A stretch of DNA of 53,770 bases from the NCBI RefSeq assembly GCF_015550595.1, contig NZ_JADNBB010000033.1, positions 1 through 53,770 on the forward strand, given 5' to 3'. Source of the stretch: Parabacteroides goldsteinii. Its GTDB lineage: Bacteria; Bacteroidota; Bacteroidia; Bacteroidales; Tannerellaceae. Made by a program: the position numbers and the translations under genes. Positions within the stretch are counted from its first letter, which is position 1. Every line of letters begins with the position of its first letter. Positions 1 through 53,770 of the stretch are shown one piece after another. A model generated the notes under the pieces. It was given only the letters and a program-made list of their open reading frames with translations. It ran no database searches and was not told where the DNA came from.

Positions 1-131
1 TTTGAGCGAAGCGAGTTCGCAGACGACAGCGTAGTTTTTCCCCGGAGCAGCGAAGCCGGTGCAGCCTTGAACTTTTGATTACTTTTCTTTCAAGAGAAAA
101 GTAACATTCAAAACTGTCAAATAATGAATTT
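1..131. repeat. GC-rich intergenic tract with hairpin, possible dispersed repeat
   Basis: No open frame is convincing here. The first 65 bases are GC-rich and unlike the AT-rich leader of the next gene. They are followed by a perfect 10-bp inverted repeat, TTACTTTTCT (79-88) and AGAAAAGTAA (95-104), with a 6-base loop. The mix of a GC-rich block and an A/T hairpin resembles dispersed intergenic repeats of Bacteroidales chromosomes, but I cannot confirm copy number from one window. It could also be the 3' end of a transcript from outside the window. Confidence 0.3.
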
Positions 132-983
132 ATGAAAACAATCTATTTTTTGCTTTTTACTTGTTTCTTCTTTTTTCGTGCGCAAGCTGCCGATAAAATA
201 TATTGTACCGATGAGGACCGTGCTGTCTTTGACCGGTATGTTGCAGAGATGGCCCCAAATAAGTCATTGCCGACCGGGGAACTGATGGTTAAAACGGCCC
301 GTTTTTTCCTGAATGCCCCTTATGTGGCCGCTACTTTGGAAAAGGAACCGGAAGGATTAGTCATCAACCTTCGGGAAATGGATTGTATGACGCTGGTAGA
401 GAATGTCGTCGCATTAACGAGGACTATGCAATCAGCTTCTCCTTCCTTTGAAGAGTTTTGTAAGAATCTGCAAACTCTCCGTTATCGTAACGGGGAAATT
501 CATGATTACGCAGACCGCTTGCATTATACGACAGACTGGATATTTGAGAATCAACGGAAAGGTATCGTGAAAGATGTAACCCGGGAAATCGGAGGGATCT
601 CCCTTCCTGTCAACGTCTCTTTTATGTCGACTCACCCGGACAGTTACAAGCCGTTGAAAGAGAATCCGGCGCTTGTCGCGAAGATCGCCTCCAAAGAAGA
701 GGAAATCAATGCACGCTCTTATTATTATATTCCGGAAACAGATATAGATAAGTTGTCTCCCAGCATCAAAGAGGGCGATATCGTCTGTTTCGTCACTACG
801 ATAAAAGGGCTGGATATATCCCATGTCGGTGTCGTTTGCCGGGTAGGAGAGAAGCTTACTTTTATCCATGCTTCTACAACAGGAAAGAAGGTCATAATCA
901 ATGAAGCCCCTTTGCAGGAGTATGTGGAAGGCATCAAACGGAACAGCGGGATTATGATTGTCCGTCTGCAGGCAAATCATTGA
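132..983 (+). CDS. DUF1460 family secreted amidase-like protein
   Basis: A 283-aa protein with a signal peptide (about residues 1-20, ending AQAA). The family (DUF1460, N-acetylmuramoyl-L-alanine amidase-like, NlpC/P60-like fold) acts on cell-wall peptides in the periplasm or at the cell surface. Visible hallmarks are NAPYVAATLE (61-70), the likely nucleophile Cys85 in REMDCMTLVENV, and a C-terminal SHVGVV segment with a candidate catalytic His followed by FIHAS. Length fits the family. The ATG follows an AT-rich leader with no obvious TAnnTTTG box. It ends just before the convergent DUF5686 gene (the two reading frames overlap by 7 bases), so the neighbour says little about its role. Peptidoglycan-fragment hydrolysis is inferred from the family; the exact bond cleaved cannot be read from the sequence. 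Confidence 0.85.
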   Translation: MKTIYFLLFTCFFFFRAQAADKIYCTDEDRAVFDRYVAEMAPNKSLPTGELMVKTARFFLNAPYVAATLEKEPEGLVINLREMDCMTLVENVVALTRTMQSASPSFEEFCKNLQTLRYRNGEIHDYADRLHYTTDWIFENQRKGIVKDVTREIGGISLPVNVSFMSTHPDSYKPLKENPALVAKIASKEEEINARSYYYIPETDIDKLSPSIKEGDIVCFVTTIKGLDISHVGVVCRVGEKLTFIHASTTGKKVIINEAPLQEYVEGIKRNSGIMIVRLQANH

Positions 984-3166
984 AACAATTCGAAGGCGAA
1001 CTTGACACCGATATTCTGGTACTTCCACCTGTCGAAGCCGGCAAATACGGCAACGTTGAAGATATGGTTACCGAAACCATATCCCACCTCCGTGTAGCTA
1101 GGAAGAACAGGTGTCCAAAGTTGGCTGAAATAAAAACGCTCGGACAAGATATATTTGGACGTCTTTTTCTTGAATAACTGTGATAGGATAAAAGGACTCT
1201 CGTACATCAGGTGCCCCTGTACATATTTGTCGGATGCATTAAACCAGAAACTTCGTAGTTGGTTAAATACGCCTCCGAACTCATCTCCCCATGATTCGGG
1301 GAACTGACGGCGCGAAAAATAACGGAAGTCTGCGAAATAGATCGACTTCGGATTTAGATACATTCCTCCGCTAATATGATAATTCAGCTTTCTGGCCAGT
1401 CCCAAAGGGATGCTTTGATGAATATCAGCCTCTATACGCGCATAATCACCGGTACTCTTGCCTACTCCGGGTATCGCCCGTGCAAACTCGACGGATATGG
1501 TAGGATAGTGGGAATACAGATATTCTTTCCGGTATCCATCCATCCAGTAATACTGCCGGGGAGTATAGGAGATGCCGATAACAGGTGTGAAGTCATGATA
1601 GTTCTCATTGATCAGTTCTTCCACTCCTTCGCCGGGATCTGTTATATTGCTGCCTTTTTTCACCGGGATACGGCGGTGGTAGGTGACACCGGCCCAGAGT
1701 TGAAAACCGTTGAACAGTTCTATGTTATTACGTATTTCAGCATAGTAATGTTTGAAATACTCGAGATTCAGGTCATCGAAGTTGAACGATGAGTCTTTGA
1801 GTTGTTCGTTGATATCTTTCATGATAGCCGACGAATAACTTTGGTTTCCGTTACCGACTGAAATACTGAGTATACCTTTCTTTTCGGGTTGGTATTCCCA
1901 GTCACCGTTTACGCTGAAAAATACTTCTTTCCTTTTGAACACGAAACCGACATCCGGGCGGAAACGAAGCTGGCGGTCTTTGTCGAATGTTTTACTGATT
2001 CGCAGACGTTGCCTGTACGTGATACCGTTGTGTCCGGAGTAACCCAGCTGGAACGGATTGAATATGCCCGAATATTTGAGACGGGTCGTCTTGTAGTCCA
2101 TGCTGATCGTGTTGGTGAACTTTTCCGTCAGTTTCAGGTACTTGGTGATATTGGCGGTATCCGTTTCCTGTTCATTTTTCTTCTCCTTCTCGGCTATCAG
2201 GTAGAGTCTTTCCTCATCCGGAGTGAGTGGCAGGTCGCGTTCCTTGTTCCAAAATGCCGTATCGGTGATAATGGGGACGGTATCGGAAGAAAGCTTGTAG
2301 TACCCGGTAAGGTCGAGTGACTTCCATTTCTTACTTTCATTATCTTCTTCCACCCATTCGATTGCGTTGTATTTAAACGAAGAATGATAGCTGGTGGCGA
2401 TAGCATTACCCAATACATGGTAACGCAGGAACAGGCTAGCCTTGTCCGGAAGGATGAACCGGCGGTAATCCCTCCCGAATGTCATTACCAGGTTGAACTC
2501 AGCAAAGTCGAATCGACCGTTCACATCTATCTTATCGATGATCCATGACTTGTCGCGGATATACAGATCCCCGCAAATCAGCTTCTGGCTCCACAGCTTA
2601 GGCATGAACCGTATCTTGTAGATCTTTATGCCGGTCGTGTCGGAGACTTCCTCGAGATTGAAGGAGTAAAATTTGGATGCGTTTTGAGTCATGGGCGTAA
2701 TGATTCCTTCATTGTAGATCGTCGAAGAATATACATTCAGGTTGAGGAAGCCCAAAGCCTCCTGTTGTTTTTTACTGTTGGGGATACTATTCCCGTTCAC
2801 TGCCTGGAAATTGTGTTGGAAGCTGTTCGGAGCATTGAACTTTGAATGACTTACCATCTCGAAGATCATGTCTTTGTTTTTTCTGTCGACAGGGAAAAGA
2901 TGATGCCCGAAGCGTAACAGAAAGTTGTGTTTGAGTATTTCCGTGCGCCCTTTAATGTATATCTCCGCTTCGTATTTTGACAGGACGTGCTGGTATTTTT
3001 CAGCGTTCCTAATCACTTCTTTCATAATGGAGTCGGCTCTTACGGACGACTCTGTTTTCTCTTTTGAGTCGGGCAGCAACTTACTTCTATAGCCACTTTC
3101 CGGTTTGGCGAAAGCAGTTATAGTAAACAAAATCAGAGCAAATATCAAAACGTATCTTTTCAACAA
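977..3166 (-). CDS. DUF5686 family outer-membrane-associated protein
   Basis: A large Bacteroidetes protein of about 729 aa, DUF5686 family, with an N-terminal signal peptide and a C-terminal half of alternating aromatic beta strands ending in a Phe-rich tail, as in outer-membrane barrels. It lacks the N-terminal CarboxypepD_reg-like domain that many relatives carry. The frame stays open to an ATG at 3265, but I prefer the TTG at 3166. The signal peptide (LLKRYVLIFALILFTITAFA) starts exactly there, a GGGGTGAT purine tract precedes it, and a minus-strand TACGTTTG promoter box (3186-3193) lies inside the longer version. The gene is divergent from the Crp/Fnr regulator and converges on the DUF1460 gene. 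Its function is unknown. Confidence 0.85.
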   Translation of the reverse strand: MLKRYVLIFALILFTITAFAKPESGYRSKLLPDSKEKTESSVRADSIMKEVIRNAEKYQHVLSKYEAEIYIKGRTEILKHNFLLRFGHHLFPVDRKNKDMIFEMVSHSKFNAPNSFQHNFQAVNGNSIPNSKKQQEALGFLNLNVYSSTIYNEGIITPMTQNASKFYSFNLEEVSDTTGIKIYKIRFMPKLWSQKLICGDLYIRDKSWIIDKIDVNGRFDFAEFNLVMTFGRDYRRFILPDKASLFLRYHVLGNAIATSYHSSFKYNAIEWVEEDNESKKWKSLDLTGYYKLSSDTVPIITDTAFWNKERDLPLTPDEERLYLIAEKEKKNEQETDTANITKYLKLTEKFTNTISMDYKTTRLKYSGIFNPFQLGYSGHNGITYRQRLRISKTFDKDRQLRFRPDVGFVFKRKEVFFSVNGDWEYQPEKKGILSISVGNGNQSYSSAIMKDINEQLKDSSFNFDDLNLEYFKHYYAEIRNNIELFNGFQLWAGVTYHRRIPVKKGSNITDPGEGVEELINENYHDFTPVIGISYTPRQYYWMDGYRKEYLYSHYPTISVEFARAIPGVGKSTGDYARIEADIHQSIPLGLARKLNYHISGGMYLNPKSIYFADFRYFSRRQFPESWGDEFGGVFNQLRSFWFNASDKYVQGHLMYESPFILSQLFKKKTSKYILSERFYFSQLWTPVLPSYTEVGYGFGNHIFNVAVFAGFDRWKYQNIGVKFAFELFQ

Positions 3167-3185
3167 ATTATCACCCCTTTTGCTA

Positions 3186-3193
3186 CAAACGTA
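3186..3193 (-). promoter_or_regulatory. -7 promoter element (TACGTTTG) for the DUF5686 gene
   Basis: Matches the Bacteroidetes primary-sigma -7 consensus TAnnTTTG on the minus strand, about 20 nt before the TTG start at 3166. I see no clear TTTG -33 element. It supports the short start for the downstream gene. Confidence 0.5.
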
Positions 3194-3289
3194 ACGAATA
3201 AAATTTGAATTAGTAGTAAAAGAAAGTAAAATGTAATTGAAAATACAATTTATCGTATTAAACATTTTATTAATTCAAAAGAAAAGTTG

Positions 3290-3297
3290 TACATTTG
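3290..3297 (+). promoter_or_regulatory. -7 promoter element (TACATTTG) for the Crp/Fnr gene
   Basis: Perfect TAnnTTTG match, 28 nt upstream of the GTG start at 3326. The -33 region is only T-rich, without an exact TTTG. With the box at 3186-3193 it forms a divergent promoter pair. Confidence 0.55.
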
Positions 3298-3325
3298 TGC
3301 TTCATAAGTATGTTATAAAACAGTC

Positions 3326-4027
3326 GTGGTTAAACAACAAAAAGAAGAGGTCGATCTATCGGCCAGTTTGGCAGAAGTATGGAGAGTACTGACCGACAAA
3401 GAGCGGGAGATTCTCCGTAATAATTCGACGATCCAGCATTTCAAACGTAACGAGTTGATATATTGCGAGGGCGACGAACCAAGGGACATGATGTGCTTAC
3501 TAAAAGGTAAGGTGAAGATTTTTAAAGAAGGAGTTGGCGGTAGAAGCCAGATTATCCGTATGATCAAGCCTGTGCAATATTTTGGTTATCGCGCAAACTT
3601 TGCTCAGGAAAACTATTTGACGAATGCTTCTGCGTTCGAAGCATCTTCGGTTTGCCTGATACCGATGACGGTTGTTACCGAATTGTTAATGGGTAACCCG
3701 CATCTGGCCATGTTCTTTATCCGTCAGCTATCGTTCGACTTGGGAGTTGCGGACGAACGTACCGTGAACCTTACGCAGAAACATATCCGGGGTCGTCTGG
3801 CAGAATCTTTGTTATTCCTGAAAGACAGTTATGGATTGGAAGAGGATGGTGCTACCTTGAGTATCTACCTGTCTCGTGAAGATCTCGCTAATTTGTCGAA
3901 CATGACTACTTCCAATGCCATCCGGACACTGTCCACATTTGTCTCTGAACGTATCATCGCTATCGACGGACGTAAGATCAAGTTGATAGATGACGACAAG
4001 CTTAGAAAGATAAGTAAAATGGGATAA
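3326..4027 (+). CDS. Crp/Fnr family transcriptional regulator
   Basis: A 233-aa regulator with an N-terminal cyclic-nucleotide-binding-like beta roll (about 15-130, with YCEGDEPRDMMCLLKGKVKIF) and a C-terminal winged helix (about 150-225). The DNA-recognition helix lies around SREDLANLSNMTTSNAIRTL. There is no N-terminal Cys cluster, so it is not an Fnr-type Fe-S oxygen sensor, and the canonical cAMP-binding Arg-Ser signature is not evident; the ligand is unknown. The start is GTG: the ATG just upstream (3310) runs into a stop after one codon. It is monocistronic, with its own promoter box and a strong terminator right after the stop. It is divergent from the DUF5686 gene, which it might control by position. 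Confidence 0.85.
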   Translation: MVKQQKEEVDLSASLAEVWRVLTDKEREILRNNSTIQHFKRNELIYCEGDEPRDMMCLLKGKVKIFKEGVGGRSQIIRMIKPVQYFGYRANFAQENYLTNASAFEASSVCLIPMTVVTELLMGNPHLAMFFIRQLSFDLGVADERTVNLTQKHIRGRLAESLLFLKDSYGLEEDGATLSIYLSREDLANLSNMTTSNAIRTLSTFVSERIIAIDGRKIKLIDDDKLRKISKMG

Positions 4028-4060
4028 TAAGGATCAGGACTTTTGAAAATATAAAAGAGA

Positions 4061-4092
4061 GGGGGCTTTCGGTAAACGGAAGCCCCTTTTTG
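4061..4092 (+). terminator. Rho-independent terminator of the Crp/Fnr gene
   Basis: A stem GGGGCTTTCG / CGGAAGCCCC (one G-T wobble) with a GTAAA loop is followed by a T run. It sits between the convergent Crp/Fnr gene and kdsA. An A-rich tract on the other side could let it also work for kdsA. Confidence 0.8.
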
Positions 4093-4111
4093 TTATGGGT
4101 AAGCGGTCTCT

Positions 4112-4915
4112 TTATCTGATAGCTTCGCGGATACGTATCAAACGTGTCAATAGGCCTTCCAGTAAATCCAACTGTAACATGTTGGCTCCGTCGGATTTGG
4201 CTTTCGAAGGTTCCGGATGGGTTTCGATAAACAGTCCGTCGGTTCCTACGGCGATGGCGGCTTTAGCTATTGTTTCTATCAATGCGGGCAGGCCACCTGT
4301 TACACCTGAAGTCTGGTTAGGTTGTTGCAACGAGTGGGTTACGTCCATGATAACCGGGTAACCGAATGTCTGCATTTCAGGGATACCCCGGTAGTCGACT
4401 ACCAGGTCGGTATAACCGAAGGTGGTTCCCCGTTCCGTAATCATCACGTTGTCGTTGCCTGCATCGGCCACTTTCTGTACGGCGAATTGCATGGCTCCCG
4501 GCGAAAGGAATTGTCCTTTCTTTATATTGACTATCTTTCCGGTCTTCGCTGCTGCCACCAACAGGTCGGTCTGACGGCACAGGAAGGCTGGGATTTGCAG
4601 TACATCCACATATTCGGCAGCCATCGCTGCTTCGTGTGTTTCGTGGATATCCGTTACGGTAGGGATATTGAATGTTTCGCCTACTTTATGTAGTATCTTC
4701 AACGCTTTCTCGTCGCCGATACCGGTAAATGAATCCAGCCGTGAACGGTTTGCTTTGCGGTATGAGCCTTTAAAGACATAGGGTATGTTTAATTTTTCAG
4801 TAATCCCCACTACCTTTTCGGCGATACGCAGAGCCATTTCTTCTCCTTCTATCACGCAGGGGCCGGCCATCAGGAAGAAATTATCCCCTTTATTTAAATC
4901 GTTAATTGTTACCAT
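4112..4915 (-). CDS. kdsA: 3-deoxy-8-phosphooctulonate synthase (KDO-8-P synthase)
   Basis: A 267-aa KdsA that condenses phosphoenolpyruvate with arabinose-5-phosphate to KDO-8-phosphate for lipopolysaccharide inner core synthesis in the cytoplasm. Visible family signatures are LMAGPCVIEGEE (15-26), FKGSYRKANRS, GSPGAM-like LSPGAMQFA, ITERGTTFGY, and MDVTHSLQQPNQ. Cys20 in AGPC occupies the place of the metal-ligand Cys of metal-dependent (Aquifex-type) enzymes, where metal-independent E. coli KdsA has Asn, so this is probably a metal-dependent enzyme. It starts 9 nt after the miaA stop and is likely co-transcribed with it. Confidence 0.96.
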   Translation of the reverse strand: MVTINDLNKGDNFFLMAGPCVIEGEEMALRIAEKVVGITEKLNIPYVFKGSYRKANRSRLDSFTGIGDEKALKILHKVGETFNIPTVTDIHETHEAAMAAEYVDVLQIPAFLCRQTDLLVAAAKTGKIVNIKKGQFLSPGAMQFAVQKVADAGNDNVMITERGTTFGYTDLVVDYRGIPEMQTFGYPVIMDVTHSLQQPNQTSGVTGGLPALIETIAKAAIAVGTDGLFIETHPEPSKAKSDGANMLQLDLLEGLLTRLIRIREAIR

Positions 4916-4924
4916 ATTTATTCG

Positions 4925-5851
4925 TTACTCCTTATTTCTGTTTAGTAATTCAATTGTCTTCTCTATTTTCTCTTCGGTTGGCAGGGTTGCTTCGATCCAG
5001 TGGATAGTGCATCCCCGGCGTTCCATACCACGGAACCAGGTCATCTGCCGTTTGGCAAACTGATGGATGGCTATCTCTAGTTGTGAAACCATTTCTTCAT
5101 AGGAAAGTTCACCTATAATATATAAGGTAAGGAACTTGTACTCGAGGCCATAATAGATCAGGTCGTCCGGTTTGACCCCCGATTCGATGATTCTTTTTAC
5201 CTCGTCCACCATGCCTTCGTCGAGACGGGCACGCAGTCGTCTGGAAATCTTTTCCCGGCGAAGCTCCCGGTCGATATTTATACCGATGATAAGGCTGTCG
5301 ATCGGATCGTATTCGTTTGTTTCCGGCGACTGTACCTTGTAAAACTCTTCTATTTCTATCGCCCGGATGGCTCTTTGGGCAGAATCTACATCCGTTTTGT
5401 TGTGCAAAACCTTGTAAGTAGCCAATATCTGCTCCAGTTCCGGCAGCGATTTCTCTTTCAGCGACTCGCGGAGTTCCGGATTTTGGGGAACGTCTAGCAG
5501 TTTATAACCTTTCAATACGGCTTCGATGTACATACCTGTGCCACCGCAGAGGATAGGCAATTTCCCTTTTTGCCGTATCTCTTCGTAAGCGCGGAAGAAA
5601 TCGTGCTGGTATTCGAAGACGTTGTATTTGTATCCCGGGTCACAGATATCGATCAGGTGATAGGGGACGGGCTTCCCGGCGACGGTATAATCGGCTAGGT
5701 CTTTTCCCGTGCCTATATCCATGCCACGATAGATCTGGCGGGAATCGGCGCTGATTATTTCCGTATCCAGCCGGTCGGCCAGGGCTGCGGCAAAAGGAGT
5801 TTTACCGGAAGCGGTCGGCCCAAGTATGGTAATAAGTTGATATGTTCTCAT
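4925..5851 (-). CDS. miaA: tRNA dimethylallyltransferase
   Basis: A 308-aa MiaA that adds a dimethylallyl group to A37 of tRNAs reading UNN codons. It shows a P-loop GPTASGKT (11-18), the ISADSRQIYRGMDIGTGK segment that binds substrate, and LCGGTGMYIEAVLKG. The frame extends to a TTG at 5869, but the ATG at 5851 (MRTYQL) fits the family N terminus. The TTG would lie upstream of the probable promoter box at 5859-5866. It sits downstream of gap, across a terminator, and upstream of kdsA with a 9-nt gap, suggesting a miaA-kdsA transcript. Confidence 0.95.
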   Translation of the reverse strand: MRTYQLITILGPTASGKTPFAAALADRLDTEIISADSRQIYRGMDIGTGKDLADYTVAGKPVPYHLIDICDPGYKYNVFEYQHDFFRAYEEIRQKGKLPILCGGTGMYIEAVLKGYKLLDVPQNPELRESLKEKSLPELEQILATYKVLHNKTDVDSAQRAIRAIEIEEFYKVQSPETNEYDPIDSLIIGINIDRELRREKISRRLRARLDEGMVDEVKRIIESGVKPDDLIYYGLEYKFLTLYIIGELSYEEMVSQLEIAIHQFAKRQMTWFRGMERRGCTIHWIEATLPTEEKIEKTIELLNRNKE

Positions 5852-5858
5852 CTTAGTG

Positions 5859-5866
5859 CAAAGATA
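5859..5866 (-). promoter_or_regulatory. -7 promoter element (TATCTTTG) before miaA
   Basis: TAnnTTTG match on the minus strand only 7 nt before the miaA ATG (5851) and directly after the T tract of the gap terminator. If used, transcription would begin within a few bases of the start codon. No -33 TTTG is visible. Confidence 0.4.
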
Positions 5867-5867
5867 C

Positions 5868-5900
5868 AAAAAAAGCCGTCCCCTTTATAGAGGACGGCTT
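5868..5900 (-). terminator. Rho-independent terminator of gap
   Basis: On the minus strand a perfect 9-bp stem AAGCCGTCC / GGACGGCTT (5892-5900 with 5873-5881) is followed by seven T. It lies 24 nt after the gap stop and ends at the miaA promoter box. Confidence 0.85.
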
Positions 5901-5923
5901 CCATATACTGATTTGTATTTTGA

Positions 5924-6946
<1,023 letters not shown>

Positions 6947-6972
6947 TTATTAAAAATATTACGTAAAATCAT

Positions 6973-7056
6973 TTAACAGCCACAAGGAGTAGCACACGAA
7001 ACCAACATCACGAGCATTGATATAAATGCGATCAAAAGAGAAATAGTATGTTTCAT
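6973..7056 (-). CDS. 27-aa putative lipopeptide with Cys-rich tail, upstream of gap
   Basis: An ORF too short for routine gene calling. It starts ATG at 7056 and ends TAA at 6973, and codes for MKHTISLLIAFISMLVMLVS followed by CATPCGC. It looks like a complete miniature lipoprotein precursor: a basic start, a hydrophobic core of about 16 residues and a lipobox-like LVSC with Cys21. After cleavage only seven residues remain, three of them Cys. A perfect -7 box TACATTTG lies 26 nt upstream. The same transcript would run into gap, 47 nt downstream, so it could be a leader peptide, a tiny secreted lipopeptide or chance. I know of no named family that it matches. Confidence 0.5.
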   Translation of the reverse strand: MKHTISLLIAFISMLVMLVSCATPCGC

Positions 7057-7081
7057 TATTTATCCTTGTTTTTAACGACTG

Positions 7082-7089
7082 CAAATGTA
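7082..7089 (-). promoter_or_regulatory. -7 promoter element (TACATTTG) for the small ORF and gap
   Basis: Perfect TAnnTTTG on the minus strand, 26 nt before the 27-codon ORF and 157 nt before gap. It is the best promoter candidate for gap in this interval. The upstream -33 is weak. Confidence 0.55.
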
Positions 7090-7162
7090 GTCATGTTTTT
7101 TCTATTTTACATTTATTATGGAGAGAAAAATATGCCCTCTAACATAAATTAATTGTTAGCGG

Positions 7163-7558
7163 TCATTTCTTTTTCTTGAATAATAAGCCTGTAAACCAGC
7201 TTTGCGCCTTTCTGATTCCCCAAGTCAGTAGAAAAGGTCTCACAACGTCCCATGCTACCGGGAGAAGACCTTGTGCTATACTCAAATAATCGGAGAAACC
7301 GATCGGGGTGGCGGGTTGAATAGGCGAAGCCGCCGGCTCGGAAGGATCTGTCTTTTTTGATTTAGTGTTCGGGAAAAGTAAAGCAGTAAAACCGGAAATC
7401 AACAGACTTCCTGCATTTTCCTGTATATAGGAAAAATCCTCATTCAGTTTTTGTTCCTGCATGACGCATTGCCTCCGGATCCGTTCTTTATCAGAAATCA
7501 GCTTCTCCAGTGGTGTCAGTGGCTTGTTTTGTATCTGTTGCATCGTCTTTTTCGTCAT
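7163..7558 (-). CDS. Conserved-type hypothetical membrane-associated protein, last gene of YtxH cassette
   Basis: A 131-aa protein I cannot assign to a named family. It starts with a charged, coiled-coil-like segment (about 15-50, PLTPLEKLISDKERIRR). A short hydrophobic stretch follows (SLLISGFTALLF, about 51-62), then a Pro/Ala-rich linker, a second weakly hydrophobic segment (about 95-113) and a Lys tail KKKK. Its start (7558, or Met6 at 7543) overlaps the 3' end of the holin-like gene by 68 or 53 nt, which implies translational coupling or a mis-set start; no later Met fits well. It is the third gene of a cassette with YtxH and the holin-like protein, suggesting a shared envelope role. Confidence 0.65.
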   Translation of the reverse strand: MTKKTMQQIQNKPLTPLEKLISDKERIRRQCVMQEQKLNEDFSYIQENAGSLLISGFTALLFPNTKSKKTDPSEPAASPIQPATPIGFSDYLSIAQGLLPVAWDVVRPFLLTWGIRKAQSWFTGLLFKKKK

Positions 7559-7898
7559 TACTGTTTAATGCTGCAATCACTACGTTCAATACTGTATTGC
7601 AGATTCTACCTTTGTTCATTATAATGAGCCCGATCAATAGGAGATATAATACTGCCACAAAAGCAAATCCGGATCCCATGGAGCCGAAGATATCACCCAT
7701 AAAGAACCCTAAAGCCAGGAATATGAACAGGATGGCAAAGAAAGCCAGGAACAATAAAATTAAGCCATACGAAAGAACCGCGATCAATTGTCCGCTTCTC
7801 TCGTATGTGCTTAACTTTAAAAGTTCAAGCTTTAACTCTACATAAGCTGAAACGTCATCCTTCAGCTCATGAAAGATTTTTCCTGAATCTTTTTCCAT
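7491..7898 (-). CDS. Phage-holin-superfamily-like membrane protein (holin-X type), chromosomal
   Basis: A 135-aa protein with an amphipathic N-terminal helix (DVSAYVELKLELLKLSTYER, about 15-34) and two strong transmembrane segments (about 41-67 and 76-95), then an acidic Asp/Thr-rich tail. This matches the so-called holin-X / phage holin superfamily III found in many Bacteroidetes as a housekeeping membrane protein. Nothing phage-like surrounds it. It lies 6 nt after the ytxH-like gene and overlaps the next one, so the three probably form an operon. Function is unknown; lysis is not implied. Confidence 0.75.
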   Translation of the reverse strand: MEKDSGKIFHELKDDVSAYVELKLELLKLSTYERSGQLIAVLSYGLILLFLAFFAILFIFLALGFFMGDIFGSMGSGFAFVAVLYLLLIGLIIMNKGRICNTVLNVVIAALNSNDEKDDATDTKQATDTTGEADF

Positions 7899-7904
7899 AA
7901 ATGT

Positions 7905-8126
7905 TTATTCGGCTACGATTTCTTCGGTAGCTTTTACAACTTCAGTTTTACCTTCTTTGTACTTGGCGAGAGCGGAATTAAAGCCTTCTTTTACTTTTCC
8001 AACTACACCGTTCAATTCTTCCAGTAACTGTTCTCTCTTATCGGTAGCTGCCAGATATCCAACTGCTGCACCAACTGCTGCACCAACTACCAAACCTAGT
8101 AATAATTTAGAATCTACATTTTTCAT
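7905..8126 (-). CDS. YtxH domain-containing small membrane protein
   Basis: A 73-aa protein with one N-terminal transmembrane segment rich in Gly/Ala (LLLGLVVGAAVGAAVGYLAA, about 8-27), followed by an amphipathic Lys/Glu helix, as in YtxH (gas-vesicle-like/stress) proteins. It is first in a three-gene minus-strand cassette. It may tie an envelope stress function to the membrane; this is inference from family and neighbours. Confidence 0.8.
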   Translation of the reverse strand: MKNVDSKLLLGLVVGAAVGAAVGYLAATDKREQLLEELNGVVGKVKEGFNSALAKYKEGKTEVVKATEEIVAE

Positions 8127-8214
8127 AACTCTTACATTTAAATGTGTCTACTAAAATAACGCTTTTCTTTGGATGATAGTTTACTTCTGCATTAACTTTT
8201 ACTGTTAAATAAAG

Positions 8215-9066
8215 TTATGGCTTCTGCGTTTTGACGGCCACCCAGTTGTTCTTTTCGACGTGAGACTGGAATATCAATCCGTTGCGTTCGCATTCTTCGC
8301 GGATGAAGGGGATGTCCTGGGTGTAGAACCCACTCATAAAAAGGAGTGCGCCCGTCTTCATGCAGCTGACGTAGTGGCGAATATCGTTCAAAAGTATATT
8401 GCGGTTTATATTGGCAAATACGATATCGAACTGTCCGAAGCCTGCGATTTGCTCGGCGCCGCCCAATGCTATGCGGATGTCTTCCGTATCGTTCAGGCGA
8501 ATGTTCTCGAGTGCATTGTTGTAAGCCCATTCGTCGATATCGATGCCGACCACCTTGCCGGCTTTCTTCATCTTGGCGAGGATGGCCAGGACGGCCGTGC
8601 CGCATCCCATGTCGAGCAGGTCTTTCCCGGCGAGGTCGAGTTTCAGCATTTCGCTGATCATCAGGTAGGTCGTTTCATGGTTGCCGGTGCCGAAGGCCAT
8701 CTTCGGGTCAATGATTATATTATATGTATAGCCCGGCTCCGGTTGGTGGAAAGAGGCGCGGATGATACAGTCGCTACCGATACGGATGGGTTTGAAGTAG
8801 TTCTTTTCCCATTCTTCGTTCCAGTCTTTGCTTTCCACCAGCTGTGCGGTGTAGTGGAATGTCACGTTTTCGAGGGGGAATTCCTTCAATTTATCCTCCA
8901 CAGCCTCTACATTATATAATGTGTCGGTGATATAGGCTAATAGGCCGTTTTCATTTTCGGTGAAACTTTCAAACCCGATCTCGCCCAGTTCGGAGGCCAG
9001 TATGTCGCTGATGACGGTCGCCTCGACAGGCGATTCGTATGTGAATTTCAGTTCGTAATAATCCAT
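8215..9066 (-). CDS. prmA: Ribosomal protein L11 methyltransferase
   Basis: A 283-aa SAM-dependent methyltransferase of the PrmA family, which trimethylates ribosomal protein L11 in the cytoplasm. Diagnostic motifs are the PrmA-specific PKMAFGTGNHETT (121-133) and the SAM loop LLDMGCGTAVLAI (150-162), followed by GKVVGIDIDEWA and the FDIVFANINRN active-site segment. The N-terminal 90 residues correspond to the L11-binding domain. It appears to be monocistronic, with a TACCTTTG box upstream. Confidence 0.94.
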   Translation of the reverse strand: MDYYELKFTYESPVEATVISDILASELGEIGFESFTENENGLLAYITDTLYNVEAVEDKLKEFPLENVTFHYTAQLVESKDWNEEWEKNYFKPIRIGSDCIIRASFHQPEPGYTYNIIIDPKMAFGTGNHETTYLMISEMLKLDLAGKDLLDMGCGTAVLAILAKMKKAGKVVGIDIDEWAYNNALENIRLNDTEDIRIALGGAEQIAGFGQFDIVFANINRNILLNDIRHYVSCMKTGALLFMSGFYTQDIPFIREECERNGLIFQSHVEKNNWVAVKTQKP

Positions 9067-9093
9067 AATTTAATTTTTAATCATTTGCTGGGG

Positions 9094-9101
9094 CAAAGGT
9101 A
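9094..9101 (-). promoter_or_regulatory. -7 promoter element (TACCTTTG) for prmA
   Basis: TAnnTTTG match on the minus strand, about 28 nt before the prmA ATG; no -33 TTTG at the expected spacing. Confidence 0.45.
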
Positions 9102-9521
9102 TCGAATATAAATAAAAATCGGAACGATAACGAATATAATCAAAGTAATCTTTTATCCCCTGTTTGACAAAATGTCATATTATGTGTCTTATGAATAAGA
9201 TGTATGGGGCGAAGCACAGGCTGTCCTGTTTTTATGAGATTGTGGGAAGGGTGGCTTTGTTGTAAAAGTTATTATATTCATAAAGAAAACATTATATTGA
9301 TAGATTGTTGTGCGTAATATAGTTATAATGCTGTTGTTTAGTTTGTATTATATGATTAGAGATATTTGTTGAATGCTGGGTGGAATTATTGTTTTAGATA
9401 TGGAAATATGTTCTACAGCATACATTGTGGGCTCTTGGGACTTTAAAAATAAGGTCGTTTTAGCTGTTGTTAACGTTTGTTTTGCTTTAAAGCGAATAAA
9501 TTTTTGATTACATAAAAAAAA

Positions 9522-9564
9522 TATCTCGTTTTAAACGAAATTGGAATTCGTTTAAAACGAGATA
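9522..9564. repeat. Perfect 18-bp inverted repeat, each arm itself palindromic
   Basis: Left arm TATCTCGTTTTAAACGAA (9522-9539) and right arm TTCGTTTAAAACGAGATA (9547-9564) are exact reverse complements around a 7-nt loop. Each arm contains TCGTTT-T-AAACGA or its mirror, so the element holds four copies of one half-site. A run of A at 9514-9521 makes it read as a terminator on the minus strand, yet no minus-strand gene lies just to the right. An operator, a recombination site or an sRNA terminator are alternatives. Confidence 0.75.
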
Positions 9565-9732
9565 AAGCTTGGATGCGGTGTTAATAAATGTATCTTTCTC
9601 GTTTCTGTAATGGAAATAAAGAAAGAATCTTGTGTTATATAAAGCTGTATTATACGATTATAAAGTAGGAAAAGTATGATTGAATGTGTCAAAATGATAT
9701 TTAATGAGGCGAAAGAAACTTAAATATTTTGG

Positions 9733-9763
9733 TTTGTTTTATTTGTATTTGTTATTACCTTTG
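9733..9763 (+). promoter_or_regulatory. Consensus Bacteroidetes promoter (TTTG-N19-TACCTTTG)
   Basis: TTTG at 9733-9736, exactly 19 nt, then TACCTTTG at 9756-9763: both boxes and the spacing match the primary-sigma consensus. Transcription would start near 9770 and reach the sigma-factor gene after a leader of about 240 nt. Confidence 0.65.
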
Positions 9764-10010
9764 TCCTACGTACAGAAAAAACGTAGAAGCGTTACATATT
9801 ATCCGATATTTGGAATCTGGACAATTTCATCACATTGGATAATATCCAAGATGCTCCTACGCCTATGTTGTTATATACTTACCTTAAAGAGGAACCTATA
9901 GCAATCATAAGCGTGGGGCTATTGTATATTATAGTGTGATGGGCCGTCCAGAGCCTCAAATGTCGTAATATCAATAGCTTCCACGCTTTCTTTATAAATT
10001 TAATACACTT

Positions 10011-10622
10011 ATGTTTGATGTTTCTTTGTTAAGTCAATTGAAAGAAGGAAACCGGGAAGCTTTTAATAGTCTGTTCCGTTATTATTATCCTCGCGTTATG
10101 GCATATGTTACTGCTATGGTGGAACAAGAGATTGCCGAAGATATCGTTCAGGATGTTTTTCTATATGTATGGGAGAACCGCAGTAAGTTATATGTAGGTG
10201 ACGGTTTTCATTCTTATTTGTTCCAATCGGCCTATACCCGTTGTCTCGATCATTTTAAAAAGCAGCAATCAGCAGAAAAATACTATCTTCATGTAGAAAA
10301 TACTTATTTAAAGGAGTATGGTGATTTACTAAGAAAAGAAACTTCAGTTATGGAAGAACTGTATTCTAAGGATTTTTATAAGCGATTATATGATTTGCTG
10401 GACCAATTGCCTGCTCAACGGCGCGAAGTATTTATTCTGACTTATATTAATGGATTGAAAGCTAAAGAAGTATCCGCCCGGACTCACATACCACAACGGA
10501 CGGTGGAAAGCCATATTTATTTGACTATTAAGTATCTGAAGGAGCATATGTCTAAAAAAGATTTTTACTTGTTGTATGTTCTTCTGCTTACAGAGGGAAT
10601 GGTTCTGAAAAATATTTCCTGA
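10011..10622 (+). CDS. ECF RNA polymerase sigma factor (Bacteroides-type sigma-70 family)
   Basis: A 203-aa extracytoplasmic-function sigma factor. Region 2 is at about 12-80 (AFNSLFRYYYPRVMAYV, EDIVQDVFLYVWENR). Region 4 is at about 130-180 (LPAQRREVFILTYINGLKAKEV followed by the helix-turn-helix PQRTVESHI). The hydrophobic C-terminal tail (DFYLLYVLLL) is common in this family. It lies 67 nt upstream of a FecR anti-sigma gene and an STN-type SusC, the standard trans-envelope signalling set: SusC senses substrate, FecR releases sigma, and sigma activates the locus. Base composition is AT-rich like the rest of the SusCD block. Confidence 0.93.
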   Translation: MFDVSLLSQLKEGNREAFNSLFRYYYPRVMAYVTAMVEQEIAEDIVQDVFLYVWENRSKLYVGDGFHSYLFQSAYTRCLDHFKKQQSAEKYYLHVENTYLKEYGDLLRKETSVMEELYSKDFYKRLYDLLDQLPAQRREVFILTYINGLKAKEVSARTHIPQRTVESHIYLTIKYLKEHMSKKDFYLLYVLLLTEGMVLKNIS

Positions 10623-10689
10623 TAAATCGTATTTGTCTCCGTAGTTTTTTCCATTCGTTCGTTTCGCTTATAAAAAGAGAAATAAACGA

Positions 10690-11664
10690 ATGGATTTTGA
10701 TTACGGGCTTCTAGCAAAATATCTAGCGGATAATATCTCTCCGGATGAAATGGGGGAGGTGGTGGATTGGAGTAATCTGTCTTCTGAAAATAAGAAAATA
10801 TTTTCAGAGGTGATGTATTTGCGTGCTTCGTGGGACGTGATGCATTATAGTGATGCCGCTCATATTGATCATGCCCTTGAAAAGCAGAATGTAAGGATAG
10901 ACCGTTTGAACTATAAACGGCTTTTGTATAAGGTAATACAGTATGCGGCTGCCATTCTTGTTTTATTATCTTTTTCTTATGGCGGGTATGAATATTTTAG
11001 GCCGGAAAAACAAATAAGTATTACGGTTAAGTCCGGTGAGGATGTAAAAAAGGTGATACTTGCCGATGGTACTTCTGTTTGGTTGAGAGGTGGGGCAACA
11101 TTAAAATATCCGGAATCATTTTCATGTAAAAACCGTCAGGTCTCTTTACAGGGAGAAGCTTTTTTTGATGTAACAAAGAATGTAGGATCATTATTCAGCG
11201 TTTCTACTGATTATATGCATGTACGTGTAAAAGGTACTTCGTTTGATGTAAAAGTAGACGCAGCCAATAAAAAAGTAGAAACGGTTTTGGTAACCGGGAA
11301 AATCGATTTGCTTGATATCGCCTGGAATAAAATACTGGATGTATCCCCGGGGGAAAAAGTAACCTATGACCAAAGTAAGAATGAATATACTATGGAGGCT
11401 GTAGATACCAATATCTGTACAGCCTGGCGTTTGAATCAGTTTGTTTTTGAAAATGCCACTCTCCGTGAAATAGCAAATAAGCTTTCTGTAAAATTTAATG
11501 TGAATATCAATATTCAATCATCGATACTTGCCCAGCGTAAGTTCCGGTGTGTGATTAATGAGGATGAAAGTCTGCCTGACATTTTAAAATTGTTGGAATA
11601 TTTAGCTCCGATCCATTCAAAGATAGAAGGGAAGGAGATTTTTATTTATAATAATAAACAATAA
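10690..11664 (+). CDS. FecR family anti-sigma factor
   Basis: A 324-aa inner-membrane regulator. A cytoplasmic N-terminal sigma-binding region (1-75) is followed by one transmembrane helix (about 78-98, VIQYAAAILVLLSFSYGGY). Then come the periplasmic FecR domain (about 108-205, with KVILADGTSVWLRGGATLKYP and GEAFFDVTKN) and the C-terminal DUF4974-type domain (about 245-320). The family holds its cognate ECF sigma inactive until the STN domain of the outer-membrane receptor signals. Both partners flank it, so assignment of the trio is secure by context. Confidence 0.93.
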   Translation: MDFDYGLLAKYLADNISPDEMGEVVDWSNLSSENKKIFSEVMYLRASWDVMHYSDAAHIDHALEKQNVRIDRLNYKRLLYKVIQYAAAILVLLSFSYGGYEYFRPEKQISITVKSGEDVKKVILADGTSVWLRGGATLKYPESFSCKNRQVSLQGEAFFDVTKNVGSLFSVSTDYMHVRVKGTSFDVKVDAANKKVETVLVTGKIDLLDIAWNKILDVSPGEKVTYDQSKNEYTMEAVDTNICTAWRLNQFVFENATLREIANKLSVKFNVNINIQSSILAQRKFRCVINEDESLPDILKLLEYLAPIHSKIEGKEIFIYNNKQ

Positions 11665-11748
11665 TGCCTATGGTAAAGCAACATGAAAAAGGGAAAAATT
11701 ACACACGCGTAACATTAAAATTAGTACTAACATTATTAAATCACATGT

Positions 11749-14700
11749 ATGATTAAAAAAGTATCTATTGCGACATTAGCAATGTTTTTGGCATCTGCAT
11801 CGCCTGCAATAGCAGTAAACGATGCACAATTTTTGTATGTGAGTCTGGAGTTGACCCTTAACCGGACAACGGTCGGTATCGTTATACAAAATATAAGTAA
11901 ACAAACCGGGTATGAATTTTCTTATGATGAAAACCTGTTGAGAAAGAAGATCTCCAAGGTCTCTGTCAATATGAAAAATGAACATATCGAAAATGTATTA
12001 AAAGAGGTCTTTAAGAATACGGGGATTTCATATAAAATCATCCATAACCGCATTTTCCTTAAAGATAATACAAAAAGCAGTTATCAGGTCGAACCCATAT
12101 CAACCGATATCCTTCAGCTGAAAAAGTCCGTAACAGGTGTTGTTGTTGATAATACCGGATTACCTGTTATCGGTGCGAATATTGTAGTAAAGGGTAGTAC
12201 GGATATCGGAACGATTACCGATATAGACGGAAATTTTAAATTAGATAATGTTTCGGATGGAGCCACTTTGTTGGTAACCTATATTGGTTATGTAGAACAA
12301 TCTGTCTTAGTAGTAAGGGATAAAAATACTTATCAGATAACCTTACACGAAGATACTCAAAAGCTGGACGAAGTGGTCGTAGTCGGATATGGTGTACAGA
12401 AAAAGGTGAATATGACCGGTTCGATATCTAATGTGAAAGCGGATGAGTTGTCTGTTATTCCGAATACGAACTTATCCAATTCGTTGGCAGGTCGTGCTCC
12501 GGGGGCTACGATTACTGGTAACTCCGGTTTGATGGGAGCTTCTTCTGAAATCCGTATGCGTGGTGGTTTTGGTGATCCACTGTTCGTCATCGATGGTGTG
12601 ATTCGTGACAAAGAAGCATTCGATAATCTTGAACCGTATGAGATCGACCAAATGAGTTTCCTGAAAGATGCTGCATCTGCTTCCATCTACGGATCGGCAG
12701 CAGGTAATGGCGTTGTTCTGGTGACGACGAAAGGTGGTGTTAAGAATCAAAAACCGACTTTCAATTACCAGGGTTCTTATGCTTTTAGTAAACCTACCCA
12801 GGAATTGTTTGCCGACAGATGGACAGCCATCGATGACTTGGATTATCAGAATGCCGTAGCCCGTTTTCAGGGGACGAAAGAACCGAACGGTGAAGCGGAA
12901 TATGCTTATTTTCACGATAACAACATAAATTATAATGTAAACGACTATATCTGGCAAAATCCCTGGAATACAAAGCACTCTTTGAGTGTGACAGGTGGTA
13001 GTGAAAAGGTACAATATTATGTGATGGGGTCTTTTCTGGCGGAAGAAGGTTCTTATGTGTCTTTGGAAAACAAGAAGTTTTCTTTACGTTCGAATCTGAC
13101 GATGGAATTGAGTAAATACATAAAAATGAATGTAAACCTAGATGCGAACCAGTCTAACGATGAGCGTTTCTATTGGCCGTTCTCGGACGATGACGACCAG
13201 GCTGTATACGATTTATATCGTTGTACGTTCAATGCGATGAAAACAACTCCGTTCTATTCAAATCTGGATGGTACTCCCTCAGCAACTATTACGGATTACC
13301 CGATCTATCAGGATTATGGATCATGGCAGGGCTGGAACCCGGTAGACCAGGTGGTGGGTAACCGTTATTTGAAGACGCGTCGTCGTAATATGAACGGTAT
13401 TGTCTCCTTTGATATCAATCTCGATTTTATCACGAAAGGGTTGAGTACGAAAGTTATGGGTAGCTATATCGGTCACGACTATTCCCGTAAGAGATTTATG
13501 ACTTTCCAGAAAAACTATAAGTTTCAGCAGGCTGATCCCGAAGGGAACCGTTTTTTACCGGCTCCTTTGAATCCGAATGAGTTTAATACATTCAATTTCT
13601 CCCAAAACTATGAAAATCTGGATTACCGTATGAAACAGTTGTGGACTGAGCAGTTTAACTGGTTTATAAACTATGCAAATACGTTCGGAAAACATGACAT
13701 CGGTGGTATGATCGTTTTCGAACAGGCTGCAAACGGAGGAGAGTGGACACAAGCAAAAGCTGAACAACCATTAGCCAATATTGATCAGATGTTTAATTAT
13801 TCGAAAGATGCGGAACGTCGTTGGGGGGATGCGGAAGAGTATACTGGCGGTCGTCTTTCCTGGATCGGTCGTTTCAATTATACGTTTGACCAGAAGTATA
13901 TTGCCGAATTTTCTTTCCGTTATGACGGTAATACGTTGTTCCCGAACGGGCACCGCTGGGGATTTTTCCCGTCTGTATCTGCTGCGTGGCGTATCAGTCA
14001 GGAACCGTTTATGGAAAAAACTTCCGATTGGTTGAGTAATTTGAAACTACGTGCATCTTATGGAACGACCGGAAATGATTTGGATTTGAGTAAAGATCCG
14101 ATTGATAAGATTACTGCTTTTTCTTATTTGCAGAAATATAATACGGGGGGGGTATATGTGTTCGGAAATAATTTGGCTAATACGATTACAGCTGGTGCGA
14201 CTCCCAATTCAACGTTGACCTGGGCAACTTCCACAACTTATAATGGAGGTTTGGACTTCGGTTTCTTCAACAATCGTTTGTCCGGTACGTTTGATGCTTT
14301 TTATCGTAAGGAAGTCGATATTCTTGGGCCGCGTACAGTGACACTCCCGAATACTTACGGACAGTCGTTGGCTCCGGAAAACTATGCAGAGCGTTCATGG
14401 CGTGGTGGTGAACTGGCTTTGACCTGGATGGACAAAGCTGCTAACGGGATAATCGATTATTCGGCTTATGTAAATTTAGGTTTTGCTCGTGATCAGTGGG
14501 ATGTATTAGATGTTTCTGCTACCTATCAGGAAGGTGGAAATCTATATGCATTGTCACCGGTGGGTAAAGCGAATGGTATCTTGACAGGCTTAATTGCCGA
14601 TCACTTGCTGACAGATCAGGCAGAGGTGGATGCTCTGAAAGCGAAAGGTTTCAAACAGTATGGACGAGACCCGTATCTGGGGGGTATTTTGTACAAGGAT

Positions 14701-15273
14701 ACACGTGGTGATGGTTATTCGGAAGGACCTGATGGTCGTATTGATGGAAACGATGCTTATAATTTGTTAAGTGAGAATGGAACTCCACGTATAAATTACG
14801 GTTTCGGTGGTAGCATTAAATGGAAAGGTATTTCTTTGGATATTCATTTCCAGGGAGTTGGTAAATATGATCGTTTTGTAGGTGGTGTGGATGGCGGTTT
14901 TTACCAACATGGCGGTGCTGTCCGTCCTTATTTCCCGATCTGGACAAGCGATAAAGTTTATGATCCGGAATATAATCCAAATGGTGTTTATCCTCGTATC
15001 GTGGGTAATGGTTGGTATGAATCAGGTGCAGGGAATACGAGTTATTGGATGCGTAATGGTGCTTATCTACGTTTGAAAAACTTGAATATCGGTTATGATT
15101 TACCTAAAGTTATTCTTCGTCCGTTGGGTATTTCGCATGCTCAGGTATTTGCTAATGCAACCAATTTGTTCTGTATTTCAGCAGTAACAGAGTTTTTGGA
15201 TCCTGAACAAAAATATTACGACTCTTATCCATTGATGAAAACATTTTCTTTTGGTCTTAACTTCTCGTTCTAA
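11749..15273 (+). CDS. SusC/RagA family TonB-linked outer-membrane transporter with STN signalling domain
   Basis: An 1174-aa SusC-like receptor. Signal peptide about 1-22; STN (secretin/TonB short N-terminal) domain about 30-105; CarboxypepD_reg-like domain about 128-205 (VTGVVVDNTGLPVIGANI); TonB plug from about 214 (KLDEVVVVGYGVQKKVNMTG) to 330; then a 22-strand-type barrel ending in FSFGLNFSF. It forms an outer-membrane complex with the SusD protein 18 nt downstream and imports oligomeric substrate using TonB energy. The STN domain marks it as the signal source for the FecR/sigma pair upstream. The substrate cannot be read directly; the downstream enzymes suggest a glycoside. Confidence 0.95.
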   Translation: MIKKVSIATLAMFLASASPAIAVNDAQFLYVSLELTLNRTTVGIVIQNISKQTGYEFSYDENLLRKKISKVSVNMKNEHIENVLKEVFKNTGISYKIIHNRIFLKDNTKSSYQVEPISTDILQLKKSVTGVVVDNTGLPVIGANIVVKGSTDIGTITDIDGNFKLDNVSDGATLLVTYIGYVEQSVLVVRDKNTYQITLHEDTQKLDEVVVVGYGVQKKVNMTGSISNVKADELSVIPNTNLSNSLAGRAPGATITGNSGLMGASSEIRMRGGFGDPLFVIDGVIRDKEAFDNLEPYEIDQMSFLKDAASASIYGSAAGNGVVLVTTKGGVKNQKPTFNYQGSYAFSKPTQELFADRWTAIDDLDYQNAVARFQGTKEPNGEAEYAYFHDNNINYNVNDYIWQNPWNTKHSLSVTGGSEKVQYYVMGSFLAEEGSYVSLENKKFSLRSNLTMELSKYIKMNVNLDANQSNDERFYWPFSDDDDQAVYDLYRCTFNAMKTTPFYSNLDGTPSATITDYPIYQDYGSWQGWNPVDQVVGNRYLKTRRRNMNGIVSFDINLDFITKGLSTKVMGSYIGHDYSRKRFMTFQKNYKFQQADPEGNRFLPAPLNPNEFNTFNFSQNYENLDYRMKQLWTEQFNWFINYANTFGKHDIGGMIVFEQAANGGEWTQAKAEQPLANIDQMFNYSKDAERRWGDAEEYTGGRLSWIGRFNYTFDQKYIAEFSFRYDGNTLFPNGHRWGFFPSVSAAWRISQEPFMEKTSDWLSNLKLRASYGTTGNDLDLSKDPIDKITAFSYLQKYNTGGVYVFGNNLANTITAGATPNSTLTWATSTTYNGGLDFGFFNNRLSGTFDAFYRKEVDILGPRTVTLPNTYGQSLAPENYAERSWRGGELALTWMDKAANGIIDYSAYVNLGFARDQWDVLDVSATYQEGGNLYALSPVGKANGILTGLIADHLLTDQAEVDALKAKGFKQYGRDPYLGGILYKDTRGDGYSEGPDGRIDGNDAYNLLSENGTPRINYGFGGSIKWKGISLDIHFQGVGKYDRFVGGVDGGFYQHGGAVRPYFPIWTSDKVYDPEYNPNGVYPRIVGNGWYESGAGNTSYWMRNGAYLRLKNLNIGYDLPKVILRPLGISHAQVFANATNLFCISAVTEFLDPEQKYYDSYPLMKTFSFGLNFSF

Positions 15274-15291
15274 TTTTAAATCGAAAAGAGT

Positions 15292-17085
15292 ATGAAAATG
15301 AATAAAATTAAATATACAATAGTAAGTGCCGTTCTCGTTTTAGGCGGAATGACAACTGGTTGTGATACGTTGGATATCGACAACTTAAATAGCTATGATG
15401 AATCTATGGTTTGGGATGATATCAGTTTAGCGACAGCTTATGTTAATAATCTTTACTCGGAATGTTTTGGAAACTGGAGTGCCGGAGCCGATAATAATTC
15501 AGAGCAAGTAACCGGTATACCTTGGTATTTGGGTACTATTACGGAAACAGGCAGTGCTTATAAAAAATGGGATTATACAGCGATCCGTCATATTAATGAA
15601 GCTATTAAGCGTTTAGAAGAGGGAGTATTGGATAGTAAAAACGCCGATGGATTGTTAGGGCAAGCTTATTTTATGCGTGCTTATACTTATTATTGGATGG
15701 TTTTACATCATGGTGGTGTCCCTTATATTAAAATCCCTCAGGATAAAGATAAAGATGATTTATATGTAAAACGTAATTCTACGCCGGAATGTTTTCAGTT
15801 GATGGTGGAGGATTTGGATCATGCTATAACATTATTGCCGGAGAAGATAGCAGGTAGTTCTGTTGATTATGGTCGTATCGACCAGTGCTTTGCTAAAGCA
15901 TGGAAAGCAAAAACATTATTACTGAAAGCTTCTCCGCAGTTCAATCCTAGTAATCCGTATGGTAATGCTTATTGGGACGAGGCTTATTCAGCAGCAAAAG
16001 AAGCTTATGATTTTTGTGTAGCTAAAGGGATCTATTTAGCTCCTGAATATGCGAATATCTGGATACAGGAACAGGGACCCGAAGTGGTGTTTGCTGTAGT
16101 GAATTCAAATCCGAACAAAGTATCATCTTGGGAATATACGACTCGTCCGGCTTCAGTCAGTCGTGATAAGTCTTATAGTAATCCGACTTGGGAGTTTGTG
16201 AAAAGTTTCCCTATGATAGATGGTAAACGTTACGACGATCCGACTGGTAAATATTATGTGGGCGATGAACAGGCTTTATTGAAATCTTTTTGGCAGAATA
16301 GAGACCCCCGTTTTAATAATGTATGTTTATATAATGGTCGTGAATATCCGGTAGCGGGAAAACATGCTGATTACAGACAATATAATGCGCTAGGAGTTAG
16401 TAGCCCGGATGATCAATATGGTGTGAATCCTGCAGCACATACGAATGCCGTGAACAATGATATTTTTTCCGGTTTTTATATCTATAAGGCAGCAGATTTA
16501 ACATTGACTCAAGATAAGGTAATGACATACGATATAGATTATATCCTAATGCGTTTTGCTGAAGTGATGTTTATCTACGCCGAAGCAGCAAATGAAACCG
16601 GACATTCGGATGTGGCTGTCGAAATGTTGAAACAAATCCGTAAGCGTGCCGGAATAGAAGCTGGAAGTGATGGACTTTACGGATTGAATGTCGCCAGTCG
16701 TGAAGAAATTCGTCAAGCTATCCTGGATGAACGTAATATCGAGTTATGTTTTGAAGGTCACCGTTTTTGGGATTTGCGCCGTACACGTAATATGATGAAA
16801 CTGGCCGGCTGGACCAAACATGGCCTTGAGGCAATTGCTATCAACCCGGATGGTACCGATATGGATTTGAATACTGCCAGGACAAAAATCAATAACAACG
16901 AACTGGCTACCGGTGATTTCCGTTATGTAATCCATCAGGTTCCTTATACGGAAGCAGCCGAAAGAGAGTTTGTTATTGAAGAATCTTTTTACTTCTTCCC
17001 GATTCAGAAAAGTAATATTGATCAGAATCCCAATCTGGAGCAGAATAATAACTGGGGCGGTACATTTAATCCGACAATGGAGTAA
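15292..17085 (+). CDS. SusD/RagB family surface substrate-binding lipoprotein
   Basis: A 597-aa lipoprotein with lipobox MTTGC (Cys24), a SusD-like N-terminal region with TPR helices (LLGQAYFMRAYTYYWMVLHHGGVPY, about 123-147), and the C-terminal RagB/SusD domain with the typical DERNIELCFEGHRFWDLRR (about 482-500) and the closing NPNLEQNNNWGG. It caps the SusC barrel at the cell surface and captures substrate. It starts 18 nt after SusC, so the two are one transcript. Met3 at 15298 is an alternative start. Confidence 0.95.
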   Translation: MKMNKIKYTIVSAVLVLGGMTTGCDTLDIDNLNSYDESMVWDDISLATAYVNNLYSECFGNWSAGADNNSEQVTGIPWYLGTITETGSAYKKWDYTAIRHINEAIKRLEEGVLDSKNADGLLGQAYFMRAYTYYWMVLHHGGVPYIKIPQDKDKDDLYVKRNSTPECFQLMVEDLDHAITLLPEKIAGSSVDYGRIDQCFAKAWKAKTLLLKASPQFNPSNPYGNAYWDEAYSAAKEAYDFCVAKGIYLAPEYANIWIQEQGPEVVFAVVNSNPNKVSSWEYTTRPASVSRDKSYSNPTWEFVKSFPMIDGKRYDDPTGKYYVGDEQALLKSFWQNRDPRFNNVCLYNGREYPVAGKHADYRQYNALGVSSPDDQYGVNPAAHTNAVNNDIFSGFYIYKAADLTLTQDKVMTYDIDYILMRFAEVMFIYAEAANETGHSDVAVEMLKQIRKRAGIEAGSDGLYGLNVASREEIRQAILDERNIELCFEGHRFWDLRRTRNMMKLAGWTKHGLEAIAINPDGTDMDLNTARTKINNNELATGDFRYVIHQVPYTEAAEREFVIEESFYFFPIQKSNIDQNPNLEQNNNWGGTFNPTME

Positions 17086-17102
17086 ATAAAAAACATATAA
17101 TT

Positions 17103-17145
17103 TTAGGACGGAAAGTTTATTAATAAATATTCCGTCCTAACTTTG
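17103..17145 (+). promoter_or_regulatory. Hairpin fused to a -7 promoter element between susD and the isomerase gene
   Basis: A perfect 11-bp inverted repeat TTAGGACGGAA (17103-17113) / TTCCGTCCTAA (17130-17140) with a 16-nt loop directly follows susD. Its last three bases start a -7 box TAACTTTG (17138-17145). There is no T run, so it is not a standard terminator. It could dampen read-through or separate an internal promoter for the enzyme genes. Confidence 0.5.
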
Positions 17146-17171
17146 TATTGACTAAAATAAATTTTTACATT

Positions 17172-18062
17172 ATGAAAGTAAAACATTGTTTGTTGACAGC
17201 CGCGTTGCTGTTTGCTTTTACGACCGCACAGGCCGCTGATAAAATCACAATCGGTATTATCCAGTATGATCTGAGTGATATCGACAAAAGTTTCAAGGAT
17301 CTGCATGAGCAGGGATTCGGTTCATGTGAAATCAATTACAGGAAAAATACGTTGACGAAAGACTTTGCAGAAAAGGTGAAAGAGGCTTCAAGGAAACACG
17401 ACATCAAGGTGACGACACTGGTCGGTGTGCCCGGAAGCAAAAGTGTATGGAACTTTCGGCAAGGACCAGCTACTATTGGTCTGGTGCCTATGGAAGAACG
17501 GGTAGAAAAAATAAAAGTATATCATGAAATGATAGACTTCTGTGCGATGGCGGATATTCCGGCAATGCATTCTCATTTCGGATTTATCCCCGAAGATCCT
17601 TCTTCTGAACAATATAAGGATTTCATCAAAGTCATGCAGGATCTGGCCAACTATGCAAAAGGCCGCAAGGTCATGATCTATTTTGAAACGGGGCAGGAGA
17701 CACCTACAACCCTGATCCGTGCTATTAAAGATATAGGTACCGGAAATGTTTTTATCAATTGTGATTTGGCAAACCTGTTGATGTACGGGAAAGCAAATTC
17801 TTTGGATGCGGTGAAGCTGTTTGGTCCGTTAATCAAGGAATTTCATGCAAAAGACGGTAAATATCCGGATCCCAATAATCCATATGAGTTAGGTGCAGAA
17901 GTTCCTATTCCTACTGGTGAAGTGGATTTTCCTGCTGTAATTGCCGAATTAAAGAAACAGGGTTTTCAGGGTGCTGTAACAATTGAATGTGAGTTAAATG
18001 GTTCCCAGCATGACTATGTCATAAAAACTCGTAAATATTTGCAAGAGTTATTGGATAAATAA
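17172..18062 (+). CDS. Secreted sugar phosphate isomerase/epimerase-like TIM-barrel protein
   Basis: A 296-aa protein of the xylose-isomerase-like TIM barrel family (AP endonuclease 2 superfamily) with a signal peptide ending AQAADK, so it works in the periplasm. The frame opens at a TTG (17148), but the ATG at 17172 begins the signal peptide. Probable metal ligands lie in YFETGQE, NCDLANLL, FHAKDGK and TIECE. Family members act as isomerases, epimerases or, in 3-keto-glycoside pathways, lyases on oxidised sugars. It stands between SusD and a Gfo/Idh/MocA oxidoreductase, which supports a role on an imported sugar. A terminator follows. Confidence 0.85.
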   Translation: MKVKHCLLTAALLFAFTTAQAADKITIGIIQYDLSDIDKSFKDLHEQGFGSCEINYRKNTLTKDFAEKVKEASRKHDIKVTTLVGVPGSKSVWNFRQGPATIGLVPMEERVEKIKVYHEMIDFCAMADIPAMHSHFGFIPEDPSSEQYKDFIKVMQDLANYAKGRKVMIYFETGQETPTTLIRAIKDIGTGNVFINCDLANLLMYGKANSLDAVKLFGPLIKEFHAKDGKYPDPNNPYELGAEVPIPTGEVDFPAVIAELKKQGFQGAVTIECELNGSQHDYVIKTRKYLQELLDK

Positions 18063-18073
18063 TATCTTTGTGA

Positions 18074-18111
18074 GACATTAGAAATGGCATTTGCTTTCTA
18101 ATGTCTTTTTT
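18074..18111 (+). terminator. Rho-independent terminator after the TIM-barrel gene
   Basis: A perfect 11-bp stem GACATTAGAAA / TTTCTAATGTC (18074-18084, 18095-18105) and six T. It implies that the oxidoreductase and DUF1080 genes are at least partly transcribed separately, though no clear promoter box is seen in the 50 nt before 18163. Confidence 0.8.
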
Positions 18112-18162
18112 ATCATGAAAAACGAAAATAATAGCTAATCATTTACATATATTAATCATACT

Positions 18163-19419
18163 ATGAGAACAAACAGAAGGGACTTCCTTAAAACTCTGGG
18201 AGGTATTGCGGCCTTTACTATTGTGCCGCGCCACGTGCTTGGAAAAGGCTTTATTGCTCCAAGTGATCAGTTGACTAAAGGTATTATCGGAACCGGCGGT
18301 ATGGGACGCGGACACGTGGACTATGCTGGAACACGCCTGGTCGCTGTGTGCGACGTCGACAAAAAACATCTTGAATTAGGAAAACAGCTGGTGAAGGACA
18401 AGATCGCTGCTTACCATGATTTCCGTGATCTGATTCTCGATCCAAACGTTGATATTGTGCATATAGCTACACCTCCCCATTGGCATGGGATTATGTCGAC
18501 GGAGGCCGCTAAAGCCGGGAAAGACATCTGGTGCGAGAAGCCGATGACCCGTACGATCGGCGAAGGCAAGCGCGTAATGGAGGCCGTTAAGCAGAACGGT
18601 CGTATGTTCCGCCTCAACACCTGGTTCCGTTTCGCCGACCCGTTCTATGGATTGGGTACACCGGTGAAGCCGTTGAAAAAACTTGTTCAGAGCGGAATGC
18701 TCGGTTGGCCGTTGAAGGTGACTATCAGTAAGCACACCGGTTTCGACTGGAAGTTCTACTGGGTGGGCAAAGAGTATCTCGAACCGCAATCCGTTCCTGC
18801 CGAACTCGACTACGATATGTGGTTAGGCCCGGCTCCTTACAAGCCTTACAACGCACACCGTGTGCATCAGACTTTCCGTGGTTACTGGGATTATGACGGT
18901 GGCGGACTGGGCGACATGGGGCAGCATTATATCGACCCTGTACAGTATTTCTTAGGAAAAGACCACACCAGCCCCGTGAAGGTGGAAGTAGATGCTCCAC
19001 AGCAACACCCGGATGCGGTAGGAACCTGGCGTTCCATCACTTACACCTATGAAGACGGCTGTCAGATCGTTCTTTGGGGTGGCGACTACGGAGATCCGAA
19101 CACGCCTTATATTTCCGGTCCTAACGGCAACGTTTACAAGAACTTTGTGTGCGATATCCCCGACTGGGAGAAGAAACTGGCCGATTATCCGGAACCGGAA
19201 CCACAGGTGACAGACTTTATCGAATGCGTCCGTACCCGCCAGCCGTTCGCCTTGAACGAGCAAAACGGTTTCCGCTCGTCGACAATCGTTAATATGGGGG
19301 CCGTTGCTCTTCGTCTGAACCGTACGCTGGAATTTGATCCTGTTAAACTTGAGTTTATTAATGATGAGGCCGCTAATCGTTTGCTGGATCAGCCGATGCG
19401 TGCTCCCTGGAACATTTAG
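18163..19419 (+). CDS. Gfo/Idh/MocA family oxidoreductase with Tat-like signal
   Basis: A 418-aa NAD(P)-dependent oxidoreductase. The N terminus RRDFLKTLGGIAAFTI (5-20) is a twin-arginine-type export signal, so the enzyme likely reaches the periplasm with bound cofactor. The Rossmann motif is IIGTGGMGRGH (41-51) and the family EKP motif is at 125-127 (WCEKPMTRT); the C-terminal substrate domain has GGGLGDMGQHYIDP. Such enzymes oxidise sugar hydroxyls, including glycosides at C3. Between a TIM-barrel sugar enzyme and a DUF1080 protein, a glycoside 3-dehydrogenase role is the best inference. Codon use is clearly richer in G/C than in the preceding SusCD genes. Confidence 0.88.
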   Translation: MRTNRRDFLKTLGGIAAFTIVPRHVLGKGFIAPSDQLTKGIIGTGGMGRGHVDYAGTRLVAVCDVDKKHLELGKQLVKDKIAAYHDFRDLILDPNVDIVHIATPPHWHGIMSTEAAKAGKDIWCEKPMTRTIGEGKRVMEAVKQNGRMFRLNTWFRFADPFYGLGTPVKPLKKLVQSGMLGWPLKVTISKHTGFDWKFYWVGKEYLEPQSVPAELDYDMWLGPAPYKPYNAHRVHQTFRGYWDYDGGGLGDMGQHYIDPVQYFLGKDHTSPVKVEVDAPQQHPDAVGTWRSITYTYEDGCQIVLWGGDYGDPNTPYISGPNGNVYKNFVCDIPDWEKKLADYPEPEPQVTDFIECVRTRQPFALNEQNGFRSSTIVNMGAVALRLNRTLEFDPVKLEFINDEAANRLLDQPMRAPWNI

Positions 19420-19465
19420 TTAATTGAAAATTGAAAATTGACAATTGAAAATTAAAGAGAATAAG

Positions 19466-22400
19466 ATGAGAAAAGCATATATATCGATTGCTAGCTTGCT
19501 GTTATTCGGTAGTGTATTGATGGCCCAGTCGCCGGCAAACCGTACAGCTAAAACAACTGCGGCAGATGTACTGGCCCAGATGCCTGCGGAGCAACAGGCT
19601 GAATACAATAAACTGATCAGCGACCTGAAAGGAACCGGTGAAGAAGGTGTCCTGATGTTGGTCAATATGATTAATGCCCCGGGCAAGGGTAGTAACGCCC
19701 AGGTAGATTACGCCCTGAGCGGCCTGACGCATTATGTGATGGCTAAAGGCGAAGAAAGTGCCCGCCTGGCTACGGCCAATGCCTACCTGAAAGCTCTTGA
19801 CATGGTGAACGAACGTGAAACGAAAGCATTCATTATCCGTCAGTTGCAGATACTTGGACAGGACGAATGTATCGATGCCCTGTCTTCTTACCTGAATGAA
19901 GAGAGCCTGAGCGGTCCAGCCTCCCGTGCCCTGGCTGCCATCGGAACCGAGAATGCCGGTAAGGCATTGAAAGCGGCACTGATGCGCCGTATGGGAACTC
20001 CGAAAACTCAGAAAGATATTATTGTAGCCATCGGCGAAGCACAGGTGGAAGGTGCGGAAGATTTGCTGAAAGCCCTGCTGGGGTCAGGCGATGAGAACAT
20101 GCAGAAAACAGTTTTGTATGCCCTGAGCCGCGTAGGAACGAAAGCCTCCATCAAGGAAATGTCGGAAGCTGCTGCCGCTGCCGGTTATACGATGACAAAT
20201 ACAAATGCCAATGAAGCTTACATCGCCCTACTGAAACGTGTTGCAGCGCAAGGCGACGCAAAGGAAGTGGAGAAGGCCGCTAACGATTTGTTGAAGAAGG
20301 CAACCAAGGCTGGAAAGACACAGACGCGCGACGCTGCTTTGCAGATCTTGCTGTCGCTGAAGAAGGAAAACAGTAGCAAGCTGTTGCTCTCGGCCCTGAA
20401 AGATACCGACAAGGAATACCGTAACGCGGCTCTGAATTATGCTTCGGGCTTTGCAGATAAAGATCTTTATATCGAAGTCATGAAGGCGATGCAGAAAGCA
20501 AAACCGGAAGTGAAGGTGGATATAACCAACTGGATCGGACGCGAAGCGAAATGCCCGACCAAGCATGATGTCATCAAGAACCTGGAATTGCGTTTCGACC
20601 TCACAGCCATGCAGGTATTGCTGGCTCAGCTGAAAAGTACAGACTTCGACGTAAAACAGGCAACAGTCTGGACCTTGGTGAAGATTGGAGACAAGCAGGC
20701 GATACCAGTACTTGCCGATCTGTTGACAAGCGATAATAAAGATATTATTTTGTTGGGACAGGATGCCCTCGCTGCCTTTAAGGGAGATATCGACCAGGCT
20801 GTAGCTCGCGTGATTCCTTCTGCAACGGATGCGGGAAAGATTGCCGGGGCTGAATTACTGGCCATGCGCAAAGCGACAGCCAACCTCACGACAGTGCTCG
20901 AACTGATTAAGTCCGGCTCCCCGGAAGTAAAGAAAGCTGCTTATACGGCTTTGAAGGATGTTGTTTCGGAAGGCGACCTGGTTAACCTTTGTGGCATGCT
21001 GGAAACTGCCGAAGCTTCCGCCGTTGCTCCGATACAGCAGGCTGTGATCTCTGCTATCTCTTCTATGTCTCCTGAAAAACAAATGGAAACAATTACCCGC
21101 CGTATGCTTCAGGCTGGCGACAGTAAGAAGTACCTTTATTATATTGTTCTGGCCACAACCGGCGAGAAGGATGCATTGGCTACCATCGTCGACGGTTTCC
21201 ATAAAGGAAAAGGCGATGCCCGCGATGCTGCTTTCGAAGCTTTGTTGAACTGGAAAGGTATCGAAGTTGCCGACGAATTGTATGCGATCTGCAAGGATAC
21301 TTCTTCATCCGCTTATTTCGACCGGGCCTTGAAAGCCTATGTACAGCTTGTATCTAATCCGGCCTTTACGGGCGAAAACCGTTTGTTGGGTCTGCGTAAA
21401 GCAATGGAAATAGCAAAGACGGATGAACAAAAGATTACGATCCTGCGTCAGATCGAACGGACAGGAACCTTCCTGGGTATGCTGTATGCCGGCGAATTCC
21501 TCGATCAGAAACCTGTTCAGCAGGCAGCCGCCAACGCGGTCATGAATATCGCTTTGGGAAATAAGGACTATACGGGAACCAATGTGCGTGAATTGCTTAA
21601 CAAGGTAATGCAGGTGCTTGATAACCCGGATGCTGGCTATCAAAAGGAAGCCATCAAGAAACATCTGGCGGAAATGCCGCAGGGAGAAGGTTTTGTTTCC
21701 ATTTTCAACGGAAAAGACTTGACCGGCTGGAAGGGGCTGGTTGCTAATCCGATTGCCCGTAGTAAAATGAAGCCGGCTCAACTGGCAAAAGAGCAGGAAA
21801 AAGCGGATCAGGTTATGCGTAACGGCTGGATCGTGGAAGATGGTGTCTTGGTGTTTACAGGTAAAGGTGACAACTTGTGTACCGATAAACAATACGGTGA
21901 CTTTGAAATGTACGTAGACTGGATGCTTGATCCGGCCGGTCCCGAAGCGGATGCCGGTATATATCTGCGTGGAACGCCTCAGGTGCAGATCTGGGATACT
22001 TCGCGTGTGAATGTAGGTGCTCAGGTGGGATCAGGTGGTTTGTATAATAACTCGGTAAACGAAAGTAAACCTTCGAAAGTCGCAGACAACAAGCTGGGTG
22101 AATGGAACAGCTTCTATATCAAGATGGTTGGCGACCGTGTAACGGTTGTCCTCAACGGTGAAAAAGTGGTGGACGATGTGATCCTCGAAAACTATTGGGA
22201 TCGTAAACAGCCTATCTTCCCGGTTGAACAACTGGAATTGCAGGCACACGGAAGCAAAGTTTACTACCGTAATATATATGTAAAGGAATTGGACCGCAAG
22301 GAACCGTTCAAACTGTCTGCCGAGGAACAAAAAGAAGGTTTTAAGGTATTGTTTGATGGAACCAATATGCACCAGTGGACCGGCAATACAGTAGATTATA

Positions 22401-22921
22401 CGATCGAAGACGGTTGTATCTCTATGATACCGAGTAAGAGTTATGGTGGAAACCTGTACACGAAGGATGAATTCGGTAATTTCGTTTATCGTTTTGAGTT
22501 CCAGTTGACTCCCGGTGCCAACAATGGTGTAGGTATTCGTACTCCGATGGAAGGCGATGCCGCTTACGTTGGTATGGAAATTCAGATTCTCGATTGCGAA
22601 CATCCTATCTATAAGGATATTACCAAATATCAGCATCATGGTTCCGTTTACGGGATTATTCCAACGAATGCCGATCACCACAAGGCTTTCAAACCTGTGG
22701 GTGAGTGGAATGAGGAAGAGATTGTGGCCAACGGAGATAACATCCGCGTAACGGTAAACGGTGTGGTTATCCTCGAAGGCAACATTCGTGATGCCGTGAA
22801 AAACGGTACTCCCGACGGCAAGGAACACCCGGGACTGTTCAACAAAAAAGGACATATCGGCTTCCTGGGACATGGTTCTCCGGTGAAGTTCCGTAATATC
22901 CGTATCAAGGAATTGAAATAA
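19466..22921 (+). CDS. HEAT-repeat protein with two C-terminal DUF1080 (3-keto-disaccharide hydrolase) domains
   Basis: An 1151-aa secreted protein. The ATG at 19466 starts the signal peptide (MRKAYISIASLLLFGSVLMA); the frame also runs back to a TTG at 19445. Residues about 40-720 are alpha-helical HEAT-like repeats (recurring blocks such as KQATVWTLVKIGDKQAIPVL). Two DUF1080 domains follow: the first from about 741 (SIFNGKDLTGWKG) and the second from about 957 (VLFDGTNMHQWTG). Both are concanavalin-like folds with DAGIYLRGTPQVQIWD and GVGIRTP / EIQILD signatures. The family (PF06439) includes enzymes cleaving 3-keto-glycosides. It is last in the locus and followed by a terminator. The short AATTGAAAATT repeats just upstream (19420-19450) are intergenic filler. 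Confidence 0.88.
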   Translation: MRKAYISIASLLLFGSVLMAQSPANRTAKTTAADVLAQMPAEQQAEYNKLISDLKGTGEEGVLMLVNMINAPGKGSNAQVDYALSGLTHYVMAKGEESARLATANAYLKALDMVNERETKAFIIRQLQILGQDECIDALSSYLNEESLSGPASRALAAIGTENAGKALKAALMRRMGTPKTQKDIIVAIGEAQVEGAEDLLKALLGSGDENMQKTVLYALSRVGTKASIKEMSEAAAAAGYTMTNTNANEAYIALLKRVAAQGDAKEVEKAANDLLKKATKAGKTQTRDAALQILLSLKKENSSKLLLSALKDTDKEYRNAALNYASGFADKDLYIEVMKAMQKAKPEVKVDITNWIGREAKCPTKHDVIKNLELRFDLTAMQVLLAQLKSTDFDVKQATVWTLVKIGDKQAIPVLADLLTSDNKDIILLGQDALAAFKGDIDQAVARVIPSATDAGKIAGAELLAMRKATANLTTVLELIKSGSPEVKKAAYTALKDVVSEGDLVNLCGMLETAEASAVAPIQQAVISAISSMSPEKQMETITRRMLQAGDSKKYLYYIVLATTGEKDALATIVDGFHKGKGDARDAAFEALLNWKGIEVADELYAICKDTSSSAYFDRALKAYVQLVSNPAFTGENRLLGLRKAMEIAKTDEQKITILRQIERTGTFLGMLYAGEFLDQKPVQQAAANAVMNIALGNKDYTGTNVRELLNKVMQVLDNPDAGYQKEAIKKHLAEMPQGEGFVSIFNGKDLTGWKGLVANPIARSKMKPAQLAKEQEKADQVMRNGWIVEDGVLVFTGKGDNLCTDKQYGDFEMYVDWMLDPAGPEADAGIYLRGTPQVQIWDTSRVNVGAQVGSGGLYNNSVNESKPSKVADNKLGEWNSFYIKMVGDRVTVVLNGEKVVDDVILENYWDRKQPIFPVEQLELQAHGSKVYYRNIYVKELDRKEPFKLSAEEQKEGFKVLFDGTNMHQWTGNTVDYTIEDGCISMIPSKSYGGNLYTKDEFGNFVYRFEFQLTPGANNGVGIRTPMEGDAAYVGMEIQILDCEHPIYKDITKYQHHGSVYGIIPTNADHHKAFKPVGEWNEEEIVANGDNIRVTVNGVVILEGNIRDAVKNGTPDGKEHPGLFNKKGHIGFLGHGSPVKFRNIRIKELK

Positions 22922-22939
22922 GATTTTATTCTTTTTGGG

Positions 22940-22979
22940 AAAGCGGGGATCGATCTGTCGGTCTCCGCTTTTCTTTTTA
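22940..22979 (+). terminator. Rho-independent terminator of the DUF1080 gene
   Basis: Stem AAAGCGGGGA / TCTCCGCTTT (22940-22949, 22962-22971, one wobble) followed by a T-rich run. It closes the sigma/SusCD/enzyme locus. Confidence 0.8.
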
Positions 22980-23077
22980 ACACAAATCTTTGAAATCCCT
23001 TGAATATTAAAGTGATTAAAATTTGCTGGTCTGGTTTATTATAGCGTATTTTGTGCTGTTTAAGCGATACAGAGCAA

Positions 23078-25447
23078 ATGGATATAGAGCAATATCAGTT
23101 ATTGTTGGATAATGCCCAGGTAGGTTGGTGGGAAGCCGATTTTGCAAAAGGGAATTATATATGTTCAGACTATTTGGTAAGTCTGCTGGAGTTAAAGGAC
23201 AGAGAAATTCCTATTCCGGATTTTCTGGCGTTGATTCGTGAAGATTACCGCAGTCGAATTGCCAGCGAGTTTGCCTTTTTCAAAGAAATAGGTATTTATG
23301 AGCAAGTATTTCCCCTTAAAACTTGTTATGGGGTTAAATTTGTCCGCTCGAAAATATGTAAGCGTGAGATCGATTCCAGCGGGAAAATAAATGTGCTGGG
23401 TCTCTTGCAATTATTACCTTATGTCGAGGTCGGTGAGAAGCCGCATGTAGACAATCAGGAAGACAGCCTGCTCAGGCATTTGGGAAGTCTCTCGCGTTCG
23501 CTTCATTCTTTTATCCAAACGAATGATTTACCTAAATCGATTCATCTGGTCCTTTCAGAGATCTTGTATTCGATTGGAGCTAAGGGACGTGCCTGCATAA
23601 TGGAGTATGATAACAGCCAGCAAACACTGAGTTGTACTTACGAAGTATGCAGTGAAGGGGTAGTTTCTGTCCGCTCGTCTCTACAGGATATATTAGTGTC
23701 GACATTACCCTGGTCTACGAAGAAAATACAAAGCTTCTATCCGGTATTAATTAACCATCTGGACGAACTGCCGCCTGAAGCCGCCGAAGAAAAACGTTAC
23801 CTGCAATTGAGAGGATCGCTTTCGCTGATATTAGTCCCTTTAGTTATAAAGGATAAGGCCTGGGGATATATCGGTATTGATATAATGGACCGGAATCGAA
23901 TTTGGAGTCTCGAAGATTATCAGTGGTTTTCGTCGATCGCCAATATCATCAGTATCATTACTAAAATGGCAAGGATCAACGAAGCACTCGACCGGGGTGA
24001 GAAGTTGTTGCGCAATATCTATACCAATATTCCTGTCGGGATAGAGCTTTATGATAAAGACGGTTACCTTGTCGATATAAATAAAAAGGATATAGAGATA
24101 TTCGGCTTGAAATCTAAAAAAGATGTTCTGGGTGTCAATATCTTTGAGAATCCGATCGTACCGGAAGATGTTTTGGAGAAAATGCGGAAAAAGAAAGCTG
24201 TCTCTTTTCGGTTGAGTTACCCGTTTACAAAGGTTGTATCCAGTAATTACTATCCTACCCGTAGAGCAGGAACAATCGATTTGCTATCAAAAGTATGTAT
24301 GCTTTATGATAATAAAGGCGAACTGATAAACTATCTGTTTATAAATCTGGATAACACGGATAAAACAATAGCCTATAACCGTATAGAAGAGTTTGAATAT
24401 TTCTTTACGCTGGTAAGTCGCTTTGCCAAAGTCGGATATGCTAAATATGATTTGCTGACCTGCGATGGTTATGCTATTAGCCAGTGGTATCAAAACCTTG
24501 GAGAGAAGGATGGGATACCTTTGCCTCAGATTGTTGGTGTATATGGAGCAATGCATCCGGACGACCGTAATATAATGTTAGACTTTTTTGAAAAAGTTAA
24601 AAAGGGACTGGCTACCAGTATACGTCAGGAATTACGTGTCCGTACAGAGGATGGCTGGAAATGGATACGTGTAAATATCATGCGTAACCTTCAATCTAAT
24701 GATCCGGATAAGCTGGAAATTATTTGTGTTAATTACGATATCACGGAACTGAAAGAAACCGAGCAGCAAAGGGAGAAAGCGGAAGAACTCGACCGTTTGA
24801 AGTCTGCCTTCCTGGCAAATATGAGTCATGAGATACGGACGCCTTTGAATGCCATAGTCGGTTTTTCCACCTTGCTGGTCGATACGGAAGATGAGGAGGA
24901 GCAGCAGCAGTTCGTGAGTATCATCCAAAAGAATAATGAGCTTTTACTTCAGTTGATCTCGGATATTCTCGACTTGGCAAAGATTGAAGCCAACACGATA
25001 GAATTTAAACCTGTGGAGATCAATTTGAAGGAGTTCCTGGAAGAAATAGTCCGCTCGATGAGCATCAAAGTGGGTGAGGGCGTGACGCTTTGCTGTTCTC
25101 CGGATCTGGAACCTTGTGTTTTCACTTTCGACCATATCCGGATGAATCAGCTATTTGCCAACTTCATAAATAATGCGATTAAATATACGGAACATGGCTC
25201 GATCACATTAGGATACGAAATCCGTCCCGATGAAATAGAGTTTACGGTGACGGATACCGGAGTCGGGATGAAAGAAGAAGTGCGTGCACATGTATTCGAT
25301 CGTTTCTATAAAGGAAATGAATTCAAACAAGGAACAGGCCTGGGGCTTTCTATTTGTAAAAGTATTGTGGAACAGATGAAGGGAAAGATCGGGGTAAGAT
25401 CAGAGATCGGTAAAGGTTCCTGCTTCTGGTTCTGCTTACCCCGTTAG
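23078..25447 (+). CDS. Soluble multi-sensor histidine kinase (PAS-GAF-PAS-PAS-HisKA-HATPase)
   Basis: A 789-aa kinase without a signal peptide or transmembrane helix. N-terminal PAS-like region (about 1-110), GAF-like domain (about 140-300, ending in LIPLVIKDKAWGYIGIDI-like sequence), two further PAS/PAC regions (about 310-430 and 440-565), and a HisKA domain with phospho-acceptor His584 in MSHEIRTPLNA. The HATPase_c domain has the N box NQLFANFINNAIKYT, G1 DTGVGM and G2 GTGLGLSI. There is no receiver domain and no adjacent response regulator, so it is an orphan. The frame opens at a TTG (23051); ATG 23078 is the safer start. It converges on upp with 3 nt between stops. Confidence 0.9.
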   Translation: MDIEQYQLLLDNAQVGWWEADFAKGNYICSDYLVSLLELKDREIPIPDFLALIREDYRSRIASEFAFFKEIGIYEQVFPLKTCYGVKFVRSKICKREIDSSGKINVLGLLQLLPYVEVGEKPHVDNQEDSLLRHLGSLSRSLHSFIQTNDLPKSIHLVLSEILYSIGAKGRACIMEYDNSQQTLSCTYEVCSEGVVSVRSSLQDILVSTLPWSTKKIQSFYPVLINHLDELPPEAAEEKRYLQLRGSLSLILVPLVIKDKAWGYIGIDIMDRNRIWSLEDYQWFSSIANIISIITKMARINEALDRGEKLLRNIYTNIPVGIELYDKDGYLVDINKKDIEIFGLKSKKDVLGVNIFENPIVPEDVLEKMRKKKAVSFRLSYPFTKVVSSNYYPTRRAGTIDLLSKVCMLYDNKGELINYLFINLDNTDKTIAYNRIEEFEYFFTLVSRFAKVGYAKYDLLTCDGYAISQWYQNLGEKDGIPLPQIVGVYGAMHPDDRNIMLDFFEKVKKGLATSIRQELRVRTEDGWKWIRVNIMRNLQSNDPDKLEIICVNYDITELKETEQQREKAEELDRLKSAFLANMSHEIRTPLNAIVGFSTLLVDTEDEEEQQQFVSIIQKNNELLLQLISDILDLAKIEANTIEFKPVEINLKEFLEEIVRSMSIKVGEGVTLCCSPDLEPCVFTFDHIRMNQLFANFINNAIKYTEHGSITLGYEIRPDEIEFTVTDTGVGMKEEVRAHVFDRFYKGNEFKQGTGLGLSICKSIVEQMKGKIGVRSEIGKGSCFWFCLPR

Positions 25448-25450
25448 TTC

Positions 25451-26104
25451 TTATTCTTTTTCTCCGTATGCCAGGTCGCCGGCGTCTCCCAATCCGGGAA
25501 TGATATAGGAGTGATCGTCCAGTTCGTTGTCGAGGGCGGCGATCCAGATGGTCGTTTTGTCGTCTGGCATTTTCCTTTGCAGGTATTCGATAGCCTGCTT
25601 GCTGGCGATAATAGAGGCCACATGGATATGTGACGGATGTCCCTTTGTCAGCAACGCTTCGTAAGCCAGTTCCATCGAACTACCCGTTGCCAGCATCGGA
25701 TCGGTGATGATCAGGGTTTTCTCTGTTAATCTCGGGGAAGCGATGTATTCTATATGGATGTCGAAGTTCAGGCGATCCTTGTATTTCCGGTAAGCAGATA
25801 CGAACGCGTTCTCCGCATAATCAAGATAACTCAGGAATCCCTGGTGATAAGGGAGGCCTGCGCGTAGGATGGTGCTGATCACGACCCGGTCGTCAGGCGT
25901 ATTCATAGGAGCGATTCCAAGCGGGGACTGGATATCTTTTTGACTGTAAGAAAAATCTTTACTGATTTCGTAGGCCATAATTTCACCTATCCGTTCGATG
26001 TTTCTGCGGAAACGAAGACTATCTTTCTGAATATTTACATCCCGTAATTCAGAAACGAATCTATTTAATATGGAGTTTGATTCTCCCAGATTAACTATTT
26101 TCAT
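25451..26104 (-). CDS. upp: Uracil phosphoribosyltransferase
   Basis: A 217-aa UPRT converting uracil and PRPP to UMP in pyrimidine salvage. It has the PRPP-binding loop IITDPMLATGSS (132-143), TILRAGLPY (78-86), and the C-terminal uracil-binding PGLGDAGDLAYG. The frame extends 35 codons to 26209, but MKIVNLGESN at 26104 matches the family start, and a promoter box (26195-26202) lies within the extension. Confidence 0.95.
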   Translation of the reverse strand: MKIVNLGESNSILNRFVSELRDVNIQKDSLRFRRNIERIGEIMAYEISKDFSYSQKDIQSPLGIAPMNTPDDRVVISTILRAGLPYHQGFLSYLDYAENAFVSAYRKYKDRLNFDIHIEYIASPRLTEKTLIITDPMLATGSSMELAYEALLTKGHPSHIHVASIIASKQAIEYLQRKMPDDKTTIWIAALDNELDDHSYIIPGLGDAGDLAYGEKE

Positions 26105-26194
26105 GTGAATATTTTGTATATGCCGGACATTTATTTTTTCGGAGCCGAAATTATATATAATTAGAGCATCATACAAATGTTTGTTGATAAAATC

Positions 26195-26202
26195 CAAAAG
26201 TA
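26195..26202 (-). promoter_or_regulatory. -7 promoter element (TACTTTTG) for upp
   Basis: TAnnTTTG on the minus strand, about 90 nt before the upp ATG. The -33 position has only a TTTC-like match. Confidence 0.4.
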
Positions 26203-26392
26203 GGCACAAAGTTTCATATTCCGAAACAAGATTGGATGTTTAGATTTAAATATTGCGAAAAAAGAAGTGGGGATATGTATTCGGTTGTTTAATTAGAACC
26301 GGGCTGCTTAGGTATACTTTTAAATCACCTCGAAATACTAAAATACTATATGTATTTTTGCACAAGTGATATAAATAAGAGAAAAGGAGGTG

Positions 26393-26430
26393 AAAAAAAC
26401 TTCCCCCATGCATATGGCATGAAGGAAGTT
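26393..26430 (-). terminator. Rho-independent terminator of the HU gene
   Basis: On the minus strand a stem AACTTCC / GGAAGTT (26424-26430, 26398-26404), extended inside by CATGC / GCATG, is followed by seven T. It begins 17 nt after the HU stop. Confidence 0.75.
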
Positions 26431-26446
26431 ATAAAAACAAATCATA

Positions 26447-26737
26447 TTATTTTTTCTCGCCAGTGCCGTTCATAGCCTCCAGCAAGAATTTACCGGGTTT
26501 GAACTTTACCGTTGTTCTGGCTGGAATCTGTACCGGAGTACCAGTTTTTGGATTACGAGCCAGGCGACTTGTTTGAGGTCTAGGTATTAATGTACCAAAA
26601 CCAATAAGAGTAATTTCCTCTTTTTGTGACATTTTTTCGGTTACGATCTCGATGTAAGCATCTAATACTTTTTTTGCTTTCTGTTTCTGTAACCCTGCCT
26701 TATCTGCTAAGGCCTCGATAAGTTCTGCTTTGTTCAT
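26447..26737 (-). CDS. HU family DNA-binding protein
   Basis: A 96-aa histone-like protein that bends DNA as a dimer. It shows the N-terminal helical dimerisation part (MNKAELIEALADKAGLQKQK), IGFGTLIPRPQTSRLARNP, the flexible beta-arm with TGTPVQIPA, and the closing VKFKPGKFLLEAMN. Size is typical (about 90 aa). It is monocistronic, with a TACATTTG -7 box at 26769-26776 and its own terminator. It could equally be called an IHF-like HU paralogue. Confidence 0.94.
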   Translation of the reverse strand: MNKAELIEALADKAGLQKQKAKKVLDAYIEIVTEKMSQKEEITLIGFGTLIPRPQTSRLARNPKTGTPVQIPARTTVKFKPGKFLLEAMNGTGEKK

Positions 26738-26768
26738 GAGTGTTTCTTTTTAATGATTATATACAGTG

Positions 26769-26776
26769 CAAATGTA
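26769..26776 (-). promoter_or_regulatory. -7 promoter element (TACATTTG) for HU
   Basis: Perfect TAnnTTTG on the minus strand, 31 nt before the HU start codon. Confidence 0.5.
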
Positions 26777-26965
26777 AGCCATACTATCTTTTAAATGGTG
26801 TCTTTTTGCAGACAAGAAAAATGGCGTTCATTTCTTATTAAACAATAGCTGTAGGCTTTTGTTACGAATAGAGAAACAAAAAACGTTAATTAGTATCTGT
26901 TTGCGGTAATCGAAACGAAAACAAGGCCTTATGCCATTTGGATACACTGGACTGGCAATTTTTTT

Positions 26966-27970
26966 ATGAAAAACATGAGTAGAAACAGTAAAAACAACAC
27001 ACTAATAGTTATGAAAGATGCATTGAATAACGGGCTTATAAAAGCCATGAGGGAACATCTCCCTGAGGAGACAAATTTGGCTAACTATATTATGGATATA
27101 ATATCTATAGGAAAGGAGGCTGTATACCGCCGGTTGCGTGGAGAAGTTCCGTTTACTTTTTATGAGGTATCATTATTATCCCAGAGCCTGGGTATTTCGT
27201 TGGATCAGATTGTCGGAACCAACCGGGCAGAAGGTGCCGTCTTTAATCTGAATGTAGCTGACGGCGTAAGCCATATCGACAATTACCATGATATCATCAA
27301 ACGCTATCTTAAATTGTTCACTTTCATTAAAGATGATCCGAAGTCGGTGGTCAGTACAGCATGCAACATTATTCCTTTCACGCTCTACTCTCCGTTCGAG
27401 CGTATAACGAAGTTCCGCCTGTGCAGATGGTTGCATCAGAATAACGGGATGAAGATGACGGGAAGTATGGAAGATGTTGTGGTTCCGGAGAAGGTGCTGG
27501 AGTCGCAGCGGAAGTTGATGCAGGAGATACGCCAGGTTCCGGTGACTTATACTATTTTGGATAACAACCTATTTCAGTCGTTTGTGCGGGAGGTAAAATA
27601 CTTTGCCGGACTGAATATGCTGTCGGATGACGACATAGAAGTGATGAAGAACGAACTTCACCGTCTGTTGGACGACCTGGAGCATGTAGCATCCTCCGGC
27701 GAATTCTCCAACGGGAAACAATCTTATCTCTATTTGTCGAACATCAATTTTGAAGCGACTTATAGCTTTATCGAGAAAGGCAGTTTCCAGTTGTCGATGT
27801 ACCGCCTGTATGCGATCAATTATATGGATTCGCAACACCCGGAAATATGCCGTGCGCAGAAAGAGTGGATACAGTCTTTGAAACGATATTCCACACTGAT
27901 TTCACAAAGCGGAGAGATACAACGGATGATTTATTTTACGAAACAAAGAGAGATAGTAGACACATTGTAA
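26966..27970 (+). CDS. Hypothetical HTH-like regulator of unknown family
   Basis: A 334-aa soluble protein with no signal peptide. The only clear element is an N-terminal helix-turn-helix-like region (about 40-85: VYRRLRGEVPFTFYEV, LLSQSLGISLDQIVG), similar to XRE-type DNA-binding domains. The rest is helical with regular Leu/Tyr spacing and no motif I recognise. Met16 (27011) is a possible later start. It stands alone between HU (divergent) and murB, with no partner to suggest a regulon. A transcriptional role is inferred from the HTH only. Confidence 0.7.
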   Translation: MKNMSRNSKNNTLIVMKDALNNGLIKAMREHLPEETNLANYIMDIISIGKEAVYRRLRGEVPFTFYEVSLLSQSLGISLDQIVGTNRAEGAVFNLNVADGVSHIDNYHDIIKRYLKLFTFIKDDPKSVVSTACNIIPFTLYSPFERITKFRLCRWLHQNNGMKMTGSMEDVVVPEKVLESQRKLMQEIRQVPVTYTILDNNLFQSFVREVKYFAGLNMLSDDDIEVMKNELHRLLDDLEHVASSGEFSNGKQSYLYLSNINFEATYSFIEKGSFQLSMYRLYAINYMDSQHPEICRAQKEWIQSLKRYSTLISQSGEIQRMIYFTKQREIVDTL

Positions 27971-28136
27971 AAACAGAAAATATTTATACTATATATATAA
28001 TGTAGGCATATACCTATAATATATGGTGCTTGGCGTTTCCTTCCGGCATACTGTAACGTCCCTTGGGGGGATAACGTTGCGTCGGGAGGAGATGTGTAAT
28101 TTTCGATTTTGCATTCTGAATTCCCGATTTTATAAC

Positions 28137-28144
28137 TACTTTTG
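28137..28144 (+). promoter_or_regulatory. -7 promoter element (TACTTTTG) for murB
   Basis: TAnnTTTG match 26 nt before the murB ATG; the nearest TTTG upstream (28108-28111) is 25 nt away, longer than usual. Confidence 0.4.
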
Positions 28145-28170
28145 TCCTGCAATAAATAAACAGAGAGATT

Positions 28171-29184
28171 ATGAGGATAGAAGAAAATTACTCGTTGGAA
28201 AAGCATAACACTTTCCATCTGCCGGTCAAGACGCGTTGGTTCATGGAGTATGCGGATGAAGAGGAGTTGGGGCGTATTTTACATGATGAGTATTTCCAGG
28301 AGTGTTTGTCGTTACACATAGGAAGTGGGAGTAATCTGTTATTTATAAACGACTTCAACGGGATCATCCTGCACTCGGCCATAAAAGGGATCACTCTGGT
28401 GAAGGAAACGGACGATCATGCCTACCTGCGCGTAGGAGCCGCCGAGCAGTGGGACGACGTAGTGGCCTACGCCGTGTCGAAAGGATGGGGAGGTATCGAG
28501 AACCTGTCGCTTATACCCGGGGAGGCCGGTGCTGCCGCTATCCAGAACATTGGTGCTTACGGCGTGGAAATCAAAGACGTGATCGAAAATGTGGAGACAT
28601 ACAACCAGTTGACATTCGCAAAGCATACCTTCACAAATGCCGAATGCCAGTACGGTTACCGCAACAGCTATTTCAAAAACGAACATAACGATCCGCACAT
28701 TGTTACTTATATAACACTGCGGTTGGATAAACACCCCCGCCTCTCCGTCAACTACGGAAACCTGAAGGAGGAACTGGCTCATTATCCGGAGATCACACCG
28801 GCAACCATTCGGGAAGCCGTCATCAAGATCCGTCGGGAGAAACTTCCCGACCCTGAGAAGCTGGGCAATGCCGGCAGTTTCTTCATGAATCCCGTTATTG
28901 CTGCCGCACAGTTCGAGAAACTGAAGGCGCAGTATCCGGAAATACCGTCGTACGCTGCCGGCGAAGGCAAGGTGAAAGTACCTGCCGGCTGGCTGATCGA
29001 GCAATGCGGGTTTAAAGGTAAGTCGCACGGGTCGGTAGGGGTTTACGAAAAACAGGCGCTTGTCCTGGTCAACCTGGGAGAGGCCAGGGGACACGAGATC
29101 GCGCTGGTGGCCGAAAGTATCCGTGCCGCCGTAAAAGATCGTTTCGGCATAGAGATCATGCCGGAGGTTAAATATGTAGGATAA
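28171..29184 (+). CDS. murB: UDP-N-acetylenolpyruvoylglucosamine reductase
   Basis: A 337-aa type I MurB, the FAD enzyme reducing UDP-GlcNAc-enolpyruvate to UDP-MurNAc in peptidoglycan synthesis. Motifs: HIGSGSNLLF (49-58) and PGEAGAAAIQNIGAYGVEI (116-134) for FAD, YGYRNSYFK (161-169) which is the type I active-site loop, and GNAGSFFMNP (232-241) with the proton-donor Ser236. Its stop shares the A of the next ATG, so it is coupled to the MBL gene. Confidence 0.96.
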   Translation: MRIEENYSLEKHNTFHLPVKTRWFMEYADEEELGRILHDEYFQECLSLHIGSGSNLLFINDFNGIILHSAIKGITLVKETDDHAYLRVGAAEQWDDVVAYAVSKGWGGIENLSLIPGEAGAAAIQNIGAYGVEIKDVIENVETYNQLTFAKHTFTNAECQYGYRNSYFKNEHNDPHIVTYITLRLDKHPRLSVNYGNLKEELAHYPEITPATIREAVIKIRREKLPDPEKLGNAGSFFMNPVIAAAQFEKLKAQYPEIPSYAAGEGKVKVPAGWLIEQCGFKGKSHGSVGVYEKQALVLVNLGEARGHEIALVAESIRAAVKDRFGIEIMPEVKYVG

Positions 29185-29933
29185 TGAAAATTACTTTTTT
29201 GGGGACGGGGACTTCAACCGGGGTTCCCGAGATAGGTTGCCAGTGCGAAGTCTGTACGAGTAAAGACCCCCGCGACTGGCGTCTGCGCACTTCGGTGCTG
29301 GTGGAGACGGAAGGAAAACGCATTTTGCTGGACTGTGGCCCGGACTTCCGTTGGCAGATGATAACAAGTAGGACGTACCATCTGGACGCCGTTTTAATCT
29401 CGCACGAGCATTATGACCATGTAGGGGGGCTGGACGATCTGCGTCCTTTCTGCCGCGAAAAGGGAGTCGATATTTATGCTGAAGACTCCGTGGCCGAAGC
29501 CATCGAGACACGTATCCCTTATGTCTTCCGTAAACATAAGTACCCGGGCGTCCCGAACCTGGAGATGCACCGGATCGGCACTGCGCCCTTCGTGGCTGCC
29601 GGACTGACGATTGTTCCTATTCGCGTGATGCACGGCAGTCTGCCTATCTTGGGCTACCGGATCGGAAATATGGCCTATCTGACCGATCTGAAATCACTTC
29701 CGGAAGAGGAATATGTCAAGTTGGAAGGGTTGGATGTCCTGATTATCGCGGCGTTGCGACGGGGAGAGCATCCCACGCACGAGAGCCTGGAGCAGGCTTT
29801 GGCCAACGTCGAGCGTATCCGGCCGAAAGAAGCCTACCTGATCCATATGAGTCACCGGATCGGATTACATGCCGAAATAGAAAAAGAATTACCCCCGCAT
29901 GTGCATTTTGCGTATGACGGATTGGTGATTTGA
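29184..29933 (+). CDS. MBL-fold metal-dependent hydrolase (PhnP-like)
   Basis: A 249-aa metallo-beta-lactamase-fold protein. Metal motif SHEHYDHVGGL (72-82), further ligands in RVMHGS and TDLKS, and a terminal HMSHRIG. The Cys cluster GCQCEVC (18-24) is typical of the PhnP/lipoyltransferase-like subgroup and may bind zinc. PhnP relatives hydrolyse cyclic phosphodiesters; the real substrate here is unknown. It overlaps murB by one base and converges on the next gene with 8 nt between. Confidence 0.85.
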   Translation: MKITFLGTGTSTGVPEIGCQCEVCTSKDPRDWRLRTSVLVETEGKRILLDCGPDFRWQMITSRTYHLDAVLISHEHYDHVGGLDDLRPFCREKGVDIYAEDSVAEAIETRIPYVFRKHKYPGVPNLEMHRIGTAPFVAAGLTIVPIRVMHGSLPILGYRIGNMAYLTDLKSLPEEEYVKLEGLDVLIIAALRRGEHPTHESLEQALANVERIRPKEAYLIHMSHRIGLHAEIEKELPPHVHFAYDGLVI

Positions 29934-29941
29934 GGCGACTG

Positions 29942-30829
29942 TCAGAAAGTACATCCCGTATAAAATACTTTTCCGTCCTCCTCATAGCTCTGGCTGGAGA
30001 TATGGAGTTGGGGGAAACGCTGTTCGAGTCGTAGCGAGAGCGTGTCGGCGACGGTGCGGTAGAGCGTGTCGGCCGGGGCGAGATAAGGCAGGCTGCTGAA
30101 ATAACAGATGTTGCCTTCGCTTTCGAACAGGTCGGCTCCTAGCCATCTGTCGCTTATCTTCCAAAGGGTAGAGTCGCCCGTCCTGACGTAGAGGTTGAGT
30201 TTCTCGGACTGTATCATGAGGTTGAGCGGCGCGTTTTTGTCGAGGGTCTTGCGCAGTTTTACCTGCTCTTTCTGCAAGTAGTTCTTCTGGTTTCTTTGAA
30301 TGTCGGCCACCTCTTCGAGCAGTTTTTTGCTGTAACTGGCTACCCAGATGCCGTTGTACTGATAATACCCGAAAAAGCGATTGTCGGTATCCGGAAAATA
30401 AATGAACGTAATCTCCCCTTTGGTCTGCTTTTGGGGCGCAAATGAGGCGAAGGTGCTGCTCAGTATTTCGCTCTCGATGTGACTTACTGTATTTTTGTCG
30501 GCTTTGGCATACATCACCACCCCTTGCGTGTGAAATGAGAGTTGCAGGGCGGAAAGCTCCTTGTTCTTCCTGATGATAGACAGGAATATCTCCGGAATCT
30601 CCGATGCGAAGGCTTGATATACAGGCTTCTTGGATAGTATCATGCCCGCAAAGACAGCCGGGCGGTTCACGGTCAGGATGGCTTCGGGCGACGGAGCGGT
30701 CAGGGTATAGAGATCCGTTTGCGCCACGTTCATACCCTTCTTCATGTCACCGAAAAAGTAATAGACTGCCGACAGTGTAGCGAGAGCAGTTAGAATAAAA
30801 ATTACTATTTCCCGCCTATGGTCTTTCAT
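29942..30829 (-). CDS. Hypothetical membrane-anchored protein
   Basis: A 295-aa protein with one N-terminal transmembrane helix (about 8-26, IVIFILTALATLSAVYYFF) and no lipobox. The rest looks like a mixed alpha/beta extracytoplasmic domain. I recognise no family. It begins 3 nt after the nth stop, so it is probably translated from the crcB-nth transcript and may depend on it. Function unknown. Confidence 0.75.
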   Translation of the reverse strand: MKDHRREIVIFILTALATLSAVYYFFGDMKKGMNVAQTDLYTLTAPSPEAILTVNRPAVFAGMILSKKPVYQAFASEIPEIFLSIIRKNKELSALQLSFHTQGVVMYAKADKNTVSHIESEILSSTFASFAPQKQTKGEITFIYFPDTDNRFFGYYQYNGIWVASYSKKLLEEVADIQRNQKNYLQKEQVKLRKTLDKNAPLNLMIQSEKLNLYVRTGDSTLWKISDRWLGADLFESEGNICYFSSLPYLAPADTLYRTVADTLSLRLEQRFPQLHISSQSYEEDGKVFYTGCTF

Positions 30830-30832
30830 ATT

Positions 30833-31474
30833 TTACGTTTTTGTCGTCAGGAAATGCTTGCACCAGGGCTTGAGGCCGCATTCTTCGCATTTAGGTTTCC
30901 GGGCGATGCAGGTGTAACGTCCGTGAAGGATGAGCCAGTGGTGGGCGATCGGGATCATTTTCTCGGGTATATGTTTCACCAGTTCGTGTTCCGTTTCGAG
31001 CGGAGTCTTGCTGTTGTTGGTCAGTCCGATGCGGTTGGCTACGCGGAACACGTGGGTGTCTACCGCCATGGCCGGCTTGTTGTAGACGACAGAGGCGATC
31101 ACGTTGGCCGTTTTGCGTCCCACGCCGGGCAGTTTCTGCAACTCGTCGATGTCAGAGGGCACCACGCCTCCGAAGTCGGAGATCAGCATCCGGGCCATTC
31201 CGACCAGGTGTTTCGCTTTGTTGTTGGGGTAGGAGACGCTACGGATATATTCGAAGATGACCTCGGGTGTGGAGGCCGCCATCACCTCAGCGGTGGGAAA
31301 ATCCTTGAACAGAGCCGGGGTTATCATATTGACCCGCTTGTCGGTACATTGTGCAGACAAGATCACGGCAATAAGCAACTGGTAGGGGTCGTCGTAGTGC
31401 AACTCCGTTTCTGCAACCGGCACGTTTTCGTTGAACCAGTTGAGTACACCTTTATATCGTTCCTCTTTACGCAT
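30833..31474 (-). CDS. nth: Endonuclease III (DNA glycosylase/AP lyase)
   Basis: A 213-aa base-excision repair enzyme removing oxidised pyrimidines. Helix-hairpin-helix LPGVGRKTA (115-123) with catalytic Lys121, catalytic Asp139 in AVDTHVFR, and a complete 4Fe-4S cluster motif C-X6-C-X2-C-X5-C at Cys189, 196, 199 and 205. Start lies 3 nt after the crcB stop. It is in a tight minus-strand group with crcB and the unknown membrane protein. Confidence 0.96.
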   Translation of the reverse strand: MRKEERYKGVLNWFNENVPVAETELHYDDPYQLLIAVILSAQCTDKRVNMITPALFKDFPTAEVMAASTPEVIFEYIRSVSYPNNKAKHLVGMARMLISDFGGVVPSDIDELQKLPGVGRKTANVIASVVYNKPAMAVDTHVFRVANRIGLTNNSKTPLETEHELVKHIPEKMIPIAHHWLILHGRYTCIARKPKCEECGLKPWCKHFLTTKT

Positions 31475-31477
31475 ACT

Positions 31478-31864
31478 TTATTTCAATAAAGATAATGTAT
31501 TTTTTCCAAGCAGCAAACCCAAAAAGACGGCAAGTAGTCCTAATATGTTGCTAGCCAGTATATTCAGTATTGCAAGTTTATATTCGCCGGTTTTCATCAG
31601 CGACATTGTATCGAGTGCGAACGACGAAAATGTGGTAAATCCGCCGAAAAGTCCGGTGAAGAGAAAAGCTCTTGCGTTGAGCGACAGGTTGTGAAATTCG
31701 GCCAGGCTCCAGCAAAATCCGATAAGGAAGGAACCGATCACGTTAACGGAAAGTATCCCGAAGGGAAAGGAGTGCAGCATCGTTCGTTGTATCCACATGG
31801 AAACTCCATAGCGTAGTGCCGATCCGATTGCGCCTCCTGCAATTAAAAATAAAACCTTTATCAT
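31478..31864 (-). CDS. crcB: Fluoride ion channel CrcB/Fluc
   Basis: A 128-aa four-helix membrane protein of the Fluc family, which exports fluoride as an antiparallel dimer. Diagnostic are GGAIGSALRYGV (10-21), the Asn of VNVIGSFLIGF and GLFGGFTTFSSFA. Its start has an AGGAGG ribosome-binding site 5 nt away, which is unusually canonical for Bacteroidetes. No fluoride riboswitch is visible upstream. A single CrcB of this length is expected to work alone. Confidence 0.93.
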   Translation of the reverse strand: MIKVLFLIAGGAIGSALRYGVSMWIQRTMLHSFPFGILSVNVIGSFLIGFCWSLAEFHNLSLNARAFLFTGLFGGFTTFSSFALDTMSLMKTGEYKLAILNILASNILGLLAVFLGLLLGKNTLSLLK

Positions 31865-31886
31865 ATTATCCTCCTTGATGTGTTTC

Positions 31887-31911
31887 CCCCGGGCTGGTTA
31901 AAGGCCCGGGG
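31887..31911. other. GC-rich stem-loop between pheS and crcB
   Basis: A perfect 8-bp stem CCCCGGGC / GCCCGGGG with a 9-nt loop. There is no T run on either strand, so it may be an RNA processing or stability element rather than a terminator. Confidence 0.55.
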
Positions 31912-31939
31912 AAGATGGTAAATGATTTAGGTTTCCAAT

Positions 31940-32959
31940 TTAATTGGCTGATTCAAATTGTTTCAGGAAACGAACATCGTTCTCTGAGAACATTCTTAGG
32001 TCTTTTACTTGGTATTTCAGGTTTGTAATACGTTCGATACCCATTCCCAGGGCGTAGCCGGTATATACTTTACTGTCGATACCGCAACTTTCCAAAACAT
32101 TCGGGTCTACCATACCGCATCCCAGGATTTCCACCCAGCCGGTATGTTTGCAGAATGCGCATCCTTTGCCTCCGCAGAGATTGCAGGAAATATCCATTTC
32201 CGCCGACGGTTCAGTGAAGGGGAAGTAGGAGGGACGCAGACGTATTTTTGTTTCCGGGCCGAACATTTCTTTTGCAAAGAAGAGCAGGGCCTGTTTCAGG
32301 TCGGCAAACGACACGTTCTTGTCGACATACAGGGCTTCCACCTGGTGGAAGAAGCAGTGTGCGCGGTAAGAGATCGCCTCGTTGCGGTACACACGTCCCG
32401 GGCAGATGATGCGGATAGGAGGTTGCTGTGTCTCCATCACGCGGGTCTGTACGGATGAGGTGTGCGTACGCAATAGCACGTCCGGATTATGTTGTATGAA
32501 GAACGTGTCCTGCATATCGCGTGCAGGATGGTCTTCGGCAAAATTCAATGATGAGAATACATGCCAGTCGTCTTCAATTTCGGGGCCTTCTGCGATGCTG
32601 AAGCCCAGACGTCCGAAGATGTCGCATATTTCCTTTTTAACAAGAGAAAGCGGGTGGCGTGTTCCCAGTTCAACCGGATAAGCGGTACGGGTCAGATCGA
32701 TGTCGTCGTTGCCCGTTTGCACGTTATCGAAACTCTCTTTCAGTTCGTTGATCTTATTCTGAGTCGTTTCTTTCAGTTGGTTGAGGAACTGTCCTACTTC
32801 ACGTTTCTGATCGGCCGCCACGTTGCGGAAATCATTCATCAGCGCGGAGATTTCTCCTTTTTTGCTGAGGTATTTGATGCGTAAAGCTTCCAGCTCTTCG
32901 GCATTTGCTGCCTTCATGTTCTCTACTTCTTGTAGCAGAGCCTTGATTTTATTGATCAT
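31940..32959 (-). CDS. pheS: Phenylalanyl-tRNA synthetase alpha subunit
   Basis: A 339-aa PheS, catalytic subunit of the alpha2-beta2 synthetase charging tRNA-Phe. It has the N-terminal coiled coil (1-85), the class II motif 2 region (RVYRNEAISYRAHCFFHQVEAL), LRPSYFPFTEPSAEMDI, and motif 3 YALGMGIERITNLKY. A zinc-like Cys cluster CNLCGGKGCAFC is visible around 257-268. A -7 box TAAATTTG lies at 32986-32993. pheT is not in the window, as is usual when the subunits are unlinked. Confidence 0.97.
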   Translation of the reverse strand: MINKIKALLQEVENMKAANAEELEALRIKYLSKKGEISALMNDFRNVAADQKREVGQFLNQLKETTQNKINELKESFDNVQTGNDDIDLTRTAYPVELGTRHPLSLVKKEICDIFGRLGFSIAEGPEIEDDWHVFSSLNFAEDHPARDMQDTFFIQHNPDVLLRTHTSSVQTRVMETQQPPIRIICPGRVYRNEAISYRAHCFFHQVEALYVDKNVSFADLKQALLFFAKEMFGPETKIRLRPSYFPFTEPSAEMDISCNLCGGKGCAFCKHTGWVEILGCGMVDPNVLESCGIDSKVYTGYALGMGIERITNLKYQVKDLRMFSENDVRFLKQFESAN

Positions 32960-32985
32960 TTCTAATCATATTTGTTTTCGTCGTG

Positions 32986-32993
32986 CAAATTTA
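32986..32993 (-). promoter_or_regulatory. -7 promoter element (TAAATTTG) for pheS
   Basis: TAnnTTTG on the minus strand 27 nt before pheS, with a GTTG about 20 nt upstream as a partial -33. Confidence 0.5.
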
Positions 32994-33067
32994 CTCCTTT
33001 CTTTTGGATACTGCAACCGATTGCAGCAGGTTTTTTATTAAAAACGCTGTCTGGGTCTTGTTTCCGG

Positions 33068-33955
33068 TCAGAAATTGTAGGCCAGGCCCACGCCCAGTAT
33101 CTCTTTGAACTGCACTTTTGCGCCGTGTTTCGTACCGTTGTCGTCGAAAGTCTTGACGTCGTTGTCGTATTTCAGCGTCGTGTTGAGTGTTGCCGAGAGG
33201 AATTTGTTGATCTTCATGCTGATGAGCATATCCCAGTTGACGTCGATGTTGCCGAACTGGTTGCTGTAAGGGGTGAAGAAGTCGGCTGTCGTGATGAGAC
33301 TGACATTTTCCATCAGGGGCATTTCGGCACGTGCTTTGAGGTAGGCGCCGCATTCGATTTTGAAACGGTCGCCCGGATCGACTCCGAAGGCTCCGATTTC
33401 TGACAGGTAATCGTCCTCAACAAACGTCATTTTGGCGGATACGGGCGAGAGGTAGACCGAATAGTTGCTCTTCGGGCGGTATTCCATACCCAGCGAGACG
33501 TTGGAGTAGGCCGGTGCGAAGAAGTTGGAGATGTAATGTTCCTTGTCCGGGTAGTTGTAGCCTTTGGCGAACTGGGTGTTGATGTCGCCCATGAGGGTGT
33601 AGTACCAGACATTGTTGGTCGAGTAGCCGAGCTGGGTGGAGAGTCCGATCTTGTCGGTGCTCTTGCGCATGCCCTGCGATTTGGTTTTCGTCAACCCGTA
33701 GTCGAGGACGAGGTTGGTCACCCAGAGCCAGTTGCCGCTTTTGTGCGTCAGCGAGCCGTTGAGGTAGGCGTTTCCGGCTACGGAGTTTTCACCTCCGGCC
33801 GACCAGTTGGTCATGGCTGTTTGCGACAGGTTGAGGCCTGACACGCCTTTTAACACATATTTCCCTTCCTCATAGCCTTTGTCGTCGGTCTGGCTGTACA
33901 CAGCGGTAGCCAGCGCGGCGAATAATATCATTAAGTATGTACGTTTCATTTTCAT
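33068..33955 (-). CDS. DUF3078 family outer-membrane beta-barrel-like protein
   Basis: A 295-aa protein with signal peptide MKMKRTYLMILFAALATAVY (cleavage near SQT) and many short amphipathic strands ending in VGLAYNF, a typical outer-membrane C terminus. NWSAGGENSVAGNAYLN is a hallmark of DUF3078. Function is unknown. It lies upstream of pheS on the same strand but with a promoter between, so it is likely transcribed alone. Met3 is an alternative start. Confidence 0.85.
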   Translation of the reverse strand: MKMKRTYLMILFAALATAVYSQTDDKGYEEGKYVLKGVSGLNLSQTAMTNWSAGGENSVAGNAYLNGSLTHKSGNWLWVTNLVLDYGLTKTKSQGMRKSTDKIGLSTQLGYSTNNVWYYTLMGDINTQFAKGYNYPDKEHYISNFFAPAYSNVSLGMEYRPKSNYSVYLSPVSAKMTFVEDDYLSEIGAFGVDPGDRFKIECGAYLKARAEMPLMENVSLITTADFFTPYSNQFGNIDVNWDMLISMKINKFLSATLNTTLKYDNDVKTFDDNGTKHGAKVQFKEILGVGLAYNF

Positions 33956-34093
33956 TTTCTTTTTGTTGTTTTTATTTGAGGGGCGCCTTATTTATAAAAC
34001 AGGATGGATTAATTTTTGTTCAGTGGCGAGAAAAGAACTTATTGTATATAATTTACCGTGTTGTTTTTAGGTGCAAAACAGACCATCCGTGAG

Positions 34094-34120
34094 AAAAAAA
34101 AATTTCTTTCGGAAGAAATT
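34094..34120 (-). terminator. Rho-independent terminator of the second ECF sigma gene
   Basis: Minus-strand stem AATTTCTT / AAGAAATT with a 4-nt loop followed by a long T run, 38 nt beyond the sigma-factor stop. Confidence 0.7.
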
Positions 34121-34157
34121 GAAATTTGTTCCGAATGGGGTTTTAGGGGCATATGGG

Positions 34158-34718
34158 TTATTGTAATAAAACGAGCAGCAGCGGCATATAGTCTTTCAAC
34201 TCTACCCGCAGGATTTTGAGCGCCTGTGAGATGCGATAGGCCACGGTCTTGGGTGAAACGCCGGTTCTCTCCGCGATCTCGTTGTAGGTAAGGTTGTCGA
34301 AACGGTTCATTTCGAAGGCTTTTCTATAATCATCCGGGAGCTCCCGGATCGCCTTGGCCGCCAAGGCGATCAATTCGTTCTCTATGTAAAAGTCGGGATC
34401 TTCGAACTGGTTTTCGAATTTGGCGTAAAGCTTTTCATGTACCCGCTGGCGGATTTGGTTGTGGGAGATGTGATTCAGGCATTTGTTCTTCACCATCATA
34501 AAGAGTAAGGATTTGAGGGAGAGTTCGGGAACCAGCGAGGCATGGTTTTCCCAGAGCCACATCATTACCTCCTGTACGATTTCTTCTATTTCCGTTTCGG
34601 CTACGTATTGGGATGCGAAGGCACACAGCCCCCGGTAGTATTGCTTGTAGACTGTGTCGAAGGCATTGTCGTTGCCCGCTTTCAATAGATGTAAGGTCAG
34701 TTCATTTTCCGTATTCAC
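34158..34718 (-). CDS. ECF RNA polymerase sigma factor (Bacteroides-type)
   Basis: A 186-aa sigma factor with region 2 (AFDTVYKQYYRGLCAFA, EIVQEVMMWLWENH) and region 4 (IRELPDDYRKAFEMNRFDNL, then the HTH GVSPKTVAYRISQAL). The hydrophobic C-terminal end MPLLLVLLQ is usual. No anti-sigma gene is next to it on its strand. The nearest FecR (35724) is on the opposite strand beyond gpmA, and is its likely partner. A TATGTTTG -7 box lies at 34743-34750. Confidence 0.92.
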   Translation of the reverse strand: MNTENELTLHLLKAGNDNAFDTVYKQYYRGLCAFASQYVAETEIEEIVQEVMMWLWENHASLVPELSLKSLLFMMVKNKCLNHISHNQIRQRVHEKLYAKFENQFEDPDFYIENELIALAAKAIRELPDDYRKAFEMNRFDNLTYNEIAERTGVSPKTVAYRISQALKILRVELKDYMPLLLVLLQ

Positions 34719-34742
34719 AGTATTTAGTTTTTTTGTTCTCTA

Positions 34743-34750
34743 CAAACATA
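34743..34750 (-). promoter_or_regulatory. -7 promoter element (TATGTTTG) for the ECF sigma gene
   Basis: TAnnTTTG on the minus strand 24 nt before the start; no exact -33. Adjacent to the gpmA hairpin. Confidence 0.45.
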
Positions 34751-34775
34751 ATCAATTATTTCTTGATTGAAGAGA

Positions 34776-34810
34776 CAAAGCCCGGAATTTTTTATTTATT
34801 CCGGGCTTTG
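34776..34810. terminator. 13-bp stem-loop downstream of gpmA
   Basis: CAAAGCCCGGAAT (34776-34788) and ATTCCGGGCTTTG (34798-34810) are perfect complements with a T/A-only loop. It lies 18 nt past the gpmA stop. The T run after the stem is poor, so termination may be partial. Confidence 0.65.
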
Positions 34811-34828
34811 AAATTTAATAAGAGGCTG

Positions 34829-35578
34829 TTATTTCGCTTTCTTTCCCTGGTTGGCGACAGCTTCCATCAGCTTTTTGATTTCTTCGGGGTCGCCGAGGAA
34901 ATAATCCTTCACGAGGTTCAGGTCGTCATCAAACTCGAGCACGTAAGGCACGGCGGTGGGAAGGTTCAGGTGAACGATGTCCTCGTCCGGGATATTGCGT
35001 ACATATTTAATGATACCTCTCAGGCTGTTTCCGTGGGCCGTCACCAGGATCTGGTCGGAAGTCTTCAACGAAGGGAAGATCACCTCTTTCCAGTAGGGGA
35101 GGATGCGGTCGACGGTATCTTTCAGCGATTCCGTACGCGGCAGCTCTTTGTCGGGCACATCCTTGTAACGGATATCGAAACGTGGGTTACGCGGGTCGTC
35201 CTCTTTCAGGGCATGTGGGGCCACATCGTAGCTTCTGCGCCAGATCAATACCTGTTCGTCGCCATATCTCTCGGCCGTCTCGCTTTTGTTGAGGCCCTGC
35301 AATGCGCCGTAATGCTTCTCGTTCAGACGCCAGCTTTTCTCCACCGGTATCCAGTCCTGGTCCATCCGGTCGAGTACATTATTTAATGTCTTGACAGCAC
35401 GCTTTAAATAAGATGTATAGGCTTTGTCGAAAACGAAGCCCTCTTTCCGTAATAAATCACCGGCTTTGCAGGCTTCCTCTATTCCTTTTTCAGTCAGATC
35501 TACGTCGGTCCATCCCGTAAAACGGTTCTCCTTGTTCCAGGCGCTTTCGCCGTGGCGGAGCAAAACAATCTTTTTCAT
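34829..35578 (-). CDS. gpmA: 2,3-bisphosphoglycerate-dependent phosphoglycerate mutase
   Basis: A 249-aa glycolytic enzyme interconverting 3- and 2-phosphoglycerate. Phospho-His9 is in [10 protein letters not shown] (6-15); [16 protein letters not shown] and the second histidine in [11 protein letters not shown] (about 180-190) are present. Length is standard. It sits between a sigma factor and a FecR gene that belong together functionally, and reads in the same direction as the sigma gene. Confidence 0.96.
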
Positions 35579-35723
35579 ATTCTTTTTTATTAATGGTAAC
35601 TCTCTGTGTATCTACATAACAAGTCGGATATCGGAAAAGATTTTGAATTTTTTCTTAAAAAAGTTACATTTCTGTTTAGTACATTCTTTGTGTGAATTGT
35701 ATTAATAATAGAAGCAGAAGAAT

Positions 35724-36752
35724 ATGGAAACAATTAATGAAGACATATTATTACAGTACATAGACGGAACTCTACCGGCTAGCGGCGTGACGGCTGTCGA
35801 AGAGTGGCAGGCTGCTTCTCCTGAGAATGCCAGGCTCCTGGAACAACTTTATTTCACCCACGAAGTGGTAAAACGCGTGCGGGTGATGCAGTCGGTCGAC
35901 CCCGACCAGGCCTTGCTGCGTTTCAAATCTCAGGTTCAGGTACTAAATAAGAAGGCGCGTCTGCATCGGGTTATTTCAATTTTGCAGCGGACGGCAGCCA
36001 TTCTATTTTTCCCGATATTAGTTTTATCTGCATACCTATGGGTGCAGGGAGGTAAAGAAGAGGTGCGCATGGTTGAAGTGCGCACCAACCCGGGAGTCGT
36101 CTCCGCTTTCGACTTGCCGGACGGTTCGCAAGTATGGTTGAATGCGGCCAGTTCGTTGAAGTACCCGTCTGAGTTCGTGGCTGGCAACCGCCGGGTCGTT
36201 CTCGAAGGACAAGGTTATTTCAAAGTGACGCACGACGCAAAGAAACCGTTTATCGTACAGGCCGGTTCCGAATATGCGGTGGAAGTGCTCGGAACAACTT
36301 TCAATGTCGCAGCCTACGCCGATGAAGATGAAATCGAAACGACTCTGGTCGAAGGGTCGGTCAAAGTATCGGTACATTCGCCTGGCGGACAGGATGTTTC
36401 CCGTAAGATAAAACCGAACGAAAAGGCAACCTTTACGAAAACTACCGGCCAGTTAGACGTCGCAACGGTGAATATCGACCACGAAACGGCCTGGAAAGAC
36501 GGAACAATCGTCTTCCGCAATCATCCGATGGATGAGGTGCTGAAAGTGTTGAGCAGGCATTACCACGTGAGATTCCTGGTCAAAGACTCGACGGCTCTCC
36601 ATTCGATCATTACGGCGAGGTTTAAAGATGAACAACTACCCCAGGTGATGGAATACCTCCAACTTGCCTCCGGCATAAAATATAAGATACGGAAAACACC
36701 CGTTACTTCCGGTCAAACGCCTGAAATACCGATAATTGAAATAACAAAATAG
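35724..36752 (+). CDS. FecR family anti-sigma factor
   Basis: A 342-aa protein. A cytoplasmic N-terminal region (1-80) is followed by a transmembrane helix (about 85-106, QRTAAILFFPILVLSAYLWV). The FecR domain is at about 118-220 (FDLPDGSQVWLNAASSLKYP) and the DUF4974-type C-terminal domain at about 255-325. It is expected to control an ECF sigma factor in response to an STN-bearing SusC. The receptor directly downstream lacks STN, but the next SusC (41927) has it. Confidence 0.93.
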   Translation: METINEDILLQYIDGTLPASGVTAVEEWQAASPENARLLEQLYFTHEVVKRVRVMQSVDPDQALLRFKSQVQVLNKKARLHRVISILQRTAAILFFPILVLSAYLWVQGGKEEVRMVEVRTNPGVVSAFDLPDGSQVWLNAASSLKYPSEFVAGNRRVVLEGQGYFKVTHDAKKPFIVQAGSEYAVEVLGTTFNVAAYADEDEIETTLVEGSVKVSVHSPGGQDVSRKIKPNEKATFTKTTGQLDVATVNIDHETAWKDGTIVFRNHPMDEVLKVLSRHYHVRFLVKDSTALHSIITARFKDEQLPQVMEYLQLASGIKYKIRKTPVTSGQTPEIPIIEITK

Positions 36753-36927
36753 ATAACTAGTATTAATTCTAAAACGATATGATTGCCTATGAAACAGACT
36801 TAGGAATAAGACCTTCATGTGCTGTCTCCAAACGAACAGCTTTAATTTTCTATTGTTTAATTTATTAAAAATCACAAAGTTATGATAAACACATTATGCA
36901 TGCTTTGTAACCCTAAATAAAAATGAT

Positions 36928-39900
36928 ATGAGATACTCTTTATTCAAGAACTACTCAGAATTAAGAAAATTACTGGGTATTATCGTGGCACTGGTTGCAT
37001 GTTGTAACCTGAGTGCTCAACAGATTTCCGGTGTAGTGACGGACACGAATGATGGATTCGGACTTCCCGGCGTAAGTGTTTTGGTACCCGGTACCACAGT
37101 TGGTACAATCACCGATGTAGATGGTAACTATACGCTTGATGTAGAAGGTGGAAAAGAACTGCAATTCAGTTATATAGGATACGCAACCGTTACGGTGGCG
37201 ATTAACGGAAAGACTAAAATCGATGTACAATTAAGCGAAGACACACAAAATATTGAGGAGGTAGTGGTTACCGCTTTGGGTATCAAGCGCGAAAAGAAAG
37301 CGTTGGGATATTCGATGCAGGAGCTGAAAGGGGAATCACTCACCCAGACGCGCGATGCCAACGTAGCCAACGCATTGGCCGGTAAAGTGGCTGGTTTGCA
37401 GATCAAACAGAATGGTACCGGTGTAGGTGGTTCTACCCGTATCGTGATCCGTGGTAACAACTCTATCGCGGGCAACAACCAGCCGTTGGTTGTAGTCGAC
37501 GGTGTGCCTATCGACAACTTCAGCGGTGGTACCGACGATTTCTACGGTAACGGTAATGTGGATAAAGGTTCCGGTATGTCGGATATCTCGCCCGACGATA
37601 TCGAGAGCATGTCTGTCCTGAAAGGTCCGGCCGCAGCCGCTTTGTATGGTAGCCGTGCCGGTAACGGAGTTGTGATGATCACAACCAAGAAAGGAACACA
37701 GTCGAAAGGTGTAGGCGTAAACTACAATTTGAACTTTACGGCTGAAGACCCGATGCAAACTCCGACTTTCCAGAATGTATACGGACAAGGCGCTGCCGGT
37801 GCATATAATAATAATGTATACGGAAGCTGGGGTCCGAAGATGGACGGATCGACAAAAGATATGGCTTTAGGTTCGTTCGGTTATGCCGCTCGCGACAACA
37901 ATTTGTATAAAGACTTCCTGCGTACCGGTACTTCCTGGACGAACAGTGTCGATATCAGCAAGAGCTCTGAAGATATAACTTTCCGTGCAGGTGTGACCCG
38001 TCTCGACAACAAAGGTGTAGTTCCTAACAGCGGCCTCGACCGTACCTCTATCAATTTGCGTTCAACGGTTAAATTGGCCAAATGGTTATCTGCCGACATG
38101 AAAGTAAACTATATCAACCAGCATACCAACAACCGTATCAAGCTGGCTACCGACCCCGACAACATCTTCCTGAATTATTTGAGTATGCCGCGTAGTGTGG
38201 GTTTCTCCGATTACTCTGGTTATGAAGCTAACAACTGGAAACGTGCCGATGGTAGTGCCGCCGGTTTCGTAATCGACCACAAGACAAATGCCGAGAGTCC
38301 TTTCTGGTCTGCCTATCGTATGACCAACAGCGATAAGAAAGACCGTTTGATCGGCTTCGCTGCTTTGGACTTTACGTTCACCGACTGGTTGAGCTTGAAG
38401 CTGCGTTCCGGTATGGATAACTACACCGTTCAGTATGAATGGGTTCGTGGAACAGGTACACCGTACTGGGAAACTAACGGTAGTATGCAGGCCAAATCAG
38501 AGAAATTTAACGAAATCAACTCCGACTTCCTGTTGACAGCCAAAGGTAACTGGGATCGTTTCGGCATCGTGGGTACAGTAGGTGGTAACATCATGTATCG
38601 CTCTACCGCTCTTTATACCGAGAACTCCGGCGAGTTCATCATCCCTGATTTCCACGCTATCGCAAACGGTAAGACACATGGCGGCGAGTATGAAAAGACA
38701 CGCAAGCAGATCAATTCTATCTATGCAACGGCTTCTCTGTCATGGGACGATTACCTGTATCTGGACTTGACAGCGCGTAACGACTGGTCGTCTACCTTGC
38801 CTAAGGACAATGCTTCCTACTTCTACCCGTCAGTGGGTGCAAGCTGGATCTTTACACAGATGATTAATAAGATGGGTGGTAACACCGGTTTCCTTTCTTT
38901 CGGTAAGCTTCGTGCATCTTGGGCACAGGTTGGTAATGATACCGATCCGTACATGTTGCGCGACTATTATAAGATCGGCTACGATATTAAAGGTGGTATC
39001 TTCAGTGCCAATAACGAGGATTGGATGGCTAATCCGAACCTGAAGAACGAAACGATCAACTCTTGGGAATTAGGTCTTGAACTGAAAGGTTTCAACAACC
39101 GCGTAGGTATCGACCTGGCTTACTACAAGAAAAACTCAAAAGACCAGATCCTAAAGATCGATGTCCCTTCTGCAACCGGCTTCAAGAAGAAGATGATTAA
39201 CGCAGGTAATATCGAGAATAAGGGTATTGAAATCGCACTTAACGCCACTCCGGTGATGACTGAATCTGGTTTTGTTTGGGATACTCAACTGAACTGGTCG
39301 AAGAATAAGAACAAAGTGGTTTCGCTGACTAACGACACCCAAGAACAGATATTGAGCGATCCTTCTGTTACATTCCTGAAAATCGTGGCTCACGAAGGTG
39401 GTGCTTTCGGCGACATCTACGGATATGCTTACCAACGCGACGATAATGGCAACATACTGATTGGTGAGGAAGGTGTACCTTTGCGTACGGAAGACATGGT
39501 ACTGTTGGGTAATAACCAACCGGATTGGATGTTGGGATGGAACAACTCTTTCTCCTATAAGAACTTCTCTTTGAACTTTATGATCGATATGCGTAAGGGA
39601 GGCGATGTATATATGGGATCTATTCGTCAGGGAACTAACAACGGTTCTTTGGAAATGACACTCGACGGACGTGAGGACGGTTTAGTCGTTCCTGGCATGC
39701 TGGCTAGCGGTACTCCGAATTCACAGAAGGTATCCGCCGAAAAGTACTGGACAAGTCTTTCCGGTATCACCGAAGCCTGGATGTATGATGCTACGAATAT
39801 CCGCCTGCGCGAATTGAGCCTGGGATACAGCCTGCCGAAGTCATTGCTTTCAAAGACTCCGTTCACAGGATTAAAGCTGAGCTTCGTTGCCCGCAACCTG

Positions 39901-40032
39901 TTTATGATCTACAGTAAGACCAAAGGGTTCGATCCTGAAGCTGCTTACACCTCTGGTAATGCACAAGGTATTGAATACGGTTCTATGCCAACGATGCGTA
40001 GCTTAGGTTTCAACCTGAATGTGGCCTTCTAA
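36928..40032 (+). CDS. SusC/RagA family TonB-linked outer-membrane transporter (no STN)
   Basis: A 1034-aa receptor with a signal peptide (about 1-31, ending LSAQ), CarboxypepD_reg-like domain (32-105, ISGVVTDTNDGFGLPGVSVL), plug (about 110-255) and barrel ending FNLNVAF. No STN domain precedes the carboxypeptidase-like domain, so it should not signal to FecR by itself. It pairs with the SusD-like lipoprotein 28 nt downstream. No glycoside hydrolase, lyase or peptidase is nearby, so the substrate is unknown. Confidence 0.95.
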   Translation: MRYSLFKNYSELRKLLGIIVALVACCNLSAQQISGVVTDTNDGFGLPGVSVLVPGTTVGTITDVDGNYTLDVEGGKELQFSYIGYATVTVAINGKTKIDVQLSEDTQNIEEVVVTALGIKREKKALGYSMQELKGESLTQTRDANVANALAGKVAGLQIKQNGTGVGGSTRIVIRGNNSIAGNNQPLVVVDGVPIDNFSGGTDDFYGNGNVDKGSGMSDISPDDIESMSVLKGPAAAALYGSRAGNGVVMITTKKGTQSKGVGVNYNLNFTAEDPMQTPTFQNVYGQGAAGAYNNNVYGSWGPKMDGSTKDMALGSFGYAARDNNLYKDFLRTGTSWTNSVDISKSSEDITFRAGVTRLDNKGVVPNSGLDRTSINLRSTVKLAKWLSADMKVNYINQHTNNRIKLATDPDNIFLNYLSMPRSVGFSDYSGYEANNWKRADGSAAGFVIDHKTNAESPFWSAYRMTNSDKKDRLIGFAALDFTFTDWLSLKLRSGMDNYTVQYEWVRGTGTPYWETNGSMQAKSEKFNEINSDFLLTAKGNWDRFGIVGTVGGNIMYRSTALYTENSGEFIIPDFHAIANGKTHGGEYEKTRKQINSIYATASLSWDDYLYLDLTARNDWSSTLPKDNASYFYPSVGASWIFTQMINKMGGNTGFLSFGKLRASWAQVGNDTDPYMLRDYYKIGYDIKGGIFSANNEDWMANPNLKNETINSWELGLELKGFNNRVGIDLAYYKKNSKDQILKIDVPSATGFKKKMINAGNIENKGIEIALNATPVMTESGFVWDTQLNWSKNKNKVVSLTNDTQEQILSDPSVTFLKIVAHEGGAFGDIYGYAYQRDDNGNILIGEEGVPLRTEDMVLLGNNQPDWMLGWNNSFSYKNFSLNFMIDMRKGGDVYMGSIRQGTNNGSLEMTLDGREDGLVVPGMLASGTPNSQKVSAEKYWTSLSGITEAWMYDATNIRLRELSLGYSLPKSLLSKTPFTGLKLSFVARNLFMIYSKTKGFDPEAAYTSGNAQGIEYGSMPTMRSLGFNLNVAF

Positions 40033-40060
40033 AAATCTACTAATATAAAAAAGAATTGTT

Positions 40061-41743
40061 ATGAAAAATGTTAAGATATTAGCTGCTTGTTCACTTCTTT
40101 TGCTGGGTGTTTCCAGCTGTGACCTGACGGGGTTGAATGAAAATCCCAACAAGCCGTCCAACGATGTCGATTATAATATGAACGAGCCTCGCCTGCTCGG
40201 TACCGTGCGTGGCGGTAAAATTATTGATGGTGATGTAGAACAGCGTTTAAAGGCTTTGCAGGTTGACCTGTACTCGCAGATGGTAGTCGATGGAGGCGGT
40301 TGGTCGACAGCCAACTACGTTCAGAACGATGGGTGGAACCTGGTTATCTGGGAACAATACCTCAAACAGCTTGCTTCCCTGAATATTGTGATCCGCGACC
40401 TCTCGGCCCGTGAGGATGCTGAAGACTATGCAAATACGATTGCTTTCGCACGTATCTGGCGTGTGTATGTACACTCTATGGCTTCCGACCTGTTCGGTCC
40501 GATGCCTTTCCCCAAACCAAGCGATGATCCGGAGGCCAACCCTCCGTACCGTGAGATGGAAGATATCTACACCGAATATTTCTCCGAACTCGACGAAGCT
40601 CCGAAGATGTTTACCTCTGGTGCGAAGAGTATCTTCACGGACAAGAGCAACGATATCGTATACCAGTGCGACAATGATGCCTGGAAACGCTTCGCTAATT
40701 CACTTCGCCTGCGTCTGGCTCTCCGGGTTTCCGAAGTGGCTCCCGATGTTTGTAAGACACAAGCCCAGGCAGCGATAAATGCTGACGGCGGCTTGATCAG
40801 CAACTCGAAACAGAATGCTTACATGCCTCCGAAGGCCGATGGCTCATGGGGGCAGGATTACAACTACGTCATGTTCCAGATCACCTGGGGTGGCCCGTTG
40901 AATATGTCGAAATCGTTTGAGAAACTGGTAACGAACATTGGTGGTGTAGCATGGCCGGCAGGTGTGGAAAATACGACTCCTACGCTGACAGGCGAAGCTC
41001 CGATCCCTGTATCATCCGTGCATCCTGCAAAGGTTGACCCGCGTGCTCCGAAGATCTTCCAGCCTTCTATCACAGGCGGTAACTGGCAAGGTCTGCCGTA
41101 CGGCGCTCGTTCGGAAGAACAGAACAAGGGCGACTATGTGGTAAAGAACTATGCCGAACTGGGTTATCTGGTGAAAGACGGTGGCAAGTACAACTCACGC
41201 CCGTACGACGTCTTCTTATATGAAGAAGTATGCTTCCTGAAAGCTGAATTGTTTGCCCGCGGTATCTTGGCAGGTGATGCCAAGCACGAATACGAAGAAG
41301 GCGTACGCTCTTCTTTCGAAAAGTGGGGTGTAGGCAGTCAAGCCGACGAATACCTGGCATCGACAGAAAAGAACCTGGCCGGTACAAGTGCCAAGTATGA
41401 CGACCAGGCCGGAGCTGGTAACACAGCTCTTGAAAAGATCATCACCCAGAAGTACATTGCCGGTACTCCCGACTTGTCTTGGGAAGGATGGAGCGACAAA
41501 CGCCGCCTCAACCTGCCTCGCCTGGATGTTGCTATCTACAGGGATGAAACCGTTTTCGGAGGTTATTCGAAAGATATCAAAGATCCGAAGAATTTCATCA
41601 AACGTATCAAGTATCCGGTTAAGGAAAGCTTGGTAAACAAAGATGAATACAACAGAGGTGTTCAGATGTTGGGTGGCAAGGACAACGTGGCAGCCAACCT
41701 ATGGTGGGATAAAAACGCAAACTACTGTACGTCTGTTGAATAG
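40061..41743 (+). CDS. SusD/RagB-like lipoprotein (SusD-like_2 type)
   Basis: A 560-aa lipoprotein with lipobox GVSSC (Cys20) and the opening LNENPNKPS typical of the SusD-like_2 group. It has LRLRLALRVSEVAP around 215-228 and the closing NLWWDKNAN. It is the surface partner of the SusC upstream, and the pair is followed by a terminator. Confidence 0.93.
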   Translation: MKNVKILAACSLLLLGVSSCDLTGLNENPNKPSNDVDYNMNEPRLLGTVRGGKIIDGDVEQRLKALQVDLYSQMVVDGGGWSTANYVQNDGWNLVIWEQYLKQLASLNIVIRDLSAREDAEDYANTIAFARIWRVYVHSMASDLFGPMPFPKPSDDPEANPPYREMEDIYTEYFSELDEAPKMFTSGAKSIFTDKSNDIVYQCDNDAWKRFANSLRLRLALRVSEVAPDVCKTQAQAAINADGGLISNSKQNAYMPPKADGSWGQDYNYVMFQITWGGPLNMSKSFEKLVTNIGGVAWPAGVENTTPTLTGEAPIPVSSVHPAKVDPRAPKIFQPSITGGNWQGLPYGARSEEQNKGDYVVKNYAELGYLVKDGGKYNSRPYDVFLYEEVCFLKAELFARGILAGDAKHEYEEGVRSSFEKWGVGSQADEYLASTEKNLAGTSAKYDDQAGAGNTALEKIITQKYIAGTPDLSWEGWSDKRRLNLPRLDVAIYRDETVFGGYSKDIKDPKNFIKRIKYPVKESLVNKDEYNRGVQMLGGKDNVAANLWWDKNANYCTSVE

Positions 41744-41790
41744 ACCCGAAGAAATATGATTTAATATCATTTCAACATAATTGATGTGTC

Positions 41791-41842
41791 ACTCGCTTGA
41801 AGTGCTCTTTCTGTGAAGATGGGGCCTTCGGGCGAGTTTTTT
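41791..41842 (+). terminator. Rho-independent terminator after the first SusCD pair
   Basis: A 12-bp stem ACTCGCTTGAAG / CTTCGGGCGAGT (two G-T wobbles) with a 23-nt loop, then a T run. It separates the two SusCD pairs into different transcripts. Confidence 0.7.
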
Positions 41843-41926
41843 AGTTGGGAAAGTTGTATTTCTTCAATAATTGTGTACATTTACCCGAAATAAGTCTGAT
41901 TAGAGAGCATGATAAATAACGTTTCT

Positions 41927-44900
41927 ATGAAAATTTACATCGTTCTGCTAGGTTTGCTTCTGTGTGCCGGGCTGCAAGCGCAGGTTGTCCGCGACGATTC
42001 GTTTGTGCTTAAGACGGATGTCTACGGGAAAACGCTGGCCGAAGTATTGGACGCAATCGAACAACAGACCGCTTATTCCTTTATATATGACGCCCGGGTG
42101 ATCGACCTGTCGGCCCCCGTCCGTGAGCGTCTGCAAGGCCGTTCGCTGCTCGACCTGCTCGACCTTCTGTTCAAGGATACCGACATCGCCTTCACGGTCG
42201 TTAATAAACAAATCATTTTGAATCACAGGGAATACGTCATCCGTATGCAGGAAAACCAGACCAGGCAGGTGGCAGGCACCGTGACCGACAAGGCTGGCGA
42301 ACCGATAATCGGTGCGAATATCCTCATCAAAGGCACCAGCCGCGGCACTGTGACCGACCTTGATGGCAATTTCATGCTCGACTTGCCGCCCAAGGCAACC
42401 CTGCAAGTGTCGTATATCGGTTACCTTCCCCAGAAAATCAATTATAACGGTGAACGTGTCCTGCATATCCAGCTGGCGGAGGACTCCCAACAGTTGGGCG
42501 AAGTGATCGTGACTGCTCTCGGACTTCACAAGCAGGAAGCCTCCCTGCCGTACGCCACCCAGTTTGTGGCAGGCGACGAGCTGATACGCGCGAAGGAGTT
42601 CAACTTTATCCAGACGCTGGCCGGGAAAACCGCCGGTGTACAGATCAACCGCACCTCTTTCGGCCTCGGAAGTTCGGCAAGGGTTATCATCCGCGGTTAC
42701 CGTTCTGTATCGGGAAACAACCAGCCGTTGTATGTGATCGACGGTATTCCGATGCTGAACAGCAGCAACGAACAGGCCATTTCGGCCATCGGGGGCACTG
42801 CTGATTCCGGCAACCGCGATGGCGGCGACGGTATTTCAAACCTCAATCCCGACGATATCGAGAGTATGAGCATTCTCAAAGGTGCATCCGCCGCTGCTTT
42901 ATACGGTTCGCAAGCTGCCAACGGGGTGATCCTGATTACCACAAAGAAGGGACATGCCGACGTGCAGCGCGTCTCCTTCTCGTCCAGTTTGACGGTCGAC
43001 CGTGCCGTCAGCCTCCCTAAGTTCCAGAACGACTACGGCATGGATCGCGAAACAAATACCAGCTGGGGAGAACGTTCCGAACTGGAAGACTATGACAACG
43101 TTGGCGGCTTCTTCCGTAACGGCCTGACGGCTATCAACTCCCTCTCGCTCACTACCGGTAACGAGAAGATGCAGACCTACTTCTCTTATGCCAACACCAC
43201 CGCCCGGGGGATTGTAGAACACAACAAACTGCAAAAGCATAACCTGAATTTCCGCGAGTCCGCCGGCTTCTTCGATGACTACCTCAAGCTGGATGCCAAC
43301 GTCAACCTACTGACACAGGGCATCAAAGATCGTCCCTCCTCGGGTGGCTATTACATGAATCCCCTGGTAGGCCTCTACCGTTTCCCGCGCGGCGAGGACA
43401 TCAGCGTGTATCGCGACCAGTTCGAAACCTTCAACGAAAAGCGCAACCTGATGGAGCAGAACTGGTACACAGACGGCGAGCTCGACATGGAACAGAACCC
43501 TTATTGGCTGACCAACCGTGTCAGGAGTGACGACAAACGCACCCGCGTCATCGCCTCCCTGACCGCCACCCTTAAGGCGACCGACTGGCTGAACCTGCAG
43601 GCACGCGGCACAGCCGATTACGCACACGACACATTCCAGGAGAAAATGTATGCCTCTACCTCGCCTGCACTGGCGGGGGCAAACGGCCGTTACATCGACT
43701 TCAATTATACGGAAACCCTCTATTATGGCGACGTGATGGCCATGGCAAACAAGAAATGGGACGATATCACCTTTACCGCCGCGCTGGGGGGAAGCATCAA
43801 CAGCCGGACGGTCAATTCGCTGAGACTCGACTCGAAAACCGCCTCGCTGTACTACCCGAACCTCTTCACAGTGGCCAATATCATCATGTCTACCGCCGCC
43901 TATATCAACCAGAAGATCAACGAACGACGCGTCATCCAGTCGCTCTTTGCCACCGCGCAGGCAGGCTGGAAGGAAAGTTTCTACGTCGACTTGTCGGCAC
44001 GCAACGACTGGTCGTCGACGTTGGCCTACACCCGTTACAAAAGTTTTTTCTATCCCTCGATCGGTTTGTCGTGGATCTTGAACAATTCCCTGGAAATGCC
44101 TAAGTGGGTCAGTTTCGGCAAGTTGAGAAGCTCGTGGAGTAAAGTCGGCAACGACCTGCCTCTCTTCCTCAGCAACCCTATCCCCGGAAGCAACGACCTG
44201 ATTATAGCCGGTGGAGCGATCCAAACCAACTCCGGCGCGCCTTTCGACGAGCTGAAACCCGAAATGAGCACCTCGTGGGAGGTAGGTACCGAATGGAAAC
44301 TCTTCGATTACCGCCTCGATTTCGATTTTACCTTCTACAAGACAAATACGAAGAACCAGCTCTTCACGCTCCCTTCGTCCGCCGGGGCTACCTATAAGTA
44401 CTACTATGTGAACGCGGGGAACATCCGCAACCAGGGAATAGAAGCCTGCGTCGGTGTCATCCCCCTGCTGACGAACGATTTCAGGTGGAAGACTTTACTC
44501 AACTTCTCCACCAACAAAAATAAAGTCATCGCGCTGCATCCCGACCTCAAGACCTTCATTTATGGCGACGAGGGCTTTTCTTCTTCCTACTCCATGCGGC
44601 TGGTCGAAGGCGGAGCGATGGGCGACATCTACGGCAAGGCCTTCAAGCGTGACGAAAACGGCCGGATCGTCTACACCAAAGACGAGGATGGCGACCAGAT
44701 CCCGGTCGTGATCGGCTCCGGCAATACCGAGAAGGTAGGTAACAGCAACCCTAACTTTATGCTCGGGTGGGGCAACGCCTTTACCTACAAGGGTTTCAGC
44801 CTCTATTTTCTGATCGACGGCCGTTTTGGGGGTGATGTGCTCTCGCAAACGCAGGCCGATATGGACCAAAAAGGGGTCAGCCTTGCATCGGGCGAAGCAC

Positions 44901-45250
44901 GCAACACGGGCTACGTCGACCTCGAAGGCACGTACCTCGACCCTTCCAAGTTCTATACCATCGTGAGCGGACGCAACGGTTGCACCGAATATTATATGTA
45001 TGACGCGACGAATATCCGTCTCCGCGAATTTTCACTCGGCTATGCGCTCCCGAAGCGGCTGTTGGAAAAGACGAAACTCTTGCAGGAGATGCAACTTTCG
45101 CTTGTGGGGCGCAACCTCTTTTTCTTCCATAAATCGGCACCCTTCGACCCCGATGCCGTGCTCTCGACCAAGAATGACAACCAGGGCATCGATGTATTCG
45201 GTATGCCGACCACTCGAAGCCTGGGATTTAACGTGAAACTTTCTTTCTAA
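41927..45250 (+). CDS. SusC/RagA family TonB-linked outer-membrane transporter with STN domain
   Basis: A receptor of about 1107 aa. I use Met7 (41927) as start because MKIYIVLLGLLLCAGLQAQ is a complete signal peptide; ATG 41909 is the alternative. STN domain about 30-101 (YGKTLAEVLDAIEQQTAYSF), CarboxypepD_reg-like about 115-190 (VAGTVTDKAGEPIIGANI), plug about 200-335, and barrel ending FNVKLSF. The STN domain makes it the likely signal source for the FecR at 35724. Codon use is distinctly richer in C-ending codons than the first SusC. It pairs with the SusD-like protein 15 nt downstream. Confidence 0.94.
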   Translation: MKIYIVLLGLLLCAGLQAQVVRDDSFVLKTDVYGKTLAEVLDAIEQQTAYSFIYDARVIDLSAPVRERLQGRSLLDLLDLLFKDTDIAFTVVNKQIILNHREYVIRMQENQTRQVAGTVTDKAGEPIIGANILIKGTSRGTVTDLDGNFMLDLPPKATLQVSYIGYLPQKINYNGERVLHIQLAEDSQQLGEVIVTALGLHKQEASLPYATQFVAGDELIRAKEFNFIQTLAGKTAGVQINRTSFGLGSSARVIIRGYRSVSGNNQPLYVIDGIPMLNSSNEQAISAIGGTADSGNRDGGDGISNLNPDDIESMSILKGASAAALYGSQAANGVILITTKKGHADVQRVSFSSSLTVDRAVSLPKFQNDYGMDRETNTSWGERSELEDYDNVGGFFRNGLTAINSLSLTTGNEKMQTYFSYANTTARGIVEHNKLQKHNLNFRESAGFFDDYLKLDANVNLLTQGIKDRPSSGGYYMNPLVGLYRFPRGEDISVYRDQFETFNEKRNLMEQNWYTDGELDMEQNPYWLTNRVRSDDKRTRVIASLTATLKATDWLNLQARGTADYAHDTFQEKMYASTSPALAGANGRYIDFNYTETLYYGDVMAMANKKWDDITFTAALGGSINSRTVNSLRLDSKTASLYYPNLFTVANIIMSTAAYINQKINERRVIQSLFATAQAGWKESFYVDLSARNDWSSTLAYTRYKSFFYPSIGLSWILNNSLEMPKWVSFGKLRSSWSKVGNDLPLFLSNPIPGSNDLIIAGGAIQTNSGAPFDELKPEMSTSWEVGTEWKLFDYRLDFDFTFYKTNTKNQLFTLPSSAGATYKYYYVNAGNIRNQGIEACVGVIPLLTNDFRWKTLLNFSTNKNKVIALHPDLKTFIYGDEGFSSSYSMRLVEGGAMGDIYGKAFKRDENGRIVYTKDEDGDQIPVVIGSGNTEKVGNSNPNFMLGWGNAFTYKGFSLYFLIDGRFGGDVLSQTQADMDQKGVSLASGEARNTGYVDLEGTYLDPSKFYTIVSGRNGCTEYYMYDATNIRLREFSLGYALPKRLLEKTKLLQEMQLSLVGRNLFFFHKSAPFDPDAVLSTKNDNQGIDVFGMPTTRSLGFNVKLSF

Positions 45251-45265
45251 TCACCACAGACGAAA

Positions 45266-46885
45266 ATGAAAAAGATAACCGCCTATATCGCCCTGATATT
45301 TCTGACCGGATGGCTGGGGCTGGCCTCGTGTACCGGACATTTCGAGTCGTACAACACCGACGGAACCGGGTTTCCCGACGATTTGAAGGAACAGGAATTC
45401 AACAAGTACGGGCTCCCCCTCAAAGTCGTGCAGCAGGGAATTTACTTCAACTACGATTGGGGCGGGGGGAAGAACTGGACGTTTCAGGTGATGCAGAACC
45501 TCGGCGCGGACATGTTCGCAGGCTATTTCCACGACTTTAGCCCCTACATCGAAGGAAGGGGTAACACCATCTATAACATGCAGGACGGTTGGAACGGCGC
45601 GTTCTGGGAGAACACCTACGGTTATATCCTGCCCGAAATCCTGAAGTCCGAAGAACTCACCGAAAAAAAGTATGCATCCTTTTTCGGAATAGCACGCATC
45701 CTAAAAGTAGAAACCATGCATCGTGTTTCCGATTTGTATGGCCCTATTATTTATACCCAGTTCGGGTCTAAAACCGGATCGATGCCCGACACCCAGGCCG
45801 AGGCCTACCGCGTTTTCTTTAAAGACCTCGACATCGGGATCGAGAAGATACGCGAATACCAGGAGGAAAACCCGAAGGTGGAGAATTTTGCCAAGTTCGA
45901 TTTCCTGATGCCTAAGACCAAACGTACCTACGACGAGTGGATCAGGTTCGCCAACTCCCTGCGCCTTCGCCTGGCTGTCCGTATCGCAATGGCTGACCCT
46001 CAACTGGCCGCTTCCCAGGCACATAAGGCTCTGGCCGACAGGGGCGGACTACTGGAGAACGACGATGATATCGTAGCTGTCTCGACCGCCGGCAGCGGCT
46101 ACAACAATCCTTTGGGGGAGATCAGCGTAGCCTGGGGCAGTGCCATCATGAACGCCAACCTCGAATCGTATATGGGAGGCTATGAAGATCCCCGCTTGCC
46201 CCACTACTTCAAGAAGGCTCTCGGTGGGAAAGGGGAGGAGATCGTGCGCGTAAGCGGCACGTTCAAGGGCATGCGTCAGGGAACGGGTTTCAACCATAAG
46301 AATTACAGCGAACATTCGAAGAGTACCATCACCCAATCGACCGACGCAGTGTTGATGACCGCCGCCGAAGTTTGGTTCCTGCGTGCCGAGGCAGCTCTGC
46401 GCAAATGGTCGGCCGAGGACGTACAGGCCTGCTACGAGAATGGCGTGAGAGCTTCATTTGCGCAGTGGAGCGCCGGTGATGTGACGTCTTATCTCAAGAG
46501 TACCCGTACGCCGAAAGAGTATCGGGATGCCTTTAACGCCGCCTTCGATGTACAGGCTATGAGCCGTATAACGCCGGCCTGGGACGAAACGGCCACGAAC
46601 GAAGAGAAGCTCGAACGGATCATCACCCAGAAATGGATTGCCTGTTACCCCGAAGGTTGCGAAGCCTGGGCCGAACAGCGTCGCACGGGCTATCCGCGTC
46701 TCTTTCCCGTCCTGGTGAATGCCAGCCAGGGGACGGTCGACACCAACCTGGGCCCTCGCCGCCTCAACTTCATGGTGGGTATCAAGGCCGCCAACCCCCA
46801 GCAGTACACCGCCCTGGTCAATGCCCTCGGAGGTTCCGACCATTGCGGCACCCGCCTGTGGTGGGATACGGGAAGGAATTTCTGA
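45266..46885 (+). CDS. SusD/RagB-like lipoprotein (SusD-like_2 type)
   Basis: A 539-aa lipoprotein with lipobox GLASC (Cys22), FANSLRLRLAVRIAMADPQ (about 230-248) and a terminal CGTRLWWDTGRNF that parallels the other SusD-like_2 protein. It forms the uptake complex with the STN-type SusC upstream. Composition is GC-rich like its partner. Confidence 0.93.
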   Translation: MKKITAYIALIFLTGWLGLASCTGHFESYNTDGTGFPDDLKEQEFNKYGLPLKVVQQGIYFNYDWGGGKNWTFQVMQNLGADMFAGYFHDFSPYIEGRGNTIYNMQDGWNGAFWENTYGYILPEILKSEELTEKKYASFFGIARILKVETMHRVSDLYGPIIYTQFGSKTGSMPDTQAEAYRVFFKDLDIGIEKIREYQEENPKVENFAKFDFLMPKTKRTYDEWIRFANSLRLRLAVRIAMADPQLAASQAHKALADRGGLLENDDDIVAVSTAGSGYNNPLGEISVAWGSAIMNANLESYMGGYEDPRLPHYFKKALGGKGEEIVRVSGTFKGMRQGTGFNHKNYSEHSKSTITQSTDAVLMTAAEVWFLRAEAALRKWSAEDVQACYENGVRASFAQWSAGDVTSYLKSTRTPKEYRDAFNAAFDVQAMSRITPAWDETATNEEKLERIITQKWIACYPEGCEAWAEQRRTGYPRLFPVLVNASQGTVDTNLGPRRLNFMVGIKAANPQQYTALVNALGGSDHCGTRLWWDTGRNF

Positions 46886-46900
46886 AAATTCACCAAATCA

Positions 46901-46935
46901 GTAATATTGGTAATAATAACTGTAATTTATATTAC
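46901..46935. promoter_or_regulatory. GTAAT/ATTAC cluster upstream of the NikR-like gene
   Basis: GTAATA (46910-46915) and TATTAC (46930-46935) form a 6-bp dyad with a 14-nt spacer. GTAATAT at 46901 and ATATTAC at 46929 form a wider one, and further GTAAT copies occur at 46922 and 46970. The half-site resembles the GTAAC half-site before the receptor gene, so this could be an autoregulatory site. Confidence 0.35.
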
Positions 46936-46956
46936 ATTATTTCTTTTTGGCTCCTT

Positions 46957-46964
46957 TACCTTTG
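46957..46964 (+). promoter_or_regulatory. -7 promoter element (TACCTTTG) for the NikR-like gene
   Basis: TAnnTTTG match 38 nt before the start codon; a GTAAT copy at 46970 would overlap the transcription start. Confidence 0.5.
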
Positions 46965-47002
46965 TATCGGTAATAAAATAGTATATTTATCGCTCAAAAT
47001 AA

Positions 47003-47416
47003 ATGAAGCAATCTATGTCGATAAAACGTTTTGGCGTCTCCCTCGAAGACAACCTATTAGAATCGCTCGACCAGTATGTGGACGAAAATGGCTTTGCCAA
47101 CCGCTCACAGGCCATTCGCTTCCTGATAGAAAAGAACGTGGCCGAGAAGAAATGGCAATGCAATCACATCGTGGCCGGCACTATTATTATTATGTACGAC
47201 CAGGAGAAGACCGCCATCGCTTCAAAGATCGTGAGTATCCAGCAGGATTATCAGGATGTGATACTTTCTTCCTCCCAATATTATGTCAATCAGAATTTCT
47301 GCCTTCATATCGTTACCGTGATGGGAACTGCCCACCGCCTGACCGAATTGTCGGATAAACTGACTGCCATCAAAGGGATTAAACACGGTAAACTGGTGAT
47401 GAGCCGGGCCGATTAG
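47003..47416 (+). CDS. NikR-family ribbon-helix-helix regulator with a degenerate nickel site
   Basis: A 137-aa protein with an N-terminal ribbon-helix-helix (about 7-45: KRFGVSLEDNLLESLDQYV, NRSQAIRFLIEK) and a C-terminal ACT-like NikR domain. Aligned by eye with E. coli NikR recalled from memory, the four high-affinity Ni ligands His76, His87, His89 and Cys95 fall at Gln81, Gln92, Tyr94 and Cys100 at a constant offset of five. Three of four are therefore lost, and classical nickel sensing is unlikely. Other potential ligands are Cys53, His55 and His102. It is followed by a TonB-dependent receptor whose promoter carries a NikR-type dyad. Met5 is an alternative start. Confidence 0.88.
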   Translation: MKQSMSIKRFGVSLEDNLLESLDQYVDENGFANRSQAIRFLIEKNVAEKKWQCNHIVAGTIIIMYDQEKTAIASKIVSIQQDYQDVILSSSQYYVNQNFCLHIVTVMGTAHRLTELSDKLTAIKGIKHGKLVMSRAD

Positions 47417-47434
47417 TTATATTTTTTTGCATGT

Positions 47435-47468
47435 AAAGTAACACGATTTTGTTTATTTGTGTTACTTT
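47435..47468. promoter_or_regulatory. NikR-type operator dyad on the TonB receptor promoter
   Basis: AAAGTAACAC (47435-47444) and GTGTTACTTT (47459-47468) are perfect 10-bp inverted repeats with a 14-nt spacer. The core GTAACA-N16-TGTTAC has the same geometry as the known E. coli NikR site (6 bp, N16, 6 bp). Its right half overlaps a near-consensus -7 element TTACTTTG (47462-47469), so a bound protein would block transcription of the receptor gene 40 nt downstream. Confidence 0.65.
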
Positions 47469-47508
47469 GCGCCACGGAACAGATGACAAATATTATACAA
47501 TTTAAATT

Positions 47509-49422
47509 ATGAAGAAAGGATTTTTACTTATTCCGGGGCTACTGTTCAATACGTTAGCCTACTCCTCCGAACCGGTAGAACCCATCGAACCGCTGGGAAT
47601 AGACAGCCTTATCAACTTGAAGGGTGTTGTGATCTCGGCCAACAAGATACAGGTAAACCGCAACAGCGTCCCGCTTTCCATCTCGGTGGTCGACCGCGAC
47701 GAGATAGAGGCCAGTAGCGAGTCGGCCCTGCTTCCGGTGCTCTCGCAGCGCGTCCCCGGACTCTTTGTAACGCAGAAAGGCATCACCGGTTTCGGGGTGA
47801 ACGATGGGTCGGCCGGGACGGTTAACATCCGTGGCGTAGGGCAGGGCAACAAGGTATTGATGCTCTTCGACGGACAGCCGCAGTGGGCCGGTATCTTCGG
47901 ACATGCGCTGCCTGACACTTATGTGGCTTCCGACGTGGAACGGGTGGAAGTGATCCGCGGCCCGGGCTCGTTGATGTACGGTTCCAACGCGATGGGCGGC
48001 GTGGTGAACATCATCACCCGTCACCATAAGCAGCAGGGACGGCGCACTCAGGCACGTATCATGTACGGTTCCTACAACACGCAGAAGTATATGGTGAACA
48101 ACGGTTACAACCTCGGCAACTTCAGCAGCTTCATTTCCGTGAACCACGACCGTACGGACGGCCACCGGCCCAACTCCAAATTCCATATCACCAACGGCTT
48201 TGCCAACCTAGGGTACAAGATAAACGATCATTACCGCGTGACAGGCGACCTGAGTTTGGCCAAGTTCAAGACCCAGAACCCAGGTACGATCGACGAACCG
48301 GTGCTCGACTATCTGGTAGACGTGTTGCGTGGTACGACCTCTTTCGCACTCGAAAACCATCACGAAAAGACAAGTGGTGCCCTGCGTGTGTTCTACAACT
48401 GGGGAAATCACGAGGTGAATGATGGCTACGAGCCCGGCGGAACACCCCGCACATATCTCTTCCGTTCGGACGATCATAACACAGGTGTCCTGCTTTACCA
48501 GTCGTTCCGTCTCGTCGAAGGCAACACCTTTACGGCCGGTATCGACTATAAAAACTGGGGTGGACATGCATGGAACGACAGCATCAACGGTCCGAAAGGT
48601 GAACTGATTGACAAATCTGTCAATGAAGTGGCTGGCTACGTCATCATGCAACAAGACCTCTTTGATATGTTAAGTATCAACGCCGGTGTGCGTTACGAGC
48701 ATAACAGTGTGTTCGGGGGCGAATGGGTTCCGCAGGCAGGCCTTACCTTCCGTCCGTTCGAGGGCAATGTGATCCGTGCTTCTTTCTCGAAAGGTTTCCG
48801 CAGCCCCAACATCCGCGAGATGTATATGTGGGGTGCGGCTAACGACGAACTGAAACCGGAAAATATGTTGAATTACGAGGTTGCCATCGGACAGTCGTTC
48901 CTCGACGGACGCTTGTATGGCGAGGTGACGGCTTTCTTTATCGATGGAAAGAATATGATCGAGTCGGTAAGCGTGATACCCGGCCAGCAGTATCCGATGA
49001 AGAACCGCAACGTCGGAACCTTCACCAACAAAGGTATCGAGTTTGAGGGCCGCTACCAGATCCTCGGAAACCTCAGCGTCGATATGAATTACAGCTACCT
49101 CCACACCAGCAAGCCGCTCTTAGCTGCTCCGGCCCATAAGCTCAATGTGGGTGCAACCTATGCTCCTGGACGCTTCACCTTCAACGCGAATGTACAGTCC
49201 GTGTACGACCTCTACGTGAGACTGGCCGGCGAGAAAGTTTCCGAAGTCAAGGAAAATTACACCGTTCTCAACGCCCGCGCCGCCTACCGGTTCGGCAGCC
49301 GCGACAAAGGCTTGAACCTGTTTGTCAAAGGGGAGAACCTAACGGCTACCCGTTATACGATCAATTACGGTTTTCCGATGCCCAAGGCCGTGTTCATGGG
49401 TGGCATAGATGTGACATTCTAG
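47509..49422 (+). CDS. TonB-dependent outer-membrane receptor (metal/metallophore type)
   Basis: A 637-aa classical receptor, not SusC-like. Signal peptide about 1-19; plug about 40-165 (NIRGVGQGNKVLMLFDGQP, VERVEVIRGPGSLMYGSNAMGG); barrel to the terminal FMGGIDVTF. No CarboxypepD_reg or STN domain is present. The plug is of the siderophore/cobalamin/metal type. The NikR-like regulator and dyad just upstream suggest regulated uptake of a metal complex, but the ligand is not deducible. No transporter for the inner membrane is adjacent. Confidence 0.92.
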   Translation: MKKGFLLIPGLLFNTLAYSSEPVEPIEPLGIDSLINLKGVVISANKIQVNRNSVPLSISVVDRDEIEASSESALLPVLSQRVPGLFVTQKGITGFGVNDGSAGTVNIRGVGQGNKVLMLFDGQPQWAGIFGHALPDTYVASDVERVEVIRGPGSLMYGSNAMGGVVNIITRHHKQQGRRTQARIMYGSYNTQKYMVNNGYNLGNFSSFISVNHDRTDGHRPNSKFHITNGFANLGYKINDHYRVTGDLSLAKFKTQNPGTIDEPVLDYLVDVLRGTTSFALENHHEKTSGALRVFYNWGNHEVNDGYEPGGTPRTYLFRSDDHNTGVLLYQSFRLVEGNTFTAGIDYKNWGGHAWNDSINGPKGELIDKSVNEVAGYVIMQQDLFDMLSINAGVRYEHNSVFGGEWVPQAGLTFRPFEGNVIRASFSKGFRSPNIREMYMWGAANDELKPENMLNYEVAIGQSFLDGRLYGEVTAFFIDGKNMIESVSVIPGQQYPMKNRNVGTFTNKGIEFEGRYQILGNLSVDMNYSYLHTSKPLLAAPAHKLNVGATYAPGRFTFNANVQSVYDLYVRLAGEKVSEVKENYTVLNARAAYRFGSRDKGLNLFVKGENLTATRYTINYGFPMPKAVFMGGIDVTF

Positions 49423-49450
49423 TTCTCAGTATAATAAAGTACTTGCCGGG

Positions 49451-49489
49451 AGGCTGTTCCAGTGTTTTGGGACGGCCTCTTTTCTTGTA
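49451..49489 (+). terminator. Rho-independent terminator of the TonB receptor gene
   Basis: Stem GAGGCTGTTCC / GGGACGGCCTC (two wobbles) with a short loop, followed by TTTTCTTG, about 30 nt after the stop. Confidence 0.75.
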
Positions 49490-49958
49490 TAAAAGTTCTT
49501 TTTTAAAACTATGTATTAATAGATGTGAAATTACGCCTGGTGGTTTTGTGTTCTTTTGATTGAATTGTAAAGAATTTTGGCGTAAATGTGTATTATGGTT
49601 CCTTTGAATTTGAAAGCTAAGTTAATCTATTTGAATTAACGGTAAATGCTATTTTAAAAAAGTAAATTTGTCTCGGTTTAATAGTATATTTTAACAATTG
49701 TATAAGAGTGTGAGGCCCCTTTTATTTTGGGGGTTGAAGATATTTTATAGAACTTTATTTTATTAGAATTATGAGTAAGATTACTGCTGTATTTCTTGTC
49801 GGGCATAGCCCTTCAGCTTATTATGTTTGTTATCGTTTGAGGAGATACAAGCGTAAAATTCCTTTCTTTTTTACAAGTAAATCAACCTCCTTTTTTAAGG
49901 ATAATGTGGATAATGAGTTACATTATCATTCGTGTAATACTCTAATCCATAAGGAAAT
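49490..49958. other. AT-rich intergenic region upstream of the surface protein
   Basis: No secure gene. A -7 box TAAATTTG lies at 49663-49670, with the nearest TTTG 29 nt upstream. It would give a leader of about 280 nt containing a doubtful 63-codon ORF. Confidence 0.5.
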
Positions 49959-49962
49959 ATGA
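49771..49962 (+). CDS. Doubtful 63-aa ORF overlapping the start of the surface protein gene
   Basis: ATG at 49771, stop TGA at 49960-49962 sharing ATGA with the next start codon, as in coupled genes. The product (starting MSKITAVFLVGHS) has no signal peptide or motif and an unusual Phe/Ser/Lys/Tyr-rich composition. Only the overlap argues for it. Confidence 0.25.
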   Translation: MSKITAVFLVGHSPSAYYVCYRLRRYKRKIPFFFTSKSTSFFKDNVDNELHYHSCNTLIHKEI

Positions 49963-52900
49963 AAAGAATTATACTTACTTTATTCCAACTATGTCTCATT
50001 GCCGGGATGCAATTGACAGGACAAACCGTAGATAATGTTTTGGATTTGCAGGATGCGATAAACAATGTTTCAGATGGAGGAACGATTACTTTATCGTCTT
50101 CCTTTCCAAAGGAAAATGCAACTGCTATCGCTCTCCAGGTGAATCATAGTAATAATTTTACGATCAACGGAGGCGGTGAAGAGTATAAAGTGACCGCAGA
50201 TGTCCGGTTTTTTACGATCAATAAAACCGCATCAGGTTCGACCGGTAGCCTCACTCTGGACGGCTTCCATTTTGTAGGCAGACGTCTGCCTTCTTCGGGT
50301 ACCGCTTCCGGACTCGGTGGGGGAGGTGTTGTTATTTCAAATAACAGTTACGGAACCATCCAGTTTATTAACTCCAGTTTTAATTCTATATCGGGGGTTG
50401 GACTGGTTGCCGGCAATTCAACATGTACAGTCGTGCTTAAGAAGACCACATTTATAAACAACTGGGGCTTCGGTCATGGAGGTGGTTTGTATGTTGCCGG
50501 TAAAACGAATGTGATTATCGACTATTGCACATTCGATAAGAACTATGGAGATATGAACGGAGGGTATTCGGGCGGTGCGATGTGTTTTGAAGGATATACC
50601 ACGGGAGTCGCGAAGATATCCAACTGTGTCTTTACCAATAATGTGGCAAATGAGTGGGGAGGAGCTATCGGAGTATATGCTCCTGTTGGAGGTTCTGTTT
50701 CTATCGATGCCTGTTACTTTGCTTATAATTCAACCATTAGGACGAATAACGGGAATGGTGACGGTGGAGCGATCGGCGTACATGGAGGAAATGCAAATAC
50801 GCATTATGCGAAGTTTTATTTGTCGAATTCTACCTTCTACAGAAACAAGGCCTCCGACGATGGTGGTGCCGTGTATGTACAAAATCCGGCGGCCGGTGCG
50901 GAAAGCAGCATCGTTAACTGTACCATGTTTGAGAATGAGTCGAATGATGTGAATCCGGCCACTACCGTACAATTGGGTATGACATTTAACGTTGCTACGT
51001 CGGGCGGGGCAGTTCAGGTTTCGTTGCCGACTCCCATCACCATGAAAAATAATACGATCATCCGCAACTATACGACCAGTTCTTATCAAAGGGGTGGCGG
51101 GATAGGTGCCCATGCGAACTCGGATGGAGCTCCAAAGTTCACACTAAGGAATAACATCATACTGGGTAATTATATCAAAAGTGGTGTAAATGAGATCACT
51201 AATAGTTATGCTAATATCGGGAAACATAGTATTTTTAATCCTAGTTATTCCGTAAATGTAGGAAATATCGGCTTTGATAATGGTTCTAACCTGGCGAGTA
51301 ATATAACTATAAAGAACACCTTTGGTCGGGATGACGTGGTCCTTCATGGAAATCACGTTCAGGATAATGCGGCAAATAAAGTGGGAAACCCGAATGAACT
51401 GAATACCGATTATTATAGGATCATCCCTTCAATATCAATTATTCCTAACGATAATGAATTTACTTTTGGGCTGGCAGACGGGAAAGGCGTTACTAATTCC
51501 CTGACATCCGATCAAAGGGGATATGCAAGGAGTACCAGTAAACCGGATGTTGGCTCTGTTGAAATCTTTTGGGCCCGTTTCAATGCTAACGGAGGAATTT
51601 GGACGGGATTGGGAGAAAACGCCTATATTGGTGATGATTACTATACCCTGACTGATAGTAAAACATCTTATTATTATAAAGTTTCCTATTCTGGTGGTAA
51701 GGTAACCAGTCCGACCACTGCTACGGACAAACTCGTTCATCCGGATGGAAAGGTGTTTGTAAAATGGGTAACAGATGATGAATATGAAACAGATTGGAAC
51801 AGCAATACCCCTGTTACAGCCGATTTAAAATTGAAAGCTATCTGGAAAGATGGGGCTTTGGATATAATCTATCATTCTAACTTCGGTACGGATCAGACTT
51901 TTACCGCATCGGCTTCGGATGGGAATGTGACAGTAGCCACCTATCCGGCCACGAGCCTGCCCAACCGTCTGAACTACATCTTCCTGAAATGGACGACCAA
52001 GGCCGACGGAACCGGTACGGCTTACCTGCCCGGAGCGACCTTCACCATCACCGAGAATACCGACCTTTACGCCCGGTGGGAGCCCAATTCCGCGTTGAAG
52101 CTGCAATGGTCTGTCTCCAAGACAACCGCCGCCCCGTATGAATTCAGCGATGTGGAGAACAATTCCACGACGACCGTCATGGTCGGAACGCCTGTTTACG
52201 TGCAGATCCGCCCGGTCGGCCTGGAGCATGTCGACTTCGACACCTGGGCGATCGAGTACATCGCCACCCCGACCGACTACCACTATCCGATGGGAGAGGC
52301 TATCGGGAAAACCCTGCGCTATGACTTCAATAAAGGGGAAGCCCACACGCTCGAAGGTACTTACTATTATAATGTGACCAAGCTGCTCCTGTATAAAGGC
52401 GGTGTGGAAGTGGCCGCCTATATCTACCGGAACGCTTCCTGTACGCATAAGGTGGTTATCCAGGACGAACCGGTCGTGAAAGATCCGGCCCTGCAATGGT
52501 CCGTTTCCACAGTGACGAGCGAACAGCCTTACTTCAAGGATGTGGACGACCAGTCAACCACTTCGGTGAATTACGGCACTCCTGTCTTCGTCCAGATCCG
52601 TCCCGTCGGACATGAGGGCATCAACTTCGAACGCTGGGCGGTCGAATACACCGTGACCCCGGCCGAGCACTACTACGGCATGAACGCGACGCTGAAGACC
52701 GAACGTCACAACTTCAACAACCGGGAGGCCCATACCGAAAAGGGAACCTACATATACACCGTCACCAAACTGACCCTGTATGACATGTACGGCAACCAGA
52801 CCATCGAGACTTACGACTATGCCGACTCGCCCTACCGCCACACAATCGTGATCGGCAACGGCGAAGGCCCCGGTCCTGGTCCTGGCGGCGCGCTGCAATG

Positions 52901-53770
52901 GTCTGTCTCCACTGCCTCCAACAAGCTCGAGGACTTCCGGGATGTGGACAACCTGACCACTACCACCGTCACCAAAGGGACGCCGGTGTACGTGCAGATC
53001 CGCCCTGTCGGTTTCAACAACGTCACCTACGACCGTTGGGAAATAGAGTACACCGCCACTCCGGCCGGCTATCATTATCCGCTGGACGAAGCCGTCTTGA
53101 AAACCGAACGTTACACCTTCAACAAAGGGGAGGCCCATACGCTTGTCGGTACCTATATATATAATGTACACAAGCTGACGCTCTACAACGGCGAAAGCAT
53201 CGCATCGGAGCAGTATTACAACCAGCCCGCTTACCGGCACACGATCGTCATCTCCGACGAAGGCATGATCCATGTGGGCGAGACGGCGCCGTATTGTAGC
53301 GTGGACAGCGAATTCAGAATCCCTGTCAGCGTCCTGAATCCGGACTATCCGATCGAGTATGCCGTCCGTTTCACGGATGAAGCGATTGCCGCCGGCTTCA
53401 GCGATACGGAATACAAAGACCTGACTCCGGGATACATCACCGTTCCGGTTTCCAACCGCATCCCGAGAGGTATCTACCACGCCAACATCTATGTGCGCCT
53501 GAAGAGCGACCCGGATCGCGAGGAGGCTTACCCGTTCAACATCGAAGTGTTGGAGACAACGACCATCACCCGCCAGCCGCAGTCGGTGAACGTTTGCGAC
53601 GGCGACGCCTTCACATTGTCGGTCGAAGCGACGGGCGTCAACCTGAGTTACCAGTGGTTCTTCAATGAAGTGGCCATTCCGGGTGCGACTTCCGACAGCT
53701 ACACGGCAGCACTGACTCCGGACAAGGAGGGTATCTATTATGTAGACGTATACGGTGACTGTGGAATGGA
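49959..53770 (+). CDS. Large secreted beta-helix / InlB-B-repeat / Ig-like surface protein, 3' end outside window
   Basis: The frame is open from ATG 49959 to the window edge, 1270 codons with no stop. Signal peptide MKRIILTLFQLCLIAGMQLT. Residues about 25-480 read as a right-handed parallel beta-helix (repeated Gly-Gly-Ala/Gly and Asn-rich turns). Two InlB-B-type repeats follow at about 543-630 (FNANGG..., KLKAIWKDG) and 631-709 (LKWTTKADGTGTAYLPGA, DLYARWEPN). Then come three tandem units of about 130 aa, each opening LQWSVS with a GTPVYVQIRPVG core (715-844, 845-978, 979-1104). A junction domain and an Ig-like domain (from about 1205) end at the edge. Composition changes from AT-rich to GC-rich near 51940. 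A role in adhesion is inferred. Confidence 0.85.
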   Translation, partial: MKRIILTLFQLCLIAGMQLTGQTVDNVLDLQDAINNVSDGGTITLSSSFPKENATAIALQVNHSNNFTINGGGEEYKVTADVRFFTINKTASGSTGSLTLDGFHFVGRRLPSSGTASGLGGGGVVISNNSYGTIQFINSSFNSISGVGLVAGNSTCTVVLKKTTFINNWGFGHGGGLYVAGKTNVIIDYCTFDKNYGDMNGGYSGGAMCFEGYTTGVAKISNCVFTNNVANEWGGAIGVYAPVGGSVSIDACYFAYNSTIRTNNGNGDGGAIGVHGGNANTHYAKFYLSNSTFYRNKASDDGGAVYVQNPAAGAESSIVNCTMFENESNDVNPATTVQLGMTFNVATSGGAVQVSLPTPITMKNNTIIRNYTTSSYQRGGGIGAHANSDGAPKFTLRNNIILGNYIKSGVNEITNSYANIGKHSIFNPSYSVNVGNIGFDNGSNLASNITIKNTFGRDDVVLHGNHVQDNAANKVGNPNELNTDYYRIIPSISIIPNDNEFTFGLADGKGVTNSLTSDQRGYARSTSKPDVGSVEIFWARFNANGGIWTGLGENAYIGDDYYTLTDSKTSYYYKVSYSGGKVTSPTTATDKLVHPDGKVFVKWVTDDEYETDWNSNTPVTADLKLKAIWKDGALDIIYHSNFGTDQTFTASASDGNVTVATYPATSLPNRLNYIFLKWTTKADGTGTAYLPGATFTITENTDLYARWEPNSALKLQWSVSKTTAAPYEFSDVENNSTTTVMVGTPVYVQIRPVGLEHVDFDTWAIEYIATPTDYHYPMGEAIGKTLRYDFNKGEAHTLEGTYYYNVTKLLLYKGGVEVAAYIYRNASCTHKVVIQDEPVVKDPALQWSVSTVTSEQPYFKDVDDQSTTSVNYGTPVFVQIRPVGHEGINFERWAVEYTVTPAEHYYGMNATLKTERHNFNNREAHTEKGTYIYTVTKLTLYDMYGNQTIETYDYADSPYRHTIVIGNGEGPGPGPGGALQWSVSTASNKLEDFRDVDNLTTTTVTKGTPVYVQIRPVGFNNVTYDRWEIEYTATPAGYHYPLDEAVLKTERYTFNKGEAHTLVGTYIYNVHKLTLYNGESIASEQYYNQPAYRHTIVISDEGMIHVGETAPYCSVDSEFRIPVSVLNPDYPIEYAVRFTDEAIAAGFSDTEYKDLTPGYITVPVSNRIPRGIYHANIYVRLKSDPDREEAYPFNIEVLETTTITRQPQSVNVCDGDAFTLSVEATGVNLSYQWFFNEVAIPGATSDSYTAALTPDKEGIYYVDVYGDCGM
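52101..53270 (+). repeat. Three tandem about 390-nt coding repeats in the surface protein
   Basis: Units begin at CTGCAATGG in 52101, 52491 and 52893 (spacings 390 and 402). Each encodes LQWSVS, then DVxxxxTT, GTPVxVQIRPVG, W(A/E)(I/V)EY, NxxEAHT, GTYxYxVxKLxLY and a HxxVI end. Unit 2 ends in a Gly-Pro linker. They differ in sequence enough to be old duplications. Confidence 0.85.

Follow-up and report, generated by a model that had tools for sequence, protein, structure and literature searches.

The window, i.e. the whole 53,770-nucleotide stretch analysed here (Parabacteroides goldsteinii, contig NZ_JADNBB010000033.1), harbours a gene for a NikR-like regulator followed by a gene for a TonB-dependent receptor, with an inverted repeat between the two. 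The features of this locus are as follows.

47003..47416, forward strand: NikR-like ribbon-helix-helix (RHH) regulator of 137 aa, assigned from domains, fold and residue alignment
47435..47468, no strand: full 10-bp inverted repeat, its outer AAA/TTT not generally conserved (by eye)
47438..47465, no strand: putative 28-bp operator GTAACAC-N14-GTGTTAC, with half-sites conserved at 21-bp spacing in 64/67 orthologous pairs
47438..47444, forward strand: left half-site GTAACAC, assigned from sequence and conservation
47459..47465, forward strand: right half-site GTGTTAC, assigned from sequence and conservation
47462..47469, forward strand: -7-like element TTACTTTG, overlapping the right half-site, one mismatch to TAnnTTTG
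47509..49422, forward strand: TonB-dependent receptor of 637 aa with a BtuB-like fold, the presumed target, assigned from domain and model comparison

The initial annotation had described GTAACA-N16-TGTTAC inside a 10-bp perfect inverted repeat, and the repeat is indeed there: its arms, AAAGTAACAC (47435-47444) and GTGTTACTTT (47459-47468), are 10 bp long each, 100 % complementary and separated by a 14 nt gap. The dyad also lies where it had been placed, i.e. downstream of the NikR-like gene, which stops at 47416, and ahead of the receptor ATG (47509), and the near -7 element said to overlap it was found over the right arm.

Within a single genome the dyad does not stand out. The exact operator pattern occurs once in the 6.53-Mb genome, a reversed control pattern likewise once, and with up to two mismatches the window contains four sites vs 2.14 in shuffles, 14 of 100 of which reach four; therefore, the dyad in one genome is not beyond chance. 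What takes it beyond chance, as far as sequence comparison can tell, is its conservation among relatives. The site before the receptor was the sole operator found in the window's genome by pattern and degenerate searches. A near-match (G000:C44:169461, L225) was rejected as a second site since it falls within a 563-aa reading frame, and of the degenerate matches one (C3:129751, L350) is by eye part of a terminator-like hairpin and two (L351 and L352) lie within reading frames. Separately, an AT-rich repeat (GTAATA...TATTAC) with a low operator score was seen upstream of the regulator, at 46901-46930 of the window; it is also present in L002 and L003 and, by eye, absent from more distant relatives.

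Of the 123 family genomes, 102 gave a match to the regulator; at the level of the order it is present in 76 of the 295 genomes sampled. After 10 of 182 loci had been dropped (L031-L040, which are pattern matches and not regulator loci), 172 loci were oriented, the window's own included, and the regulators were classed by the residues aligned to the nickel ligands; fragments in G083 and G108, from the 102 regulator-matching family genomes, were not taken as regulator loci. The regulators that are 61 % or more identical to that of the window, 108 in all, are referred to here as the Q clade. A receptor orthologue adjoins the regulator in 67 of these 108 loci, and 64 of the 67 regulator-receptor pairs (the window's included) carry GTRRCAC/GTGYYAC half-sites whose starts are exactly 21 bp apart, a site being called at 13 or more of 14 positions and 52 of the 64 scoring 14/14. 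Other spacings, from 15 to 28 bp, gave 0-2 pairs each and 100 rounds of dinucleotide shuffles a mean of 0.01 pairs with a 21-bp site, the species being related and the operator counts not being independent events. One of the three misses (L022) has half-sites 20 bp apart, and a site was present in 1 of the 41 Q-clade loci with no receptor detected next door (scored more strictly, some of these loci ending at contig edges). The initial annotation had made its reading depend on conservation of the dyad upstream of orthologous receptors, and such conservation is what these pairs display. On this comparison, the dyad is almost certainly a real, conserved operator.

Across the named loci compared (best 80 of 304), just two families are widespread, the regulator with 77 loci by our gene calling and the receptor with 51; the one that comes next is present in 9. 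A SusC/SusD-type pair lies directly upstream of the regulator (window 41909-46885), its families occurring in only 6 and 3 of these 80 named loci (best 80 of 304), and a very long open frame for a repetitive secreted-looking protein (window 49959-53768) runs off the window end.

It is the spacing, and not the symmetry, that is conserved, because the linked operators keep the same 21-bp spacing also as direct repeats, which make up 18 of the 64 (16 in one sense and 2 in the opposite one), the remaining 46 being inverted. The proposal of a perfect dyad as operator therefore survives in its half-sites and their spacing (kept in 64/67), but not in its perfect symmetry (18/64 direct), and the outer AAA/TTT of the 10-bp arms is by eye not a general feature in relatives. 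The half-site itself has the form GT-nnn-AC, so that half-sites may be readable in either orientation, each RHH dimer being two-fold symmetric. In one locus (L369 1501-1570, i.e. G066:C24:23100-23169), four half-sites were seen in a row, in 21-bp steps, between regulator and receptor.

The -7 consensus of Bacteroidota promoters is TAnnTTTG. A box with at most one mismatch to it overlaps the right half-site in 31 of the 64 operators vs 4 of 60 shuffled controls; these overlapping boxes begin at operator position 25 or 26, with TTACTTTG of the window at position 25. Such a placement would fit repression.

The operator is also found away from the regulator. Of the intact palindromes in the family that are not beside a regulator (n=12), eight immediately precede receptor orthologues of 43-70 % identity. 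Two stand before another TonB receptor (27 %) that is divergent from ABC-transporter genes, one precedes a NicO-LarE-LarB-LarC operon and the last falls within a gene. We further scanned, over a stretch reaching 200 bp upstream and 40 bp downstream of the expected start, 27 receptor orthologues that are not directly downstream of a regulator, all in genomes with at least a regulator fragment (fragments only in G083 and G108); L317 and L319 (no upstream sequence) and L309 (regulator directly upstream) were left out of this count. A site of at least 13/14 was present in 22 of the 27 (shuffle expectation 0); five of the genomes (G004, G006, G012, G020 and G086) have the regulator close to the receptor, in convergent orientation. 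Among the five misses, L336 has a site at 12/14 and the other four (G006, G007, G012 and G020) are internal to lar operons of the order LarE-LarC-LarB-membrane protein-receptor, with a site at the operon head (13/14 in G006 and 12/14 in the other three).

Where no regulator was found (n=8), the receptors carry the site in three genomes, i.e. G014 (70 % complete), G072 (98 %) and G110 (90 %), and at 12/14 in G015, with none in G022, G029, G078 and G081. The difference between 22/27 with and 3/8 without the regulator gives a Fisher p of 0.027 with relatedness ignored; since G072 is 98 % complete, it counts against a strict regulator-operator pairing. In G078 (C113, L373), a genome without a detected regulator, 21-bp-spaced GTAACAC-containing repeats were seen and taken as unrelated; they look by eye like a 21-bp tandem repeat, were rejected as operators and left uncounted. 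Considering these data together, it is highly likely that the NikR-like regulator next to the dyad uses it as its operator and represses the receptor. The assignment to the adjacent regulator, as made in the initial annotation, retains the NikR geometry, the conservation in 64/67 pairs and the position over the receptor promoter, but loses the symmetry as a conserved property.

The regulator has the architecture of the NikR family, with both domains over cut-off (NikR_C, PF08753, 1.5e-23; PF01402, 3.2e-05), and scores 118.9 bits against the cut-off of 105 bits of the NCBIfam equivalog NF003381 (nickel-responsive NikR) despite its missing ligands. Among solved structures, NikR of Pyrococcus horikoshii (PDB 2bj1 and related) is the closest by sequence (E 1e-28), and the C-domain of the model, which is a monomer, matches the C domains of NikR structures to within about 1.3 Å over about 81 residues. 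The nearest named relatives of the regulator among the matches listed (best 80 of 304) belong to Parabacteroides. The high-affinity nickel site of NikR is formed by H76, H87, H89 and C95 (E. coli numbering). At these positions the regulator of the window has Q, Q, Y and C, i.e. lacks the ligand set of a nickel-responsive NikR, and E97 is replaced by H. Calling the regulator 'NikR-like' is thus justified by fold and domains, but the label hides the loss of three nickel histidines (Q/Q/Y), and the protein should not be named a nickel-responsive NikR without experiment.

The same holds throughout the Q clade: the full HHHC set occurs in 0/108 proteins, and 104/108 have no histidine at 76, 87 or 89. 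Instead, Q87 is found in 98, Y or F at position 89 in all 108, and C95 and H97 in 103 each, with position 76 being variable (Q in 84/108); the L090 regulator, having a stop in frame, is absent from these residue counts. An in-frame TAG was observed in the regulator gene of a Tannerella metagenome genome (G111:C23, L276:9001-9408). In a tree of 105 rows, computed with the ligand columns removed from 40 of the 107 Q-clade rows, the remaining rows that reach 120 aa and a pair of references, the sampled Q clade forms one side of a branch with a support of 84, the tree having few columns and many open forks; four changes between ligand-bearing and ligand-lost rows are needed, of which well-supported branches force only two.

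Outside the Q clade, further NikR-like proteins were seen that have lost most or all nickel histidines and adjoin LarE/LarC-like genes (L143, L155 and L160, by eye), as well as others with such a loss that have UreH-like neighbours and, in L060, a LarE-like neighbour (L059 and L060, by eye). These five apparently represent separate ligand loss next to nickel-pincer-cofactor genes.

Ligand-keeping NikRs of the same order, defined by complete ligands (HHHC, 53 loci) and all less than 60 % identical to the window's regulator, use the same half-sites as the Q clade: 40 of the 53 loci carry them at 20- or 21-bp spacing, up- or downstream. Upstream operators are present in 33 of the 53 loci, in varying orientation (17 everted, 9 and 3 direct, 4 inverted), and 30 of these 33 end 0-1 bp before the start codon of the regulator (e.g. 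L051 and L163), which suggests apparent autoregulation; in contrast, a site in front of the regulator gene was found in 0/107 Q-clade loci. The residues R9, G11 and S13, which presumably contact DNA, are shared by 107 of the 108 Q-clade rows, and the HHHC rows have them in 53, 49 and 52 of 53 cases, respectively; this would fit a half-site common to both. Receptor orthologues adjoin 17 of the 53 HHHC loci, and CbiM-like, UreH/NicO-like and periplasmic-binding-protein-like genes, as well as receptors, were recognized among the neighbours by reading their sequences.

The receptor model has a mean pLDDT of 75.9 and BtuB as its closest fold, at 20-22 % identity. The receptor reaches 134.3 bits against the 599.7 bits of the BtuB equivalog TIGR01779, and among the matches listed (25 of 33 families) no NCBIfam model was over its cut-off. 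Hints at its substrate come from relatives with lar genes. LarC was found in 20 of 121 family genomes, none of them in the window's genus, and 15 of the 20 gave an examinable lar start (G019, G022, G093, G102 and G110 were left out due to contig ends or unclear gene order). Four of the 15 lar starts have a site of at least 13/14 (G006, G082, G094 and G105; shuffle expectation 0.0) and four more have one at 12/14 (G004, G007, G012 and G020), i.e. 8/15 at 12/14 or better vs a shuffle expectation of 0.095. At the other seven no operator was found (G005, with one half-site, G008, G009, G013, G016, G084 and G104). Nearby transport genes carry the site in G004 and G084, and likewise in G019, the G084 substrate-binding protein matching Peripla_BP_2. 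The regulators of lar genomes, where found, belong to the Q clade, with no second regulator match listed in those genomes.

As for the operon genes, LarB, LarC and LarE of G006 are over their NCBIfam cut-offs, and the gene after them, which encodes a membrane protein, hits DsbD_2 (PF13386) and no nickel transporter model. LarB of G082 scores above its cut-off, and the first gene there barely exceeds that of NicO (28.0 vs 27.7 bits). In several Tannerella-type genomes the receptor has a lipoprotein-like protein of about 200 aa as its neighbour (L413:12036-12641 and nine named loci). After the receptor of the lar operon comes a protein that by eye looks similar, and for this one no Pfam or NCBIfam match was found.

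The window's genome itself has a [NiFe] hydrogenase and gave no match to LarC or LarA, for which reason scavenging of the nickel-pincer cofactor by this organism was rejected as an explanation. The hydrogenase as the sole reason for the module was rejected as well: among the genomes at least 90 % complete (n=65), 56 have the regulator; the hydrogenase is present in 16 of these and LarC in 7, and 35 were scored as having neither. G091, one of these 35, and G113 are missing from the 121-genome list and were probably not included in the hydrogenase and LarC searches. Most likely, then, the receptor imports nickel or a nickel chelate, a reading suggested by relatives in which this operator also precedes lar and nickel-transport genes. 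Since no LarC or LarA match was found here, the nickel role is well supported in those relatives and only likely in the window's organism.

Taken together, the dyad is very probably the docking site of a NikR relative controlling an outer-membrane uptake gene. A tetramer of the regulator would set one two-fold-symmetric RHH dimer on each GT-nnn-AC half-site. Since the two half-sites are separated by two helical turns (21 bp) and cover the -7 region of the promoter that drives the receptor, the bound regulator would keep RNA polymerase off this promoter. The regulator probably descends from a nickel-binding NikR, would have lost the square-planar nickel site and has a new residue set (Q87, Y/F89, C95 and H97) that appears nearly fixed, so that it may answer another signal, or nickel via another site. 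A more far-reaching idea, to which we give somewhat less than even odds, is that this Bacteroidales NikR clade swapped its nickel site for another sensor site while keeping the NikR operator and the nickel-acquisition targets, nickel uptake thus being governed by something other than free Ni(II), e.g. a nickel chelate, a nickel-containing cofactor or another metal.

Rather doubtful, but to be taken seriously, is that the regulator is still a nickel sensor, i.e. an ordinary Ni-NikR repressor binding Ni(II) via an altered site made up of C95, H97, Y89 and others. The retention of C95 and the change of E97 to H, each in 103/108, would suit such a site, as would the nickel genes among the targets in lar-bearing relatives; however, all three ligand histidines are gone in the window protein and in 104/108 clade members, and the variation at position 76 (Q in 84/108) is unusual for a metal site. 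That the regulator became a constitutive repressor without any effector after losing its sensor site is unlikely: the loss of the nickel site and the absence of an autoregulatory site from 107 Q-clade loci would agree with it, but the pocket looks constrained and not decayed, as Y/F89 in 108/108, C95 and H97 in 103 and Q87 in 98 indicate.

Returning to the dyad as operator of the adjacent repressor, we consider it quite improbable that the site belongs to another transcription factor or that the regulator activates instead of represses. G072 and G110, which have the site without a detected regulator, speak for this alternative, whereas homologues that keep the nickel ligands have these half-sites next to the start codons of their own genes (30/33 upstream sites), the geometry is identical to that of the E. 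coli nikA operator and the overlap with the -7 box fits repression. It is hardly credible that the dyad acts as an RNA hairpin, be it the terminator of the regulator gene or the receptor leader, for although the window RNA folds well (z -4.28), two direct-repeat relatives fold no better than shuffles (z 0.49 and 0.78), such direct forms keep the 21-bp spacing and thus speak against a hairpin, the -7 box lies over the right arm in 31/64 and no Rfam match was found in 46800-47700 at E 0.1.

The operator of a repressor related to NikR, as preferred here, points to a way in which gut Bacteroidales may govern a metal receptor of the outer membrane, and in some relatives it ties this receptor to the genes for the nickel-pincer-nucleotide cofactor. 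It also makes operator, regulon and sensor swap open to test in proteins that carry a nickel-responsive database label but no longer have the nickel histidines. The comparative evidence further suggests that NikR-type operators need the half-site spacing and not a palindrome, and the way in which a metal sensor changes its effector while its DNA site stays becomes testable.

Among the closest known systems is E. coli NikR with its nikA operator; the window's system would work in the manner of NikR, with an operator of NikR type. The two regulators share the RHH and NikR_C architecture, and the nikA operator, GTATGAC-N14-GTCATAC, has the same 28-bp layout, i.e. two 7-bp GT-nnn-AC half-sites with 14 bp between them, upstream of a nickel uptake gene; it was found in 5375 of 5426 E. 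coli genomes, with 5250 records of at least 99 % identity, and ends 37 bp before nikA. The initial annotation was correct in that the spacing equals that of the known NikR operator and the half-site differs. The window dyad has two half-sites two helical turns apart (6-N16-6), a geometry identical to that of nikA, and carries GTAACA in place of GTATGA; over the full half-site (GTAACAC vs GTATGAC), two of seven bases differ, and the orientation varies among the relatives of the window. Of the nickel ligands of E. coli NikR, the window regulator keeps C95 only, and its presumed target is an outer-membrane receptor. NikR of P. horikoshii, the closest solved relative, keeps all four nickel ligands, unlike the window regulator. 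In Helicobacter pylori, NikR likewise keeps its nickel ligands; its half-sites are degenerate and nearly self-complementary, and it represses TonB-dependent nickel receptors.
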